Shown here piece after piece: positions 1 through 64,000 of a stretch of 64,000 nt of DNA. Within the stretch, counting starts at the first letter, position 1; every line of letters begins with the position of its first letter. The stretch is taken from contig NZ_NEVL01000006.1 of the NCBI RefSeq assembly GCF_002261335.1, forward strand, positions 62,001 through 126,000, written 5' to 3'. The position numbers and the translations under genes are program-made. The notes below the pieces were generated by a model. That model ran no database searches and was not told where the DNA came from. It was given only the letters and a program-made list of their open reading frames with translations. Origin of the DNA: Bordetella genomosp. 1 (lineage in GTDB: Bacteria; Pseudomonadota; Gammaproteobacteria; Burkholderiales; Burkholderiaceae_B).

Positions 1-131
1 GCCCCGCATCAAGATCGACAACGCGCCAGCGCCCGACCGATCCCGTAGTCTTCGACGCAAGTCCTCGCGCCGCGCCCTGCCCGCGCCGCGCGCTCCGCGT
101 TTCCCCGAATCCCGTCTTGCCGCGAGCCGCC
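1..131. other. Window edge and upstream region of the first ABC ATPase gene
   Basis: No gene can be supported here. One frame stays open for the first 45 bases and ends in TAG at 46-48, so the extreme left may hold the last codons of an upstream gene. The rest is a very GC-rich leader with no clear promoter or Shine-Dalgarno sequence. Confidence 0.3.
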
Positions 132-1247
132 ATGCAGAACAGCCCCTTGTCACCGGAATCGTCCAGCGCGGTCAGCCTTGAAGGCGTCGTGAAGAAGTAT
201 CACCAGCAGACCGTGCTGCATGAGCTGACGCTCAAGATCCGGCGCGGCGAGCTCCTGACGCTGCTCGGTCCGTCCGGCTGCGGCAAGACCACGCTGCTCA
301 ACCTGATCGCCGGCTTTGCCGATGCCGACAACGGCGAGATCTTCATCGACGGCCAGCTGGTGACCCACCTGCCGCCCTATCAGCGCGAGATCGGCATCGT
401 GTTCCAGAACTACGCGCTGTTCCCGCACATGACCGTGGAACGCAACATCGGCTATGGCCTGCGCATGCGCGGCATGCCCGCCGCCGAGATCGCGCAGCGC
501 GTGCAGGAGGCGATGGCGCTGGTCAAGCTCGACGGTCTGGGCGAACGCAAGCCGAAAGCGTTGTCGGGCGGCCAGCAGCAACGCGTGGCGCTGGCGCGCG
601 CGCTGGTGATCCGGCCCAAGGTGCTACTGCTCGACGAGCCATTCTCGGCGCTCGACAAGGGCCTGCGCGGCGCCATGCAGGTCGAGATCCGCGAGATCCA
701 GCGCAAGCTGGGCGTCACCACCGTATTCGTGACCCACGACCAGGGCGAAGCGCTGGCCATGTCGGATCGGATCGCCGTCATGTCGGGCGGTGCGATCCGC
801 CAGATCGCCACGCCCGACGAGCTCTATCGCAACCCGCAGGATCCGTTCGTGGCCTCATTCCTGGGCGACGTCAACATCCTGCCGGCGCACTATCACGGCA
901 CCGACCCCGACGGCATTCTGCTGCGCCTGGGCGCAGGCCTGGTCCGGGTCAATCGCGAGCGGCTCGTCGGCGGCTCGCACGAGGGCCGCCGCCTGGACAT
1001 CTACGTGCGCCCGGAGCAGATCCGCCTGGAGCCGCTGCACGGCAGCTCGGTATTGAGCGGAACGGTGGTGAATCACGTCTTCCAGGGCGATCACATCGAC
1101 ACCTACATCGACGTGGACGTCCCGGTGGCGGGACGCCAGCGCGTGATGGTGCGCAGCGCCGGCCTGAGCGCGCAGCAGCAGTGGCCGGTCGGCACCGTGA
1201 CCGGCCTCGCCCTGCCCGACGACGGCATCAGCGTGTTCAACGCCTGA
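132..1247 (+). CDS. ABC transporter ATP-binding protein, PotA/spermidine-putrescine-like
   Basis: This is the cytoplasmic ATPase of an ABC importer for a small cationic or iron-like solute. Walker A (GPSGCGKTT) lies at residues 46-54, the signature LSGGQQQ near 144-150 and Walker B (VLLLDEP) at 164-170. The C-terminal third looks like a TOBE substrate-sensing domain, as in PotA and FbpC. The total of 371 residues fits that family. The ATG at 132 is preferred over an in-frame TTG at 117 because the family starts a few residues before the nucleotide-binding fold. Its likely partners, two permeases and a binding protein, are encoded 3 kb downstream on the other strand (4434-7228), which is an unusual split. 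The substrate is not known. Confidence 0.9.
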   Translation: MQNSPLSPESSSAVSLEGVVKKYHQQTVLHELTLKIRRGELLTLLGPSGCGKTTLLNLIAGFADADNGEIFIDGQLVTHLPPYQREIGIVFQNYALFPHMTVERNIGYGLRMRGMPAAEIAQRVQEAMALVKLDGLGERKPKALSGGQQQRVALARALVIRPKVLLLDEPFSALDKGLRGAMQVEIREIQRKLGVTTVFVTHDQGEALAMSDRIAVMSGGAIRQIATPDELYRNPQDPFVASFLGDVNILPAHYHGTDPDGILLRLGAGLVRVNRERLVGGSHEGRRLDIYVRPEQIRLEPLHGSSVLSGTVVNHVFQGDHIDTYIDVDVPVAGRQRVMVRSAGLSAQQQWPVGTVTGLALPDDGISVFNA

Positions 1248-1275
1248 GCCTCCCCCCACGCCCCGATCTTCCGCC

Positions 1276-2274
1276 ATGACCGCCCTGCCCGCCACCATGC
1301 AAGCCATCATCGCCCGCACGCCGGGCGATGCCAGTGTCCTCACCCTCGCCGAACGCCCGGTGCCGGCGCCGGGGCCGGGCGAGGTCCTGCTGCGCGTGCT
1401 GGCCGCCGGCGTCAACCGGCCCGACGTGATGCAGCGCCAGGGCCTGGCGAAGCCCGCGCCCGGGGTCACCGACGTGCTGGGGCTGGAGGCGTGCGGCGAG
1501 GTCGTGGCCTGCGGTCCCGGCGTCCCCGCCGACATGCTGGGCCGGCGCGTGATGAGCCTGTTGCCCGGCGGCGGGTACGCGCCCTGGTGCACCGCCCGCG
1601 CCGAGCTGTCGCTGCCGGTGCCCGACGGCCTCGACGACGCCGCGGCCGCCGCGCTCCCCGAGGGGCTGTTCACGGTGTGGCACAACCTGTTCGAGCTGGG
1701 CGGCCTGCGCATGGGCGAAACCGTGCTGGTTCATGGCGCGGCGGGCGGCATCGGCACCCTGGCGCTGTCGCTGGCGCATGCCGCCGGCGCGCGCGTCGTC
1801 GCCACCGCGGGCCGGGCCGAACGACTGCCCGGACTGCGCGCGCTCGGCGCCGATCTGGCGCTCTGCTATCGCGACCGCGATTTCGTCGACGCCTGCCACG
1901 ACTTCACCGCAGGACGGGGCGTGGACGTCGTGCTGGACATGGTCGGCGGCGACTACGTGGAACGCAATCTGCGCGCGCTCGGCTTCGGTGGCCGCCACGT
2001 CAGTCTGTCGTTCCTGCAAGGCTCGCAGGTGAACCTCGACCTGCTGGTGCTGATGCAAAAGCAACTGAGCCTGCATGCCTCCACCATGCGGCCGCAAAGC
2101 GCGGCGGAAAAGGCCCGCATGGCGCTGGCCATCACGCGGCACCTGCTGCCGCTGGTGGCCGCCGGCCGCGTGAAGCCACGCCTGCACGACGGCCTGCCGC
2201 TGGCGCAGGCCGGCCGCGCCCACCAGCTGCTGGAAAGCGGCGAGGTGTTCGGCAAGCTGGTGTTGCGCCCCTGA
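1276..2274 (+). CDS. Zinc-independent NAD(P)H:quinone oxidoreductase, MDR superfamily
   Basis: This 332-residue protein is a medium-chain dehydrogenase/reductase of the quinone oxidoreductase (PIG3-like) branch. The N-terminal GroES-like half includes the segment AGVNRPDVMQRQG near residue 45. The Rossmann half carries VHGAAGGIG (about 152-160), the NADPH-binding loop. The cysteine ligands for structural zinc are absent, so it should be an NADPH-dependent quinone or enone reductase acting in the cytoplasm. It starts 28 bases after the ABC ATPase gene and is followed 31 bases later by a GST gene, so the plus-strand genes from 132 to 4362 look co-transcribed. An internal ATG eight codons in could also be the start. 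The physiological substrate cannot be told. Confidence 0.85.
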   Translation: MTALPATMQAIIARTPGDASVLTLAERPVPAPGPGEVLLRVLAAGVNRPDVMQRQGLAKPAPGVTDVLGLEACGEVVACGPGVPADMLGRRVMSLLPGGGYAPWCTARAELSLPVPDGLDDAAAAALPEGLFTVWHNLFELGGLRMGETVLVHGAAGGIGTLALSLAHAAGARVVATAGRAERLPGLRALGADLALCYRDRDFVDACHDFTAGRGVDVVLDMVGGDYVERNLRALGFGGRHVSLSFLQGSQVNLDLLVLMQKQLSLHASTMRPQSAAEKARMALAITRHLLPLVAAGRVKPRLHDGLPLAQAGRAHQLLESGEVFGKLVLRP

Positions 2275-2305
2275 TCCCCTTCCCACGCCCGCCAGGACGT
2301 TCACG

Positions 2306-2932
2306 ATGCTCAAGTTGCTCCATGCCCCCACCTCGCCGTATGTGCGCAAAGTCATGGCCTGCGCCCACTTCTGCGGACTGGCCGACCGGATCGAATGGCT
2401 GCCCAGCGCGGCCCACCCGGTGCAGCGCGACGGCCGGATCGCCGCGCACAATCCGCTGGCCAAGGTGCCGACCCTGATCCTGGAGACCGGCCAGGCGCTG
2501 TTCGACAGCCGCGTGATCTGCGAGTACCTGGCCGCGCTGGCCGGCGATACGCGCCTGTTCCCGAGCGCCGGCGCGGTGCGCTGGGAAGCGCTCACGCGCC
2601 AATCGCTCGGGGATGGCCTGCTCGACGCCGCGCTGCTGGCGCGCTACGAGCGCACCGCGCGGCCCGCCCAATCGCAGTGGGACGCGTGGCGCGACGCCCA
2701 GCTCGTCAAGGTCGAGGCATGCCTGGCCGAGATCGATGCGCAGGCCCCCGCGCTGGCGCGCGAGGCCCCCACCATCGGCGAGGTCACGTTCGGCTGCGCG
2801 CTGGGCTACCTGGACTTCCGCTTTCCCGAGCTCGACTGGCGCGCGCGCCATCCGCAGGCCGCGCACTGGGAGGCGGCGTTTCGCGCGCTGCCGCCGATGC
2901 AAGCCACGCTTCCCCATGACCCGCAAGGCTGA
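2306..2932 (+). CDS. Glutathione S-transferase family protein
   Basis: This 208-residue protein has the two-domain GST layout. An N-terminal thioredoxin-like domain begins KLLHAPTSPYVRKVMACAHF, includes the cis-proline region AKVPTLIL and ends with FDSRVICEYLA, the usual glutathione gamma-glutamyl contact (here SR). A helical C-terminal domain follows. The first domain has a serine-proline (TSPYVRK) in the usual active-site position. It sits between a quinone oxidoreductase and an AroQ-like gene, which points to detoxification or isomerisation of an electrophilic pathway intermediate. The stop is followed five bases later by the next start, so translation is probably coupled. The substrate is unknown. 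Confidence 0.85.
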   Translation: MLKLLHAPTSPYVRKVMACAHFCGLADRIEWLPSAAHPVQRDGRIAAHNPLAKVPTLILETGQALFDSRVICEYLAALAGDTRLFPSAGAVRWEALTRQSLGDGLLDAALLARYERTARPAQSQWDAWRDAQLVKVEACLAEIDAQAPALAREAPTIGEVTFGCALGYLDFRFPELDWRARHPQAAHWEAAFRALPPMQATLPHDPQG

Positions 2933-2937
2933 TCCTC

Positions 2938-3393
2938 ATGACCGCACCCGTTGAAACGATCTGGTTCCTGAATGGCCCCAACGCCAATCTCTATGGCCTG
3001 GACGCCAACAAGACTTATGGCAGCGAGAGCTTTCCCGTGCTGCAGGCGCGCTGCGAGACCAAGGCCGCCAGCCTCGGCCTCGGTCTGAAGTTCGTGCAGT
3101 CGAACTGGGAGGGCCAGCTGGTCGACTGGATCCAGCAGGCGCGCGGCGAGTCGAAGGGGCTCATCATCAATGCCGCCGGACTCACCTACTCGTCGGTCCC
3201 GATCCTGGATGCGCTGCTGGCGTTCCCCGGCCGCATCATCGAAGTCCACATGAGCAACATCTGGCGCCGCGAGCCATTTCGCCATCACTCCTACATCTCG
3301 AAGGCCGCCGACGGCGTGATCGCGGGCCTGGGCGGCGCGGGCTACGCGCTGGCCATCGAGGCCATGGCGCAACTGATCGCGCAAGCCGACTGA
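2938..3393 (+). CDS. AroQ-like protein, divergent type II 3-dehydroquinate dehydratase fold
   Basis: The 151-residue length and many blocks match type II dehydroquinase: FLNGPNANLYG at residues 10-20, EGQLVDWI at 58-65, EVHMSN at 102-107 (with the conserved His) and REPFRHHSY at 111-119. Two active-site regions differ. The lid normally reads like GxREPxxYG, but here it is GLDANKTYG, so the essential arginine is aspartate 22 although Tyr27 is kept. The NPGAYTHTS block is NAAGLTYSS, changing the histidine to Tyr84. Established chemistry of the family needs the lid arginine, so classical dehydroquinase activity is doubtful. The gene is embedded in a catabolic operon rather than near accBC or other shikimate genes. 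It probably acts on another cyclic hydroxy acid; this is inference. Confidence 0.8.
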   Translation: MTAPVETIWFLNGPNANLYGLDANKTYGSESFPVLQARCETKAASLGLGLKFVQSNWEGQLVDWIQQARGESKGLIINAAGLTYSSVPILDALLAFPGRIIEVHMSNIWRREPFRHHSYISKAADGVIAGLGGAGYALAIEAMAQLIAQAD

Positions 3394-3402
3394 GGCCGAC
3401 CG

Positions 3403-4362
3403 ATGACCCAGCCTTCCGCACTCACGCCCTCCGGCTCGCTGGTTTTCTACAGCGAGTTCGACGATTACACCCTCTGGAAGCAGGCCCTGCAGGCCTGCCT
3501 GCCCTCGCTGAAGATCGTGCGCGCCGGTGAGGTCGAGAACCCCGCCGACGTGCACTACGCACTGGCCTGGAAGCCGCCCGAAGGCTTCTTCGCGTCGATG
3601 CCCAACCTGCGACTCATCATCAACCTGGGTGCCGGCGTCGATTCGCTGGTCGGCCGGGGCGACCTGCCGGCCGGCGTGCCCATCACCCGTATCACCGACC
3701 CGAACATGGGCCGGATGATGGCCGGCTACGTGCTGTTCGCCACGCTGCGCCATGCGCGCGACATCCCCTGGTTCGAACAGGCCCAGCGTCGTGGCGAGTG
3801 GGCCTATCGCCACCCGCGCGCGCCCGAGGACATCCGCGTCGCCGTATTGGGCCTGGGCGAGCTCGGCGCCTGCGCCGCGCACGAACTGCAGCGCCAGGGG
3901 TTCGCGGTCACGGGCTGGTCGCGCAGTCCGCGCCGGATCGACGGCGTGCGCTGCCTCGCCGGCATGGACACGCTCGACACGGTGATCGCCGGCGCCGACA
4001 TCCTGGTCGTGATGCTGCCCCTCACGCCGCAGACGCGCGGACTGCTCGACCGGGAGCGGCTGCAACGCCTGCCGCGCGGGGCCGCGCTCATCAACGTGGC
4101 GCGCGGCGCACTGGTGGACCAGGAAGCCATGACCGACTTGCTGCGGAGCGGACGTATCGGCGCGGCAACGCTGGACGTGTTCGAGCGCGAGCCGCTGCCC
4201 CCGACCGACCCGCTGTGGCGGATGGAGAACGTGCTGATCACCCCGCACCTGGCCTCGGTGGCCATTCCCGCCTCGGCCGCGCGCCAGATCGGCGACAACA
4301 TCGCCCGCGTCACGCGCGGCGAGCCGCCGCTGCATCAGGTCGATCCCGCCCGCGGCTACTGA
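3403..4362 (+). CDS. D-2-hydroxyacid dehydrogenase, glyoxylate/hydroxypyruvate reductase A-like
   Basis: This 319-residue NAD(P)H-dependent oxidoreductase would interconvert a 2-oxoacid and a D-2-hydroxyacid in the cytosol. The Rossmann motif GLGELG lies at residues 150-155. It is followed by GWSRSPRR, whose Arg/Ser residues suggest an NADPH preference. The catalytic triad of the family is visible: Arg in NVARGALVD (about 234), Glu in DVFEREPLP (about 261-263) and His in ITPHLAS (282). The overall pattern resembles GhrA. It is the last plus-strand gene of the cluster and ends in front of a strong bidirectional terminator. Its role is probably reduction of an oxoacid made by the upstream enzymes. 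Confidence 0.88.
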   Translation: MTQPSALTPSGSLVFYSEFDDYTLWKQALQACLPSLKIVRAGEVENPADVHYALAWKPPEGFFASMPNLRLIINLGAGVDSLVGRGDLPAGVPITRITDPNMGRMMAGYVLFATLRHARDIPWFEQAQRRGEWAYRHPRAPEDIRVAVLGLGELGACAAHELQRQGFAVTGWSRSPRRIDGVRCLAGMDTLDTVIAGADILVVMLPLTPQTRGLLDRERLQRLPRGAALINVARGALVDQEAMTDLLRSGRIGAATLDVFEREPLPPTDPLWRMENVLITPHLASVAIPASAARQIGDNIARVTRGEPPLHQVDPARGY

Positions 4363-4377
4363 CCGCTTGCGCTCGAA

Positions 4378-4416
4378 AAAAGGCGGCGCCGGATCGTTCA
4401 TCCGGCGCCGCCTTTT
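4378..4416. terminator. Bidirectional Rho-independent terminator
   Basis: A perfect 17-bp inverted repeat (AAAAGGCGGCGCCGGAT and its complement) with a 5-base loop is flanked by A and T runs. It sits between the convergent dehydrogenase (stop 4362) and permease (stop 4434) genes and can end transcription from both sides. Confidence 0.93.
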
Positions 4417-4433
4417 CTTTGGCCTGGCGCGGC

Positions 4434-5255
4434 TCAGTGCGTCTCTTCGATATTCAGGATCCGGCCCAGCCCGAGGAAGTAATTCGCAAAGGCGAGCAGG
4501 CCGGCCGTCACGACGATGTAGACGACGGAGAGCGCGGCCAAGGTGGGATCGGCGAACTCGCGCACGTAGTTGTACATCGATACCGGCAGCGTCTGCGTGG
4601 CCTGGGTCGTGACGAACAGCGATGCCGTGAATTCGCTGAACGACATGATGGCGGCGAACAGCCAACCACCGAACAGGCCCGGCGCCAGCAGCGGCACGGT
4701 GACGGTGAACATCACCTTCAGCGGCGACGCGCCCAGGCTGGCAGCGGCCTGTTCCAGGCGCTCGTCGAGGTTCTCCATCGAGACGTACACACTGCGCATC
4801 ACGAACGGCAGCACCAGCATCACGTGGCACAGGATCACCAGCCCGTAGCCGCGGTCCAGGTCGAACTGCGCCACCAGGATCAGCAGCCCAAGCCCGAGCG
4901 TGAAGTGCGGGATCACCAGGGGCGACAGCAGCACGGCCTGCAGCAGCGCCTTGCCCGGGAACGTCATGCGCTTGACCGCGATCGCGAGCGCCGTGCCGAC
5001 GGCCAGCGCGATGAACGAGGCCCACAGCATCACGATCAGGCTGGCCCGGAAACCCTGCTTGAAATCGGGATAGGTGAAAACGCGCTCGAACCAGCGCCAC
5101 GACCACGCCTGCGGCGGAAACGTGAGAATCGCCTTGTCGTTGAACGAGGCCAGCGTGACCACGACCACCGGCAACAGCACGAAGGCCAGGATCAACACGA
5201 TGAGCAGCGCGGCGCCGACGCGCAGCACCCAGGGCAGGGGGTGTTTGGTGTGCAT
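4434..5255 (-). CDS. ABC transporter permease, PotC/YdcV-like
   Basis: This 273-residue inner-membrane permease has an N-terminal membrane helix (VLRVGAALLIVLILAFVLLP) and five further hydrophobic segments. The EAA-type cytoplasmic loop reads LEQAAASLGASPLKVMFTVTVPLLAPGL near residues 170-200, which is the docking site for the ATPase. It belongs to the type I importer permeases of the polyamine/opine/iron(III) group. The gene starts one base after the stop of the partner permease upstream (5257-6111) and is the last gene of a minus-strand operon of binding protein, PotB-like and PotC-like. It would pair with the ATPase at 132-1247. Confidence 0.92.
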   Translation of the reverse strand: MHTKHPLPWVLRVGAALLIVLILAFVLLPVVVVTLASFNDKAILTFPPQAWSWRWFERVFTYPDFKQGFRASLIVMLWASFIALAVGTALAIAVKRMTFPGKALLQAVLLSPLVIPHFTLGLGLLILVAQFDLDRGYGLVILCHVMLVLPFVMRSVYVSMENLDERLEQAAASLGASPLKVMFTVTVPLLAPGLFGGWLFAAIMSFSEFTASLFVTTQATQTLPVSMYNYVREFADPTLAALSVVYIVVTAGLLAFANYFLGLGRILNIEETH

Positions 5256-5256
5256 G

Positions 5257-6111
5257 TCAGTGGCCTCCCACGGCCTTCAGGCGCCGGGTGGCGCGGCTCA
5301 GCAGCATCAGGGCGGCGACGGTGAGCGCCAACCCCACCACGCTCAGACTTGCCGCGAGCGGAAAATTGAGCGACGAGAAACCGAGCTGGTAGACCAGCGT
5401 CGACACCGTCGGCACGCGGCCACCGCCGATCATCTGCGGCGTGGCGAACGCGCTGAAGGTCCAGGCGAAGGCGGTGGTGATACTGGCGATGATGCCGGGC
5501 ATCGAGAGCGGCAGCGTCACGGTCAGGAACGTGCGCACCGGCCCTGCGCCCAGGCTCTGCGCCGCTTTTTCGTAGTCGCGGTCGATGTGCGAGATCGCGG
5601 TGGCCAGCATCAGCACCACCACTGGCACGGTCACGTGGACCAGCGCGATCAACACGCCCAGATGCGTGAACATCAGGTTCAGCGGCGTCTCGATCAGGCC
5701 GAGCTGGCGCAGTGTCGCGTTGATGAAGCCGTTGCTGCCCAGCACGATGATCCACGAGTACGTGCGGACGATCTCGCCCAGGAACAGCGGCGTGACCGAC
5801 ACGATCAGGATGAACGACTTCAGCAGGCGGTTGCGCACGCGCACCAGCGCGTAGGCCAGCGGGTAGGCCACCAGCAGCGAGAACACGGTGGTTTCGATGC
5901 TGAGCAGCAGGGTGTTGGCGAAGGCGTCGAGATAGATCGATTTTCCCAGCCCGCTGAAGTTGGCCAGCGTCAGGCCACCCACCTCCATCGACCCCGGGAT
6001 GAAGGTGCGCACGCTGTACTGCAGCACGGCGGCCATCGACACGCAGATGCACAGGGCGACGAAGCCCGCCGGGGAGATCAGCCATCCCCTCAGACTGGAA
6101 CGCGTATTCAT
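5257..6111 (-). CDS. ABC transporter permease, PotB-like
   Basis: This is the second inner-membrane subunit of the importer, 284 residues from the ATG at 6111. An upstream in-frame ATG at 6189 would add 26 unlikely basic residues. The first helix follows MNTRSSLRGWLISPAG, and a large periplasmic loop (FIPGSMEVGGLTLANF) is typical of PotB. The ATPase-docking loop reads YEKAAQSLGAGPVRTFLTVTLPLSMPGI. A gap of about 90 bases separates it from the binding-protein gene upstream, and a single base separates it from the PotC-like gene downstream. It is probably co-transcribed with both. Confidence 0.92.
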   Translation of the reverse strand: MNTRSSLRGWLISPAGFVALCICVSMAAVLQYSVRTFIPGSMEVGGLTLANFSGLGKSIYLDAFANTLLLSIETTVFSLLVAYPLAYALVRVRNRLLKSFILIVSVTPLFLGEIVRTYSWIIVLGSNGFINATLRQLGLIETPLNLMFTHLGVLIALVHVTVPVVVLMLATAISHIDRDYEKAAQSLGAGPVRTFLTVTLPLSMPGIIASITTAFAWTFSAFATPQMIGGGRVPTVSTLVYQLGFSSLNFPLAASLSVVGLALTVAALMLLSRATRRLKAVGGH

Positions 6112-6202
6112 GTCTCGGTGTTTCCGTTCAAGCCAAACAGAATGCCCGCGTCCCGGCAGGCGAGCCGGCCAGGACGCGGGCGGCGGCACGCGCCGCCGGA
6201 CA

Positions 6203-7228
6203 TCAGTTCATGATGTTTTCGGTGAACCACTTGCGCCACTCGGCCGTCTTCTCGGCGCGCAGCTTGTCGTCGATCACGATCGCCTGGGTGTCCCACTGCT
6301 CCTTGGTCGTGAAGACGCCGGGCAGCGCCGCGTCCTCGGCCGAGACCTTGGCGTTGTCGACCACCGGGCTGGCCTTCTTGTAGGCGACGATCTTGGACTG
6401 CACCTCGGAAGACAGGGCGATGTTCATGAATTTGTAGGCGAGATCGGCCTTGCCGGTGCCCTTCATGATGCCCATCGTGTCCACGCCCAGCACCGCGCCC
6501 TCCTTGGGCATGGCGACCTTGATCGGCACGCCCTGGCCGATCATGTAGTAGGCGTTCATCGACAGCAGGATCTGCACCGGTGTCTCGCCGGTGGCGATCA
6601 GTTGCTGGCTGTTGGCATCGTTGGTGTAGAAGGCCTTGAAGTTGGGCTTGAGGGCCTTGAGCTTGTCGTTGCCCTTTTCCCAGGTGGCGGCGTTGCCGCC
6701 CGACAGCATCGCCGAGATGTTGATGATGTGGCTGGGGTCGAAATCGGGCGCCGACAGCTTGGCTTTGAGCGCCGGATTCCAGAGGTCGTTCCAGCTGTCG
6801 AACTTGATGTCCTTGGGCACCAGGTCGGGGCGATACCCGATGGTGTACACATAGGCCCAGCTGCCGATGTGATACGGGCTGATCTTGGCGCGTTCCACCA
6901 GATGCGAATAGTTGGGCAGCTTGGCGGTATCGAGTTTCTCGAACAGGTCGCCGTTCACGTACAGCCAGCCGATGTGCGAGGTCGTGAAGGTGATGTCGCT
7001 CTCGGGCGTCTTGGCCAGCTTTGCCTTGTTGAGGCGATCGATGGTGCCGCCGGTGATGTACTTCACCGGCACGCCGGTCTGACGCGTGAACTCCTTGCCG
7101 ATGTTTTCGTCGATCAGGTCGCGGAAGCTGCCGCCCCAGGTGCTGATCACCAGGGCGTCCTCGGCCCGCGCCGCACTGCAAAGAAGCACGCTGGAGGCAA
7201 GCCCCGCCAGCATCATTTTTCGAATCAT
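6203..7228 (-). CDS. ABC transporter periplasmic substrate-binding protein, PotD-like
   Basis: This 341-residue protein begins MIRKMMLAGLASSVLLCSAA, a clear Sec signal peptide with likely cleavage after ARA. The mature protein starts EDALVISTWGGSFRDLIDEN, the opening typical of PotD and the family 1 solute-binding proteins. The ATG at 7228 is chosen because an AAGGGG Shine-Dalgarno lies about ten bases upstream and because the signal peptide begins there; the frame itself stays open much further upstream. It leads the minus-strand permease operon. The substrate could be a polyamine, an opine-like compound or a related amine and cannot be read from the sequence. Confidence 0.92.
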   Translation of the reverse strand: MIRKMMLAGLASSVLLCSAARAEDALVISTWGGSFRDLIDENIGKEFTRQTGVPVKYITGGTIDRLNKAKLAKTPESDITFTTSHIGWLYVNGDLFEKLDTAKLPNYSHLVERAKISPYHIGSWAYVYTIGYRPDLVPKDIKFDSWNDLWNPALKAKLSAPDFDPSHIINISAMLSGGNAATWEKGNDKLKALKPNFKAFYTNDANSQQLIATGETPVQILLSMNAYYMIGQGVPIKVAMPKEGAVLGVDTMGIMKGTGKADLAYKFMNIALSSEVQSKIVAYKKASPVVDNAKVSAEDAALPGVFTTKEQWDTQAIVIDDKLRAEKTAEWRKWFTENIMN

Positions 7229-7498
7229 TGCAAACCCCTTGTGATGTTTTATCCGCCGAGCGCTTCCGACTGGAGCCCAGATGATGGAAGCCGGCCCCCC
7301 CAGGGGCCAAGTCGCCTTTTCCTTAGGCATGGCTCGCAATTCCTGAGGCGCGGCGCGGTGTCGGTGATAACCCTGGCAGGTCGGAAATTCCGAGACCGCC
7401 CAGCGGAAAATACAAATTGGCGGCGGCCCGCGTCGGCCGCGACCATGCGTGTCATCCCAGCGCCCGGGACAGTCCGGGCCCCACCGACCCGAGCCGCC
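7229..7498. promoter_or_regulatory. Divergent control region with a 13-bp palindrome
   Basis: This 270-base gap separates the divergent binding-protein and Rid-family genes. It holds a perfect odd palindrome, TCGGAA-A-TTCCGA, at 7381-7393 inside the longer imperfect repeat GGTCGGAAATTCCGAGACC. The AT-richer patch at 7405-7422 may hold a promoter. The LysR regulator at 8722 is the nearest candidate to bind here. Confidence 0.45.
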
Positions 7499-7912
7499 AT
7501 GAAACACAAGCGCATCCGCCCCTTCAACACCAAGGCCACCTACCCCGAACAGAACCTCGACAACGACCTGTGCCAGGCCGTCGTGGCGCGCGGCAGCACG
7601 GTCTTTCTGCGCGGCCAGATCGGGCAGAACCTCGATACCTCCGAAAGCGTGAGCATCGGCGACGCGGGCGGCCAGGCCGAACAGGCCATGGCCAACATCG
7701 AGATGCTGCTCAAGGAGGCCGGCGGCGAGCTCGAGGACATCTGCAAGATCACCATCTACATCATCGACCCGCGCTACCGCGAAGCCGTCTACCGCGTGGT
7801 GGGCCGCTGGCTCAAGGGCGTCTACCCCGTCTCGACCGGCATCGTGGTGTCTGCCCTGGCGCGCCCGGAGTGGCTGGTCGAGATCGACGCCACCGCCGTG
7901 ATTCCCGACTGA
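7499..7912 (+). CDS. Rid (YjgF/YER057c/UK114) family protein
   Basis: This 137-residue protein has the chorismate-mutase-like Rid fold, seen in FNTKATYPEQ, FLRGQIGQNLDT, QAEQAMANIEMLL and the C-terminal YPVSTGIVVSALARPEWLVEIDATAVI. RidA enzymes hydrolyse reactive enamines and imines with an arginine in the block PARxxVEVAxLP. Here that block is PVSTGIVVSAL, so the arginine is replaced by serine. This places the protein among Rid subfamilies whose deaminase activity is uncertain. The gene is directly followed by a DUF1028 gene 19 bases later, a common pairing in Burkholderiales, and diverges from an ABC importer. A role in handling a nitrogen-containing intermediate is plausible but inferred. 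Confidence 0.88.
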   Translation: MKHKRIRPFNTKATYPEQNLDNDLCQAVVARGSTVFLRGQIGQNLDTSESVSIGDAGGQAEQAMANIEMLLKEAGGELEDICKITIYIIDPRYREAVYRVVGRWLKGVYPVSTGIVVSALARPEWLVEIDATAVIPD

Positions 7913-7931
7913 CCCCGATCCGAGGCGCCCC

Positions 7932-8603
7932 ATGACCTTCTCGATCCTCGCGCGCTGCCCGGCCACCGGCCAGTTCGGCGCGGCCGTCTCGTCCTCGTCG
8001 CCGGCCGTGGCCGCGCGCTGCATCCACGCTCGCGCGGGCGTGGGCGCAGCGGTCAGCCAGAACATCACCGACCCGGCCCTCGGCCCACTCGCGCTCGACC
8101 TGCTCGAGGCCGGCCGCACCCCGGCCGAGGCGCTGGCGGAGCTGCGCCAGCGCCCGCACATCGAATACCGCCAACTGATGGCGATCGACGCCACCCACCC
8201 GCCGGCGGTCTACACCGGCAGCAGCGCGCTCGGCACGCTCGCCAGCGCGACGGGCGAACACGCCGCCTGCGCCGGCAACATGCTGGCCTCGCGCGACGTG
8301 CCGGCCGCCATGCTGGCCGCCTTCGAGCACGCGGACGGCCCGCTGGCCGAGCGCCTGATGCAGGCCCTGCTCGCCGGCCAGGCCGCCGGCGGCGAAGAGG
8401 GCCCTGTCCACTCGGCCGGCCTGCTGGTGGTGGGCGAACTGGACTGGCCCATGGTCGATCTGCGGCTGGACTGGGTCGACGAGAATCCGGTCGAGGCGCT
8501 GTACGAAACCTGGAAGCGATACGCGCCGCAGGTCGATGCCTACATCACGCGAGCCCGCGATCCGCGCGCCGCGCCGAGCTTCGGCGTGCCGGGCGACCGC
8601 TGA
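7932..8603 (+). CDS. DUF1028 protein, Ntn-hydrolase-like
   Basis: This 223-residue protein opens with MTFSILARCPATGQFGAAVSS, the hallmark of DUF1028 proteins, which are predicted to share the fold of N-terminal nucleophile hydrolases. Further family blocks are VSQNITDPALGPLALDLL, the GNML segment and EEGPVHSAGLLVV near residues 155-167. The protein is probably cytoplasmic, since no signal peptide is visible. It follows the Rid gene closely and shares its likely transcript. The biochemical role of DUF1028 is not established. Its repeated linkage with Rid proteins, ArgE-like deacylases and amine importers suggests cleavage of an amide or ring C-N bond in a catabolic route. Confidence 0.85.
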   Translation: MTFSILARCPATGQFGAAVSSSSPAVAARCIHARAGVGAAVSQNITDPALGPLALDLLEAGRTPAEALAELRQRPHIEYRQLMAIDATHPPAVYTGSSALGTLASATGEHAACAGNMLASRDVPAAMLAAFEHADGPLAERLMQALLAGQAAGGEEGPVHSAGLLVVGELDWPMVDLRLDWVDENPVEALYETWKRYAPQVDAYITRARDPRAAPSFGVPGDR

Positions 8604-8721
8604 TCGGCCCAGGCCGGCGGCCCGCTGGCTGCGTGGAGTGGATACACTGCAGGCTCGCGACGGCCGGTCTTCCCGAACGGAAGCCTGCCGCGGTTCCGAT
8701 CCTGTTTCCTCGAGCGTGACC

Positions 8722-9699
8722 ATGCTCAATCGCATCTCTCTGCGCCAGATGGAGTACTTCGTGGCCACTGCCAAACACGGCAGCATCGCCTCGGCGTCGT
8801 CGCAGATCCACATTTCGCCGCCGTCGATCTCGGCCGCGATCGCCCACATCGAGACGGAGCTGGGCGTGCAGCTGTTCGTACGCCATCCCTCCAAGGGGTT
8901 GGCGCTCACGCCGCTCGGCACCCAGGTCATGCAGGAATGCGAAGACCTGCTGGAGCGCGCGTCGCGGCTGTACGAGATCGCGTCGAACTCGGGCGATTCG
9001 ATCCAGGGCCTGCTGCGGGTGGGCTGCTTCCAGCCGCTGGCCGCCATGATCGCGCCCGAAGTGATCTTCGGCTTCTCGCGTGCCTTCGAGAAGGTCGAAC
9101 TGCACATGGCGGAGGGCGACCAGCAGGAACTGATCCACAAGCTGCACACGCTGGACATCGACGTGGCGCTCACGTACGACCTGCAGCTGGGCGACGAAAT
9201 CGCATTCGAAACGCTGGCGCACATGCCGCCGCATGTGTTGGTGAGCGAGCTCCATCCGCTGGCGCAACAACTTGCCGTCACGCTCGATGAGCTGGCGCAC
9301 CAGCCCATGGTGCTGCTCGACCTGCCGATGAGCCGCGAATACTTCCTGTCGATTTTCGTCAAGGCCGGCCTGGAGCCCAACATCGTGGCGCGCTCGCGCT
9401 CGGAAGACGTAGTGCGCTCGATGGTGGCCAATGGCATCGGCTATGCGCTCTTCAACGTGCGGCCGAAGTCGACCCAATCGCTCGACGGCAAGCGCCTGGT
9501 CCGTCTGCGCCTGGCCGGCGAGCAACGGCCCATGCTGCTCGGCATGGCGACCTACAAGCCCATGAAACCCTCGCGTCTCACGCAGGCCTTCATGCAGCGC
9601 TGCCGCGCCTACATCTCGGATCAATACATCCCGGGCATGAGCGCGGCCAGCTTCTTCGACCCCTACATCTCCGGCGCCGCGCGCGATGCGGCGCCCTGA
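8722..9699 (+). CDS. LysR family transcriptional regulator
   Basis: The 325-residue protein has a winged helix-turn-helix at residues 5-64 (RQMEYFVATAKHGSIASASSQI, then PPSISAAIAHIETELG) and a periplasmic-binding-protein-like effector domain. The ATG at 8722 is chosen because the domain starts four residues later; the frame is open upstream. It lies between the DUF1028 gene and an ArgE-like gene, all on the plus strand, and is a candidate regulator of the ABC importer and the surrounding enzymes. A TACACT hexamer about 75 bases upstream could be a -10 element. The inducer is unknown. Confidence 0.92.
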   Translation: MLNRISLRQMEYFVATAKHGSIASASSQIHISPPSISAAIAHIETELGVQLFVRHPSKGLALTPLGTQVMQECEDLLERASRLYEIASNSGDSIQGLLRVGCFQPLAAMIAPEVIFGFSRAFEKVELHMAEGDQQELIHKLHTLDIDVALTYDLQLGDEIAFETLAHMPPHVLVSELHPLAQQLAVTLDELAHQPMVLLDLPMSREYFLSIFVKAGLEPNIVARSRSEDVVRSMVANGIGYALFNVRPKSTQSLDGKRLVRLRLAGEQRPMLLGMATYKPMKPSRLTQAFMQRCRAYISDQYIPGMSAASFFDPYISGAARDAAP

Positions 9700-9721
9700 C
9701 CTTACTTCCGCGAGTCCGCGC

Positions 9722-10897
9722 ATGAACCTGCCCCTCCCGACCACCAGCCTCGACCTGCTGCGCGAGCTGATCGCGATTCCGTCGGTCTCCCGCCAGCCCA
9801 ACAGCGCGTTGATGGATCGCGTGCAGGAGGTGCTCGGGAGCGCGGGCATCGCGTCGCTGCGCGTGCCCGATCCCGCCGATCCGTCGCGCTGCAACCTGTT
9901 CGCCAGCGTCGGGCCGGCGGGCGTGCCGGGCATCATGCTGTCGGGCCACACCGACGTGGTGCCCACCGATGGCCAGCCCTGGACCTCGCCGCCGTTCGAG
10001 CCGGTCGAGCGCGATGGCCGCCTCTACGGCCGCGGCGCCGCCGACATGAAGGGCTTCGTGGCCTGTGCGGTGATGGCGCTGGTACGGGCCGCGGGCCAGC
10101 CGCTCCAGCGCCCCCTGCAGATCGCGCTCTCGTTCGACGAGGAGATCGGCTGCGTGGGCGTGCGGCACCTGCTGCGTGCGCTCGACGACATGGACCCGCC
10201 GCCGATGCTGTGCGTGGTGGGCGAGCCCACGCTGATGAAGATCGGCACCGGCCACAAGGGCAAGGCGGCGTATCGCGCGTTGTGCTGCGGGCAGGCCGGC
10301 CATTCGGGCCTCGCGCCGCGTTTCATCAACGCGATCCACACCGCCGCCGACCTGGTGGCGGCGCTGCGCGACGTGCAGCACGACCTGGCCGAGCATGGCG
10401 CCCGCGAAGACGGCTATGCCATCCCCTACTCCACCGTGCATGCCGGCACGATCCACGGCGGCACCGCGCTCAACATCGTGCCGGACGCCTGCGAAGTGAA
10501 CTTCGAGGTGCGCAACGTGGCGGCCGACGAGCCCGCGGAGATCCTGGCGCGCGTGCTCGACCGCACCCGCGCGCGCATGCGCGAGGCCCACGCCCTGCCG
10601 GAGGCGCAGGCGCCCGCCGTGGAGCTCGTCAACGCCTATCCCGGCCTGTCGGTGCCCGACGACGCGCCGGCCGTGCGGCTGCTGGCCTCCATGCTGCCGC
10701 CCGACACCGCGCTCACCAAGGTGGCGTTCGGCACCGAAGGCGGCCTGTTCCGCCAGCAGTGGCAGCAGACCGCCGTGCTGGTGTGCGGCCCGGGCAGCAT
10801 CGAGGTGGCGCACAAGGCCGACGAGTACGTGGAGATCGCACAGATCGCGGCCTGCGATGCGATGATGGCGCGGCTCACCGAGCATCTCTGCGCCTGA
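9722..10897 (+). CDS. argE: M20 family deacylase, acetylornithine deacetylase-like
   Basis: This 391-residue cytoplasmic metallopeptidase would remove an acyl group from an N-acyl amino acid. The M20 metal and catalytic residues are visible: SGHTDVVPTDG (about 81-91, first metal His and catalytic Asp), GRGAADMKGF (bridging Asp) and DEEIGCVG (catalytic Glu and metal Glu). A dimerisation domain follows, and a late His lies in VAHKADEYVE. The start at 9722 sits 22 bases after the LysR stop. Sequence style matches ArgE, but the setting beside Rid and DUF1028 genes makes a catabolic N-acyl substrate as likely as arginine biosynthesis. The symbol is used in the family sense only. Confidence 0.8.
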   Translation: MNLPLPTTSLDLLRELIAIPSVSRQPNSALMDRVQEVLGSAGIASLRVPDPADPSRCNLFASVGPAGVPGIMLSGHTDVVPTDGQPWTSPPFEPVERDGRLYGRGAADMKGFVACAVMALVRAAGQPLQRPLQIALSFDEEIGCVGVRHLLRALDDMDPPPMLCVVGEPTLMKIGTGHKGKAAYRALCCGQAGHSGLAPRFINAIHTAADLVAALRDVQHDLAEHGAREDGYAIPYSTVHAGTIHGGTALNIVPDACEVNFEVRNVAADEPAEILARVLDRTRARMREAHALPEAQAPAVELVNAYPGLSVPDDAPAVRLLASMLPPDTALTKVAFGTEGGLFRQQWQQTAVLVCGPGSIEVAHKADEYVEIAQIAACDAMMARLTEHLCA

Positions 10898-10919
10898 GCG
10901 CAGGTCCCGATATTTGGTT

Positions 10920-10970
10920 TTTCGATAACGAAATCTGGACACGCTGATTCGCCCGAATTCGAGGCGAATC
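10920..10970. promoter_or_regulatory. Two inverted repeats upstream of the IclR gene
   Basis: TTTCGATAACGAAA at 10920-10933 has 5-bp arms and resembles the roughly 15-bp palindromes bound by IclR-family regulators such as PcaR. A second element at 10946-10970 has 8-bp arms GATTCGCC and GGCGAATC around a core containing GAATTC. Both lie 60-115 bases before the IclR start, so autoregulation is likely. Confidence 0.5.
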
Positions 10971-11033
10971 CGCAGATTTCGGCGTTGACGCGCGTGTAGA
11001 ATGCCTGAGATTCCCAACATTCAGGAACGCTGC

Positions 11034-11783
11034 ATGGACAAGACACTGCTCAAGGGGCTGACGGTTCTGGAGGCCGTGACCGACGTCGAACACCCGTCGC
11101 GCACGATCGAGGAGCTGGCCGCGCGGGTGGGCCTGACACGCAGCAACACGCACCGCACGCTGCAGACCCTGATGCACGCCGGCTACATCGAGCGCGACGA
11201 CGACACCGGCTATCGCGGCGGCATCCGGCTGTTCGAGCTGGCCGCGCGCCAGCTCGGTCACCTCGACCTGCGCCGCATCGCCGGGCCGGCCATGCGCAAG
11301 CTGGCGGCCGACACGGGCGAGACCGTGCACCTGTCGGTGCTCGACGGCATCGAGGTGGTCTATATCGACAAGATCGACAGCCCGCAGCCGATCCGCGCCT
11401 ATTCCATGATCGGCGGCCGCGCGCCGGCCTACGCGGTGGCCACCGGCAAGGCCCTGCTGGCCTACCAGCCGGAGGGGTATCTCGAAACCTACGCCGAGAC
11501 GCTGGCGCGCCACACCGGCGCCACCATCACCACCCTGCCGCTGCTCAAGGAAGACCTGCGGCGCGCGGTGCGCGCCGGCTATGCGCTCAATCGCGGCGAG
11601 TGGCGCGACGGCGTGGGTGGCGTGGCGGTGGCGATCTTCAATGCCCTCGACGACGTGGTGGGCGCCATCGGCATCTCCGGCCCGCTGGATCGTCTGTCGC
11701 TGGGCCGCGCCAAGGAGCTGGCCGTCGAGGTCAAGACCTGTGCCGCCGACATCTCGGCGGCGCTCGGCCACAAGAAGCCCTGA
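11034..11783 (+). CDS. IclR family transcriptional regulator
   Basis: The 249-residue protein starts at the ATG at 11034, eight bases after an AGGAA Shine-Dalgarno; an earlier ATG at 11001 has none. The N-terminal winged helix (LKGLTVLEAVTD to HRTLQTLMHAGYIERDD) is followed by the IclR effector domain with HLSVLDGIEVVYIDKID and AYAVATGKALLAY. The gene is convergent with a minus-strand CoA-thioester operon (11823-16838) that it probably controls together with the divergent Bug receptor gene. IclR proteins in such settings sense an aromatic or aliphatic acid. The ligand cannot be read from the sequence. Confidence 0.93.
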   Translation: MDKTLLKGLTVLEAVTDVEHPSRTIEELAARVGLTRSNTHRTLQTLMHAGYIERDDDTGYRGGIRLFELAARQLGHLDLRRIAGPAMRKLAADTGETVHLSVLDGIEVVYIDKIDSPQPIRAYSMIGGRAPAYAVATGKALLAYQPEGYLETYAETLARHTGATITTLPLLKEDLRRAVRAGYALNRGEWRDGVGGVAVAIFNALDDVVGAIGISGPLDRLSLGRAKELAVEVKTCAADISAALGHKKP

Positions 11784-11822
11784 ACGGCGGGCGCGGCCGG
11801 CGCCCGTCGGCCCGCTCGTACT

Positions 11823-13325
11823 TCACGCGGCCAGCGCGCGCTCGGCCGCCTGGGCCTGCACCCACTGCGCCAGCGCCTTGCGATCGACCTTGCCCACGGC
11901 ATTCTCGGGCAAGGCCTCGCGCAGATAAACCGCCTGCGGCACATAGATGCGACCGAGCCGCGCCTGCACCAGCGCGCGGATGTCGGCATCGGCCGGCGGC
12001 GCCGTGTCGGCGGCGGCCACCACCACCGCCACCGGCACTTCGCCCAGGTCGGCATCCGCCTGCGCCACCACGCAGCACGCCGCGATGCCGGGCAAGGTCA
12101 CCAGCACGTCCTCGATCAACTTCGGCGAAAGGTTCTCGCCGCCGCGGATGATCACTTCCTTGATGCGGCCGGTGATGCTGAGATAGCCGTCGGCGTCGAA
12201 GCGGCCCAGGTCGCCGGTGCGCAGCCAGCCGTCGCGCACCGGATCGTCGCCATCGTGGCCGAGATAGCCCAGCATCAGCGCGTCGCCGCCGATGCAGATC
12301 TCGCCCTCCGCGCCGTCGGGCACGCGATTGCCCGCGGCATCGAGCAGCGCCACCGCCTGCCCGGCCAGCACCGTGCCGACCGTGCCGATGCGGCGCGCGC
12401 CCGGCGGGTTCATGGTCGAGGTGCAGGTCGCCTCCGACAGGCCGTACGACACCACCAGCTCGCAGCCGGTGAAGGCCTCGATCTCGCGATGCAGCGTGGT
12501 GGTGATGGGCGCCGAGCCGCAGCGCAGCAGCCGCAGCCGTGCAAAGGCGTCGGGCGCGAAGGTCTGTTGCAGCATGCGCGCATACATGGTCGGCACGCCG
12601 GTCAGGATCGTCGGCTGGAACTGCGACAGCACCTGCGGCAGCGCCTCGGCGCGAAAGCGCTCGGCCAGCGCAATGGCGGCGCCGCAGGCCAGCGGTGCGA
12701 ACACCTGATTGTTGATCGCGTTGGTGTGGTGCAGCGGCATCAGGTGCAGCAGCACGTCCTGCGGGCCGAGCGCCGTGTGCGCGAGGATGCCGGCCGTGTT
12801 GCGCGCCAGCCCCCGGTGCGACAGCAGCACGCCCTTGGGCTTGCCGGTGCTGCCCGAGGTGAACAGCAGCAGCGCGGCGTCGCCCGGCGCGGGGTCTGCC
12901 GCCCAATAGGGCGGCGCATCCTGCAGGGCGTCCCAGGCCAGCAGGTGCGCGGACGCCAGGCCGGAGGCGGCCGCGCACGCGGCGTTGTCGCCGTCGTGCA
13001 CGATCCAGCGCAGCCCCACCGCCTGCACGCGGCGCGCGGTTTCCTCGGCGGCGATGCGCGGCTCGAGCGGACACGGGCAGGCGCCGGCGGCGATGCAGGC
13101 CAGCAGCGCGATCACCTGCGCGGGGCCACGCTCCAGCGCCAGCGCCACGTAGTCGCCCGGCTGCACGCCGGCGCGGCGCAGGCCGCCGGCCGCGCCGCGC
13201 ACGGCGTCGTCGAGCTGCCGATAAGTCCATACGCGCCCGGCGGTGACGAGCGCCAGGCGATCGCGCAGCTCGGGCGCGCGCCACACTGCCTGCCAGGTCT
13301 GCGGCAAGGTCGGGATTGCGTTCAT
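11823..13325 (-). CDS. Acyl-CoA synthetase (AMP-forming)
   Basis: This 500-residue ligase would activate a carboxylic acid with ATP and CoA. The P-loop-like motif LLFTSGSTGKPKG lies near residues 153-165, the adenylate-binding YGLSEAT in the middle, WLRTGDLG and GRIKEVIIRGGENLSP before the hinge, and the acyl-transfer lysine in NAVGKVDRKAL near the C terminus. All key residues are intact. It is the last gene of a minus-strand operon whose other members handle CoA thioesters, so it probably supplies the first CoA ester of the pathway. The closest style is the medium-chain or aryl acid ligases; the substrate is not determined. Confidence 0.92.
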   Translation of the reverse strand: MNAIPTLPQTWQAVWRAPELRDRLALVTAGRVWTYRQLDDAVRGAAGGLRRAGVQPGDYVALALERGPAQVIALLACIAAGACPCPLEPRIAAEETARRVQAVGLRWIVHDGDNAACAAASGLASAHLLAWDALQDAPPYWAADPAPGDAALLLFTSGSTGKPKGVLLSHRGLARNTAGILAHTALGPQDVLLHLMPLHHTNAINNQVFAPLACGAAIALAERFRAEALPQVLSQFQPTILTGVPTMYARMLQQTFAPDAFARLRLLRCGSAPITTTLHREIEAFTGCELVVSYGLSEATCTSTMNPPGARRIGTVGTVLAGQAVALLDAAGNRVPDGAEGEICIGGDALMLGYLGHDGDDPVRDGWLRTGDLGRFDADGYLSITGRIKEVIIRGGENLSPKLIEDVLVTLPGIAACCVVAQADADLGEVPVAVVVAAADTAPPADADIRALVQARLGRIYVPQAVYLREALPENAVGKVDRKALAQWVQAQAAERALAA

Positions 13326-13346
13326 GGCCTGTCTCCGCGCCGCGCC

Positions 13347-14081
13347 TCAGCGCAGCTTCACGTTGGCGTCGCGTTCGAATGTTCCTTGCGGGTCGAGCGC
13401 GGCCAGGGCTGCGCGCTCCGCGGGAGTCGGCATGGGCGTGGGCACCGCGCCCTGCGCGTCGAAGGCGAAGTCGGTGCGCTCGCGCACCTCCTCGAGGCTC
13501 GACTCGGGATGCCAGGACTGCAGGGCCAGCTTGCCGTCGCGCTTGATGAAGATCGCGATCGGCGTCACCACGCCGTGGAACCCGCCCCAGGAGGTGCGGA
13601 AGTCCAGCTTCTGCACGAAGGTGCGCGGCGAATGTTCGGTGCGCCAGGTGCAGGCGCGCCGCGCGGTGGGCAGCATCACCGCGCCGCCGCCGCCGCCCGG
13701 CAGCCGCACCTTGGGCTGGTGCCAGTCGCCGATGCAGGAGTTGTTGGCGCAACCATCGCCGTCGATCTGGGCCGCGCCGAGAAAGGTCAGGTCCATCTTG
13801 CCGCGCGTGCAGAGGTCGTAGAAATCCTCATTCGAGAAGATCGACGCGGTGTGGGCCGCCAGTTGCGGGTCGGAGCTGGAGATCGGGATCGAGGCCGGGC
13901 GCGGGTCGACGCCGCCGGCCACGTTGATGTAGATGAAGTCGAAATCGTAGGCCTGCTTGGCGAGCAGGCAGGCCAGCATGGGCGGCGTGGAGTTCACGCC
14001 GCTGAACGTGATCTCGTTGGGGCGGATGAAGCGGGCCAGGCCCAGCACCACGTGTTCGAAGGGGGAAAATGCGTCAGACAT
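13347..14081 (-). CDS. CoA-transferase-like beta subunit (GctB/IpdB-like)
   Basis: This 244-residue protein belongs to the beta subunits of family I CoA-transferases (FTFLGAAQIDGDGCANNS-like core, here LTFLGAAQIDGDGCANNSCI near residue 130). In true transferases a glutamate in an E-x-G segment near residue 50 forms the glutamyl-CoA intermediate. The corresponding stretch here reads YINVAGGVDPRP, with no glutamate. IpdAB-type ring-opening hydrolases of steroid degradation also lack that residue, so hydrolase or lyase activity is an alternative. The start overlaps the end of the alpha-subunit gene by eight bases, implying coupled translation and a heterodimer. Confidence 0.82.
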   Translation of the reverse strand: MSDAFSPFEHVVLGLARFIRPNEITFSGVNSTPPMLACLLAKQAYDFDFIYINVAGGVDPRPASIPISSSDPQLAAHTASIFSNEDFYDLCTRGKMDLTFLGAAQIDGDGCANNSCIGDWHQPKVRLPGGGGGAVMLPTARRACTWRTEHSPRTFVQKLDFRTSWGGFHGVVTPIAIFIKRDGKLALQSWHPESSLEEVRERTDFAFDAQGAVPTPMPTPAERAALAALDPQGTFERDANVKLR

Positions 14082-14907
14082 GCGCGGCCTCCTTGAGCTC
14101 GGGCACCTCGGCCATGTGGGCCGCCAATGACCGTTCGGTGTCCATGTAGCGCTCGACCGCCGGATAATCGATGTCGTAGTACGGCGTGCACGAGCCCGGC
14201 CAGGCGCTGCCCGGCAGCACGGTGAAGGCCTCCACCATGAAGTACGGCAGCAGCGTGGCCTCGGGCTGGGCCTCGAACACCTCGGTCTCGACCAGCCGCT
14301 CCGCCACCACCAGCACCGTGCCGGCCGAACGCGACATGATGCGGTCCCAGTGCGCCGTGCCGTGCACCCGCGCGTTGCCCAGGCGGTCGATCTCGGAAAC
14401 CTGCAGCACCGCGAAATCGGGCTTTATCGCCGGAATCAGGTAGGTGCTGGCGCCGCTGCCATACGGGTCGTCGAGCAGCTTCCAGTCGTTGAGCGCCGGC
14501 AGATCACTGCCGTGCAGGCCGCCGCACGGCATGAACGGCACGCCGAAGGCCGCCGCGCGCAGCCCCGCGGTGAGGCTGGCGCAGGCATGTTCTTCGAGCT
14601 TGAGCTGGCCGCGCTCGATGGCCTTGCGGTACCAGGGCGCCAGGCCGAAGTTGCCCTCCATCGCCACGATGCCGGCGCGCGCACGCGTCGCCACGCCGGC
14701 ACGGCACAGGATGTCGATGTCGTAGCCCGGCGACTGCTTGATGATCTCCAGGTCGCGGCGCTGCTGCCGGATCAGTTCGCGCACCAGCGCGAACGGCCCG
14801 CGATGCAGGAAGCTGCCGCCCAGCGCCACTGACGCGCCGTCCGGAATACGGGCCGCCAGCGCCGACAGCGCGATCTGCTTGCCCGGTTGATTGAAGCCTG
14901 ATGTCAT
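14074..14907 (-). CDS. CoA-transferase-like alpha subunit (GctA/IpdA-like)
   Basis: This 277-residue partner of the preceding beta subunit opens with IPDGASVALGGSFLHRGPFALVRELIRQ, the alpha-subunit pattern in which the glycine-rich turn binds CoA. The block RRDLEIIKQSPGYDIDILCRAG follows, and HACASLTAGLRAAAFGVPFMPCGG lies in the middle. These match GctA and IpdA more than short-chain acetoacetate transferases. It acts in the cytoplasm with the beta subunit, either moving CoA onto a pathway acid or opening a ring. The gene lies 51 bases downstream of the crotonase-like gene in the same operon. Confidence 0.85.
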   Translation of the reverse strand: MTSGFNQPGKQIALSALAARIPDGASVALGGSFLHRGPFALVRELIRQQRRDLEIIKQSPGYDIDILCRAGVATRARAGIVAMEGNFGLAPWYRKAIERGQLKLEEHACASLTAGLRAAAFGVPFMPCGGLHGSDLPALNDWKLLDDPYGSGASTYLIPAIKPDFAVLQVSEIDRLGNARVHGTAHWDRIMSRSAGTVLVVAERLVETEVFEAQPEATLLPYFMVEAFTVLPGSAWPGSCTPYYDIDYPAVERYMDTERSLAAHMAEVPELKEAAHV

Positions 14908-14958
14908 GTCTCACTCCAGAAACGCCGCGCTGCTCGCTGTCAGCGTCGGCATCAGAAC

Positions 14959-15675
14959 CTAGGGATTCAGGTAAGCGTGGATGCGGTCTTTCAGCCCCGG
15001 CGCCGCCGCCGATCGCACCAGACTGGCGAGGTCGGCATCGTGCTGCGCGCCACCCAGCACGGCATGCAGCTGCGCCCGCGTGGCGGGGCTGAGCTCGCGC
15101 GCGCTGTCGAGCGCCGCCGTGGCGATCGCGGCCCATTCGTCGACGTGCGCCAGGCGGGTCGCAAAGCCCATCTGCAACGCCGACTCGGCGGAGAACGTGC
15201 GGGTGTGGATCAACACGTCGTGCGCCGTCTGCGCGCCCACCAGGTCGGCGAAGCGGCGCGTGCCCAGCACCAGGCCGAACTTCAGCCCGGGCATGCGAAA
15301 GCTCGCGTCGGGCGTGGCCACGCGCAGGCGGCAGGCGCCGAACAGGTCCACGCCGGCGCCGAAGTTCTTGCCGTGCGCCAGCGCCAGCGTGAGGGCGGGC
15401 GAGGCCGCGACCTTCTGCAGCAGCTGCTCCAGCCGCACGAAGCGCAACAACAGGTCGCCCTCGCTCTGTTCGGCATAGCCGCCGAAATCGAAACCCGCGC
15501 TGAAATTCCGGCCCTCGCCCCGGAACACGATGGCCGCGCTGTCGCGCGCATGGGCCTCGTCCACCGCCGCGATCAGCGCATCGACCAGCTCGGCCGACAG
15601 CGCGTTCATCTTGTCGGCGCGTTGCAGGGTGATGCGGCACAGGCCTGCATCGTGGCTCACGTCGACCAGGCTCAT
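14959..15675 (-). CDS. Enoyl-CoA hydratase/isomerase (crotonase) family protein
   Basis: The 238-residue protein has the crotonase fold: N-terminal LQRADKMNALSAELVDAL, oxyanion segment NFSAGFDFGGY near 58-68 and the second CoA-binding segment HGKNFGAGVDLFGACRL near 100-116. In hydratases two glutamates act as acid and base. Here the first position is aspartate (GAGVDL) and the second is glycine in FRMPGLKFG, where the family has FxxPE. Plain hydratase chemistry is therefore unlikely, and isomerase, C-C lyase or thioesterase activity is possible. The start overlaps the CaiB/BaiF stop by four bases, so the two are translationally coupled. Confidence 0.85.
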   Translation of the reverse strand: MSLVDVSHDAGLCRITLQRADKMNALSAELVDALIAAVDEAHARDSAAIVFRGEGRNFSAGFDFGGYAEQSEGDLLLRFVRLEQLLQKVAASPALTLALAHGKNFGAGVDLFGACRLRVATPDASFRMPGLKFGLVLGTRRFADLVGAQTAHDVLIHTRTFSAESALQMGFATRLAHVDEWAAIATAALDSARELSPATRAQLHAVLGGAQHDADLASLVRSAAAPGLKDRIHAYLNP

Positions 15676-16838
15676 GCCGGCTCCTTCTCGGCGGCGCGCA
15701 GCGCGCCCAGGATTTCATCGGTGTGCTCGCCCAACGCGGGCGGACGCATCCGGATCGGCGTGCCGGCCCCGTCGATGCGCACCGGCGCGCCGACGCTACG
15801 GGTGGTCTGGCCGTTGGGCAGGGTGAGCGGCCGCACCCACTCCATGTGTTCGACCTGCGGATCGGCCAGCACCTCGGAATAGCTGTTGATCGGCGCGCAC
15901 GGCACGCCTCGCTCGCGGAACTTGCGCAGCCAGTTGGCGCCGTCGTCCTGCATGAACAGCGCCTCGAGGAAGTCGCGCAGCTCGGCCTGGTTGCGCGCAC
16001 GCAGGGTGGTGGTGGCGTAGCGCGGGTCTTCGACCAGCTCGGGGTGGCCGACGATCTCGCACACCGAGCGCCACAGCGCATTGTTGCCGGCCGCCATGCC
16101 GAAGTAGCCGTCGCGGCAGCGGAACGCCTGGTAGGGCGCGTTGCGCGGGTGGGCCGAGCCCAGCTTCTGCGGATCCTTGCCGCTGCCGAAGTATTCCGAG
16201 GTCTGCAGCGCCGCGATGCCGAGCGTGACGCCGAGCATGGCCACGTCGAGATGCGTGCCCTGGCCGGTGCGCTCGGCCACGCGCAGCGCGGCCGAGATCG
16301 AGGTGGCGGCGTAGAGGCCGGCGGTGAAGTCGGCCAGCGGCACGCCGCATTTGACGGGCGCGCCGCCCGCCTCGCCGGTGACGCTCATGATGCCGCTCAT
16401 GGCCTGGATGGTGAGGTCGAAGCCGCCCTCCTGCGAGCGCGGCCCGGTCTGGCCATAGGCGGAGATCGAGCAATAGATCAGGCGCGGGTTGCGCGCCGAC
16501 AGGGCCGCGTAGCCGAGCCCGAGACGTTCCATCACGCCGGGCCGGTTGTTCTCCAGCAGCACGTCGGCATCGTCGATCAGGCGCCGCGCCAGCTCGGCGT
16601 CGGCCGGGTCCTTCAGATTGAGCGTGACCGAACGCTTGTTGCGATTGAGGGAAGCGAAGTTTTCGCTATAGCCCGCGTTCATCGGCGGCCAGGCCCGCAG
16701 GGTGTCGCCGCCCTCGGGATGCTCGATCTTGATGAGATCGGCGCCCATGTCGGCGAGCAGCATGCCGCAGAACGGGCCCGCGGCCACATTGCACACCTCG
16801 ATGACCCGCACGCCGGCCAATGCTTGCTTGTGATCCAT
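15672..16838 (-). CDS. CaiB/BaiF family CoA-transferase
   Basis: This 388-residue family III CoA-transferase would move CoA between carboxylic acids in the cytosol. It starts MDHKQALAGVRVIEVCNVAAG, followed by the CoA-binding block LLADMGADLIKIEHPEGGDTLR. The catalytic aspartate is visible in GVPLADFTAGLYA. The ATG at 16838 is chosen because family members begin a few residues before 'L-x-G-x-R-V-x-E'; a longer frame adds 30 residues. It is the first gene of the minus-strand operon that runs to 11823. CoA donor and acceptor are unknown. Confidence 0.92.
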   Translation of the reverse strand: MDHKQALAGVRVIEVCNVAAGPFCGMLLADMGADLIKIEHPEGGDTLRAWPPMNAGYSENFASLNRNKRSVTLNLKDPADAELARRLIDDADVLLENNRPGVMERLGLGYAALSARNPRLIYCSISAYGQTGPRSQEGGFDLTIQAMSGIMSVTGEAGGAPVKCGVPLADFTAGLYAATSISAALRVAERTGQGTHLDVAMLGVTLGIAALQTSEYFGSGKDPQKLGSAHPRNAPYQAFRCRDGYFGMAAGNNALWRSVCEIVGHPELVEDPRYATTTLRARNQAELRDFLEALFMQDDGANWLRKFRERGVPCAPINSYSEVLADPQVEHMEWVRPLTLPNGQTTRSVGAPVRIDGAGTPIRMRPPALGEHTDEILGALRAAEKEPA

Positions 16839-16855
16839 GTCGCCTCGCTGTTTTT

Positions 16856-16944
16856 GAATCCTGATTCTTGTGAATCGAGTCTCAAGAGAAACCCTGAGAT
16901 TTCGTTCATTGCTTGACCAGAATATCACCGCGTGGGATTCTTGT
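16856..16944. promoter_or_regulatory. GATTC/GAATC repeats in the divergent CaiB-Bug control region
   Basis: Between the divergent CaiB/BaiF and Bug genes, GAATC-CT-GATTC (16856-16867) overlaps GATTC-TTGT-GAATC (16863-16876), and GATTCTTGT recurs at 16936-16944. The same GATTC and GAATC arms form the larger repeat upstream of the IclR gene at 10946-10970, so these are likely binding sites for that regulator. Confidence 0.45.
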
Positions 16945-17040
16945 TAAGCCTAATTTGGGATGCACTTCCTATATTTTAGGATTCATAAGAAGCAGGCCGC
17001 GCAGCTTGCGGCGACAAAAACACAACGGAGACAAGCCATC

Positions 17041-18018
17041 ATGCGCAAGTACCTACTGCTGTTTCTCGCCGCTGCCATCAGCGGCAACTTCGTCGCCGCC
17101 GCGCACGCGGCGGACTGGCCCGACCGGCCGATCCGGATGATCGTGCCCTACCCGCCGGGCGGCGCCACCGACGTGGCCGCCCGGCTCTACGCCCAGCACA
17201 TGGGCGACTTCCTGAAGCAGACCGTGGTGGTCGAGAACAAGGCGGGCGCCGGCGGCGAGGTGGGCGCGGAGGCCGTTGCGCGCGCAACACCCGATGGCTA
17301 CACCGTGCTCATGGGCGCGCTCGGCAGCCTCGCCATCAACGCGTCGCTGCTCGACAAGCAGAACTACAGTTTCGTGAAGGACTTCAAGGGCGTATCCGTC
17401 GCGATCACCATGCCGATGGCGCTGGCCGTGAACACCGCGGTGCCGGCGAAGTCGGCGCAGGAGCTGATCGCGCTGGCCAAGGCACGGCCCGGCAAGCTCA
17501 CGATGGGCTCGGCCGGCAACGGCAGTTCGCAGCACATGGCCGGCGAGCTGTTCAAGCAGATGACCGGCACCGAGATCCTGCACGTGCCCTATCGCGGCAG
17601 CGGCCCCGCCGTGACCGACCTGCTCGGCGGCCAGATCGACATGGTGATCGACACGCTGCCCGCGCTGCTGCCGCAGATGGCGAGCGGCAAGATCCGCATC
17701 CTGGGCGTCACCACCGACACGCGGGCGCCCGCGCTGCCCGACGTGCCGACGCTGGCCGAGCAAGGGGTGCAGGGCTACGCGGTAGCCACCACCTACGCGC
17801 TGCTCGCGCCCAACGGCACGCCGCCGCAGGCCATCGAGAAGATGTCGCAGGCGATGCAGAAGGCCGGCGCCCTGCCGCAGCTGCGCGAAGGCGCGGCCAA
17901 GCTGGGCGCGCAGGCCACGCCCACTACGCCGGGCGGCACCGACAAGGTGGTGTCGGCCGAAATCGAGAAGTGGGCCGCGGTGGTGCACCGCTCCACCACC
18001 CGCACGGCCAAGAAGTGA
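17041..18018 (+). CDS. Bug-type tripartite tricarboxylate transporter substrate-binding protein
   Basis: This 325-residue periplasmic receptor begins MRKYLLLFLAAAISGNFVAA, a Sec signal peptide cleaved near AHA. The Bug fold is seen in WPDRPIRMIVPYPPGGATDVAAR, VVVENKAGAGGEVGAEAVARA and GSAGNGSSQHMAGELFKQMTG. A GGAGA Shine-Dalgarno lies before the ATG at 17041; the frame is open a little further upstream. No TctA or TctB membrane genes are nearby, which is usual for Bug proteins in Alcaligenaceae. It diverges from the CoA-thioester operon and probably captures that pathway's carboxylate substrate or acts as its sensor. Confidence 0.94.
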   Translation: MRKYLLLFLAAAISGNFVAAAHAADWPDRPIRMIVPYPPGGATDVAARLYAQHMGDFLKQTVVVENKAGAGGEVGAEAVARATPDGYTVLMGALGSLAINASLLDKQNYSFVKDFKGVSVAITMPMALAVNTAVPAKSAQELIALAKARPGKLTMGSAGNGSSQHMAGELFKQMTGTEILHVPYRGSGPAVTDLLGGQIDMVIDTLPALLPQMASGKIRILGVTTDTRAPALPDVPTLAEQGVQGYAVATTYALLAPNGTPPQAIEKMSQAMQKAGALPQLREGAAKLGAQATPTTPGGTDKVVSAEIEKWAAVVHRSTTRTAKK

Positions 18019-18079
18019 GTTCCCGGCCCGGCCGCACGCGCGCCGGGCCGCCCCATCCCGCACCAAGGAGTACTCCAGC

Positions 18080-19579
18080 ATGTCCGCATCCCGCGCGCAC
18101 GTGGCCATCGTCGGCGGCGGCTCCGTCGCCGTGTCGTTCCTGTATCAGCTGATCGAGGCCCTGCCCGCCGATGCGGCGCTGTCGATCGCGCTGTTCGAAC
18201 CGCAGCCGGAGGTGGGGCCGGGCACGGCCTACCAGGCCGATGCCGCCAGCAATCTGCTCAACATCCCGGTCAACCGCATGTCCGCGGTCTGCAGCGAGCC
18301 CAATGGCTTCCTCGACTGGTTGCGGCAGCGCGACGCCCGCTTCCTGTCCGACATGGGCATGGGCACGATCGATCCGGGCGGCTTCGCGCCGCGACCCGCA
18401 TTCGGCCTGTATCTGCGCGATCTGTATGCGCGCGCGCTGGCGCTCGCCGCGCGCCGCGGCATCACCGTCACGCGCCACGCGGAGCGCGTGATCGGCGTCT
18501 GGCCGCAGGCCGAAGGCGACGCCGTCGTGGCGGGCGCCGAGGGCACCCGGGTGCGTGCCGGGCGCGTGGTGCTGTGCAACGGCAACCTGCCTTCGGTGGC
18601 CTTTCCCCGGCTCGCCGCGCTGCCCGGCTATTTCAACAGCCCGTATCCGGTGGCCGAGCTGAACGCGCGGCTCGCGCCGGACGACGCCGTCTGCATCATC
18701 GGCACCAGCCTGAGCGCGATCGACGCCATCGCCGCGCTACAGGCGGGCGGCCATCGCGGCGCCATCCACTGCGTGTCGCGCAACGGCCGCCTGCCGGCGG
18801 TGCGCAGTCCGCACAACAAGGGCGTACGCCTGCCCACCCTGCCCGAGCCCGAGGCCGATGGCCGTGTCACGCTCGACGGCCTGCTCGACAGCCTGAGGCG
18901 GGCCCTGCGCGCCGCCGGCGGCGCCGAAGACCCGAACGACATCCTCGGCCTGGCAGGCGACGCGCGCGCCGCGCTGGACGAGGAGATCGGCCGCTCGCAG
19001 GCCGGGCCGCGGCCCTGGCAGTCGGTGGCCGCCGCCACCAACGATCGCATCGAACACATCTGGCACGCGCTCGACGCCGACGAACGGGCGCGCTTTCACC
19101 GGGATTGGCGCACGCTCTGGATGGCACGCCGCGCCACGTTTCCGATGCGCAACGCGCTCACCTTGCAGGCCCTGCTGCGCGACGGCCGCCTGCACGTGCA
19201 CGGCGGCTTCCGCAGCGCGGCCTACGACGCGGCGCGCGGCGAATTCGCCGTGCAGACGCGTGCCGGCGAGCTGCGCGCGCCCTGGCTCATCAACGCCACC
19301 AGCTTCTCGCTCGACGTCGGCACCACCGCCGATCCGCTGGTCAGGCAGCTGTGCGACGAGGGCCACGCCCGTCCGCACGCGCTCGGCGGCTTCGACCTGG
19401 ACTTCGACACGGGCTGCCTGCGCAATGCCCGGGGCGAGCGCCTGGACGCCGTGTCGGTACTCGGCAGTCTCGCCGCCGGCACGTACTTCTGGACCACGTC
19501 GATGGAGGTGAACGCCCGGCTCGCACAGGGCCAGGCCGCGCGGCTCGCCGAACAGCTGCGGGCCGGCGTGAGCGCCTGA
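18080..19579 (+). CDS. FAD/NAD(P)-binding protein (NAD_binding_9 type)
   Basis: This 499-residue protein starts with a dinucleotide-binding fold, VAIVGGGSVAVSFLYQLIEAL at residues 8-28, and continues with PEVGPGTAYQ and NLLNIPVNRMSAV, which match the FAD/NAD(P)-binding proteins related to YdhS and to ornithine-hydroxylase-like enzymes. A second nucleotide motif, CIIGTSLSAIDAIAAL, occurs near residue 210. It follows the Bug receptor by 61 bases on the same strand. Such proteins are probably flavin-dependent oxidoreductases or dehydrogenases; the electron partner and substrate are unknown. Confidence 0.85.
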   Translation: MSASRAHVAIVGGGSVAVSFLYQLIEALPADAALSIALFEPQPEVGPGTAYQADAASNLLNIPVNRMSAVCSEPNGFLDWLRQRDARFLSDMGMGTIDPGGFAPRPAFGLYLRDLYARALALAARRGITVTRHAERVIGVWPQAEGDAVVAGAEGTRVRAGRVVLCNGNLPSVAFPRLAALPGYFNSPYPVAELNARLAPDDAVCIIGTSLSAIDAIAALQAGGHRGAIHCVSRNGRLPAVRSPHNKGVRLPTLPEPEADGRVTLDGLLDSLRRALRAAGGAEDPNDILGLAGDARAALDEEIGRSQAGPRPWQSVAAATNDRIEHIWHALDADERARFHRDWRTLWMARRATFPMRNALTLQALLRDGRLHVHGGFRSAAYDAARGEFAVQTRAGELRAPWLINATSFSLDVGTTADPLVRQLCDEGHARPHALGGFDLDFDTGCLRNARGERLDAVSVLGSLAAGTYFWTTSMEVNARLAQGQAARLAEQLRAGVSA

Positions 19580-19639
19580 CCCACCCCGGGCCGGCCGGCG
19601 CGAGCCGCGCGTCAGGCCACGCGCGGCCGATGCCGGCGC

Positions 19640-20710
19640 TCAATCCGCCAGCAGCATCTCCGGCGCACCACCGGGCAGCGGCTTGAGCGTGAGCTTGGGC
19701 GCGCGATACACCAGGCCTTTCAGGGATTCTTCGAGCAACGGCAGGCCATGGCTGCCGGCGCTGGGCGCCTGGCGAAAATCCGCGATGCTGGCGGGCAGGC
19801 GTTCGAAGGTCATCGATTCGATCGCACACATTTGCTTGGACCCGCGCGTGTTCGTGCACAGATCGGCCATCCTGGGCTGGTCGTCGGGCAGCACGAAACC
19901 ATCGGTCAGCACCACCTCGCCCTCTTCCAGCGTGATCTCCGCGATGGGCGCAAAGGTGAGCTCGGTGTTCAGGACCGGCACCAGCGATCCCTCCGCCTTG
20001 TTTTCCTTCAGCGCGTTGCGCGCGGCGACCTGCCAGCGGTATTCGCGCGCCGCCTCGTCGCAGCCGCCGCCAAACTTCAGCACCACCTCGCAGCCCTCGC
20101 CCAAGCCATCGTCCTGGCCCATTGCGCGGGCCGGCCACGGCCCGGTCTTTTCGATGTCGCGGCCGACGGACTTGGTGAGCGTGGCCAGGCCGCGCTTTGC
20201 CAGCAGCTCGGTCGTCGACGCGGTCCTGCCGCGCGGCATGACGCCGCTCATCTGGCTGTAAGTGATCGTGTTGAGCCGGTATGTGCCGGGCACCACCGAG
20301 ATCACCTGATACAGCAAACGGCCGCGGGCGGTCTGGAATCCCGCGCCGAACTCGGAGTAATCGCGCCTGGCGGCGCCGTGTCCGACCGCGGCGCCGGGCC
20401 GCGCCTTATCCGCGTTGCGCCAACGCATGAGCATGCTCCGCTGGCGCGAATAGCGCTCGCGCGTGGCCTCGTCATCGAAATCGCGCTGCGGCTCCGAATC
20501 CAGGTTGAGCGTGGGAATGACGAGCAGCGCCATCTTCTCCTGCGGCGCGTGGCCCAGCATCCGGTCGGTGCTGCCGCGAAACCGCTCCATCGACGCCGCC
20601 CACTCCGGCTTGAGCTGCGACCGCTGCGCGGTCGGCGGGGCAGCCTGTGCGGCGGCATGCGCGCCGAGGGCCAGCAGACACGCGCGGACGAACAGGGAGG
20701 GCAACGGCAT
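19640..20710 (-). CDS. Secreted protein of unknown function
   Basis: I do not recognise this 356-residue protein. It begins MPLPSLFVRACLLALGAHAAAQA, a good Sec signal peptide, so it should reach the periplasm or outer surface. The mature part has a charged N-terminal region, then IPTLNLDSEPQRDFDDEATRERYSRQ, a stretch ALLVIPT of beta character, and a Cys in GEGCEVVLKFGGGCDEAA that could pair with another. Cys residues in DLCTN and MCAIE could form a second disulfide. It is encoded opposite to the preceding FAD gene and just downstream of the XRE-cupin regulator gene on the same strand, 47 bases away, so it may be part of that transcript. Confidence 0.7.
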   Translation of the reverse strand: MPLPSLFVRACLLALGAHAAAQAAPPTAQRSQLKPEWAASMERFRGSTDRMLGHAPQEKMALLVIPTLNLDSEPQRDFDDEATRERYSRQRSMLMRWRNADKARPGAAVGHGAARRDYSEFGAGFQTARGRLLYQVISVVPGTYRLNTITYSQMSGVMPRGRTASTTELLAKRGLATLTKSVGRDIEKTGPWPARAMGQDDGLGEGCEVVLKFGGGCDEAAREYRWQVAARNALKENKAEGSLVPVLNTELTFAPIAEITLEEGEVVLTDGFVLPDDQPRMADLCTNTRGSKQMCAIESMTFERLPASIADFRQAPSAGSHGLPLLEESLKGLVYRAPKLTLKPLPGGAPEMLLAD

Positions 20711-20757
20711 GACGGGGTTCCTTATGTGAGGGGTGGGGAAGCGGCCGGGTCGAAAAC

Positions 20758-21285
20758 CTATTCTTCGCTCGCGATCACGAGCAGCACTTTGGCCGGCTGC
20801 GTGCCGACGGAAGTGATCTTGTGCGGAATGCTGGAATTGAAGTGGGCGCTGTCGCCCGCACCCAGTTGCTCGGTGCGGCGCGCCAGTTGCAGGCTGATCT
20901 TGCCCTTGAGCACGAACAGCAGCTCCTCGCCCTTGTGATGGCTCATCGGATGGTTGCGCACGGGCTCGTCGGTGGGCGACAGCACGAACGCCACCATCTT
21001 GTGGCCCGGCAGCGTGCCGGACACCAGCCGCGGCCCCGGCTCGCCGCGATGCCTGCCGGACGGCGCGCGGTTGATCACGACCGGATCGCTTTCCGAGCCC
21101 TCGGCGAACAGCTCCTCAACCGTCACGCCCAGCGCCTTGGCGATCCGCAGCGCCGCGCTGATCGACGGCGTCGACACGCCGCGCTCGAGCTTGGACAGGT
21201 AACTCCGGGTCAGTTCGGTCGCCTGGGCCAGCTCCTCCAGGGTTTTCCCCGACTGCACACGGAGCAATTTCAGCTTGACGGACAT
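20758..21285 (-). CDS. XRE family regulator with C-terminal cupin domain
   Basis: The 175-residue protein has a helix-turn-helix of the Xre/Cro type at residues 5-60 (LRVQSGKTLEELAQATELTRSY then LSKLERGVSTPSISAALRIA) and a C-terminal cupin domain (HHKGEELLFVLKGKISLQL, HFNSSIPHKI). This is the architecture of SutR and PuuR-like repressors that sense small metabolites. A perfect operator-like palindrome (21296-21313) lies 11 bases before its start and between it and the divergent Bug gene, so it probably represses both. The ligand may be the substrate bound by the Bug receptor or handled by the downstream GST and aldolase. Confidence 0.93.
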   Translation of the reverse strand: MSVKLKLLRVQSGKTLEELAQATELTRSYLSKLERGVSTPSISAALRIAKALGVTVEELFAEGSESDPVVINRAPSGRHRGEPGPRLVSGTLPGHKMVAFVLSPTDEPVRNHPMSHHKGEELLFVLKGKISLQLARRTEQLGAGDSAHFNSSIPHKITSVGTQPAKVLLVIASEE

Positions 21286-21295
21286 TTCTTTCCTT

Positions 21296-21313
21296 TAGGA
21301 CACTTGTGTCCTA
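21296..21313. promoter_or_regulatory. Operator palindrome TAGGACAC-TT-GTGTCCTA
   Basis: A perfect inverted repeat with 8-bp arms and a 2-base centre lies between the divergent XRE-cupin gene (start 21285) and Bug gene (start 21381). A partial copy, TTGTGTCTTA, follows at 21323-21332. On the minus strand the palindrome directly precedes an AAGGAAAG ribosome binding site. Confidence 0.75.
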
Positions 21314-21380
21314 GAATCGCTTTTGTGTCTTAAATAACAACAGAGTTCCTATTCGACACTGCCCCCTTGGAGAAAATGTC

Positions 21381-22364
21381 ATGGCGTTCGGAAACCGTTG
21401 CAAACCGCTCATTTTCGCAGCCCTGTTTAGCATCAGCGCTGCCATGCCGCAAATCGCGGCCGCCGATACCTACCCGTCGCAGCCGATCCGGCTGATCATC
21501 CCCTTCGGCGCCGGTGGCATCACCGACGTCGCCGGCCGCCTGGTCGGCCAGTACCTGGGCGAAGAGCTCAAGCAGCAGGTGGTGGTGGAAAACCGCCCCG
21601 GCGCGGGCGGCGCCATCGCCGCCCAGACCCTGACCGGCGCCAAGCCCGACGGCTACACGATCCTGCTCGGCACCGTGGGCACGCAGGTGGTCAACAAGAT
21701 GCTGTATTCCAAGCTCAACTACGACCCCGCGGCCATGACGCCGATCTCGCTGGTGAGCAACTCGCCCTATGTGCTGGCCATCGGCGACGTGCCGGGCGTG
21801 ACCGACCTCAAGAGCCTGGTGAGCTATGCCAAGGCGAATCCGGGCAAGCTCAACTTCGGCTCCGCCGGCAATGGCAGCTCGCCGCACCTGGGCATCGAGC
21901 TGTTCAAGCTCGCCACCCAGACCGACATTCTGCACATTCCCTTCAAGAGCGGCGCCGAGGCGGTCAACGCCGCGATCGGCAAACAGGTCGACATCGTCAT
22001 CGACGCGATTCCGGTGATTCAGCCGCAGGCCAAGGCCAATCGCCTCAAGGTGCTGGCCATCGCGGCCGCCAAACGCAGCCCGGCGGAACCGGGCATCCCG
22101 ACCAGCGTCGAGCAAGGGATTCCCGACTTCCAGATCGGTTCGTGGAACGCGCTCGTGGCGCCGGCCGGTACGCCGGCGGACCGGGTCGAGGTGTTGAACC
22201 AGGCGCTGACGCGCGCGCTGCAACGTCCGGAAGTCGTGTCGCGTCTCACGGAGATGGGCATCGAACCCCTGCCCACCGGCCCGGAGGCCTATCGCCAACA
22301 CGTTGCGCGCGAAACCGAAAAATGGTCCAAGGTCATCCAGGCCGCGGGCACCCGCCTCGACTGA
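21381..22364 (+). CDS. Bug-type tripartite tricarboxylate transporter substrate-binding protein
   Basis: This second Bug receptor has 327 residues. The signal peptide runs to about residue 28 (ISAAMPQIAAADTYP). The Bug blocks are YPSQPIRLIIPFGAGGITDVAGR, QQVVVENRPGAGGAIAAQTLTGA and FGSAGNGSSPHLGIELFKL. The protein should bind an organic acid in the periplasm. It leads a plus-strand unit with a GST (12 bases downstream) and a class II aldolase gene, and diverges from the XRE-cupin regulator. No TctAB permease is encoded in the window, so either distant permeases serve it or it has a signalling role. Confidence 0.94.
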   Translation: MAFGNRCKPLIFAALFSISAAMPQIAAADTYPSQPIRLIIPFGAGGITDVAGRLVGQYLGEELKQQVVVENRPGAGGAIAAQTLTGAKPDGYTILLGTVGTQVVNKMLYSKLNYDPAAMTPISLVSNSPYVLAIGDVPGVTDLKSLVSYAKANPGKLNFGSAGNGSSPHLGIELFKLATQTDILHIPFKSGAEAVNAAIGKQVDIVIDAIPVIQPQAKANRLKVLAIAAAKRSPAEPGIPTSVEQGIPDFQIGSWNALVAPAGTPADRVEVLNQALTRALQRPEVVSRLTEMGIEPLPTGPEAYRQHVARETEKWSKVIQAAGTRLD

Positions 22365-22376
22365 AGGAGCACGACG

Positions 22377-23027
22377 ATGATCCTGTACGACACCCTGCGT
22401 TCGGGCAACGCCTGGAAGGTGCGCCTGATGGCGAGCCTGGCGGGCGTGCCGCTCGTGCGCCGCACGCTGTCGATCGACCGCGGCGACCTGGCCCGGCCCG
22501 AGTTTCTCGCGCTGGCGCCGATGGCGCACGTGCCGGTGCTGCAGCTGCCCGACGGCTCGCACCTGCCCGAATCGCAGGCCATCCTGTTCTATCTGGCGCA
22601 GGGCACCGCGTGGTGGCCCGCCGACACCGTGGCCCAGGCGCGCGTGCTGAGCTGGATGGGGTTCGAGCAGGATCGCCACATGAAGCCGCTCGCGCAGTTG
22701 CGCCTGCACCTGGCCCTGCATCGGGATGCCGACCCGGACAGCCCGCTGTTCGTCGGCCATGCCGCGGCGGCGCGCGCCGCGCTGGACGTGCTCGAGGCGC
22801 AACTCGAACGGCAGGGTCCGGCCGGGTGGGTCGCCACGCCGACGCATCCCTCGATCGCCGACGTGGCACTCTATCCCTACACACGGATGGCGCCGATGGG
22901 CGGCATCGCGCTCGACCCCTATCCCGCGATCCGGCACTGGCTGGCCCGCCTGGAGGCCCTGGACGGCTACCAGGCGCTCTTCCCGGGCCAGCCCGAACGC
23001 AATCTTTCCACGGCGGAACACGCCTGA
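22377..23027 (+). CDS. Glutathione S-transferase family protein
   Basis: This 216-residue GST starts MILYDTLRSGNAWKVRLMAS, placing a serine (SGN) at the usual catalytic N-terminal position. The cis-proline segment AHVPVLQLPDGSHLPESQAI supplies the glutathione-binding Glu-Ser pair. The C-terminal helical domain holds HPSIADVALYPYTRM, the N-capping box motif. An AAGGAGCACG ribosome binding site precedes the ATG. It is co-transcribed with a Bug receptor and an aldolase-family gene, so it may add or remove glutathione in the breakdown of the imported acid. The substrate is unknown. Confidence 0.88.
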   Translation: MILYDTLRSGNAWKVRLMASLAGVPLVRRTLSIDRGDLARPEFLALAPMAHVPVLQLPDGSHLPESQAILFYLAQGTAWWPADTVAQARVLSWMGFEQDRHMKPLAQLRLHLALHRDADPDSPLFVGHAAAARAALDVLEAQLERQGPAGWVATPTHPSIADVALYPYTRMAPMGGIALDPYPAIRHWLARLEALDGYQALFPGQPERNLSTAEHA

Positions 23028-23036
23028 GGCTTCACC

Positions 23037-23840
23037 ATGAACCAACCCGACACCTTCAATCTGGACAAGGCCACGCTGGTTTCCCAATCGACGAGCAAGA
23101 TGGACGCCGAGTTCGCCGACAGCGCCTACACGCTGCGGCAGAAGCTCGCGCTCACGTGCCGGATCCTGTTCGACAACGGCCACGACTCGGGCCTCGCCGG
23201 CCAGATCACGAGCCGCACCGGCGTCGAGGGCCAGTTCCTTACGCAACGGCTCGGCTTTGGCTTCGACGAGATCTCTGAGGACAACCTGCTGGTGGTCGAC
23301 GAGCACCTGAACGTGCTCGAAGGCGACGGCATGCCGAATCCGGCCAACCGCTTCCATTCCTGGGTCTACCGGGCCCGCCCTGACGTCAACTGCATCATCC
23401 ACACCCATGCGGCGCACACCGCCGCGCTCGGCATGCTGGAGCAGCCGCTGGTGGTCTCGCACATGGACAACTGCGTGCTGTACGACGACGTGGCCTTCGT
23501 CGGCCACTGGCCCGGCGTGCCGGTGGGCAACGAAGAGGGCGAGCTCATCTCCGGCGCGCTGGGCAGCAAGCGCGCGCTGATGCTGTCGCATCACGGCCTC
23601 CTGATCGCCGGCTCGTCGGTGGAGGAGGCCTGCGTGCTGGCGCTCGCCTTCGAACGCGCCGCGCGCATGCAACTGCTCGCGATGGCCGCGGGCGAGGTCA
23701 AGCCCATCGACCCGGCGCTGGGCAAGGAGGCGCATGACTGGATCCTGCGCCCCAAGCGCAACGCCATTGCGTTCGACTACTACGCGCGCCGGGCGCTGAA
23801 GAATCCGAAGAACGCCGACTGCCTGGGCCGCACCGCCTGA
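23037..23840 (+). CDS. Class II aldolase/adducin family protein
   Basis: The 267-residue cytosolic protein resembles the fuculose-phosphate aldolase fold. Its metal-binding histidines are visible in CIIHTHAAHTAALG (about 118-131) and in MLSHHGLLIAG (about 181-191). The N terminus contains YTLRQKLALTCRILFDNGHDSGLAGQ, the substrate-loop region of this family. The acidic catalytic residue of sugar aldolases cannot be assigned with certainty, so it could be an aldolase, a decarboxylase or a hydrolase-like member. It ends the Bug-GST-aldolase unit; no terminator with a T run was seen after it. Confidence 0.88.
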   Translation: MNQPDTFNLDKATLVSQSTSKMDAEFADSAYTLRQKLALTCRILFDNGHDSGLAGQITSRTGVEGQFLTQRLGFGFDEISEDNLLVVDEHLNVLEGDGMPNPANRFHSWVYRARPDVNCIIHTHAAHTAALGMLEQPLVVSHMDNCVLYDDVAFVGHWPGVPVGNEEGELISGALGSKRALMLSHHGLLIAGSSVEEACVLALAFERAARMQLLAMAAGEVKPIDPALGKEAHDWILRPKRNAIAFDYYARRALKNPKNADCLGRTA

Positions 23841-24293
23841 GGTCGCTGTAGGGCCGGCCCGGTTTCATCGGGGTCGGCCCGGCTTCATCGGGGTCGGCCC
23901 GGACTGACCGGGACCGGCCCGGCGCCGCGTTTCCCCGCGCCGCACGCCTGCCAGCCCCCGGCGCGCGCGGCGGCCGGCGCCGGCAGGCCGGCCGCGCCCC
24001 GGACTGTCTTCCCCGGGGCCATCCCACCCCTGCGGCCGATTGCCCGCATCCGGTCTACACTATCTGCGCCCCGATTCAGCGGGCCTGCCCGGTCTTGGCC
24101 GGACGAGCCCGCCGGCACCTGTTTGGGCAACGCAGCAAAAGAACAATACGCATCCAGCCGCCAAGGACCTTGGCCCGGAGACACTGGACGACGTAGATCT
24201 GGACACGCAACCGATCACGGATCTGGCGTGCCGTCCGCATCCACCCGATGCGGACGACGCGCCGATGCCTGCCGCTATGGGTATATCTCTGCC
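23841..24293. other. 453-base intergenic region before acnD
   Basis: No gene is supported. The left part (23850-23920) is a short tandem repeat. The middle is extremely GC-rich with many overlapping GCCGGC-type hairpins. A TACACT hexamer at 24056-24061 may be a -10 element, which would give acnD a leader of about 230 bases. Only a weak Shine-Dalgarno is visible before the acnD ATG. Confidence 0.4.
23850..23920. repeat. 20-bp imperfect tandem repeat, about 3.5 units
   Basis: Two units of the form GGTTTCATCGGGGTCGGCCC (the second with one change) stand in tandem at 23861-23900. They are preceded by a half unit and followed by a diverged third unit ending at 23920. The period is exactly 20 bases. 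It lies between the aldolase-family stop and acnD. Confidence 0.8.
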
Positions 24294-26888
24294 ATGAACA
24301 CGAATTACCGCAAGCCTCTTCCCGGTACGTCGCTCGACTATTTCGACGCGCGCCAGGCGGTCGAAGACATCCAGGCCGGCGCCTGGGCCACGCTGCCCTA
24401 CACCTCGCGCGTGCTGGCCGAAAACCTGGTGCGCCGCTGCGATCCGGCCACGCTCACCGATTCGCTCAAGCAGCTGATCGAGCGCCGCCGCGACATGGAC
24501 TTCCCGTGGTTCCCGGCGCGCGTGGTGTGCCACGACATCCTGGGCCAGACCGCGCTGGTCGACCTGGCCGGCCTGCGCGACGCCATCGCCGATGCCGGTG
24601 GCGACCCCGCCAAGATCAACCCGGTGGTGCCGACGCAGCTGATCGTCGACCACTCGCTGGCCGTGGAGTACCCCGGCTTCGACAAGGACGCGTTCGAAAA
24701 GAACCGCGCGGTCGAAGACCGGCGCAACGAAGACCGCTTCCACTTCATCAACTGGACCAAGCAGGCGTTCCGCAACGTCGACGTGATCCCGCCGGGCAAC
24801 GGCATCATGCACCAGATCAATCTGGAGAAGATGTCGCCGGTGGTGCAGGTGCGCGACGGCGTGGCGTTCCCCGACACCTGCGTCGGCACCGACAGCCACA
24901 CTCCGCACGTGGACGCGCTGGGCGTGATCGCCATCGGCGTGGGCGGCCTGGAGGCCGAGAACGTGATGCTGGGCCGCGCCTCGTGGATGCGGCTGCCGGA
25001 CATCGTGGGCGTGGAGCTCACCGGCCGGCCGCAGCCCGGCATCACCTGCACCGACATCGTGCTGGCCCTCACCGAATTCCTGCGCCGCGAGAAGGTGGTG
25101 GGCGCCTACATCGAGTTCCTGGGCGAAGGCGCGAGCGCGCTGACGATCGGTGATCGCGCCACGATCTCCAACATGACGCCGGAGTTCGGCGCCACGGCCG
25201 CGATGTTCTACATCGACGGCCAGACCATCGATTACCTCACCCTCACCGGCCGCGACGACGCGCAGGTGAAGCTGGTGGAAACCTACGCCCGGCAGGCGGG
25301 CCTGTGGGCCGACGACCTGAAGCACGCCGAGTACGAGCGCATGCTGGGCTTCGATCTCTCGACGGTGGTGCGCAACATGGCCGGCCCCTCGAACCCGCAC
25401 AAGCGCCTGCCCACTACCGACCTGGCGGCGCGCGGCATCGCCGGCGCCTGGGAAGAGAAGCCGGGCGAGATGCCCGACGGCGCGGTCATCATCGCCGCCA
25501 TCACGAGCTGCACCAACACCAGCAACCCGCGCAACGTGATCGCCGCCGCGCTGCTCGCGCGCAACGCCCGCCGCGCCGGCCTCGCGCGCAAGCCCTGGGT
25601 GAAGAGCTCGCTCGCGCCGGGCTCCAAGGCCGTGCAGCTCTACCTCGAGGAATCGGGCCTGCTGCCCGATCTCGAAGCGCTGGGCTTCGGCATCGTGGCG
25701 TTTGCCTGTACCACGTGCAACGGCATGAGCGGCGCGCTCGATCCGGTGATCCAGCAGGAGATCATCGATCGCGACCTCTACGCGACCGCGGTGCTGTCGG
25801 GCAACCGCAACTTCGACGGCCGCATCCATCCCTACGCCAAGCAGGCTTTCCTCGCCTCGCCGCCGCTGGTGATCGCCTACGCCATCGCCGGCACCGTGCG
25901 CTTCGACATTGAGCGCGACGTGCTGGGCACCGATGCCGCCGGCAAGCCGGTGCGGCTCAAGGACATCTGGCCGAGCGATGCGGAGATCGACGCGGTGGTG
26001 GCTGCCAGCGTCAAGCCGGAGCAGTTCCGCAAGGTGTACGAGCCGATGTTCACGTTCGCCGAAGCGAGCGGCGAGAAGACCGATCCGCTGTACGCGTGGC
26101 GCCCGCAGAGCACCTACATCCGCCGCCCGCCCTACTGGGAAGGCGCGCTGGCCGGCGAGCGCACCCTGCGCGGCATGCTGCCGCTCGCGGTGCTCGGCGA
26201 CAACATCACCACCGACCACCTCTCGCCGTCGAATGCCATCATGGCCGACAGCGCGGCCGGCGAATACCTGGCGAAGATGGGCCTGCCCGAGGAAGACTTC
26301 AACTCCTACGCCACGCACCGCGGCGACCACCTGACGGCGCAACGCGCCACCTTCGCCAACCCCAAGCTCATCAACGAGATGGCGGTGGTCGACGGCGAGA
26401 TCAAGCAGGGCTCGCTGGCGCGCATCGAGCCCGAGGGCAAGGTGGTGCGCATGTGGGAGGCCATCGAGACCTACATGGACCGCAAGCAGCCGCTCATCAT
26501 CATCGCCGGCGCCGACTACGGCCAGGGCTCGTCGCGCGACTGGGCCGCCAAGGGCGTGCGCCTGGCCGGCGTGGAGGCCATCGCGGCCGAAGGCTTCGAG
26601 CGCATCCATCGCACCAACCTGATCGGCATGGGCGTGCTGCCGCTGGAATTCCTGCCCGGCACCAACCGCAAGACGCTGGCCATCGACGGCACGGAGTCGT
26701 TCGACGTGATCGGCGCGCGCGTGCCGCGCGCCACGCTCACGCTGGTGATCCACCGCCGCAACGGCGAACGCGCCGAGGTGCCGGTGACCTGCCGCCTCGA
26801 CACCGCCGAAGAGGTCTCGATCTACGAGGCCGGCGGCGTGCTGCAGCGGTTCGCGCAGGATTTCCTGGAATCGACGCAGGCGGCTTGA
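24294..26888 (+). CDS. acnD: 2-methylcitrate dehydratase, Fe-S dependent (AcnD)
   Basis: This 864-residue aconitase-superfamily enzyme dehydrates 2-methylcitrate to 2-methylaconitate in propionate catabolism. The three 4Fe-4S ligands are visible as Cys in TSCTNTSNPRN and as the Cys pair in FACTTCNGMSG. Active-site segments include HQINLE near 180, GTDSHTPHVDALG and GADYGQGSSRDWAA near the C terminus, where the swivelling domain supplies the catalytic serine. Length and the directly following prpF identify AcnD rather than AcnA. The ATG at 24294 begins the family-typical MNTNYRKPLPGT; the frame is open 57 codons upstream. Neither prpB, prpC nor a prpR regulator is nearby. Confidence 0.95.
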   Translation: MNTNYRKPLPGTSLDYFDARQAVEDIQAGAWATLPYTSRVLAENLVRRCDPATLTDSLKQLIERRRDMDFPWFPARVVCHDILGQTALVDLAGLRDAIADAGGDPAKINPVVPTQLIVDHSLAVEYPGFDKDAFEKNRAVEDRRNEDRFHFINWTKQAFRNVDVIPPGNGIMHQINLEKMSPVVQVRDGVAFPDTCVGTDSHTPHVDALGVIAIGVGGLEAENVMLGRASWMRLPDIVGVELTGRPQPGITCTDIVLALTEFLRREKVVGAYIEFLGEGASALTIGDRATISNMTPEFGATAAMFYIDGQTIDYLTLTGRDDAQVKLVETYARQAGLWADDLKHAEYERMLGFDLSTVVRNMAGPSNPHKRLPTTDLAARGIAGAWEEKPGEMPDGAVIIAAITSCTNTSNPRNVIAAALLARNARRAGLARKPWVKSSLAPGSKAVQLYLEESGLLPDLEALGFGIVAFACTTCNGMSGALDPVIQQEIIDRDLYATAVLSGNRNFDGRIHPYAKQAFLASPPLVIAYAIAGTVRFDIERDVLGTDAAGKPVRLKDIWPSDAEIDAVVAASVKPEQFRKVYEPMFTFAEASGEKTDPLYAWRPQSTYIRRPPYWEGALAGERTLRGMLPLAVLGDNITTDHLSPSNAIMADSAAGEYLAKMGLPEEDFNSYATHRGDHLTAQRATFANPKLINEMAVVDGEIKQGSLARIEPEGKVVRMWEAIETYMDRKQPLIIIAGADYGQGSSRDWAAKGVRLAGVEAIAAEGFERIHRTNLIGMGVLPLEFLPGTNRKTLAIDGTESFDVIGARVPRATLTLVIHRRNGERAEVPVTCRLDTAEEVSIYEAGGVLQRFAQDFLESTQAA

Positions 26889-26945
26889 ACCTCATCCCGG
26901 CGGCGCTCGCGTGAGCGCCGCCGCAGTCTGCAAGGACGCAACGAC

Positions 26946-28151
26946 ATGGCTTACCTTCCCCAGCTCCGCATTCCCGCCACCTACATGCGCGGCGGCACCA
27001 GCAAGGGCGTGTTCTTCCGCCTGCAAGACCTCCCGGCCGCGGCGCAGAAGCCCGGCGCCGCGCGCGACGCGCTGCTGCTGCGCGTGATCGGCAGCCCCGA
27101 TCCCTACGGCAAGCAGATCGACGGCATGGGCGCGGCCACGTCCAGCACCAGCAAGACCGTGATCCTGGACCGCAGCACGCGGCCCGACCACGACGTGGAT
27201 TATCTGTTCGGCCAGGTCTCGATCGACAGCGCGTTCGTCGACTGGAGCGGCAACTGCGGCAACCTCAGCGCCGCCGTGGGCGCCTTCGCGATCTCGGCGG
27301 GCCTGGTGGATCCGGCCCGCGTGCCCGAGAACGGCACCGCCGTGATCCGCATCTGGCAGGCCAACATCGGCAAGACCATCCTGGGCCACATCCCGATGGT
27401 GAACGGCGAGGTGCAGGAGAGCGGCGACTTCGAGCTCGACGGCGTCACCTTCCCGGCGGCCGAAGTGCAGCTCGAGTTTCTCGACCCGGCCGACGAGGGC
27501 GAAGGCGATGCGGGCGGCGCGATGTTCCCGACCGGCAACGTGGTCGACACCTTCGAGGTGCCGGGCTTCGGCAAGCTCGAGGCCACCTTCATCAACGCCG
27601 GCATCCCGACCATCTTCGTCAACGCCGAGGCCATCGGCTACAGCGGCAGCGAGCTGCAGGACGCGATCAACGGCGATGCCGACGCCCTGGCGCGCTTCGA
27701 AACCCTGCGCGCCCACGGCGCGCTGCGCATGGGCCTGATCCAGGACCTCGCCGACGCCGCCAAGCGCCAGCACACGCCCAAGATCGCCTTCGTGGCGCCG
27801 CCCGCCGACTACACCGCGTCGAGCGGCAAGGCAGTCAAGGCCGGCGACATCGACCTGCGCGTGCGCGCGCTCTCCATGGGCAAGCTGCACCACGCGATGA
27901 TGGGCACCGCAGCCGTCGCCATCGGCACGGCCGCCGCCATTCCCGGCACGCTGGTCAACCTCGCCGCCGGCGGCGGCGAGCGCGAAGCCGTGCGCTTCGG
28001 CCACCCCTCCGGCACCCTGCGCGTCGGCGCCCAGGCCCAGCTCGAAAACGGCCAGTGGCGCGTCACCAAAGCCATCATGAGCCGCAGCGCACGGGTCCTG
28101 ATGGAAGGCCAGGTCCGCGTCCCCGCCGAAACCCTCCAGGGCCTGGACTGA
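26946..28151 (+). CDS. prpF: 2-methylaconitate cis-trans isomerase
   Basis: This 401-residue protein has the PrpF fold related to diaminopimelate epimerase. It opens with PATYMRGGTSKGVFF (about 11-25), continues with GKQIDGMGAATSSTSKTVIL, where the Ser/Thr loop binds substrate, and contains DWSGNCGNLSAAVGAF (about 99-114). PrpF converts the trans isomer made by AcnD into cis-2-methylaconitate for hydration. It begins 57 bases after acnD and is followed by a hairpin terminator, so the pair forms a two-gene operon. Confidence 0.95.
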   Translation: MAYLPQLRIPATYMRGGTSKGVFFRLQDLPAAAQKPGAARDALLLRVIGSPDPYGKQIDGMGAATSSTSKTVILDRSTRPDHDVDYLFGQVSIDSAFVDWSGNCGNLSAAVGAFAISAGLVDPARVPENGTAVIRIWQANIGKTILGHIPMVNGEVQESGDFELDGVTFPAAEVQLEFLDPADEGEGDAGGAMFPTGNVVDTFEVPGFGKLEATFINAGIPTIFVNAEAIGYSGSELQDAINGDADALARFETLRAHGALRMGLIQDLADAAKRQHTPKIAFVAPPADYTASSGKAVKAGDIDLRVRALSMGKLHHAMMGTAAVAIGTAAAIPGTLVNLAAGGGEREAVRFGHPSGTLRVGAQAQLENGQWRVTKAIMSRSARVLMEGQVRVPAETLQGLD

Positions 28152-28174
28152 CCTCCCCCGCTCGCCCCCAAAGA

Positions 28175-28214
28175 AAACGCGCAGCCTGCCCTCCCCGGGG
28201 GCACCTGCGCGTTT
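28175..28214 (+). terminator. Terminator after prpF
   Basis: AAACGCGCAG at 28175-28184 pairs perfectly with CTGCGCGTTT at 28205-28214 around a 20-base GC-rich loop, followed by the T-rich CTCTTTCT. It lies 24 bases after the prpF stop. Confidence 0.75.
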
Positions 28215-28249
28215 CTCTTTCTGCCGGCCCCAAACAAAGGCGTCCAAAC

Positions 28250-28490
28250 AAAGGTGTCAGACTGCATTTTTCGTGGATGCCCTGGACCCAAACAAAGGTG
28301 TCAGACTGCATTTTTCGCGGCCGCCCTGGACCCAAACAAAGGTGTCAGACTGCATTTTTCGCGGACGCCCCGGACCCAAACAAAGGTGTCAGACTGCATT
28401 TTTCGCGGACGCCCCGGACCCAAACAAAGGTGTCAGACTGCATTTTTCGCGGACGCCCCGGACCCGAACAAAGGTGTCAGACTGCATTTA
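28250..28490. repeat. 44-bp tandem array of a dispersed repeat, six units
   Basis: The core AAAGGTGTCAGACTGCATTT starts at 28250, 28294, 28338, 28382, 28426 and 28470, exactly 44 bases apart. The 24 bases between cores are also nearly identical (a TTCGCGGACGCCCCGGACCC-like stretch plus AAAC), with a few changes in the outer units. The last core ends ATTTA and breaks the pattern. Because 44 is not a multiple of three and the unit lacks stops, all three plus frames stay open. The core contains GTCAGAC, the heart of many REP-type repeats. No gene function is assigned. Confidence 0.95.
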
Positions 28491-28552
28491 TCAAGGCGAG
28501 CAACCATCTTGCCCACCCCCGCAGGGGATGCCACATCACCCTGAGCGGGCGG

Positions 28553-28624
28553 AAAAAATGCAGTCTGACACCTTTGTTCGGAGGCAACGCGTTCCGAAAA
28601 ATGCAGTCTGACACCTTTGTTGGG
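28553..28624. repeat. Two inverted copies of the dispersed repeat
   Basis: AAATGCAGTCTGACACCTTT, the complement of the array core, occurs with ATGCAG starting at 28558 and again at 28601, 43 bases apart. These copies face the six-unit array across 62 bases, so the region can form a large stem-loop. The sequence between the two copies differs from the array spacer. Confidence 0.93.
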
Positions 28625-28783
28625 TTTCGCGACCTGGCCGTGCCGTAGAGGCTGCAAGGGCGGCGCCTTCGTTCATGCCGATGGGAAGTGGTAGTCTGGC
28701 CCCCGAGCGCGCGGCAAAGCATCGTCAGCGCACAGGCCCGCCATACTCCGCCGCACTGGCCGGCGGTTGTCGTGAGATCCCGA

Positions 28784-29998
28784 GTGAATAAAAAGACCTA
28801 CCGATTCGGCATCCTGGTTTCCCTGATTCTCGCCGCCTGGCTCGGCGCGCTGAGCCTCTTCGCGATCTCCAGCGACAACCTCGGCTGGGGCGCCGCGGCG
28901 CTGCTGAGCTACGCGATTTTGTTCGGCGGACCGCTGGCCGTCCTGTTGGCCGTCACGTGGATCGCCTACATGCTGCGCGATCGCGCGCAGATCCCGGCGT
29001 GGGCGCATGCCTGGATGCTGCTGCCCACCCTGCTCGCGGTATCGATCGTGCCGGTGAGCGAGCAAGTAAGAGAAGGCCGCCAGCAGGCGTTCCAGGAAGC
29101 CCATCCGGCCATCGTCGAAACCCACGTCAACTTCACCGGCAGCGACCTCTGGCTGGATCTGCGTGGCAGCGTGCCCAGCACCGGTGCGCAACGGCATCTT
29201 GCGCCCAACGCCGCCGACGAAATCCGGTTCGCCCGCTTCAGCCGCTACCCGACCCAGGGCGCCACCGAGAGCGGCGAATTTCCCTATGACGGCACCCGGC
29301 TGAAATCCGACGTGGCGCAATATCGTTATGCGTTGCCCGATGGCAGCCCGGGCCCGGTGCGGCCGCTGCGGCAACTGCCCTATCCTCAGTTCGACGCCCT
29401 GCGCAAGGCCTACAAATACGGCGAGGCGGGGCTGGTCGTTTACCAGTACTTCCATTACCCGGATCACGTGGAAGTCGCGCCGGCGCTCGCGCGCTTCTCT
29501 GGGATGACCGAACAAGACATGGAAGCGGCGCAAATCCCGGGGCTCACGATATTCACCGTGGAAAATCACGGCGGCCAAGCGCTGGCCAGACTCGAAATCA
29601 ATGGCCAGACCCACGACCTGGGCGAGCGCGCAATCCCGCCGCAAACGGCCAGAAACTGCAGCCCCGCCCACACCGCCGGCCCGGCGCTCGTCCACCTGAA
29701 CCAAGCGCTGCGACTGCGCTGGCAGACCAGCGACGCGCCCGCACGCTGGCACGAAGCCAGCGTCCCCGTGCCCGCCTTCAAGCAGGCAGACACGAAACGC
29801 GCGGGCATGGCCCGGGTCCGGCTCTATGTGTTGCCGGATGGCACCGTGGCGGCGGAGCGTTTCGAGGAAGTCCGCCTGCCCAAGAATGCGCTCGCCCTGC
29901 GCACCACCGGCATCCCCGACCCGGCCAAAGCCGTTACGGAGTGCGAAGGCGCCTTTTCCAGCTACAACCCGCAGACGGTGCAACGCATCGTCGACTGA
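28784..29998 (+). CDS. Membrane protein of unknown function
   Basis: I do not recognise this protein. From the GTG at 28784 it has 404 residues; a GTG at 28772 or an ATG at 28688 would lengthen it, and no start has a strong ribosome binding site. Three membrane helices occupy the first 90 residues (FGILVSLILAAWLGALSLFAI, then a segment through LLSYAILFGGPLAVLLAVTW, then WMLLPTLLAVSIVPV). The remaining 310 residues form a soluble domain, probably periplasmic, with no recognisable motif but a conserved-looking SRYPTQGATESGEFPYDG. It lies alone between repeat copies and before a HAD phosphatase gene 205 bases downstream. Confidence 0.65.
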   Translation: MNKKTYRFGILVSLILAAWLGALSLFAISSDNLGWGAAALLSYAILFGGPLAVLLAVTWIAYMLRDRAQIPAWAHAWMLLPTLLAVSIVPVSEQVREGRQQAFQEAHPAIVETHVNFTGSDLWLDLRGSVPSTGAQRHLAPNAADEIRFARFSRYPTQGATESGEFPYDGTRLKSDVAQYRYALPDGSPGPVRPLRQLPYPQFDALRKAYKYGEAGLVVYQYFHYPDHVEVAPALARFSGMTEQDMEAAQIPGLTIFTVENHGGQALARLEINGQTHDLGERAIPPQTARNCSPAHTAGPALVHLNQALRLRWQTSDAPARWHEASVPVPAFKQADTKRAGMARVRLYVLPDGTVAAERFEEVRLPKNALALRTTGIPDPAKAVTECEGAFSSYNPQTVQRIVD

Positions 29999-30203
29999 AG
30001 GGCTCCCACGGAAGCCCGCCGGTATCGTGGCCAGGGGTCGCCCGGACGCCCGGACGCCCGCAAAAATACGGCTTGCTCGCCGCGCTTCTCGCGCCCGCCG
30101 GCTGTCGTCGTGGCGGCCTTCGGCTGCGTCCAGATGGTTTCTGGTGCATCGCGTCTCCTGCAATAATTTCCCGTCGCAGCAAACCAGAAGGAGCGTTCCG
30201 AAA

Positions 30204-30848
30204 ATGCATCCCTCCCATTTCCGACCGTCGGCCCACGGCGTGAACACGATCATTTTCGACCTGGGCAACGTGCTCATCCGCTGGGACCCGCGATTCCTGT
30301 ACAGGAAAATCTTCGGTTCCGACGAGGCCGCCATGGAACACTTCCTGTCCGAGGTGTGCTCGCCGGCGTGGAACGAGCAGCAGGACCGCGGCCGTCCGTG
30401 GCAGGACGCGATTGCCGAGGCCGTCGCCCGGCATCCGCAGCATGAAGCTCACATCCGCGCCTATTTCGACCGCTGGTCGGAAATGATCCCGGGAGAAATG
30501 ACCGAGACGGTGGCGGTCCTGGCGCAGTTGCGAGAGCGCAATTTCCGGCTGCTGGCGTTGACGAACTGGTCCGCAGAAACCTTCCACGTCGCCGAGGCGC
30601 GGTTTCCGTTCCTGCAGTGGTTCGAAGGCATCGTCGTCTCGGGCCGCGAGCGCCTGATGAAACCGGAGCCGGCGATTTTCAGGCTCATCATCGAGCGCTA
30701 CCAGCTTCAGCCGGCCGCGACCGCGTTCATCGACGACAGCGCGCGCAACGTCGAGGCCGCGCGGCGCGAGGGCCTGCAAGGCATCCATTTTGTGAATGCG
30801 GAAGACCTGGTGGCCAGATTGCGGGACGTGGGCATCATGCTGGCGTGA
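30204..30848 (+). CDS. HAD-IA family phosphatase, YihX-like
   Basis: This 214-residue cytosolic hydrolase has all four HAD motifs: nucleophile motif IIFDLGNVLIRWD near residues 17-29, Thr in LLALTNWS (motif II), Lys in RLMKPEPAIF (motif III) and acidic FIDDSARNV (motif IV). The FDLGNV form, with glycine in place of the second aspartate, is typical of YihX and related sugar-phosphate phosphatases. The ATG at 30204 follows an AAGGAG ribosome binding site by about nine bases; the frame is open well upstream. Its neighbours give no pathway hint. The substrate is probably a small phosphorylated sugar or nucleotide. Confidence 0.9.
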   Translation: MHPSHFRPSAHGVNTIIFDLGNVLIRWDPRFLYRKIFGSDEAAMEHFLSEVCSPAWNEQQDRGRPWQDAIAEAVARHPQHEAHIRAYFDRWSEMIPGEMTETVAVLAQLRERNFRLLALTNWSAETFHVAEARFPFLQWFEGIVVSGRERLMKPEPAIFRLIIERYQLQPAATAFIDDSARNVEAARREGLQGIHFVNAEDLVARLRDVGIMLA

Positions 30849-30955
30849 AGCCGACCGCAGGCGGCCGATGCACGCGATCCGACTATCGTTCGAACGCCAT
30901 CCGGACGAGCAAGGACGGCGCCACGCGCGCCGCCGTGATCACCGGATCTGCACCG

Positions 30956-31006
30956 AAAAAATGTAGTCTGACACCTTTTGGGAAAAATGCAGTCTGACAC
31001 CTTTAT
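30956..31006. repeat. Two further copies of the dispersed repeat
   Basis: AAATGTAGTCTGACACCTTT and AAATGCAGTCTGACACCTTT stand in tandem, 26 bases apart, in the same orientation as the inverted pair at 28553-28624. They follow the HAD phosphatase gene, so repeat copies bracket a 2.5-kb segment with two genes. Confidence 0.92.
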
Positions 31007-31027
31007 GGATCGGCGCACCCAGCGCGC

Positions 31028-31792
31028 TCAGCGGATCACGACGCCGTCGGTGATGCAGGCCTCGAGCTGGGCCAGGGCCACCACGCCACCCACGAACCGA
31101 CTGCGCGCGACCGAGCCCGATAGGGATTTGACCGCGGAAAAGTCGCACCCCTCGAAGACGCAGCTGATGAAATGAACATCCGAGAGATTGGCTTCGGCAA
31201 ACGTGCAGTTCACGAACCTGCAATCCGTCGCGAAGGATCTGGACAGGTTCGCGGATGAGAAATCACATCCCGCAAACTCGACGCCCAAACGCGCGCCATT
31301 GAGTTTCGCGCCGACGAAACTGCAGCCCTCGAAGCGCCGCCGGACGAACACGCGTCGCATATCGATGCGGTCGAACCGGCATGCTCTTGCCTAGGACTCA
31401 TTGATGCTCGCGCCGTCCTTGAACACGGCATCGGAGAGGTCGACGCGTTCGATCCCCAGGTAGCGCACGGGCTGGGCGAGCGTTATCCCGCGATAGTCCG
31501 CGTAGCCCGCCTCGGTCGATCCGAAGGGCGACTCCGGCATCGGCCGCATCCGCATGGAGCGGGCCGCTTCATGAAGACGTTCTTCGACCGCGCGCAACTG
31601 CTCGGTCTGCCATCGGCCACGTGCCTGTTTTGCCTGCATTCCCACGCCCTCGAGAGCCAGTAATTGAAACGGGTGTCGGAGCCCATGGTACTTCGCGTGC
31701 AGAACCGCCCCTGGACGCCAGCCCCGAAGCCACTGCCCCGGCCCTGCCGCTGACGCAAGCCCACACACGCTGTTGGGCCTGTCGAACCGCAC
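31028..31792 (-). pseudogene. Pentapeptide-repeat protein gene split by an in-frame TAG
   Basis: Two minus-strand frames, 31391-31792 and the stretch below it, are the same frame separated by one TAG at 31391-31393. Before the stop the protein ends VRYLGIERVDLSDAVFKDG; after it the frame continues ARACRFDRIDMRRVFVRRRF and then clear A(D/N)LxX pentapeptide repeats such as GCSFVGAKLNGARLG, FAGCDFSSANLSRSF and CTFAEANLSDVHF to the stop at 31028. Pentapeptide proteins form right-handed quadrilateral beta helices. No convincing start or ribosome binding site was found, so the 5' end may also be lost. Only the 110-residue part from an ATG at 31360 could still be made. Readthrough or a sequencing error cannot be excluded. 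Confidence 0.7.
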
Positions 31793-31988
31793 TGGCCCGG
31801 CCGCCCCGAGCGGCTCGACACCGGCCCGACTGCGCGCCCGTCCGCCCCCTTATCCCGAAGCACGTTCCTTCGCACCTGTCGCCCTCCTTAAAACGAAAGA
31901 AAAGCGAACATTTCGAACAAAACCCGAAAAGAAACAAAGGGGTTTTCCCAGGTTCGCTGCGCGTTTGTTTGTGTTTGAATGCGGTGAC

Positions 31989-32006
31989 ATGACATAAATC
32001 TGTCAA
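31989..32006 (+). promoter_or_regulatory. Candidate Pho box
   Basis: ATGACATAAATCTGTCAA matches the PhoB-binding consensus (two CTGTCAT-type 7-mers with 4-base AT-rich spacing) at about 15 of 18 positions. It lies 24 bases before the start of a phosphonate/phosphite-type importer gene, the position expected for activation under phosphate starvation. Confidence 0.7.
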
Positions 32007-32029
32007 AAAGACACAAAGAGGAGACACTC

Positions 32030-33034
32030 ATGCAAGCCTCGCGCCTGCTCGCAGCCGCCGCATTCACCACGTTCGCCCTCGGCATGCAGTCCGCAAACGC
32101 CGCCGACACGTGCGCCAACCGCGGCGACCTGGACTCGATGTTCTGCGATGCCAACAAGGACCTGGTGGCGGACACGCCCACCGATGCGTCGAAACAGAAG
32201 ACCCCGTCCACGCTGGTGTTCACCTACACCCCGGTCGAAGACCCGGCCGTGTACGAAGACATCTTCAAGCCGTTCACCAAGCACCTCGCGCAGTGCACGG
32301 GCAAGCGCGTGGTGTTCTATCAGGTGCAGAGCAACGCGGCCGAAATCGAGGCGATGCGCTCGGGCCGTCTGCACGTGGGTGGCTTCTCCACCGGCCCCAC
32401 CGCCTTCGCGGTCAACATCGCCGGCGCGGTGCCGTTCGCGGTCAAGGGCTATGCCGATGGCTTCCAGGGCTACAACCTGATCGTGATCGTCAAGAAAGAC
32501 AGCCCCTACCAGAAGCTCACCGACCTGAAAGGCAAGAAGCTCGCGCACACCTCGCCCTCGTCGAACTCCGGCCACATGGCGCCGGTCGCGCTGTTCCCGC
32601 GCGAAGGCCTCACGCCCGACAAGGACTACAAGGTGCTGTTCTCGGGCAAGCACGACCAGTCCGTCATGGGCGTGAACTCGGGCGACTACGACGCCGCCGC
32701 CGTGGCCTCGGATGTGTTCCACCGCATGGTGCAGCGCGGCCAGGTCAAGGAAGAGGATTTCCGCATCATCTACACCAGCGAGAAGTTCCCGACCTCGTCG
32801 TTCGCCTACGCGCATGACCTGGAGCCGAAGTTCCGCGACCAGATGCTCAAGTGCTTCTACGACTACCGCTTCCCCGACGAAATGAAGAAGGCCTTCGACG
32901 GCGCCGACCGCTTCTACCCGGTGACCTACCAGAAGGACTGGGCCATCGTGCGCGAAGTCGCCGAGTCGGGTGGCGAGAAGTTCAACCGTGCGGCCTACGA
33001 TCGTGAGACCGCCAAGAGCAAGGGCAAGCAGTAA
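32030..33034 (+). CDS. phnD: Phosphate/phosphite/phosphonate ABC transporter substrate-binding protein
   Basis: This 334-residue periplasmic receptor begins [20 protein letters not shown], with signal cleavage expected after ANA near residue 24. The PhnD-type core includes [49 protein letters not shown]-like ligand residues (STGPT) and [15 protein letters not shown], where Ser/Thr side chains bind the phosphorus oxyanion. It leads an operon with PhnC and two PhnE-type permeases. A GAGGAG ribosome binding site and a Pho-box-like sequence stand upstream. Because no C-P lyase genes are in the window, the ligand could be phosphonate, phosphite or phosphate itself. Confidence 0.92.
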
Positions 33035-33036
33035 GC

Positions 33037-33807
33037 ATGGCAACGTCTCTCCGCATTACCGGCCTGGTGAAGGAATACCGGGCCGGCACGCCGGTGCTCA
33101 ACGGCATCGATCTGCACGTGGCGGGCCAGGGCCTGACCGCGATCATCGGGCCTTCCGGCACCGGCAAAAGCACCCTCCTGCGCTGCGTGAACCGGCTGAT
33201 CGAGCCGACGCGCGGCGAGATCGTGCTCGAAGGCGCCGAAGGCGCGGTGGACCTGGCGCGCGTGCGCGGCCAGGCGCTGCGCCGGGCGCGCCGCCGCATC
33301 GGCATGGTGTTCCAGGAGTACAACCTGGTCGAGCGCCTGACCGTCATGGAAAACCTGCTCACCGGGCGGCTCGGCTACACCTCGGCCATCAAAGCCTGGA
33401 TGCGCCGCTTCGACGCGGCCGACATCGAACGCGCCTACCAGTTGCTCGACACCGTGGGCCTGGCCGGCTTTGCCGACCAGCGCGCCGACGCGCTGTCGGG
33501 CGGCCAGCGCCAGCGCGTGGGCATCGCCCGCGCGCTGATGCAGGGCCCGCAACTGCTGCTGGCCGACGAGCCCACCTCCTCGCTCGACCCCAAGACCTCG
33601 GTCGAGATCATGGAGCTGCTGACCGCACAGGGCAGCGCCAATGGCATCCCCGTGCTGGTCAACATCCACGACGTCGAGCTCGCGCGCCGCTACGCCACGC
33701 GCATCATCGGCATGTCGGGCGGCAAGGTGATCTACGACGGCGACGGCCAGGGCCTGGACGCGAACATCCTCAAGTCCATCTACGGAGGCGAGTCATGGCT
33801 GCAGTGA
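33037..33807 (+). CDS. phnC: Phosphonate-type ABC transporter ATP-binding protein
   Basis: The 256-residue ATPase carries Walker [10 protein letters not shown] near residues 40-48, the Q-loop in [13 protein letters not shown], the signature [15 protein letters not shown] and Walker [13 protein letters not shown]. The [21 protein letters not shown] stretch is typical of PhnC. The start stands three bases after the phnD stop, and the end overlaps the first permease gene by 13 bases, so translation is coupled. It powers uptake of a phosphorus oxyanion through the two PhnE-like subunits at the inner membrane. Confidence 0.95.
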
Positions 33808-34661
33808 GGCCGGCCCGCCGGCCCTTTGCGCTGTCGTGGCAGACGCGCTCCATCGCGTTGCTGGTGCTGGTGTATGCGGTCTACGCGGCCGCGCAGCTCG
33901 ACGTGAGTCCCGCACGCGTTCGCGCCGGCCTCGACCACGCCGGCACCTTTCTCGCGCGCATGTTCCCGCCGAACTTCGAGAAGCCCGACACGCTCATCAA
34001 GGGCATCGTCGAGAGCCTGGAGATCGCCGTGCTGGCCTCGGTGCTGGGCATCTTCCTGGCGCTTCCCGTGGGCCTGCTGGGCGCGCGCAACCTGATGCCG
34101 GCCTGGGTGTCGTGGCCGGCGCGCGCCATCGTGGCGCTGTGCCGTTCGCTGCACCCGGTGATCGTGGCGATCCTGTTCGTGAAGGCGGTGGGCTTCGGCG
34201 CACTGGCCGGGATCCTGGCGCTCACCGTGGCGTCGATCGGCTTCATCGGCAAGCTCTTCACCGAATCGATCGAGGAAATCTCGCTCAAGCAGGTGGAGGC
34301 GGTGCGCGCCACCGGCGCGTCGTTCACCAACGTGATCACCTTCGGCGTGCTGCCGCAGGTGTTCGCGCGCTTCGTCGGCTTCGCCACCTACCAGTTCGAC
34401 TCGAACCTGCGCAACTCCACCATGGTGGGGATCGTGGGCGCGGGCGGCGTGGGCGGCACGCTGTTTTCGGCGTTCCAGCGCTTCGACTATGACTTCGTAT
34501 CGGCCATCCTGCTCACGCTGATCGCCATCATCATGCTCGGCGAAGTGCTGGCCGGCGTAGTGCGCGCGGTCCTGCTCGACAACCTCGGCTTCGACCGCAT
34601 CCTGCAACGCCGCATCGCGGCCGCGCGCGGGCTGGGCAGCAGCACGGGAGGCAAGCCATGA
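33795..34661 (+). CDS. phnE: Phosphonate-type ABC transporter permease, first PhnE subunit
   Basis: This 288-residue inner-membrane permease has an N-terminal helix ([17 protein letters not shown]), a periplasmic loop [20 protein letters not shown] and the PhnE-specific docking loop [21 protein letters not shown]. The C-terminal half contains [19 protein letters not shown], another PhnE hallmark. The ATG at 33795 lies inside the end of phnC and has a GGAGGCG ribosome binding site. It should form a heterodimer with the next gene product. Confidence 0.94.
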
Positions 34662-35479
34662 ACGCGAGCACCCTGATGCAGGCGCAGACGGCGCCGCGCA
34701 CCTGGCAGCGCTACACGATGGGGCAGCGCCTGCTGCGCTTCGCGCTCTACCTCGTGCTGGTGGTGGCCGTGGTGCAGGCCGCGCGCAGCGTGGAGATCAT
34801 TCCGGAGTTCCTCTACGACGCGCCGGAACAGATGGGCGACCTGCTGTCGCGCATGTGGCCGGTCGACTGGAGCTTCTACCCCGAGGGCGTGCACGACGCG
34901 CTGATGGAGACGCTGCACATCGCCACGCTGGGCACCCTGCTGTCGATCGTGCTGGCCGTGCCGGTGGGCCTGCTGGCCGCGCACAACCTCACGCCCAGCC
35001 GCATCGTTAACCAGTTCGCGCGGCTGATCCTGGTGTCGAGCCGTTCGGTGAACTCGCTGGTGTGGGCCCTGCTCTTCATCGCGATCTTCGGGCCGGGCGC
35101 GCTGGCCGGCACGCTCGCCATCGCCTTCCGGTCGATCGGCTTCGTCGGCAAGCTGGTGGGCGAAGCGATCGAGGGCGCCTCGCGTGGCCCGATCGAAGCG
35201 CTCACCGCGACGGGCGCCAGCAAGGGCGCGGTGATCTGGTATGGCTACTGGCCGCAGATCCGCCCGGCGTTCTGGTCCATCGTGCTGCTGCGCTGGGACA
35301 TCAACGTGCGCGAATCGGCCGTGCTCGGGCTGGTCGGCGCGGGCGGCATCGGCATGGCGCTCGATACCGCGTTGAACCTGTTCCAGTGGGACCGCGTCGC
35401 GGTCGTGCTGGCCGCCATCTTCGCCGTGGTGGTGGTGGCCGAGATCGTGATCACCCAGGCCCGCCGCCGCATTCTGTAA
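34658..35479 (+). CDS. phnE2: Phosphonate-type ABC transporter permease, second PhnE subunit
   Basis: This second PhnE-like permease has 273 residues and overlaps the first by four bases (ATGA). The segments MWPVDWSFYPEGVHDALMET, AIEGASRGPIEALTATGASKGAV and NVRESAVLGLVGAGGIGMALD repeat the architecture of its partner with different sequence, as in operons that carry phnE1 and phnE2. Helices are recognisable near residues 22-42, 85-110, 130-150 and 235-260. It is the last gene of the importer operon; a terminator follows 18 bases later. Confidence 0.93.
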   Translation: MNASTLMQAQTAPRTWQRYTMGQRLLRFALYLVLVVAVVQAARSVEIIPEFLYDAPEQMGDLLSRMWPVDWSFYPEGVHDALMETLHIATLGTLLSIVLAVPVGLLAAHNLTPSRIVNQFARLILVSSRSVNSLVWALLFIAIFGPGALAGTLAIAFRSIGFVGKLVGEAIEGASRGPIEALTATGASKGAVIWYGYWPQIRPAFWSIVLLRWDINVRESAVLGLVGAGGIGMALDTALNLFQWDRVAVVLAAIFAVVVVAEIVITQARRRIL

Positions 35480-35496
35480 ATCTTTGCAACGCCGAC

Positions 35497-35530
35497 GCCG
35501 CTGCCGCCCATCCGGGCCGCAGCGGCTTTT
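35497..35530 (+). terminator. Terminator after the phosphonate importer operon
   Basis: GCCGCTGC at 35497-35504 pairs with GCAGCGGC at 35519-35526, and an inner GCCC/GGGC pair extends the stem; TTTTC follows. It stands directly after the second permease gene. Confidence 0.85.
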
Positions 35531-35589
35531 CATAGGGGGATTGCGGAAAATCAAGGGCCGCATCCGGCGCCGGCCCATATTTCGGATTT

Positions 35590-35601
35590 ATGACCGGTCA
35601 T
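35590..35601. promoter_or_regulatory. 12-bp perfect palindrome ATGACCGGTCAT
   Basis: A perfect palindrome lies 57 bases before the CYTH-CHAD start, in the AT-richer stretch where its promoter should be. It may be an operator, but the regulator is unknown. Confidence 0.35.
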
Positions 35602-35658
35602 CACAGATGACGCATGGCATGATTACTATCCGCACTTTTGTATGTGGGCAGTGCAGAC

Positions 35659-37317
35659 ATGTCAGAACAAGAGTTGAAGCTCCACGTGCCGGCCGACGCG
35701 GTCGCCGCCATCCGCCGTGAGCTCGGCCAGCGCCAGTCCAGTCGCGTGCGACTGCGCGCCATGTACTTCGACACCCCCGAGCGCGAGCTGGTGCACGCCC
35801 GCATCGCGCTGCGCCTGCGCCAGGAAGGCCGGCAGTGGGTGCAGACGGTGAAGATGCCGGGCGCCAACGCGATCACCCGCATCGAACTGAATCACCCCCG
35901 CCCCGGCCCGGTGCTCGACCTGTCGCTCTACGCCGGCACCGAGGTCGGCGACGCGCTCGCCCGCATCCAGGGCGAGCTCGGCGTGCGCTACGAAACCGAC
36001 GTGTCGCGCCAGCTCTGCAAGCTGCGCAGCCGCTACGGCACCGTCGAGGTCGCGCTCGACATCGGCCTGCTGCGCGCCGGCGCGCTCGAGCTGCCGATCT
36101 CCGAGGTCGAATTCGAACTGATGTCGGGCCGCCCCGAGGCCATCTTCGCGGTGGGTCGGCAATGGCAGAAGCGCCATGGCCTGGTGCTCGACGTGCGCAG
36201 TAAGTCCGAGCGCGGCGACGCGCTGGCCGAGATGGCGCGCACGCTGGCGAACCTGCCCGACGACGACGGCGCCGCGGCCGCGCGCCAGGAGGCCGTGAGC
36301 CGCTTCTGGTCGCCGCGTGGCGCGCGTGCCGTCAAGCTCGATCCCGACCTGGATGCCGTGCAGGCCATGACCGTGGTCGCCGGCGAATGCCTCGAACAGA
36401 TCGTGCGCAACGCCGCCGCGCTGGCCGAGGTCGACACCGCAGGCATCTACGAAGCCGGCGGCCCCGAACACGTGCACCAGCTGCGCGTGGGCATGCGGCG
36501 CCTGCGGTCGGCCTGGAAACTGTTCGAGGGCTGGGTGGCCGCACCCGCCCCCGCGCTCGACGAAGGCATTCGCCATTACTTCGGCGCCTTCGGCGCCAGC
36601 CGCGACCAGGACGTGCTGGCCGACACCATCATCCCCGCGCTCGAACGCGCCGGCATGCCGCCGATCCCGGCCGAGCCCGTCGCGCGTGGCGCCGACGCGC
36701 GCGCGCTGGCCAGCAGCACGGCCTTCCAGGCCTGGCTGCTCGAGCTGTTCGAGTGGAGCATGAACGTGCAGCCGGCGCCGGCCGAACCGGTTGCGGGCGC
36801 AACCGACACGCCGCCCGCCGACGAGGCGCAAGACCACGACGACGACGACGGCGCCATCGGCGATCGCATCGTTCCCACCATCATCGGCCTGAACGCCGCG
36901 CCGCCCGAGGCCGCGGAGCCGGCCAGGCCGCAGCTCGCGCGTCTGCTGGCGCGGCGCCTGCGGCGCTGGCACAAGTCGCTGGCCGAAGACGGCCTGCGTT
37001 TCACCGAGCTCGATCTGGAAAGCCGCCACGAGCTGCGCAAGCGCGGCAAGCGGCTGCGCTACAGCCTGTCGTTCGCGGAGTCGCTGCTGCCCGCCACGCG
37101 CCTGCGCAGCTATCGCAAGCTGCTGGCGCAGGTGCAGGACCTGCTCGGCGAGATCAATGACCTCGCGGTGGCGGCCGAACACTACCGCACGCTGACCGAC
37201 GCGCATCCGCAGGCCTGGTTCGCGCTGGGCTGGATCTCGGCCCGTCTCGAAACGCTGGTGAAGCAGGCGCAACCGGCCTTCGACGCGCTCGCGCACGCCA
37301 AGCCGTTCTGGAAGTAA
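35659..37317 (+). CDS. CYTH-CHAD protein, probable inorganic triphosphatase
   Basis: This 552-residue cytosolic protein fuses a CYTH triphosphate-tunnel domain (about 1-200) with a CHAD domain (about 240-545). The CYTH signature ExExK appears as EQELK at residues 3-7, and the tunnel's basic and acidic residues are seen in LRLRQEG and SEVEFEL. CHAD is marked by the paired histidine-arginine segments VHQLRVGMRRLRSAW and ESRHELRKRGKRLRYSLSF, which bind polyphosphate. An acidic, Pro/Ala-rich insertion (about 365-415) interrupts CHAD. Relatives such as YgiF hydrolyse tripolyphosphate. The ATG at 35659 is chosen because CYTH starts at once after it. It is downstream of a phosphate-type importer, which may be meaningful. 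Confidence 0.9.
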   Translation: MSEQELKLHVPADAVAAIRRELGQRQSSRVRLRAMYFDTPERELVHARIALRLRQEGRQWVQTVKMPGANAITRIELNHPRPGPVLDLSLYAGTEVGDALARIQGELGVRYETDVSRQLCKLRSRYGTVEVALDIGLLRAGALELPISEVEFELMSGRPEAIFAVGRQWQKRHGLVLDVRSKSERGDALAEMARTLANLPDDDGAAAARQEAVSRFWSPRGARAVKLDPDLDAVQAMTVVAGECLEQIVRNAAALAEVDTAGIYEAGGPEHVHQLRVGMRRLRSAWKLFEGWVAAPAPALDEGIRHYFGAFGASRDQDVLADTIIPALERAGMPPIPAEPVARGADARALASSTAFQAWLLELFEWSMNVQPAPAEPVAGATDTPPADEAQDHDDDDGAIGDRIVPTIIGLNAAPPEAAEPARPQLARLLARRLRRWHKSLAEDGLRFTELDLESRHELRKRGKRLRYSLSFAESLLPATRLRSYRKLLAQVQDLLGEINDLAVAAEHYRTLTDAHPQAWFALGWISARLETLVKQAQPAFDALAHAKPFWK

Positions 37318-37335
37318 GCGGCGCACCGCGCCAAA

Positions 37336-37370
37336 ACGCAACGGGCCGTCGATGACGGCCCGTTGTGCGT
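37336..37370. terminator. Bidirectional terminator between CYTH-CHAD and ftsY
   Basis: CAACGGGCCGTC and GACGGCCCGTTG form a perfect 12-bp stem with a three-base GAT loop, extended by ACG/CGT. It stands between two convergent genes and has T-rich flank on the minus-strand side. Confidence 0.85.
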
Positions 37371-37389
37371 GGGTGTGGCCTGAGCGCGG

Positions 37390-38793
37390 TCAGTCGGCCA
37401 GCAGCGCGGCGGCGAACTCCGACGCCACGAAGGGCTGGAGATCCTCGATGCCTTCGCCCACGCCGATCCAGTAGACCGGCACGGCGCGCACGCCCTGGCT
37501 GCCCGCGGCCACGGCGGCCAGCGTGCCGCCCTTGGCGGTGCCGTCGAGCTTGGTGACGACCAGGCCGGTCAGGCCGATCGCGGCGTCGAAGGCACGGATC
37601 TGCGTGAGCACGTTCTGGCCGGTGTTGCCGTCGACCACCAGCAGCACCTCGTGCGGCGCGCTGGCGTCGGCCTTGGCGATCACGCGGCGGATCTTCTTGA
37701 GCTCTTCCATCAGGTGCAGCTGCGTGGGCAGGCGGCCGGCGGTATCGATCATCACCACGCCGGCGCCGCGCGCGCGGCCCGCGTTGACCGCGTCGAACGA
37801 CACCGCCGCCGGATCGCCACCCTCCTGGGCGATCACGGTCACGTTGTTGCGGCTGCCCCATTCCATCAACTGCTCGCGCGCGGCGGCACGGAAGGTGTCG
37901 CCGGCGGCCAGCAGCACCGAGGCGCCCTGGCGCTGGAAGGCATTGGCGAGCTTGCCGATCGAGGTGGTCTTGCCGGCGCCGTTCACGCCCGCGATCATCA
38001 CCACCAGCGGCTTGGCGCGCTGCAGGTCGAAGCCGCGCTCGAGCGGCTTGAGGTGATCCGTGAGCAGCTCGCGCAGCGCGGTCTTGACCTTGGCCGGGTC
38101 TTCGATGCGCTCTTTCTTCACGCGCGCGCGCAGCGCGGTGAGCATTTTTTCGGTGGCCTCGATGCCGGCGTCGGCCATGATCAGCGCCGACTCGAGCTCC
38201 TCGAACAGATTCTCATCGACCTTCACGCCGACGAACAGGCCGCCCAGGCTCTGGCCGGTGCGCGACAGGCCCTGCTTCAGGCGCGACAGCCACGACGACT
38301 TCTTCGGCGCGGCCTCGGCGGCTTCCTCTGGCGCCGGCACGGGCGCCGGCACGGGCGCAGCGACGGGCGCAGCAGCGGGCGCGGGCGGCGCAACCGGCGC
38401 GGCGATCGGAGCCGGTGCGGGCGCGGCCTGAACGGCGGCCGGGGCCGGCACGTCGACGGGCGCAAGCGGCGCGGGCGCGGGCGCCGGAACAGCAACGGGT
38501 GCAGCCACCGGCTCGGCAACGGGCACGGGCGCCGGCGTGGGCACGAACGCCGCCGGGGCCACGGGCGCGGCGGGCGCCGCGGCCGGGGCCGCCGCAGCCG
38601 GCGCGCTTGTCACGCCGACGACGTCCTGCGGCCGGATCTCGGGGACCGGATGCGCGCCCTCGTGCGGCAGGGGCGGCACGGCGGCGTCGGGCGCCTCGGC
38701 CACGCCATGCTCGGGCGCCACGGGCGCGACCGCGGGCGCCTCGGCCGGTGTCGGCGCGGGCGGCGGGGATTTTTTCTTGAAGAAGCTGAACAT
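37390..38793 (-). CDS. ftsY: Signal recognition particle receptor FtsY
   Basis: FtsY docks the SRP-ribosome complex at the inner membrane and hydrolyses GTP with Ffh. This 467-residue protein has a basic amphipathic start MFSFFKKKSPPP, a long Ala/Pro/Val-rich A domain (about 10-165), the N domain around SSWLSRLKQGLSRTGQSLGG, and the G domain. G motifs are GVNGAGKTTSIGKLA, AAGDTFRAAAREQL, MIDTAGRLPT and TKLDGTAKGG. The ATG at 38793 gives the usual membrane-binding N terminus. It is divergent from rsmD, an arrangement common in betaproteobacteria. Confidence 0.96.
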   Translation of the reverse strand: MFSFFKKKSPPPAPTPAEAPAVAPVAPEHGVAEAPDAAVPPLPHEGAHPVPEIRPQDVVGVTSAPAAAAPAAAPAAPVAPAAFVPTPAPVPVAEPVAAPVAVPAPAPAPLAPVDVPAPAAVQAAPAPAPIAAPVAPPAPAAAPVAAPVPAPVPAPEEAAEAAPKKSSWLSRLKQGLSRTGQSLGGLFVGVKVDENLFEELESALIMADAGIEATEKMLTALRARVKKERIEDPAKVKTALRELLTDHLKPLERGFDLQRAKPLVVMIAGVNGAGKTTSIGKLANAFQRQGASVLLAAGDTFRAAAREQLMEWGSRNNVTVIAQEGGDPAAVSFDAVNAGRARGAGVVMIDTAGRLPTQLHLMEELKKIRRVIAKADASAPHEVLLVVDGNTGQNVLTQIRAFDAAIGLTGLVVTKLDGTAKGGTLAAVAAGSQGVRAVPVYWIGVGEGIEDLQPFVASEFAAALLAD

Positions 38794-38910
38794 GGGCGAA
38801 AGTATATTCCGGAACCGGTCCCCCACCGGCCCGCCCCGCGCCGCCTCGCCCCGCGGCGGCGCCCGAGGGCGCTACTATTCGCGCAAACCCCTTCTTTTCT
38901 GGCATTTCCG

Positions 38911-39504
38911 ATGAAATCCTCCCCGAAAGCCGCCGCCCCCGGCAGCCGGACCATCCGCATCGTGGGCGGTCAGTTCCGCCGCACCCCGATCGTGGTGCCC
39001 GACGTTTCCGGTCTGCGCCCCACGCCCGACCGCGTGCGCGAGACGCTGTTCAACTGGCTCAATCACCTCTGGGCCAGCGAATACGCCGACAAACGCGTGC
39101 TGGATCTGTTCGCCGGCAGCGGCGCGCTGGGCATGGAGGCGGCATCGCGCGGCGCGGGGCTGGTGCAGATGGTGGAGCGCGACCGGGGCGCGGTGTCCGC
39201 GCTGCGGACGCTGCGTGACAAGCTCGGCGCCGACGCCGTGCGCATCCATTCGGGCGATGCCCTGCAGGCGCTGGAGCGCATGGACGCCTCGCGCTACGAC
39301 CTGGTCCTGCTCGATCCGCCCTTCAACCAGGGCTGGCTCGAGCGCCTGTGGCCGCTGCTGCCCGCGTTGCTCACGCCCGACGGGCTGGTCTACGTGGAGT
39401 CGGAAGCGCCCCTGGCGCCGCCCGAAGGCTGGACGCTGCTGCGCCAGGACAAGGCCGGCGCCGTCCACTACGGGATTGCCCAATTTGCTGCATTGCGCAA
39501 TTAG
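38911..39504 (+). CDS. rsmD: 16S rRNA (guanine(966)-N(2))-methyltransferase RsmD
   Basis: RsmD methylates G966 of 16S rRNA in the 30S subunit using S-adenosylmethionine. The 197-residue protein has RIVGGQFRRTPIVVP near the N terminus, RPTPDRVRETLFNWL, the SAM-binding VLDLFAGSGALGMEAASRGA and the catalytic LLDPPF motif near residue 133. The ATG at 38911 is used because the family begins about ten residues before RIVGG; the frame is open far upstream inside antisense ftsY. A TACTAT hexamer at 38873-38878 may be its -10 element. It precedes coaD by 58 bases. Confidence 0.95.
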   Translation: MKSSPKAAAPGSRTIRIVGGQFRRTPIVVPDVSGLRPTPDRVRETLFNWLNHLWASEYADKRVLDLFAGSGALGMEAASRGAGLVQMVERDRGAVSALRTLRDKLGADAVRIHSGDALQALERMDASRYDLVLLDPPFNQGWLERLWPLLPALLTPDGLVYVESEAPLAPPEGWTLLRQDKAGAVHYGIAQFAALRN

Positions 39505-39544
39505 ATCAATAATCCGGTTTCGGAGGATGGTGTAAACCACATAA

Positions 39545-41629
<2,085 letters not shown>

Positions 41630-41654
41630 CGCCCGGTCCGCCCGCGCCCATGAA

Positions 41655-41680
41655 AAAGGCCGTCGCATCGACGGCCTTGT
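41655..41680. terminator. Bidirectional terminator after the BenE-like gene
   Basis: AAGGCCGTCG and CGACGGCCTT form a perfect 10-bp stem with loop CAT, flanked by A5 on one side and GTTTGTT on the other. It separates convergent genes. Confidence 0.88.
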
Positions 41681-41702
41681 TTGTTGCGGCGGGGGAATGG
41701 CG

Positions 41703-42089
41703 TCACGCGGACGGCCACTGCACCGGCGGCGTGTCGGGATGCAGCTTGAGCAGGCGCGCCGGCACGTTGAGGTAGTTCGACAGCCACGCGGCCGCCAGCT
41801 CGCCCTCGTCGACCACGTCCACCGGCTGCTGACGCACCAGCATCTGGTAGCGCACGCTGTCGTCGTCTTCGATCACGTCGAGCGGCACGTCGAGCCGCAG
41901 CATGCCGGGCGCGCGGATCACGAGATAGCCCAGGCGCAGCTCGAGCGAGACCTCGGCCAGCTTGGGCGCGAGCTCGCGCGTGAGCCATTGGCCGGCGTCG
42001 TTGGCGACGAGCCAGCGGCGGTGATAGTCGGCGGCGCGTGCGTCGGCCACGAAGCCGCATTCGGCGATGGGTTGGAAAGCGTCGCTCAT
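41703..42089 (-). CDS. Stand-alone MOSC N-terminal beta-barrel domain protein
   Basis: The 128-residue protein resembles only the N-terminal beta-barrel domain of MOSC proteins: YHRRWLVANDAGQWLTREL, then LELRLGYLVIRAPGMLRLDV near residues 50-70 and WLSNYLNVPARLLKL near the end. The catalytic MOSC domain, which carries the cysteine for molybdenum cofactor sulfur transfer, is missing, and the gene stops just before a terminator. The start overlaps the asmA-like stop by four bases (ATGA), so the two are co-translated. Its function is unknown; it may be a truncated gene or a small partner protein. Confidence 0.75.
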   Translation of the reverse strand: MSDAFQPIAECGFVADARAADYHRRWLVANDAGQWLTRELAPKLAEVSLELRLGYLVIRAPGMLRLDVPLDVIEDDDSVRYQMLVRQQPVDVVDEGELAAAWLSNYLNVPARLLKLHPDTPPVQWPSA

Positions 42090-44590
42090 TTGCCCAGAAT
42101 GCCCTTGATGGCCTGGTCGATCGGCAGCGCGGCGCCCGCGCCGCTCTTGCCGCCGATGGCTTCCTTCAGCTTGTTTTCGAGGGTCTTGCGCAGCGCGCCG
42201 GTCACGGCCTGGCGCCACTGCACCGTGTACACCGGCGCGTCGAAGGTGCCGGTGAGCAGGATCGGCACGGTCACGTTCTGCAGCTCGGCGAGGTCCTTGC
42301 CGTCCTGACCGGTGGAGGTGTTGACCACCCGCACGCGCGCCAGGAAGTTGAACGCGCTGTTGACGAAGTCGATCGTGGCCGGGTCGCCCTGGCTGATGCG
42401 CAGGAGCGGCGCCTGCACGTCGAGGCGCTTGACCGTGCCGATGCCCTTGGCAATCTGCAGGTCGCCTTCCATCGAGGTGAAGTCGGTCTGGCGCTCCTGG
42501 CTGGCAGCCACCACCGCATCGTTGGCCTCGCCGCTGAAGGTGGCCTTCAGGTCGCGCAGCACCTGGGCGATGTTGATGCCCTTGACCGCGCCATCGCGCA
42601 GCCGCACCTGCACCGTGCCGGCCAGGTTGTTTTTCAGTGCATACGGATTGGCGCCGGCGGTCTTGAGGTCGAGCGCGAGGTTGCCGGTGCCCGACAGCGT
42701 GCGCTGCTGCGCCACGTCGGTGAGCAGCGGCTCGATGGCGATGCCGCTCAGGTTGAGCTTGCTGACCATCGCGTTGTTTTCGGCCGCGTCGACCGAGAAC
42801 GCCCCGCCCAGCTTGCCGCCGTAGAGCACGGCGGTGAGGGCGGAGAGATCGAGCTTGCCGCGGGCCAGCTTGATGTCGGCGCCCACTTCCGAGGCCTTCA
42901 GGCCGCGCACGACGAGCTGGCCGACCTTGATGGTGCCGGTGGCGGTCTTGTTGAGCAGCCCCGACAGATTGATCGTGTCGTCGTCGGCCTTGGCCGGCGC
43001 GGCGGGCTTGGCCGGGGCCTTCGACTCATCCTGCTTGCCGTCGGTGGCGGGCTTGGCCGGCGCCACGCCGATCGGCGGCACGAGTTTGTCGAGGTCGAGC
43101 GTGTCGACGGCGAGCGCGAACTTCACCTCGGGCTGGGCCGAGAGCTTCGCCACGTCGGCGCTCAGGTCGAACTTGCCGCCTTCCAGCACCGCGTTGATGC
43201 GCGCGCTGGCCTGGTCTTTCAGCAGGTTGGCACTGAGGCTGCCGATCACCGGAATCGCCAGGCTGCCCTTGGGCAGGCCGGGGTCGGTGATGTTCACGTC
43301 GCCCTTGAGGGCCTGCAGGCTGGCGCTGCGCTGGAGCAGGTTCAGGCTCACCGGCGAGGCGAACACGGTCTTGACCACGCGCTCGCCCTGCTTGAAGGTG
43401 CCGTCGAACTTGACCTCTTTCACGTCGAGCTCGTAGGCGTTGCCGCCGATGCCGTTCAGGCCGAAGCTGGCGTCCACGCCCTGCGCCCGCACGCGGCCGG
43501 TCAGGCCGTCGCCGCTGGCCGCGGACGGCGAGATCGCCAGGCCGGGCGCGTCGAGCGCGAGCTCGAACGGGCCATCCGGCATCGCGCCCTTCAGGCGCAC
43601 GGCGGTCTTTTCGAGCTGCAGCTGCGTCTTGTGCGGATCGATCGCCAGGCGCGGCACCAGCATGCTGGCCTCCACGCCGGTCATCTTGGCGGCCGGGTCG
43701 GTGATGTCGCCCTGGAACAGCAGCTCCAGGCCGGAGACGTCGAGCGAAGACGTGGCGCCGTTGAAGGCCACGTTGCCGCGCGCGGCCAGGCTCTTGGCCT
43801 GCGCGCCGGGGATCAGCCCGTCCATGCGCAGGTCGAGCTTCTGCGCCGAATAGCGCTTGGCCGAGGGATTCAGCCGCAGCAGGCCCTGGCCGGTGAGGCC
43901 GGCGTCGAAGCGCGGATTGCCGCCCTCGACACGCGCCGACATGCTCACGTCGAAGGGCTGGTCGAACGTGACCCGACCGGTGTTGGCATTGAGGCGGCTG
44001 ACCGTGACGGCCATGCCGCTCATCGCATCCTGCATCTGCAGCTCGCCATCCTTCAGGTCGAGGCCCGCGATGTCGATCTGCATGTTGCGCGGCGTGCTCG
44101 GCGAGCCGCCCGTCAGGGCCTGAGTGGCACCGGCGATGACGCCCGCGCCGGCCTCGGCCGCGTTGGCAGGCACCGCGGTGTTCTGCACGGAGCCGCCCAC
44201 GAGGTTTTCGAAATTGAAGTGGCCATCCTTGTGGCGCACCACGCGCGCCTTGAAGCCATTGATCGTGACGTGATCGACCACGAAGCTGTTCGACAGCAGC
44301 GGCCACACGGCCACGGCCAGGCGCATGCTGTCGATCGAGGCGAACACGTCAGTGCTGTCGGGCTCGGACAGCGATACGCCCTGCACCGCGAGGCCGATGC
44401 GCGGGAACAGCGACAGCTCGATCTCGCCGTCGATGGTCAGCGTGCGCTGATAGCGCTCCTGGACGATCTCTTCGAGCTTGTATTTATAGGCGTTGGGATC
44501 GAAGGTAAGGAGGAAGATGGCCAGACCGACGACGGCCACGACCACCAATACCACCAAGCCGATCACTATGCGCTTGAACCACGTCTTCAT
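42086..44590 (-). CDS. AsmA family protein
   Basis: This 834-residue protein has one N-terminal membrane helix (IVIGLVVLVVVAVVGLAIFL after MKTWFKR) and a long periplasmic part. FDPNAYKYKLEEIVQERYQRTLTIDGEIELSLFPRIGL marks the AsmA N-terminal domain. The C-terminal AsmA_2-like region holds GKLDLSALTAVLYGGKLGG and the LSGTGNLALDLKTAG motif. An Ala/Pro/Lys-rich linker lies near residue 520. AsmA-like proteins bridge the periplasm and are implicated in phospholipid transport and outer-membrane assembly. The ATG at 44590 gives the expected short cytoplasmic tail. Confidence 0.93.
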   Translation of the reverse strand: MKTWFKRIVIGLVVLVVVAVVGLAIFLLTFDPNAYKYKLEEIVQERYQRTLTIDGEIELSLFPRIGLAVQGVSLSEPDSTDVFASIDSMRLAVAVWPLLSNSFVVDHVTINGFKARVVRHKDGHFNFENLVGGSVQNTAVPANAAEAGAGVIAGATQALTGGSPSTPRNMQIDIAGLDLKDGELQMQDAMSGMAVTVSRLNANTGRVTFDQPFDVSMSARVEGGNPRFDAGLTGQGLLRLNPSAKRYSAQKLDLRMDGLIPGAQAKSLAARGNVAFNGATSSLDVSGLELLFQGDITDPAAKMTGVEASMLVPRLAIDPHKTQLQLEKTAVRLKGAMPDGPFELALDAPGLAISPSAASGDGLTGRVRAQGVDASFGLNGIGGNAYELDVKEVKFDGTFKQGERVVKTVFASPVSLNLLQRSASLQALKGDVNITDPGLPKGSLAIPVIGSLSANLLKDQASARINAVLEGGKFDLSADVAKLSAQPEVKFALAVDTLDLDKLVPPIGVAPAKPATDGKQDESKAPAKPAAPAKADDDTINLSGLLNKTATGTIKVGQLVVRGLKASEVGADIKLARGKLDLSALTAVLYGGKLGGAFSVDAAENNAMVSKLNLSGIAIEPLLTDVAQQRTLSGTGNLALDLKTAGANPYALKNNLAGTVQVRLRDGAVKGINIAQVLRDLKATFSGEANDAVVAASQERQTDFTSMEGDLQIAKGIGTVKRLDVQAPLLRISQGDPATIDFVNSAFNFLARVRVVNTSTGQDGKDLAELQNVTVPILLTGTFDAPVYTVQWRQAVTGALRKTLENKLKEAIGGKSGAGAALPIDQAIKGILGK

Positions 44591-44911
44591 TGCTGCCCCG
44601 TCGATCACTCGACTTGGATGGATCCTGTGAATCTGCCGGTTGCACCGGTCAGGCGTGTACAGCGCCATGCGTCGCTGTGGGGTGTTGCATCGCCGGCCGC
44701 GTGGCGGCCCCTGCCGGAGCGGGCCGTGGGCCCTGGCGCCAGCGTGGCGGGTCAAAAGTTGGGAGCGTCCGTGAACCAGAGGTCCGGGCAAACCACCCCG
44801 GGATAACGCTATCGTAACAAATCGGGGGCCCGCCAAGGCCCGGAGCGGCGGGCAAATAGCATGCGAGACGCAACAGCATGCATCAGCGTGCGCGCCGCGC
44901 GCGCCGGCGGC
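44591..44911. other. 321-base intergenic region upstream of the AsmA gene
   Basis: No gene is supported. The AT-richer patch at 44805-44822 (GATAACGCTATCGTAACAAA on the plus strand) could hold the AsmA promoter when read on the minus strand, with a leader of about 220 bases. Nothing else stands out. Confidence 0.35.
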
Positions 44912-45814
44912 CTATTCCTCGAAGCCGTCCGGCCCGATCCGCTCGACCAGGTAATCCACGAAGGACGCGATGCGCGATGACAGCGCCGTGTTGCGGTAAT
45001 ACACCGCGTTGATGGGCTGGCGCACGTCCAGCGTATGGCGTGGGAACAGCTGCACCAGGCGCCCGGATTGGCGGTCGGCGCGCGTCATGAAGTCGGACAG
45101 GCAGACGATGCCGGCCCCTTCCAGCGCGAGCTGGCGCAGGGTTTCGCCGCTGGAAGAACGTATCGTGGGCGTGATGTGCAGCTGGCCGTCGTCGGCGTCG
45201 CGCAGCGGCCATTCGTTGAGGCTGTCGGGCTGAGTGAAGCCGAGCAGCACGTGCTGGGCCAGGTCTTCGACGCGGCGCGGCCGCCCGGCCGCCTCCAGAT
45301 AGGCGGGGCTGGCCAGCACGCGCAGCCGGCTGCCGCCGATGGGCCGCGCGTGCAGGGTGGAGTCCTTGAGCCGGCCGATCCGGATCGCCACGTCGGTGCG
45401 CCGCTCCAGCAGGTCGATCACGCCCTCGTTGCTCATCAGTTCGAGCTCGACCTCCGGGTGGCGTAGCCGATAGCCGGCCACCAATGGCACGATCACGTGC
45501 AGCATGAAGGGCGTGGCCGCGTCGACCCGCAACCGACCTGCGGGCCGCTCTCGCCGCGCCGCCATCTGTTCCTCCGCGCCCTCGACCATGTCCACGATCT
45601 GGCGCGCCTGCTCCAGAAAGCTGGCGCCCTCGCCGGTGAGCTCGAGGCGCCGGGTGGTCCGGCGCAGCAGCGTGGTCTGCAGCTTCTCTTCGAGGCGCGA
45701 CAGCGTGCGGCTCGCGCCCGACACGGTCTGGCCGAGCTGCTCGGCCGCCTTCGAGATCGAACCCGCGTCGACCACGGCGATAAACGTGATCAGCTCGTCC
45801 AGCGTGGTCTTCAT
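44912..45814 (-). CDS. LysR family transcriptional regulator
   Basis: The 300-residue protein has the HTH at the N terminus (LITFIAVVDAGSISKAAEQ then VSGASRTLSRLEEKLQTTLL) and a CrgA/DsdC-type effector-binding domain with GRLRVDAATPFMLHVIVPL. The ATG at 45814 is right for the family; the frame is open far upstream, which is a GC effect. It diverges from the aldo/keto reductase gene and probably regulates that gene and the following luciferase-like oxidoreductase gene through repeated sites in the 96-base gap. Confidence 0.93.
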   Translation of the reverse strand: MKTTLDELITFIAVVDAGSISKAAEQLGQTVSGASRTLSRLEEKLQTTLLRRTTRRLELTGEGASFLEQARQIVDMVEGAEEQMAARRERPAGRLRVDAATPFMLHVIVPLVAGYRLRHPEVELELMSNEGVIDLLERRTDVAIRIGRLKDSTLHARPIGGSRLRVLASPAYLEAAGRPRRVEDLAQHVLLGFTQPDSLNEWPLRDADDGQLHITPTIRSSSGETLRQLALEGAGIVCLSDFMTRADRQSGRLVQLFPRHTLDVRQPINAVYYRNTALSSRIASFVDYLVERIGPDGFEE

Positions 45815-45828
45815 TATTGACTCCGGCG

Positions 45829-45870
45829 CAAATGTATTTGGCTTATAGACGACTTTTTCGGCAAATGTAA
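45829..45870. promoter_or_regulatory. Repeated sites between LysR and aldo/keto reductase genes
   Basis: GCAAATGTA occurs twice as a direct repeat (about 45828 and 45861), and the first copy lies in the inverted repeat CAAAT-GT-ATTTG at 45829-45840. Spacing of about 33 bases on one face of the helix fits LysR recognition and activation sites. Confidence 0.45.
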
Positions 45871-45910
45871 AGCCCGCATACTGGCCTCCATTCGAAACTA
45901 GGAGCATGCA

Positions 45911-46714
45911 ATGGGCATCCCCGCTATCGGCCTGGGCACTTTCCGCCTGCAGGGCCAGACCGTCATCGACTCGGTGCGCAACGCGCTCGAGGTCGGCTAC
46001 CGCGCCATCGACACCGCGCAGATCTACGGCAACGAAGCCGACATCGGCCAGGCCATCGCCGAATCCGGTGTCGCGCGCAACGATCTCTATCTCACCACCA
46101 AGATCTGGACCGACAACCTGGCCGGCGACGCGCTCATCCCGAGCCTGAAAGACAGCCTGCAGCGCCTGCGCACCGATCGCATGGACCTGACGCTGATCCA
46201 CTGGCCCTCGCCCGGCCAGGCCGTGCCGCTGGCCGAAACCCTGCAGGCGTTGGCCGAGGCCCGCGCCCAGGGGCTCACCGGCGCCATCGGCATCTCGAAC
46301 TTCACCATCGCCCTGAGCCGCGAAGCCCGGGCGCTGGCCGGCGCCGACGCGATCGCCACCAACCAGGTCGAGATCAGCCCCTATCTGCAGAACGCCAGGC
46401 TCGCCGCCTATGCCCGCGAGAGCGGGCTGCACCTGACCTCGTACATGACGCTGGCCTACGGCAAGGTGCTGGGCGAGCCGGTGCTCAACGACATCGCCCG
46501 CGCGCACGGCGCCACGCCCGCGCAAGTGGCGCTGGCCTGGGCCCTGCAGCTGGGCTACGCCGTGATCCCCTCGTCGACCCGGCGCGAAAACCTGGCCGGC
46601 AACCTCAAGGCGCAGGACCTGCGCCTGACGGCCGACGACATGGCCCGCATCGCCACGCTCGATCGCGGCGAACGCCAGGCCAATCCCGACGGGCTCGCGC
46701 CCGCCTGGGACTGA
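45911..46714 (+). CDS. dkgB: Aldo/keto reductase, 2,5-didehydrogluconate reductase B-like
   Basis: This 267-residue NADPH-dependent reductase has the (beta/alpha)8 fold and the length of DkgB. The catalytic tetrad is visible: Asp in [13 protein letters not shown] (about 37-49) with its Tyr, Lys in LTTKIW and His in LTLIHWPSP. The coenzyme end includes AYGKVLGEP and [15 protein letters not shown], whose Arg contacts the 2'-phosphate of NADPH. An AGGAG ribosome binding site precedes the ATG. It likely reduces small aldehydes such as methylglyoxal or keto-gluconates. It is followed 12 bases later by a luciferase-like gene. Confidence 0.9.
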
Positions 46715-46726
46715 GCGGAGCGCCCC

Positions 46727-47683
46727 ATGTCCGCCCTGCAACGCCTGACCCAGGGCGGCTTCAGCCTCGGCCTGGAGCTGCCGCTCGACAACGATTGGTC
46801 GCCCGATGGCGAAGCCCGCCGTCTGCGCGACGGCCGGCCGTTCGGCGTGCCGGACATCCGGCAACAGAATGCGCTCGCGATCCTGGCCGACCAGCTCGGC
46901 TTTCGCGCGCTCTGGCTGCGCGACGTGCCGGTCTATGACCCGGCGTTCGGCGATGCGGCGCAGGTGCACGAGGTGTTCACCTACCTCGGCTACCTCGCGG
47001 GCGTGACGCGCAACATCCTGCTGGGCACCGCGGCCGTGGTGCTGCCGCTGCGCGAGCCGGTGCTCACGCTCAAGGCGGCCGCCAGCGTCGACCAGCTCTC
47101 GGGCGGTCGGCTGCTGCTCGGCATCGCCAGCGGCGACCGGCCGGTGGAATACCCGATCTTCGGCCGCGACTTCGATACGCGCGGCGCCGCGTTGCGCGCA
47201 CAGGTGGCGCAGTTGCGCGGCGGCCGCGGCGCGCTGCCCGAGGGCATCGACGTGCTGCCGCGCCCCGCGCAGGCCGCGCTGCCGCTGCTGGTGGCGGGGC
47301 TGGCACAGCAGACGCCGGAATGGGTCGGGCAGCACATGGACGGCTGGCTCGCCTATCCCGGCACGCCGGAGGACCACGTGCGCCGCGCGGCGCTGTGGCG
47401 CGAGGTGGCGGGCGCCAAGCCCTACGTGAGCTTCATCCACCTCGACCTCGCCGAGGATCCCGACGCCCCCTTGCAGCGCTACCGCTTCGGCTGCCGCACC
47501 GGCCGTCGTGCGCTGATCGAGGAGCTGGAGGCGATGCGCGCGGCGGGCGTGGCCCACGTCGGCCTGCAACTGCGGCGCAACCGCCGCCCGCTCGAGGAAA
47601 CGTTGCACGAGCTGGCGCAGGAAGTCATGCCGGTGGTGCAGCGCGCGCCCGCGGTCGCGGGGGCCGAGGCCGAGGCCGCTTGA
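46727..47683 (+). CDS. Luciferase-like (LLM class) oxidoreductase
   Basis: This 318-residue flavin-dependent TIM-barrel enzyme matches the luciferase-type oxidoreductases of the BA3436 group. Blocks are FSLGLELPLDNDW at the N terminus, ADQLGFRALWLRDVPVYDPAFGDAAQ, ILLGTAAVVLPLREPVLTLKAAASVD and GRLLLGIASGDRPVEYPIFG. It would use FMNH2 or F420-like flavin; FMN is expected here. Twelve bases separate it from dkgB, so both probably respond to the divergent LysR regulator. The reaction is unknown. Confidence 0.88.
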   Translation: MSALQRLTQGGFSLGLELPLDNDWSPDGEARRLRDGRPFGVPDIRQQNALAILADQLGFRALWLRDVPVYDPAFGDAAQVHEVFTYLGYLAGVTRNILLGTAAVVLPLREPVLTLKAAASVDQLSGGRLLLGIASGDRPVEYPIFGRDFDTRGAALRAQVAQLRGGRGALPEGIDVLPRPAQAALPLLVAGLAQQTPEWVGQHMDGWLAYPGTPEDHVRRAALWREVAGAKPYVSFIHLDLAEDPDAPLQRYRFGCRTGRRALIEELEAMRAAGVAHVGLQLRRNRRPLEETLHELAQEVMPVVQRAPAVAGAEAEAA

Positions 47684-47804
47684 ACGCAGATACCCACACT
47701 TCTGCTACACAACTTCACACGTCGCGGCCCGGCGGCCTCTAGAATCCGGTCTCGAGGCCGCCCCGCGCGGCGGCCTGACCGACCTGCCGTCCGCCGGAGT
47801 CCCG

Positions 47805-48704
47805 ATGCCCCCGTTCTTCCCTCTCCGATCCGCCCGCCGCGCCGTGCGCACGCTGGCCTGCCTGCTGTCCGCCTGCAGCGTCCTGGCGTGGGCGCCCGCG
47901 CAGGCCGGCGAAACGGCCACCGCCTTCGTCGCCACGCAGGCGGGCCAGGACGCGGCGGACGCGGCCGCCCGCCTGCCCATCGCGCCGTTCGAGGCATTGG
48001 AATACACCACGTCCAACGGCGTGCGCCTGTCGTACCGGCTGCTGCCGCCGCCGCAGATCAAGACGGGCGAACGCTATCCGCTTGTCGTGATGCTGCACGG
48101 CTCGGGCGGCATGGGCAACGACAACGAAAGCCAGCTCGGCGGCCTCGCCCGCAGCTGGGCCGCGCCCGACCTGCGCACCCGCTACCCCGCGTACGTGCTG
48201 GTGCCGCAGACGCGCACGCGCACGGCCCGCTACTCGCGCGACAGCCATGGCGTGGTCACCGCCGAGGCCGGCCCGGCGCTGGCCGACGTGCTCGCCGCCA
48301 TCGCCTACGTGCGCGACAGCCACGCCGTCGATCCGCAGCGCATCTATGCCGTGGGCTTCTCCATGGGCGCCAGCGCCGCCCTGCAGGCCGCGCTCGCCAA
48401 GCCGGATCTGTTCGCCGGCATCGTCGCCATCGCGGCGGTGCCGCCCTCGTCCAAGCGCGCCGCCGCGGCCGCGACGGCCGCCGTCCCTCTGTGGCTGGTG
48501 CACGGCGACGCCGACGACGAGAACCCCTATGCCGGCAGCCAGGCCTGGTATCGCGACCTCAGCGCCGCCGGCGCGCCGCTCGAGTTCCACACCTACACCG
48601 GCATGGACCATCGCGTGCCGCCCGACATGCTCACCGGCCAGCCCTGGCGCGATTGGTTGTTCGCGCAACGACGTCGGCCGCCCGAAGCGGCGCCGGGTTC
48701 CTGA
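47805..48704 (+). CDS. Secreted alpha/beta-hydrolase, prolyl-oligopeptidase-like esterase
   Basis: The 299-residue protein has a signal peptide (ARRAVRTLACLLSACSVLAW, cleaved near AQA). The alpha/beta-hydrolase core has the oxyanion segment LVVMLHGSGGMGND, the nucleophile elbow GFSMGAS (about 182-188), the acid in LVHGDADDENP and the histidine in GMDHRVP. The size and DNESQLGGLARSW fit secreted phospholipase/carboxylesterase or PHB-depolymerase-like esterases. A TAGAAT hexamer lies about 65 bases upstream as a possible -10 element. It is probably periplasmic or extracellular; the substrate is unknown. Confidence 0.9.
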   Translation: MPPFFPLRSARRAVRTLACLLSACSVLAWAPAQAGETATAFVATQAGQDAADAAARLPIAPFEALEYTTSNGVRLSYRLLPPPQIKTGERYPLVVMLHGSGGMGNDNESQLGGLARSWAAPDLRTRYPAYVLVPQTRTRTARYSRDSHGVVTAEAGPALADVLAAIAYVRDSHAVDPQRIYAVGFSMGASAALQAALAKPDLFAGIVAIAAVPPSSKRAAAAATAAVPLWLVHGDADDENPYAGSQAWYRDLSAAGAPLEFHTYTGMDHRVPPDMLTGQPWRDWLFAQRRRPPEAAPGS

Positions 48705-48791
48705 GCCGATGCAGAGGCATCGCGAGTGCCCGCAAGGATCGGCGGGCTGGCGGCAGCCCTGCAGCCGCAGCACCGCGCCGGGCCATGGCGC

Positions 48792-48820
48792 TTGCGGGGC
48801 GCTGCAACGCCCCGTATAGT
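48792..48820 (+). promoter_or_regulatory. Promoter of the leader peptide/NTF2-like unit
   Basis: TTGCGG (48792-48797) and TATAGT (48815-48820) are separated by exactly 17 bases. A perfect inverted repeat, GGGGCG-CTGCAA-CGCCCC (48796-48813), fills the spacer and could be a repressor site. The -10 element ends seven bases before an ATG, so the leader peptide would be translated from a nearly leaderless transcript. Confidence 0.55.
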
Positions 48821-48827
48821 CAGGCAC

Positions 48828-48875
48828 ATGAAGCCCACCGCGCCCGCCCGCCGCATCATTACCGCCATTCCCTGA
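48828..48875 (+). CDS. Leader peptide MKPTAPARRIITAIP
   Basis: A 15-codon frame with ATG at 48828 and TGA at 48873 stands between a good promoter and a Rho-independent terminator. There is no room for a ribosome binding site if transcription begins near 48827, so initiation would be leaderless. The peptide has two adjacent Arg codons (CGC CGC), two adjacent Ile codons (ATC ATT) and a third Ile near the end. The codons overlap the first arm of a set of mutually exclusive hairpins, as in amino-acid biosynthetic attenuators. The peptide itself is expected to be regulatory only. I know of no described homologue. Confidence 0.6.
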   Translation: MKPTAPARRIITAIP

Positions 48876-48921
48876 ACGGCGGGCTGCGCACGACACCAAC
48901 CCGCCAGAAGGCGGGTTTTTT
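48842..48921 (+). promoter_or_regulatory. Candidate transcription attenuator upstream of the NTF2-like gene
   Basis: Four arms alternate. Arm 1 GCCCGCCG (48846-48853, inside the leader peptide) pairs perfectly with arm 2 CGGCGGGC (48877-48884). Arm 2 GGCGGG also pairs with arm 3 CCCGCC (48900-48905). Arm 3 as AACCCGCC pairs with arm 4 GGCGGGTT (48910-48917) around AGAA, followed by T to 48921: the terminator. A ribosome stalled at the Arg or Ile codons would cover arm 1 and free arm 2 to pair with arm 3, which prevents the terminator. A ribosome that reaches the TGA would cover arm 2 and allow termination. Confidence 0.65.
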
Positions 48922-48958
48922 CGTTCTTCTGGCGCCTGTTTCCCACGAGGAGCCCCGC

Positions 48959-49357
48959 ATGAGCGACCATACCCTGCGCCACGTCATCGAAGCCTGCGAC
49001 CGCGCGATCACCGCCGCCGACTACGACACCCTGATGACCCACTACGCGGACGACGCCGCGCTGGTGATCCAGCCCGGCCACGTCGTGCACGGCAAGGACC
49101 GCATCCGCCAGGCCTTCATCGCCATCGCCGCCCACTTCCAGCACAAGCTCAAGGTTACGCAGGGCGAGATGCAGGTGATCGAAGGCGCCGGCACCGCGCT
49201 GGTCATCATGGAGACGCACCTCGAGATCCCCGCCGCCGACGGCACGCCCACCCACATCACCCGCCGCGCCACCTACGTCTTCCGCCACGACCCCGACGGC
49301 CAGTGGCGCTGCACGGTGGACAACTCGTACGGGACGGATTTGTTGAGCGCGCAATGA
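48959..49357 (+). CDS. NTF2-like (SgcJ/DUF4440 type) protein
   Basis: This 132-residue cytosolic protein has the cone-shaped SnoaL/NTF2 fold: VIEACDRAITAADYDTLMTHYADDAALVIQPG, HGKDRIRQAFIAIAAHF, VTQGEMQVIEGAGTALVIMET and WRCTVDNSYGTDLL. The family includes polyketide cyclase-like, ketosteroid isomerase-like and unknown proteins, so no reaction can be named. The ATG at 48959 has a GAGGAG ribosome binding site. It is the only gene downstream of the putative attenuator, 38 bases after its T run. The next gene on this strand is far away. Confidence 0.88.
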   Translation: MSDHTLRHVIEACDRAITAADYDTLMTHYADDAALVIQPGHVVHGKDRIRQAFIAIAAHFQHKLKVTQGEMQVIEGAGTALVIMETHLEIPAADGTPTHITRRATYVFRHDPDGQWRCTVDNSYGTDLLSAQ

Positions 49358-49494
49358 GGGCCACGGGCGTGCACGTCATGCGTGTGCGCTTGCCGCGGCC
49401 CCGTCGATCCGCCCGCTGGGCCGCAGGCTCAGGAAACGCATGCTTGCGCGGATCGCGCGCGCGTTGACGCTGCCACCCGATGGAATCGGCACCG

Positions 49495-49818
49495 TCAGGC
49501 GCCGGCGATGTCGACGCGAAGACTGCGGCCGCGCACGCGTATCTGCGCGAGGATCGCATTGAAGGCCGGACTCTCGTGGGCGACTAGCGCGCGCCCTAGC
49601 GTTTCCGGTGCGACGCATATCTGCTGCGCAGCGCGGTCCAGGCCGCGCACGCGCACAATGTCGCCCAGCGCCGCGTGCACCAGTCGGCCATCGCCAGGGT
49701 CCTCGGCCAGGCAAGCGGCGAGGTACATCGCGGCGGCTTCATCCGCCTCGAGCGCCTGAGCGGCGTCCCACCGGGAAAATCCCGCGGGTGGGCTGTGAAC
49801 TGCAGCGAGGCTCGACAT
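49495..49818 (-). CDS. higA: HigA/HI1420-type antitoxin of a type II toxin-antitoxin pair
   Basis: The 107-residue protein matches COG3636 addiction-module antidotes: DAAQALEADEAAAMYLAACLAEDPGDGRLVHAALGDIVRVRG, then a helix-turn-helix in LDRAAQQICVAPETLGRAL. It should bind and neutralise the adjacent toxin and repress the operon. Its ATG follows the toxin TGA without a gap, which couples their translation. The toxin gene comes first, as in other HigBA-like operons. The C-terminal tail RVRGRSLRVDIAGA differs from typical short endings. Confidence 0.88.
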   Translation of the reverse strand: MSSLAAVHSPPAGFSRWDAAQALEADEAAAMYLAACLAEDPGDGRLVHAALGDIVRVRGLDRAAQQICVAPETLGRALVAHESPAFNAILAQIRVRGRSLRVDIAGA

Positions 49819-50118
49819 TCAAAATCTCCACATGCGGGCCAGAACGCTGGCCTTTCTAATGTCCATATCCTGAGTGCGCTTGTTGCCACCGCAAAGCAGC
49901 ACGATGGCAGCGTGGTGACGAATGAAATACACGCGGTAGCCGGGCCCCACATCGATGCGCATCTCGGAGACTCGCCCCGCAACCGGTCGCCAGTTGCCCA
50001 GACTTCCACAGGATGCAAGGCGGATACGCGCATGGATTCGTGCCCACGCAATCTTGTCACTCAGCCTGTCGTGCCATGCCCTGAAATCATCGCTTTGGAT
50101 AATTTCGAGCACATCCAT
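49819..50118 (-). CDS. higB: HigB/RelE-type toxin of a type II toxin-antitoxin pair
   Basis: This 99-residue protein belongs to the HI1419-type addiction killer proteins of the RelE/ParE superfamily. The family blocks are FRAWHDRLSDKIAWARIHARIRLASCGSLGNWRPVAGRVSEMRIDVGPGYRVYFI (shown only by its features: the WxxRL start, the ARI-ARI repeat and the GPGYRVYF strand) and VLLCGGNKRTQDMDI. Such toxins are ribosome-dependent mRNA endonucleases. The C-terminal basic residues needed for activity appear intact (KRTQ, RKASVLARMW). The gene is the first of the two-gene operon. Confidence 0.9.
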   Translation of the reverse strand: MDVLEIIQSDDFRAWHDRLSDKIAWARIHARIRLASCGSLGNWRPVAGRVSEMRIDVGPGYRVYFIRHHAAIVLLCGGNKRTQDMDIRKASVLARMWRF

Positions 50119-50423
50119 CGTCAGCCGGCCGGGGGCTCTGCTCTATATCGAGCAACGAACACCTGGCACGGACAATGATGGAACGCATACTGAATGCCCA
50201 CCATGAACCGCCTCGGTCGAATGCGGGCCACGCACAGGCGTGGCGCATCGCGACTCGTATCATCACCGCACGCGCCTCGCGCGCGTGGCCGGTCGTTCAG
50301 GATCAGGACGGGTCCCCACCTCGGGGGGACCGGAAGGACCGCGACGTCACGGCCGGCAGCGCATGCTGCGCGCTGCGGCAAGCATCAACCCGCAGGCAGA
50401 CCTGCGGCGGCCGCGCCGCGATC
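50119..50423. other. 305-base region with no gene
   Basis: No coding frame is convincing on either strand. A GC-rich inverted repeat with arms GGTCCCC and GGGGACC lies at about 50311-50331 without a T run. The region upstream of the toxin gene must hold its promoter; no hexamer pair stands out. Confidence 0.35.
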
Positions 50424-51389
50424 TCACCCCTTCCGCGCGGGTCCCGCCTGCGCTTCCCAGGCCAGCTTGTCGTTGGACAAGAGGTCTTCGCCGTCCCAGC
50501 GATAGGCCACCAGCGGACCGCCGGCCGCCGCCGACCAATCCAGGCATGCGAGCTTGCCGCTCTCGATCCTGGGCGGCCCCTTGAACCAGTGATGGCCGAT
50601 GAAGATCGGCGCGCCGCTGATGGGCGTGCGATCGAAGCCTTCGGGCAGCGCCAGGCCCAGTATCTGCGCCTCCTGCCCCGCAGGCACCAGCGCGACCTCA
50701 TGCAGGGCACTCGCCCAATCGCGCCAGTTCGCGAGCCGCACCTCGTAATGACGATGCCCTTCCTTGTCCTCGATGTAGCGGCCTTCGGGCAGCGCCAGCT
50801 CCACCCCCGAGGTCAGCCGCTTCCTCGCCTGCTCCAGCGCCGAACCCTTTCGATGCGTGGCCAGCAGCACGGCGTCGTCCAGGCGCTTGCCCGGCCTCCA
50901 GCCCGCATCGGATAGCGTGCTGACCGCCGCGTCGTCCCAGCTGGCATGCGCCACGCGGATGCCGCCCAGGTCCATAAAGGGTGGCAGTTGGCGAAACCAG
51001 GCCACCCACGCCGCATGGGCCGCACTGCCTTCTCCGATCTGCGCGATGAACGCGCCGTGTTGCTTGCGGTTCTTGCGGCTCTTCTCCGAGTCGCCCCGGT
51101 TGGGGCGCAGGAACTCGCCCGGACTGTCGGGATCTTCCGTGACGTAGCCGATGGCGTTGAATTCGTGGTTGCCCATGATGCACAGCGCCTGGCCCTCGTC
51201 CACCATCGCGCGGACGATTTCCAGCACCCGGGCCTGGCCCGGACCCCGGTCCACCAGATCGCCCAGGAATACCGCCTGGCGCCCAGCGGGCGCGCGATAG
51301 CCCCTGCCCGCCGGCACGTACCCGAGGTGCTTCAACAGACCTTCGAGCTTCCGGTCTTCCCCATGGATGTCACCGATGATGTCGTACAT
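50424..51389 (-). CDS. Metallophosphoesterase, PPP-family protein phosphatase-like
   Basis: This 321-residue cytosolic enzyme has the calcineurin-like metal motifs: DIIGDIHGEDRK (D-x-H at residues 5-9), GDLVDRGPGQ (about 48-57), IMGNHEFNAIGY (about 80-91), a histidine in VAHASWDD, and GHHWF near the C terminus. The GDxHG/GDxxDRG/GNHE set is that of PPP-type phosphatases and Ap4A hydrolases. The ATG at 51389 begins MYDIIGDIHG, the usual start; a GTG or ATG upstream adds 14 unlikely residues. The substrate is unknown. Confidence 0.92.
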   Translation of the reverse strand: MYDIIGDIHGEDRKLEGLLKHLGYVPAGRGYRAPAGRQAVFLGDLVDRGPGQARVLEIVRAMVDEGQALCIMGNHEFNAIGYVTEDPDSPGEFLRPNRGDSEKSRKNRKQHGAFIAQIGEGSAAHAAWVAWFRQLPPFMDLGGIRVAHASWDDAAVSTLSDAGWRPGKRLDDAVLLATHRKGSALEQARKRLTSGVELALPEGRYIEDKEGHRHYEVRLANWRDWASALHEVALVPAGQEAQILGLALPEGFDRTPISGAPIFIGHHWFKGPPRIESGKLACLDWSAAAGGPLVAYRWDGEDLLSNDKLAWEAQAGPARKG

Positions 51390-51641
51390 GCCTGCGCCTC
51401 CGTGCCGACCGCTGAATTGCCGCGTGCGCAACCTTCCCGGGAAAGATCACGCCATGTCCACATTGTCTGCGATCTCGAAGCCCCCTGCGATACCCGAACG
51501 ACGGCGCTGCTCGCCGAAGCGCCGGGCCGGAACCGTCGTCGAGTGACCGCAAGCTCGAGCGTGCAGGCGGCGGCCCGATGCGACGTATCCGGCTGGACGC
51601 TTGCGCCGCCCGTGCCCGCGCGCGCCGCGGCGCCGCCCAAG

Positions 51642-51672
51642 AAAAAACCCCGCAGGCTCGCGCATGCGGGGT
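51642..51672 (-). terminator. ychF terminator
   Basis: ACCCCGCA at 51647-51654 pairs with TGCGGGGT at 51665-51672. On the minus strand the stem is followed by T6, ending ychF transcripts. Confidence 0.88.
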
Positions 51673-51690
51673 TCGTTCGGCAGCCGGCGG

Positions 51691-51714
51691 GGCGGCGGCG
51701 GCGGCGGCGGCGGC
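51691..51714. repeat. (GGC)8 trinucleotide run
   Basis: Eight perfect GGC units lie six bases after the ychF stop (in minus-strand sense GCC units), outside any gene. Slippage could vary the length between the stop codon and the terminator. Confidence 0.85.
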
Positions 51715-51719
51715 AGGCC

Positions 51720-52811
<1,092 letters not shown>

Positions 52812-52960
52812 GGAAATCCTGTGTCAGTACGATATTTTGCGCGCCGTTGCGCGATTCAGGGTGCAGTTTAACGCCAGTACCCCGGTCTTGCTGGCGCAGC
52901 GGTATCCGCCGGCCTCGCCGGACGCCGCCGGCGGGGCCCGCCCGGCCAGCGCGGGCGTTC

Positions 52961-53740
52961 TCAGGTGGCCGCTTCCGGCAACACCTTCATCAGGCCCCAG
53001 ATCAGCAGGATCGGGCCGGTATTGAAAAAAGCATGCAGCATGATGGCCGCGCCGATGCCGCGGCGCATGCGCATCCAGCCCAGCACCAGCCCCGTGAGCC
53101 ATTGCGGCAGCACGAGCGCGGGCATCAGCCACCAGGGCATCTGGCTGAACTTGAAGTTGCTCAGGTGCACGGCGGCGAACGCCAGCGCGCTGAGATGGAA
53201 GAACCAACCAAAATACTGCACGTACCAGCGGCGCCAGCGCGTGTTCCAGCCGCGCAGCTTCGCGGCGCCGGCGCGCAGCGGCCAGGCGGCCAGCACGACC
53301 AGGCCGACCACGGTGATCACGACCCAGGTCTTGGGGCCGTTGATCACCACCGCCACCATCACCGGCACCAGCCAGAGCGCCTGCAGGGGCCGGCGCAGGC
53401 CGTAGCGGAACAGCATTTCCTCGACCAGCGGCGCCCAGAAGATCGCGGCCAGCCACGGGATGTTGTTCGGGTCGAGGCGGTGCATCGCGCCGCCGGCGCC
53501 CGCCGCGGCCACCGCGATGGGGCCCAGCACGAACAGGTTGATGAGCCACAGCAGCGCGGCCCAGGCGAGGATGCGGCCCGGACGCACGCCGGGCCAGATG
53601 TCGCGTTCGAGCCCGCTGCCGGCGCGGCGCGGACCCAGGCGGCCGCGCGGCGTGGGCGCGCGCAGGTAGCGCCACCAGTCGGCGATCTCCTGGCGCAGCG
53701 TGAGCGGGCCGGGCCGCGGCAGGGGCGCGCGCCGCGTCAC
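52961..53740 (-). CDS. CPBP family intramembrane metalloprotease
   Basis: The 259-residue protein has several membrane helices ([20 protein letters not shown], then [20 protein letters not shown] and others). It carries the CPBP motifs: [15 protein letters not shown] (EExxxR, near 103-117), FAAVHLSNF (FxxxH) and [10 protein letters not shown] (HxxxN/B). These form the glutamate-type active site of Rce1-like proteases. The start overlaps the pth stop by four bases. In bacteria these proteins may process peptides or lipoproteins; the substrate is unknown. Confidence 0.92.
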
Positions 53741-54333
53741 GCGGGGTTTCCGCCGTGCAGCTGGCGCGTGGCCTGGGCGAAGTCGCCGCGCAGCATCGCG
53801 GGCACCACGGCGCGCGAGCGGCTGATGACGTCGTCGATGCCGCCCTGCTCCTCGCGGCGCGGCGGATGCAGCACGAAGTCGGCCACCTGCTGTTGCAGGC
53901 CGAGCGTGCGCGGATGGCCGATGCCGATGCGCAGGCGCCAGAAGTTCGGGCTGCCGAGCGCGGCCTGGATGTCTTTCAGGCCGTTGTGGCCGGCGTGGCC
54001 GCCGCCCTGCTTGAGCTTGGCCTGGCCGGGCAGCAGGTCGAGTTCGTCGTGCAGCACCAGCACCTCTTCCGGCGCGACCTTGTAGAAGCGCGCGAGCGCG
54101 CCCACGGCCTGGCCGGAGCGGTTCATGTAGGTGATGGGCTTGAGCAGCAGCACGTTCTCGCCGTCGACGCGCGCCTTCGCCACGAAGCCCGAGAAGCCTT
54201 TCTCGAGATTGAAGGTGGCGCGCAGGTCATCGGCCAGGTGGTCGGCGAGCCAGAATCCCGCGTTGTGGCGGGTGGCTTCGTACTCGGGGCCGGGATTGCC
54301 CAGCCCGACGATCAAACGTATGGGTGCAGACAT
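53737..54333 (-). CDS. pth: Peptidyl-tRNA hydrolase
   Basis: Pth frees tRNA from prematurely released peptidyl-tRNA. The 198-residue protein shows the active-site blocks [22 protein letters not shown] (with Asn12-like and the catalytic His20 equivalent), [43 protein letters not shown] and [10 protein letters not shown]. It sits between rplY and the CPBP gene, the common order near prs. Confidence 0.96.
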
Positions 54334-54353
54334 GATGCGTGTGTTTAGAACAC

Positions 54354-54388
54354 AAAAAACCCTGCGCGTGCAACCGCAGGCGCAGGGT
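54354..54388 (-). terminator. rplY terminator
   Basis: ACCCTGCG (54359-54366) and CGCAGGGT (54381-54388) form a stem; on the minus strand T6 follows. It lies between rplY and pth, so pth may depend on readthrough or its own promoter. Confidence 0.85.
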
Positions 54389-54435
54389 CTGTGCGGGGCG
54401 CAACCCCGCGTGCCCGGGACGAGCCCGGGGCAGCC

Positions 54436-55041
54436 TTAGGCAGCCGGAGCTTCGGCGTCGCCTTCGTCGGCGGCAGGGCCGCCCTTCGACACGGCCGACA
54501 CGATGACGGGGTCATCCGAGCCGTGCGAGGTGAAGGTCACGCCCAGCGGCAGCTTGACGGCCGACAGGTGCACCACGCCGCCACCCAGCAGATCCTTCAG
54601 ATCCACTTCGATGAATTGCGGCAGGTTGGCGGGCAGGCAGGTCACTTCGACTTCGGTGATCGGGTGCGAAATGATGTTGCCCGACAGCTTCACGGCCGGC
54701 GAGATGTCGGCGTTGATGAAGTGCAGCGGCACCTTGGTGTGCAGGGCCTGGTTGGCGTCCACGCGCTGGAAGTCCACGTGCAGGACTTGTTGCTTGTAGG
54801 CGTGCCATTGCACCGAGCGCAGCAGGACTTGTTCGCTCTTGCTGCCTTCGATCGCCATGGTCAGGATCGAAGCGTGGAATTCTTCCTTGCGCAGGGCGTG
54901 GAAGATTTCGTTGTGGTCGAGCTCGATGTTCAGGGGGGCAGCCGTACCGCCGTAAACGATGGCGGGAACGCGACCCTCGCGGCGCAGGCGGCGGCTCGCA
55001 CTCGTACCCTGGACGCTACGCGAAGTGGCATTGAATTTCAT
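54436..55041 (-). CDS. rplY: 50S ribosomal protein L25/general stress protein Ctc
   Basis: This 201-residue long form of L25 binds 5S rRNA. The N-terminal L25 domain contains [20 protein letters not shown] and RVPAIVYGG; the C-terminal TL5/CTC domain contains [15 protein letters not shown] and [15 protein letters not shown]. The tail is acidic and Ala-rich. The ATG at 55041 is the family start. It is downstream of prs in the usual order. Confidence 0.96.
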
Positions 55042-55215
55042 GGAAAACTCCAAACAGTCTGGCGGCAGGACCGCCACGTAAATTCACGCCGCACAACATG
55101 CGCGGCGTGTGATCCGCCTGCTGCCGCGACCAGCAACAGGCAAATGGGGGCTGTGGCGCGCAGCCGGGAGCGGATCGGATCCGCCCCGCGCGGCGTCGCG
55201 CCGGGGTCGTTCGCC

Positions 55216-56166
55216 TCAGTCGGCGAACAGCGAGCTGACCGATTCCGCGTTCGAGATACGCAGGATGGTTTCGCCCAGCAGTGCCGCGCACGATAGCTGG
55301 CGGATCTTGCCGCAAGCCTGGCCCGCTTCGGACAGCGGGATCGTGTCGGTCACCACGAGCTCGTCCAGGGACGAGGCTTCGATGCGTTCGATGGCGCCAC
55401 CGGACAGGACCGGGTGCGTGCAGTATGCGTAGACGGCGCCGGCGCCGCGCTCTTTCAGGGCCTGGGCCGCCTTGCACAGCGTGCCGGCCGTATCGACCAT
55501 GTCGTCCATGATGATACAGGTGCGTCCGTCGACCTCACCGATGATGTTCATCACTTCGGAGACGTTGGCGCGGGGACGGCGCTTGTCGATGATGGCCAGG
55601 TCGGCTTCGAGCTGCTTGGCCAGCGCACGCGCACGGACCACGCCGCCGATGTCGGGCGACACCACGACCAGGTTCGAGAAATTGCGGCGCCAGATGTCGC
55701 CCAGCAAGATCGGACCTGCGTAGATGTTGTCGACCGGGATGTCGAAGAAACCCTGGATCTGGTCGGCGTGGAGGTCCATGGTGAGGACGCGGTCGACGCC
55801 GGCCACTTGCAGCATGTTGGCCACGACCTTGGCCGAGATGGCCACGCGCGCCGAACGCGGGCGGCGATCCTGGCGGGCATAGCCGAAATACGGGATGGCG
55901 GCGGTGATGCGGCCGGCCGACGCGCGGCGCAGGGCATCGACCATCACCATGATTTCCATCAGGTTGTCGTTGGTCGGGGCGCAGGTGGGCTGCAGGACGA
56001 AGACATCCTTGCCGCGCACGTTTTCGTTGATCTCGACCATCACTTCACCATCCGAGAAGCGACCCACGGTCATCTTGCCGAGGGACATGTCGAGATGGTT
56101 GACTACGTCCACGGCCAGGCGGGTGTTCGCCGTGCCCGTGAAAATCATGAAGCTATCGTTTGCCAT
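55216..56166 (-). CDS. prs: Ribose-phosphate pyrophosphokinase
   Basis: Prs makes PRPP from ribose 5-phosphate and ATP. The 316-residue enzyme has [19 protein letters not shown] at its start, the flexible ATP loop [17 protein letters not shown] near 95-110, the metal site [19 protein letters not shown] and the PRPP-binding loop [14 protein letters not shown] near 215-228. The ATG at 56166 ([12 protein letters not shown]) is the usual betaproteobacterial start. tRNA-Gln and ispE lie upstream. Confidence 0.97.
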
Positions 56167-56255
56167 GATGCAGGTGATGGTCGTTTGAAACAACGAGGCA
56201 CTAGGCCAGGGGCGGCACCGGAATGCCTGACCCGCTTGCGCAGACCCCGAAAAAC

Positions 56256-56312
56256 AAAAAAGCCGCTGAACTGGTGCCGGTGTCTGACGGGCTCATGTTC
56301 AACAGCTTTTTT
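56256..56312 (-). terminator. Hairpin terminator after tRNA-Gln
   Basis: AGCTGTTGAAC on the minus strand pairs, with two G-U pairs, with GTTCAGCGGCT, followed by T6. It lies between the tRNA gene and prs and may end the tRNA transcript. Confidence 0.75.
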
Positions 56313-56323
56313 ATGTATTGGTT

Positions 56324-56400
56324 TGGCTGGGGAGGAAGGATTCGAACCTTCGCATGCCGGAATCAAAATCCGGTGCCTTAACCAGCTTGGCGACTCCCCA
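56324..56400 (-). tRNA. tRNA-Gln (anticodon TTG)
   Basis: The minus strand folds as a complete 77-base tRNA with encoded CCA. The acceptor stem is TGGGGAG paired with CTCCCCA, the anticodon stem CCGGA/TCCGG surrounds loop TTTTGAT with anticodon TTG, and the T arm holds GGTTCGAATCC. The anticodon reads CAA and CAG glutamine codons. It lies between ispE and prs, its usual betaproteobacterial place. Confidence 0.97.
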
Positions 56401-56401
56401 A

Positions 56402-57301
56402 CTAGCTTTCAATCCAGTTCCGCAACGGGTGTTCTGTCAATCCGGCAACTGCCTTCACTAACCGAAACCCGGGATGCGTTTGGCTGATTGTTTTATCAGC
56501 GCCGCGCATTGTAGCGGTAATTTTCTGTTCTGCCAAAACGGCTTCGGAGATTTCCGGGAATTCAGCGTAAAGACACGCTCCAGACCCTGACATGCGCGCC
56601 CGGATTCCCAGGTTTGCAAGCCACCGTACCGCCCCCGACACTGCCGGGAATTTCCGGAAAACCACCGCTTCCATATCATTCTTTCCGAAGAAAGAATTAG
56701 GCGAAGCAAGAAAGTCCGTTATTGTGACGTGCTTTGAATCCCTTGTCAAATCCTCTGCCGAAAAAATTGCAGCGGTGGGCACGCTCGCGTCGGGCTGGGC
56801 GATCAGATAGGCGGCGGGCGGCAGGGCCAGGGCCTGCAGTTCTTCGCCCACGCCCTCGGCAAACGCCGACTGGCCGAACACTAACACGGGCACGTCGGCG
56901 CCCAGCGGCAGCGCGAGCGCCATGAGGTCGCGGCGCGACAGGCCGGTGCCCCACAGGCGATTCAGCGCGATCAGCGTGGTGGCCGCGTCGCTCGAACCCC
57001 CGCCCAGGCCGCCCCCCTGCGGAATGCGCTTCTCGAGCCCGATGCGGGCGCCCTGCGTCGTGCCGGTGGCGGCCTGCAGTGCGCGCGCGGCGCGCACGAC
57101 CAGATCCTGCTCGGGGGGCACGCCGGGCAGCGCGTAGGCGCGCTCGATGCGGCCATCGGCGCGCGCCTCGAAATGCAGGGTGTCGGCCAGGTCGACGAAA
57201 CGGAACGCCGTCTGCAGCAGGTGATAGCCATCGGGCCGGCGCCCCACCACGTGCAGGAACAGATTGATCTTGGCGGGAGCGGGTACGTCGTAGAGCGTCA
57301 C
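56402..57301 (-). CDS. ispE: 4-diphosphocytidyl-2-C-methyl-D-erythritol kinase
   Basis: IspE phosphorylates CDP-methylerythritol in the MEP isoprenoid pathway. The 299-residue GHMP kinase has VPAPAKINLFLHVVGRRPDGYH at its start, the ATP-binding GGGLGGGSSDAATTL near residue 100 and SGSGACLYAEF near the C terminus. A GTG start at 57301 gives a normal N terminus (TLYDVPAPAKIN); the frame extends upstream without a plausible ATG. It is followed two bases later by the tRNA-Gln gene. Confidence 0.95.
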   Translation of the reverse strand: MTLYDVPAPAKINLFLHVVGRRPDGYHLLQTAFRFVDLADTLHFEARADGRIERAYALPGVPPEQDLVVRAARALQAATGTTQGARIGLEKRIPQGGGLGGGSSDAATTLIALNRLWGTGLSRRDLMALALPLGADVPVLVFGQSAFAEGVGEELQALALPPAAYLIAQPDASVPTAAIFSAEDLTRDSKHVTITDFLASPNSFFGKNDMEAVVFRKFPAVSGAVRWLANLGIRARMSGSGACLYAEFPEISEAVLAEQKITATMRGADKTISQTHPGFRLVKAVAGLTEHPLRNWIES

Positions 57302-57371
57302 GGGAAAGACACGGAAGAAAGGTTGCGCCGGAAACGATCGGGGCGGCTCGTGCCGCCCCGTGGGATGCCGG

Positions 57372-57953
57372 TCAGGGCTGGTTGACCACCAGCCGCACGA
57401 TGATGCGCCGTCCGGGCTCCTGGCGCTCCAGCACCAGCAGCTGCGGGCCGAGCGTGTCGTAGCGCGACAGGCGGGCGGCCCAGCCGCCCTGCTCGAAGGA
57501 CGCGGGACGCCCGAGCTCGTCGCGCTGCACGTTTTCGGCGGGCGCGGTGTCTGTGGCCAGTTGCCCGCGCAACCAGCTGCGCAGGCCCGAGACCGGCACC
57601 GGGCTGCCCAGCGCATCTTCGGCCAGGGCATCCGGGTTGGGCGCCTGCAGCGTGGTGCCGTTGGCGCGCGTGAGCGTGGCCACGCCGGGCGAGCCCTGCA
57701 CGCGCGCCTCGATCGAGCCAAGCGGGTTGGTGAGGTCGAGCACGTATTCGCGGCCGGTGTCCTGCCAGGTGAAGCCGCCCTGCACCGCCTGCTGCCTGCC
57801 GTCGGACTCGGTGGCCGTAATGGCGAAGCGGCCGGCGCGCGAGAACGCGTCGCCCTTGGGGGCTTCGGCCTCGGGCAGCGAGGTGCAGCCGGCGATCACG
57901 CCGACCACCAGCACGGCCGCGGCGGCGCGCAGGCGCGAGAGGCCGGCCATCAC
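57372..57953 (-). CDS. lolB: Outer-membrane lipoprotein receptor LolB
   Basis: LolB accepts lipoproteins from LolA and inserts them into the outer membrane. The 193-residue precursor has a signal peptide with lipobox VIAGC near residue 23, so Cys23 is lipidated. FSRAGRFAITATESDGRQQAVQGGFTWQ and YVLDLTNPLGSIEARV match LolB strands, and the C terminus has IIVRLVVNQP. Its start overlaps the TPR gene stop by four bases. The order TPR-lolB-ispE is typical. Confidence 0.93.
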   Translation of the reverse strand: MMAGLSRLRAAAAVLVVGVIAGCTSLPEAEAPKGDAFSRAGRFAITATESDGRQQAVQGGFTWQDTGREYVLDLTNPLGSIEARVQGSPGVATLTRANGTTLQAPNPDALAEDALGSPVPVSGLRSWLRGQLATDTAPAENVQRDELGRPASFEQGGWAARLSRYDTLGPQLLVLERQEPGRRIIVRLVVNQP

Positions 57954-59773
57954 GGCTTGACCCCGAGACGCTCGAGCGTCTCGAGCACGGTGCGGTTCTT
58001 CGGATCTTTCTTGTAGCCGGCGCGCAGCAGTTCAGTGGCGCGGTCGCGCTGACCCTGCTTCCAGAGCACTTCGGCCAGGTGCGCGGCGATGTCGGCCTCG
58101 GGGCGCTGCAGGTAGGCGCGCTTGAGATACTCGGCGGCGGCGGGCAGGTCGCCCATGCGGTACTTGACCCAGCCCATGCTGTCGAGGATGAACGGATCCT
58201 CGGGCGCGAGCTCGAGCGCCTGGGTGATCAGGTCGAGCGCCTCGGGCAGGCGCTGGCCGCGATCGGCCAGCGTGTAGCCCAGCGCGTTGTAGGCGTGCGC
58301 ATGCTCGGGATCGAGGGCGATCACCTGGCGCAGCAGGCGTTCGAGCTGATCCACCTTGCCGACGCGCTCGTACAGCATCGCGAGCTCGTACTTGATCTCG
58401 ACCGTGTCGGGCATCTGCTGGTCGGCCTTGGCCAGCATGGCGATGGCCTGGTCGACGCGGTCGGCGTCGCGCAGGATCTGCGCCTTGGTGAGAATGCCCA
58501 GCACCTGTTCTTCTTCGTCTTGCGCACCGGCGGCGTCGATCAGGCCCAGCGCGTCGTCGATGCGGCCCTGGCGGGCGCGCAGCGACGCCTGCCGCATGTG
58601 GGCCTGGAAGCGCATCGACGCGTCGTCGATGCGGCCCAGCTCGGCGATGGCGTCGTCGTAGCGGCCCTGGTCTTCGGCGATGCGCGAGAGCAGCACGTGG
58701 GCGTCGGCCGCGGCCGCGCCGGCATCGGTGGCGCCGGGCGCGGTGGCCTGCTGGCGCTGGTTCTGCACGTCGAGATACTGCTGCAGCAGGGCGCGCGCCT
58801 GGTTCAGGTTGCCGGCCTTGTAGGCCAGCTGCGCCTGCATGAACAGCAGATCGAAATCCTCGGGCGAGCGGCGCGACATGGCCTGCAGCTCGGCCTGGGC
58901 GGCGTCGTACTCGCCGCGCTCGGCGAGCTGGCCGGCCAGCATCAGGCGGACCTTGCGGGCGTTCGGGTTGCGGGCGATGAAGGCGCGCGCCTGCTCTTCG
59001 GCGCGCTGCGGATCGACCTTGCTGCCGTATTCGAGCACGCGCTGCGCGGCCGGCTCGGAGCGCGGGTCGGCGGCCAGCGCGGCGCGCGATTCGGTGAAGG
59101 CGCGCTCGTAGTCGCCGGCGGCCTGGGCCACGTCGGCCAGGGCCAGGCGGGCGACCGGCAGCTTGCGCACGTTGTCGGACAGCGCTTCGTCGAGGATGCG
59201 CAGGGCCAGGCGGCGGTCGTTGAGCCGGCTCAGCACGCCCATGGCCTGCGCGATGGCGCCGGCCTTGTCAGGCGTGGCGTCGATGCGCTTGCGCAGCGCC
59301 TCGGCCAGGCCCTTGGTCTGGCCGTTGGCCGCGGCCAGGGCCAGCTCGGTGGAGCTGGCTTCGATGTCGTTGGGCGCGAGGCGCGACCAGATGCGCGCGG
59401 CCTCCAGGGCGCCCGGCAGGTTGCCGCCGGCGAGCTGGAACTCGAGCCCGCGGCGCGCCAGGCGCGGATCGCTGGTTTCGCGCGAGAGGTTGACCAGCGT
59501 GGCCGCGGCGCTGCCGTACATGCCCCGCTGCGCGGCGATCTCGGCCGCCAGCACGCGATAGAAGATGTCGCCGGTCAGGTTGACCAGCGGCAATTGACCC
59601 GGACGGAGGTGGATCACCTCGGTTTCGGGCTGGCGCTGCTGAGGCACCAGTCGCGGCCCGGTGGCGTCTTTGGGACGCACGTCGGCGGCGAGGGCGGGGA
59701 CCGCCTGCAAACCTGCCAGCACCAGGGCCAGCGAGGCCAATCGGAGATTAATGTGTTTGAGCGACAACTTCAC
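57950..59773 (-). CDS. Secreted tetratricopeptide-repeat protein
   Basis: This 607-residue protein has a signal peptide (INLRLASLALVLAGLQAVPALA) and about a dozen TPR-like helical pairs across the mature part, for example LAGQLAERGEYDAAQAELQAM and AYNALGYTLADRGQRLPEAL, which carry the TPR G-Y-A-P positions. It is probably periplasmic. TPR proteins upstream of lolB occur in betaproteobacteria, but the partner is unknown. It is divergent from mutM with a 62-base gap. Confidence 0.9.
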   Translation of the reverse strand: MKLSLKHINLRLASLALVLAGLQAVPALAADVRPKDATGPRLVPQQRQPETEVIHLRPGQLPLVNLTGDIFYRVLAAEIAAQRGMYGSAAATLVNLSRETSDPRLARRGLEFQLAGGNLPGALEAARIWSRLAPNDIEASSTELALAAANGQTKGLAEALRKRIDATPDKAGAIAQAMGVLSRLNDRRLALRILDEALSDNVRKLPVARLALADVAQAAGDYERAFTESRAALAADPRSEPAAQRVLEYGSKVDPQRAEEQARAFIARNPNARKVRLMLAGQLAERGEYDAAQAELQAMSRRSPEDFDLLFMQAQLAYKAGNLNQARALLQQYLDVQNQRQQATAPGATDAGAAAADAHVLLSRIAEDQGRYDDAIAELGRIDDASMRFQAHMRQASLRARQGRIDDALGLIDAAGAQDEEEQVLGILTKAQILRDADRVDQAIAMLAKADQQMPDTVEIKYELAMLYERVGKVDQLERLLRQVIALDPEHAHAYNALGYTLADRGQRLPEALDLITQALELAPEDPFILDSMGWVKYRMGDLPAAAEYLKRAYLQRPEADIAAHLAEVLWKQGQRDRATELLRAGYKKDPKNRTVLETLERLGVKP

Positions 59774-59835
59774 GCGGCCCGTCCGGTTGGTGGCACAATC
59801 TTTCGTACACGTAATTGCTGATCTTACACTGGCTC

Positions 59836-60663
59836 ATGCCGGAACTGCCTGAAGTGGAAACCACGCGTCGAGGAATCGACGCCGTCATCACCGGCCAGAC
59901 CCTGCGCCATCTCGTGGTTCGCGAACCCCGCATGCGCTGGCCCGTCCCGCCCGAACTCCCTGCCCTGCTCACCGACCGGGTCGTGCTCGAATGCGCGCGC
60001 CGCGGCAAATACCTGCTGCTGCGCTTCGAACACGGCATCCAGTTGGTGCATCTGGGCATGTCGGGCTCGTTGCGCCGCGTGCCGCTGGATGAGGCGCCGC
60101 GCAAGCACGATCATGTCGACTGGGTGTTCGATCACGCCATCCTGCGCCTGCACGACCCGCGCCGTTTTGGTGCAGTACTGTGGCATCCGGCGCAGGACGG
60201 CCCGATCGAGGCCCATCCGCTTCTGACCAGCCTGGGCATCGAACCGTTCGATCCGCGCTTCGACGGCAAGTGGCTGCACGATCAATTCCGTGGCCGCGCC
60301 ATGGCGGTCAAGCAGGCGCTGCTGGCCGGCAGCGCGGTGGTCGGGGTGGGCAATATCTACGCATCCGAGAGCCTGTTCCGCGCCGGCATCGACCCGCGCC
60401 TGGCGGCGGGCAAGGTCTCGCGCCCGCGCTGCGACAAGCTCGCGGCCGCCATCCGGGCCACCCTCACCGACGCGCTCGACTCCGGCGGCAGCACGCTGCG
60501 CGACTACGTCGGGGCGAGCGGCGAGCCGGGCGCCTACTTCACGATCCACGCCGCCGTGTACGAGCGCGCGGGCCAGCCCTGCCGGGTCTGCGGGACCCCG
60601 ATCCGGCGCATCGTCCAGGGCCAGCGGGCCACCTATTTCTGCCCTGTCTGCCAGCGGCGCTGA
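59836..60663 (+). CDS. mutM: Formamidopyrimidine-DNA glycosylase
   Basis: MutM excises 8-oxoguanine and ring-opened purines. The 275-residue enzyme starts [15 protein letters not shown], in which the N-terminal Pro after Met removal is the nucleophile and Glu follows. The catalytic lysine is in [11 protein letters not shown] near 57. The H2TH region includes [19 protein letters not shown], and the C-terminal zinc finger is CRVCGTP with CPVCQ. The ATG at 59836 is required for the catalytic Pro; an earlier ATG would bury it. Confidence 0.97.
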
Positions 60664-60683
60664 GGGGCCGGATCCCTAGGGAA

Positions 60684-60731
60684 TTCGTTTATAGCGAACG
60701 TATTGCACAAAGACTAACGCCGGGATATATT
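60684..60731 (+). promoter_or_regulatory. Promoter and operator-like site of the MBL-FAD-DUF2783 unit
   Basis: TTGCAC (60703-60708) and TATATT (60726-60731) are exactly 17 bases apart. The inverted repeat TTCG-TTTATAG-CGAA (60684-60698) lies just upstream and shares its TTCG/CGAA arms with the site at 10920-10933, suggesting a regulator of the IclR type. The MBL gene starts 37 bases after the -10 element. Confidence 0.65.
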
Positions 60732-60767
60732 GCCTCCACACATCAGAACAACGTGGCAGGAGACCCC

Positions 60768-61721
60768 ATGAGCAAGCAATTCGCGTCGCACGGCGACCTT
60801 CAGGACAAGGTCGTTTCGTTCGAAAAGCTGTCCGACAACGCCTATGCCTACACGGCCGAAGGCGATCCCAACACCGGCATCATCATCGGCGACGAGTCCG
60901 TGATGGTGGTCGACACCCAGGCCACCCCGGTCATGGCGCAAGACGTCATCGCCCGCGTGCGCGAGGTCACCGACAAGCCGATCCAGTACATCCTGCTGTC
61001 GCACTATCACGCCGTGCGCGTGTTCGGCGCCTCGGCCTACAACGCCCAGGAAATCCTGGCCAGCCGCGACACCTACGACCTGATCGCCGAGCGCGGCGAG
61101 CAGGACAAGGCCAGCGAGATCGGCCGCTTCCCCCGCCTGTTCCGCAACGCCGAGTCGATCCCGGCCGGCCTGGTCTGGCCCACCATGACCTTCAAGGGCG
61201 AGATGACGGTCAACCTGGGCAACCTCGAGGTCAAGCTGCTGCAGGTGGGCCGTGGCCACACCAAGGGCGACACCATCGCCTGGCTGCCCGACCAGAAGAT
61301 CCTGTTCGCCGGCGACCTGGTCGAGTACCAGTCCACGCCCTACTGCGGCGACGCCTATTTCCGCCAGTGGCCCGTAACGCTCGACGCGCTCGCCGCCTTC
61401 GGTGCCGAGAAGATGGTGCCGGGCCGCGGTCCGGCGCTCAAGAGCGCCACCGAGGTGCGCCAGGGCCTGGCCGGCACGCGCGCCTTCCTGACCGATCTCT
61501 ACGCCGTGGTCAATCGCGGCGTGGCCGAGGGCCTCGACCTCAAGACCATCTATCGCCAGGCCTACGACTTCATGAAGCCGCGCTACAGCGACTGGGTGAT
61601 CTTCGATCACTGCATGCCGTTCAACGTGTCGCGCGCCTATGACGAAGCCACGGGCCACGACGATCCGCGCATCTGGACCGACAAGCGCGACATCGAAATG
61701 TGGAAGCAGCTCGAGGGCTGA
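60768..61721 (+). CDS. Metallo-beta-lactamase-fold protein with half the usual metal site
   Basis: This 317-residue cytosolic protein has the MBL fold. The usual HxHxDHxxG is SHYHAVRVFG here (about 75-84): both histidines remain, while Asp and the next His are Val and Arg. GHTKGDT (about 164-170) keeps the next histidine, and FAGDLVEY keeps the bridging Asp, but the last histidine is replaced in MVPGRGPA. The remaining residues are those of metal site 1 in binuclear relatives. An AGGAGA ribosome binding site precedes the ATG at 60768. It leads a unit with an FAD monooxygenase gene. Its substrate is probably the product or cofactor of that enzyme; this is inference. Confidence 0.88.
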   Translation: MSKQFASHGDLQDKVVSFEKLSDNAYAYTAEGDPNTGIIIGDESVMVVDTQATPVMAQDVIARVREVTDKPIQYILLSHYHAVRVFGASAYNAQEILASRDTYDLIAERGEQDKASEIGRFPRLFRNAESIPAGLVWPTMTFKGEMTVNLGNLEVKLLQVGRGHTKGDTIAWLPDQKILFAGDLVEYQSTPYCGDAYFRQWPVTLDALAAFGAEKMVPGRGPALKSATEVRQGLAGTRAFLTDLYAVVNRGVAEGLDLKTIYRQAYDFMKPRYSDWVIFDHCMPFNVSRAYDEATGHDDPRIWTDKRDIEMWKQLEG

Positions 61722-61730
61722 ACGCCTTCG

Positions 61731-61752
61731 CCGGGGCCCGGACGGGCCCCGG
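61731..61752. repeat. Strong GC-rich hairpin between the MBL and FAD genes
   Basis: CCGGGGCCCG pairs with CGGGCCCCGG across a 2-base GA loop, with no T run after it. A TATATATA stretch follows at about 61771-61778. The hairpin may lower readthrough or protect the upstream mRNA. Confidence 0.7.
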
Positions 61753-61881
61753 ACCGCCGTACCGACAACATATATATAGGCAGTCCGAGGGACGGCCCCG
61801 CAGAGGGACCGCCGTCGACGACGGCCGCCCGTGCCCCGCGGCCGGGCGCACAACAGAACAAACACCACGCAGGAGACACTC

Positions 61882-63564
61882 GTGGGAGACATCGATTACC
61901 AGGCGCTGGAGTTCGCCTACCAGGCGCACGTCCGTAGCGACACCCCCGCCACCCATCCCGTCGTCATCGTCGGCGCGGGCCCGGTCGGCCTGACCACCGC
62001 CATCGACCTGGCGCGCCAGGGCGTGCCGGTGGTGGTGCTCGACGACGACTTCCGGCTCTCGACCGGCTCGCGCGCGATCTGCTTCGCCAAGCGCACCCTC
62101 GAAATCTGGGACCGCCTGGGCGTGGGCCAGCGCATGGTCGACAAGGGCGTGTCGTGGAACGTGGGCAAGGTGTTCTTCCGCGACCAGGAGGTGTGGCGCT
62201 TCGACCTGCTGCCCGAGTCGGGCCATCACCGGCCCGCCTTCATCAACCTGCAGCAGTACTACGCCGAGGGCTATCTGCACGAGCGCGCCTGCGCCGAGCC
62301 CAACATCACGCTGCGCTGGAAAAACCGCGTCACCGGCGTCGAGCATCACGACGACCACGTGCTGGTCACGATCGACACGCCCGACGGCCCCTACACGCTG
62401 GCCGCGCAATGGCTGATCGCCTGCGACGGCGCGCGCTCGCCGGTGCGCAAGCTGCTGGGCCAGGAAGCCCACGGCCGCGTCTTCAAAGACCGCTTCCTGA
62501 TCGCGGACGTGAAGATGAGCGCGCCCTTCCCGGCCGAACGCTGGTTCTGGTTCGACCCGCCATTCCATCCCAACCAATCCGTGTTGTTGCACATGCAACC
62601 GGACAACGTCTGGCGCATCGACTTCCAGCTCGGCTGGAACGCCGACCCGGTGGAGGCGGTGAAGCCGGAGAACGTGCTGCCGCGCATCCGCGCGCTGCTC
62701 GGCGCCGACACGCAGTTCGAGCTCGAATGGGTGAGCGTGTACACCTTCGCCTGCGAACGCATGGACACCTTCCGCCACCGCCGCGTGCTGTTCGCCGGCG
62801 ACTCGGCGCACCGCGTCTCGCCGTTCGGGGCGCGCGGCGCCAACAGCGGCGTGCAGGATGCGGAGAATCTCGCCTGGAAGCTGCGCCTGGTGCTGGCCGG
62901 CCAGGCACCTGAGGCCCTGCTCGACACCTACGCGGCCGAACGCGAGTTCGCCGCCGACGAGAACATCCTCAACTCTTCGCGCTCGACCGACTTCATCACG
63001 CCCAAGAGCGAGGTCAGCCGCACGTTCCGCAACGCCGTGCTCAACCTGGCGCGCGACCATGCGTTCGCGCGCACCCTGGTCAACAGCGGGCGGCTGTCGC
63101 TGCCGGCCACCTATCGCGACTCGCCGCTCAACACGCCCGATCGCGACGCTTTCACCGGCGTGATGGTGCCGGGCGCCGTGGCGGCCGACGCGCCGGTGGC
63201 GGGCGGCAACGGCAAGCCCTGGTGGCTGGAACAGCTCGACGAGGGCTTCACCGCGGTGCTGTTCTGCGGCGCGCAGGCCCCTGCGGAAGACCTGTTGCAG
63301 GCGCTGCGGCGGCGCGGCGACCAGGCGATCGCGTTGCGCACGCTGCTGGTGGCGCCGCCGGACGCCGCATGGCAGGCGCCCGCCGGCCTGTCGTGCGTGA
63401 TCGATCGCGACGGGCTGCTGGCGCGCCGCTACGATGCCACGCCCGGCACCTGCTATCTGATCCGCCCGGACCAGCACGTCGCCGCACGCTGGCGTGCCCT
63501 GGACGCCGCTGCGCTCGGCGATGCGCTCGACCAGGCGCTCGCGCGCGCCACCTGCACGCACTGA
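61882..63564 (+). CDS. FAD-dependent aromatic monooxygenase, MhpA/PHBH-like
   Basis: This 560-residue flavoprotein hydroxylase has the FAD motif VVIVGAGPVGLTTAIDLARQG near residues 27-47, the DG motif WLIACDGARSPVRKLLG near 185 and the second FAD motif RVLFAGDSAHRVSPFGARGANSG near 305. These define the group A aromatic monooxygenases, and the length and thioredoxin-like C-terminal domain are like 3-(3-hydroxyphenyl)propionate hydroxylase. The GTG at 61882, with an AGGAGACAC ribosome binding site, is preferred over an ATG at 61831. It sits between the MBL and DUF2783 genes. The aromatic substrate is unknown. Confidence 0.92.
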   Translation: MGDIDYQALEFAYQAHVRSDTPATHPVVIVGAGPVGLTTAIDLARQGVPVVVLDDDFRLSTGSRAICFAKRTLEIWDRLGVGQRMVDKGVSWNVGKVFFRDQEVWRFDLLPESGHHRPAFINLQQYYAEGYLHERACAEPNITLRWKNRVTGVEHHDDHVLVTIDTPDGPYTLAAQWLIACDGARSPVRKLLGQEAHGRVFKDRFLIADVKMSAPFPAERWFWFDPPFHPNQSVLLHMQPDNVWRIDFQLGWNADPVEAVKPENVLPRIRALLGADTQFELEWVSVYTFACERMDTFRHRRVLFAGDSAHRVSPFGARGANSGVQDAENLAWKLRLVLAGQAPEALLDTYAAEREFAADENILNSSRSTDFITPKSEVSRTFRNAVLNLARDHAFARTLVNSGRLSLPATYRDSPLNTPDRDAFTGVMVPGAVAADAPVAGGNGKPWWLEQLDEGFTAVLFCGAQAPAEDLLQALRRRGDQAIALRTLLVAPPDAAWQAPAGLSCVIDRDGLLARRYDATPGTCYLIRPDQHVAARWRALDAAALGDALDQALARATCTH

Positions 63565-63572
63565 GGACCGCC

Positions 63573-63788
63573 ATGCCGCTCATCACCGCCCCCAATCTGC
63601 CCTCGCCCGATGGCTTCTACGAAGCCCTGATCGACACGCATCGCGACCTCGGCGACGCGCAGAGCCGCGAGCTCAACGCCGCGCTGATCCTGCTGCTGGC
63701 CAATCACATCGGCGACATGGCCGTGATCACCGAGGCGCTGGCGCTGGCCCGCGCCTCGGTCGCCGCGCCCGCCACGCCGGCGCAGTAA
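63573..63788 (+). CDS. DUF2783 small protein
   Basis: This 71-residue protein matches DUF2783: LPSPDGFYEALIDTHRDLGDAQSRELNAALILLLANHIGD followed by an Ala-rich helix (given here by its start PSPDGFYEALIDTHR and its end LLLANHIGD). It is probably cytoplasmic and helical. It starts eight bases after the FAD monooxygenase stop and is likely an accessory subunit or stabiliser of that enzyme, since DUF2783 genes usually adjoin such flavoproteins. No function is established. Confidence 0.85.
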   Translation: MPLITAPNLPSPDGFYEALIDTHRDLGDAQSRELNAALILLLANHIGDMAVITEALALARASVAAPATPAQ

Positions 63789-63826
63789 GCCGGACACGGC
63801 GCGGGCAGCGCCACCTACAATGGCGC

Positions 63827-64000
63827 ATGACCTTGCCGCCGTTGCTCCGGACCGTGCTGCGCACGGCGCCGCGCCGCTATGCCGTGCCCGGCCTGCCCGC
63901 CGATACCGGCTCGGGCAGCCGGCCCGAGACCGCGCTGGCCGCCGCCATCGAACGCGGCCGGCTGGCGCCCGCTGACGCCGAGGCCGCGCCGGCCTTCATC
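63827..64000 (+). CDS. Partial gene of unknown function, cut by the window edge
   Basis: A frame opens with ATG at 63827 and stays open to the window end (58 codons, MTLPPLLRTVLRTAPRRYAV...). The codon pattern, with GC in third positions, supports coding. TACAAT at 63816-63821 ends only five bases before the ATG, so a leaderless mRNA is possible, and no ribosome binding site is seen. The visible part has no recognisable domain, so the product cannot be named. Confidence 0.5.
   Translation, partial: MTLPPLLRTVLRTAPRRYAVPGLPADTGSGSRPETALAAAIERGRLAPADAEAAPAFI

Follow-up and report, generated by a model that had tools for sequence, protein, structure and literature searches.

Amino-acid attenuators of Proteobacteria, such as those of trp, his, leu, ilvGMEDA, ilvBN and thr, share a general design of leader peptide, RNA arms and terminator. 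The RNA P9, which Livny and colleagues reportedly discovered in P. aeruginosa close to a threonine dehydratase gene, is filed in Rfam (RF00624) as a gene and not as a cis element. According to the available parts of the respective papers, ilvG, ilvI and thrA leaders have been catalogued in Shewanella (PMC2659441), the trp leader of S. meliloti is leaderless, with the 5′ end of rnTrpL being the ATG of the peTrpL frame (PMC7298713), and Caulobacter has ilvBN attenuation and a leader frame named before ileS (PMC4117421). A term search of the available text of PMC2965389 and PMC1262725 returned no mention of ilvA, and the literature searched, from which subscription papers were largely absent, contained no mention of RF00624. 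Among the literature matches listed, no isoleucine attenuator of ilvA, SnoaL or AAA_33 genes appeared in the titles or the beginnings of the abstracts.

The window analysed here is a 64,000-nucleotide stretch of the 5.6-Mb genome of Bordetella genomosp. 1 (G000:C1:62001-126000). Judged from its sequence, the segment at window positions 48792–48958 is very probably a transcription attenuator of the leaderless, ribosome-mediated type, through which the level of charged tRNA-Ile would govern transcription of the SnoaL/NTF2 gene that follows. The features of the locus are the following.

48792–48797, + strand: −35 element TTGCGG, placed relative to the leader ATG similarly to that of relatives
48815–48820, + strand: −10 element TATAGT, separated from the −35 element by a 17-nt spacer and ending 7 nt before the leader ATG
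48828 or next to it, + strand: transcription start (leaderless), predicted from the promoter spacing
48828–48875, + strand: leader peptide frame of 15 codons, MKPTAPARRIITAIP, with the stop codon TGA at 48873–48875
48855–48860, + strand: putative regulatory Ile-Ile codons ATC ATT; a third Ile codon, ATT, is at 48867–48869
48846–48853, + strand: arm 1 of the original prediction, GCCCGCCG, forming 8 bp with arm 2, outside the family position
48862–48866, + strand: arm 1 at the usual family position, CCGCC, on the 3′ side of the Ile codons, 5 bp
48877–48884, + strand: arm 2, CGGCGGGC, common to the protector and the antiterminator
48898–48905, + strand: arm 3, AACCCGCC, forming 6 bp with arm 2 (GGCGGG:CCCGCC) and 8 bp with arm 4
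48910–48921, + strand: intrinsic terminator, composed of arm 4, GGCGGGTT (48910–48917), and a run of six T (48916–48921), two of which are common with arm 4
48852–48919, + strand: match to RF00624 (P9), 47.6 bits
48902–48911, + strand: end of arm 3, terminator loop and start of arm 4, CGCCAGAAGG, complementary to arm 5
48925–48934, + strand: arm 5, TCTTCTGGCG, 3′ of the T run
48959–49357, + strand: target gene, encoding a 132-residue YybH-like SnoaL/NTF2 protein (TIGR02246, PF13474)

The element has in common with the trp, his, leu, ilvGMEDA, ilvBN and thr attenuators a leader peptide with regulatory codons, mutually exclusive arms 1–4 and an intrinsic terminator; however, its leader is devoid of a Shine-Dalgarno sequence, and its target is a lone gene instead of a biosynthetic operon. 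The 5′ end of the transcript is predicted at the leader ATG, as in S. meliloti rnTrpL/peTrpL, which differs in its Trp codons, its trpE(G) target and its origin from Alphaproteobacteria. A likeness of design also extends to Caulobacter, with tandem Ile/Val codons and terminator control in ilvBN and a short frame before ileS.

The leader matches the RF00624 covariance model over its full length (1–74) with a score of 47.6 bits, above the gathering score of 43, in both sequence and structure, and it has the Ile codons, arm 1:2 hairpin and terminator of P9. Whereas P9 is catalogued as an sRNA gene, the copy in the window lies before a SnoaL gene and not before a threonine dehydratase gene. A second RF00624 copy in the same genome (64.9 bits, G000:C2:78899; L001) starts 129 nt before ilvA, which encodes threonine ammonia-lyase (TIGR01124), and its leader, MDVRPTFLAASIITAIIHMAGQATK, starts 8 nt after a −10-like hexamer. 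The RF00624 consensus translates as IIITAIPVMAG-stop. Because of this frame and the ilvA copy, what is catalogued as an ‘sRNA’ has the look of an attenuator leader, a reading that would place RF00624 in another class. The window element is best described as a recurrent attenuator of known working principle, belonging to RF00624 by score, with a new target. The combination had been proposed to be undescribed, which, among the literature matches listed, holds for the SnoaL target; however, the element itself has kin in RF00624/P9, including the ilvA paralogue. The working principle was known, as was the family under another name. The novelty lies in four points: the SnoaL gene as target, the leaderless start as a rule, the interpretation of P9 as an attenuator and an additional arm past the U-run.

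The promoter, short frame, exclusive arms 1–4 and terminator were all found where they had first been noted, with hexamers 17 bases apart and the ATG seven bases past the −10 element. The 1:2, 2:3 and 3:4 pairings are mutually exclusive. The 97-nt leader folds with −42.2 kcal/mol (z −4.2; 0/200 dinucleotide shuffles were as good), and the 8-bp arm 1 (48846–48853) prevails in the predicted fold, with the 5-bp arm at the family position as an alternative. The TGA ends 1 nt before arm 2, and the stop codons of the compared relatives are close before, within or soon after arm 2. The combination of a promoter, an ATG 5–8 nt past the −10 element, a short frame and a terminator occurs at one site on both strands of the window and at none in 20 block shuffles of it, the pattern having been written after the site had been seen. 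A generic promoter scan reported no promoter in 46000–52000, because TTGCGG/TATAGT scores 8/12 and the threshold was 9. A chance origin is countered most strongly by the RF00624 match together with the recurrence in relatives. Matches of the leader to the SAH riboswitch (18.8 bits) and anti-hemB (15.8 bits) were far under their cut-offs and were rejected.

The ribosome-mediated attenuator logic that had been suggested is supported by the exclusive pairings, the family match and the recurrence of the element before SnoaL genes. We infer the start site, the translation and the direction of the response as follows. Transcription would begin at or next to the leader AUG, as indicated by the promoter spacing, and a ribosome would load on the 5′-terminal AUG and trail RNA polymerase. 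With ample Ile-tRNA, the ribosome would reach the UGA at 48873–48875 and cover arm 2, so that arms 3 and 4 would pair and transcription would end near 48921. When Ile-tRNA is scarce, the ribosome would stall at AUC-AUU (48855–48860), where it would probably cover both possible arm 1 segments, leaving arm 2 free to pair with arm 3; the terminator would not form, and the SnoaL gene would be transcribed. Without translation, arms 1 and 2 would pair and transcription would end. Two features speak against this model: the target is not among the known Ile genes, and arm 1 at the family position comprises just 5 bp.

Among the 268 family genomes searched with the SnoaL protein, seven gave a match. 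The promoter-leader-terminator-SnoaL unit is present in four of these: the genome of the window, Bordetella genomosp. 5 (G010; leader MRTPRHTARIIRTIL), Bordetella genomosp. 12 (G009; leader MPLPLTTRPIIVRIH) and a genome from another genus (G060; leader MNLCAPFSLIIITINQMVG). The cores of the four leaders, RIITAI, RIIRTI, PIIVRI and LIIITI, share Ile-Ile-x-x-Ile only, and not Arg-Arg. The expected conservation of the frame and arms is seen in some of the relatives. In G215 and G216 no leader is present, and the SnoaL gene comes immediately after a dehydrogenase-like frame; the match in G193 is partial. Three genomes from three further families (G277, G445 and G615), which are the only ones in the class draw of 369 genomes to score over the P9 cut-off besides the window's own, also have the leader before a SnoaL gene, bringing the joint occurrence of leader and SnoaL gene to seven genomes in four families. 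In most relatives arm 1 is directly 3′ of Ile-Ile. The 8-bp arm 1 pairing of the original prediction is present in the window, but its position upstream of the Ile codons is atypical; of the other SnoaL leaders, G009 alone has a partial counterpart (CCGCC).

SnoaL orthologues without the leader are common. The SnoaL protein profile A1, which was built with G277, G445 and G615 and matches these three by construction, added two genomes of the class draw, G403 and G535. The leader is absent from the upstream stretch examined in G403; in G535 the contig includes just 173 nt before the match, and the missing leader therefore says little. None of 28 Enterobacterales SnoaL loci has an RF00624 match at the gathering score, and the 27 upstream regions inspected by eye show no comparable leader; however, RF00624 also misses the G009 leader, so weak leaders could have escaped this search.

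RF00624 was matched in 6 of 15 genomes of the genus (E ≤ 0.01; 2 over the cut-off), 53 of 268 genomes of the family (E ≤ 0.001; 47 over the cut-off), 20 of 369 genomes of the class draw (4 over the cut-off, including the window's own) and 24 of 148 genomes of the order of G615 (E ≤ 1e-4; 10 over the cut-off). Order-level searches around G277 (1 genome) and G445 (6 genomes) gave no new match. Seven RF00624 places from the family search, one each in G043, G041, G045, G028, G030, G036 and G050, were left out. The 125 loci derived from RF00624 or protein matches were sorted by sequence motifs of the downstream gene, and 93 were assigned to classes: ilvA (36), AAA_33 kinase (34), FlaR-like (11), SnoaL (7), ileS (3) and thrA (2), counts that do not represent independent events because many loci are near-identical relatives. 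The 32 unclassed loci are mostly weak matches sharing little beyond the terminator; one of them, L087, has an ilvA-type leader. Family searches at one or two loci per class bore out ilvA (L001, L055), AAA_33 (L010, L101) and thrA (L155). The ileS locus L149 scored 562 bits on a match truncated where the locus ends, under the full-length cut-off, and the name FlaR-like is loose, since L147 reached 80 bits as a ‘DNA topology modulation protein’ against a cut-off of 215. The sibling targets ilvA, ileS and thrA are Ile-related. At the 34 loci with the small AAA_33 P-loop kinase, many of which are close relatives, an Ile leader precedes the kinase gene (for example L010 1501–1583 (−), L064 and L146), and a search for this kinase in the window's own genome gave no match at E ≤ 1e-5.

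The promoter geometry of the window, which fits the leaderless start originally proposed, is the rule among relatives. The leader ATG is 5–8 nt past the best −10 element in 83 of 87 distinct upstream regions (thrA loci left out) and in 10% of shuffled regions, while SD-like GGAG/GAGG/AGGA sequences 5–14 nt upstream were found in 2 of 89 leaders. The RF00624 model leaves the promoter region uncovered, and the geometry is therefore not built in. The loci off this geometry are L127 (G615), L109, L111 and L149.

Adjacent Ile codons are present in 91 of the 93 classed loci, the exceptions being L093 (MITTI) and L104 (LITTI); the window leader has the pattern ATC ATT NNN NNN ATT. In 27 distinct 20-codon AAA_33 leaders, Ile-Ile are the only invariant sense codons and the others occur in 2 to 15 forms, an invariance aided by the preference of the model for ATTATT and by a filter asking for such peptides. 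Owing to the same preference, the Ile conservation is independent only for G009 and G060, which were first found via the protein. Leaders of the family use 211 ATT and 51 ATC codons for Ile, and the downstream frames (longest frames, some possibly wrong) use 783 ATC, 115 ATT and 20 ATA. In five window genes ATC accounts for 67/67 and ATT for 0/67 Ile codons, and 19/22 Ile codons of the ilvA gene of the same genome are ATC; the window leader uses ATT. Single changes outside Ile-Ile are nonsynonymous in 1314 and synonymous in 735 cases, and their even spread over codon positions does not indicate that the peptide as such is under selection. A peptide without amino-acid constraint outside Ile-Ile is expected of a leader, but is no proof of its translation.

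The arms were compared in 66 unique leaders kept out of 89 with a leader and arm 2, with the thrA loci left out; in a separate comparison of the arms of relatives, the terminator of L143 was wrongly identified. In 39 distinct leaders of common spacing, arms 1 and 2 pair at 85% in register as against 31–56% when slid by 1–3. The central pair is A-U in 22, G-C in 6, G-U in 2 and unpaired in 9 of the 39. Arms 1 and 2 of the P9-type elements covary.

Past the T run, the segment 48925–48934 is complementary over 10 nt to 48902–48911, and the alternative hairpin 48894–48940 has a predicted energy of −19.4 kcal/mol (z −3.2; 2/200 shuffles as good). It is conceivable, if unlikely, that the element is a two-layer switch, in which arm 5 would hide the Shine-Dalgarno sequence of the target unless paired with the terminator loop, in addition to the control by the terminator. 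The complementarity of arm 5 to the loop beats dinucleotide shuffles, with no mismatch, in the SnoaL leaders (4/7 at p<0.05, combined p 3e-5) and in the ileS leaders (3/3, combined p 1e-4); however, it is not significant in the AAA_33 (0.089), FlaR-like (0.43) and ilvA (0.27) rows. Combined p values for the pairing of arm 5 with the Shine-Dalgarno sequence are 0.009 (AAA_33), 0.011 (ilvA), 0.016 (ileS) and 0.045 (FlaR-like), but in the SnoaL set this pairing is at chance level (0/7 at p<0.05, combined p 0.55), so that hiding of the Shine-Dalgarno sequence was rejected for this set, and the Shine-Dalgarno sequence of the window is just partly paired in the fold. The combined p values are too small because the rows are related, and in five AAA_33 rows (L112–L115, L117) arm 2 was taken for arm 4. 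The dinucleotide test comprised 43 rows; its arm 4 pattern missed most Achromobacter-like rows (genus tentative), and L109 and L111 were too short. With mononucleotide shuffles (75 distinct rows; the script found no terminator in L097, L115, L143 and L154), arm 5 pairs with the loop at p ≤ 0.05 in 6/7 SnoaL, 3/3 ileS, 5/9 FlaR-like, 5/29 AAA_33, 2/25 ilvA (both from Bordetella) and 0/2 thrA leaders. The matches between arm 5 and the loop use different sequences in some relatives. In the ileS leaders L149, L152 and L153, a segment past the terminator can pair both with the terminator loop and with the Shine-Dalgarno sequence.

There is a slight chance that the terminated transcript is itself the product, a P9-type trans-acting sRNA regulating other mRNAs, in which the short frame would be incidental. 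The filing of RF00624 as a gene speaks for this, as does the S. meliloti attenuator RNA rnTrpL, which works in trans according to the available part of PMC7298713, so that attenuator and trans roles could coexist. What argues instead for the isoleucine attenuator is that the elements consistently lie in cis before a small group of Ile-related and recurrent genes, that the Ile-Ile frame is placed against the arms and that the promoter is set at the ATG. It is very improbable that the locus consists of nothing but chance features and a terminator belonging to the hydrolase gene upstream: 124 nt separate the end of this gene (48704) from the leader ATG, but like units follow an aldo-keto reductase gene in G010 and another, unrelated gene in G009, which makes the hydrolase irrelevant, and the leader matches RF00624 and is the single such site in the window. 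Least credible of all is the sensing of arginine through the Arg-Arg codons that lie 5′ of Ile-Ile in the window and had been named with them as regulatory, since Ile-Ile is conserved, Arg-Arg is missing from the three other SnoaL leaders found via the protein (ARIIRTIL, RPIIVRIH and SLIIITIN), and sibling elements precede ilvA and ileS.

The presumed target of the isoleucine attenuator is, as first noted, a single NTF2/SgcJ-like gene, the product of which scores 46.3 bits for PF13474 and 38 bits for TIGR02246 (cut-off 33.95). Its closest solved chain is YybH (2gxf; profile E 7e-51), which we take to be a B. subtilis protein. To our knowledge, YybH has no established function, and none was apparent for YybH-like proteins in titles and abstracts among the literature matches listed. 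From its regulation, the SnoaL protein would be expected to have a part in isoleucine supply or in the charging of tRNA with isoleucine, or to safeguard one of these. In a wider proposal, to which we give about even chances, P9-type RNAs are not sRNAs but widespread leaderless isoleucine attenuators that would define a regulon for isoleucyl-tRNA stress, in Burkholderiales and elsewhere among the Gammaproteobacteria (in the GTDB sense), comprising ilvA, ileS and at least three further genes. The products of these three, the YybH-like NTF2 protein, the AAA_33 kinase and the ‘DNA topology modulation’-like P-loop protein, would then be so far unrecognised enzymes of isoleucine supply, safeguards of it, or defences switched on by inhibition of isoleucyl-tRNA synthetase, and the fifth arm would form a second, post-termination state. 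If this is correct, a family now catalogued among the small RNAs becomes a testable isoleucine sensor, the leaderless start is the rule of an attenuator family and not an oddity, and the YybH-like protein and two small P-loop proteins are linked through their regulation with isoleucine or with isoleucyl-tRNA.

The surroundings of the unit vary. In G010 the aldo-keto reductase gene ends directly 5′ of the leader, and in the window (45911–48958) genes for a luciferase-like monooxygenase and the hydrolase lie in between. Just 3′ of the SnoaL gene, at 49495–50118 (−), the window has an Antidote-like (PF21716) and a Gp49-like (PF05973, under the cut-off) gene, which are likely a toxin-antitoxin pair. 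A tRNA gene, matched by Rfam, is at 56327–56400 (−).
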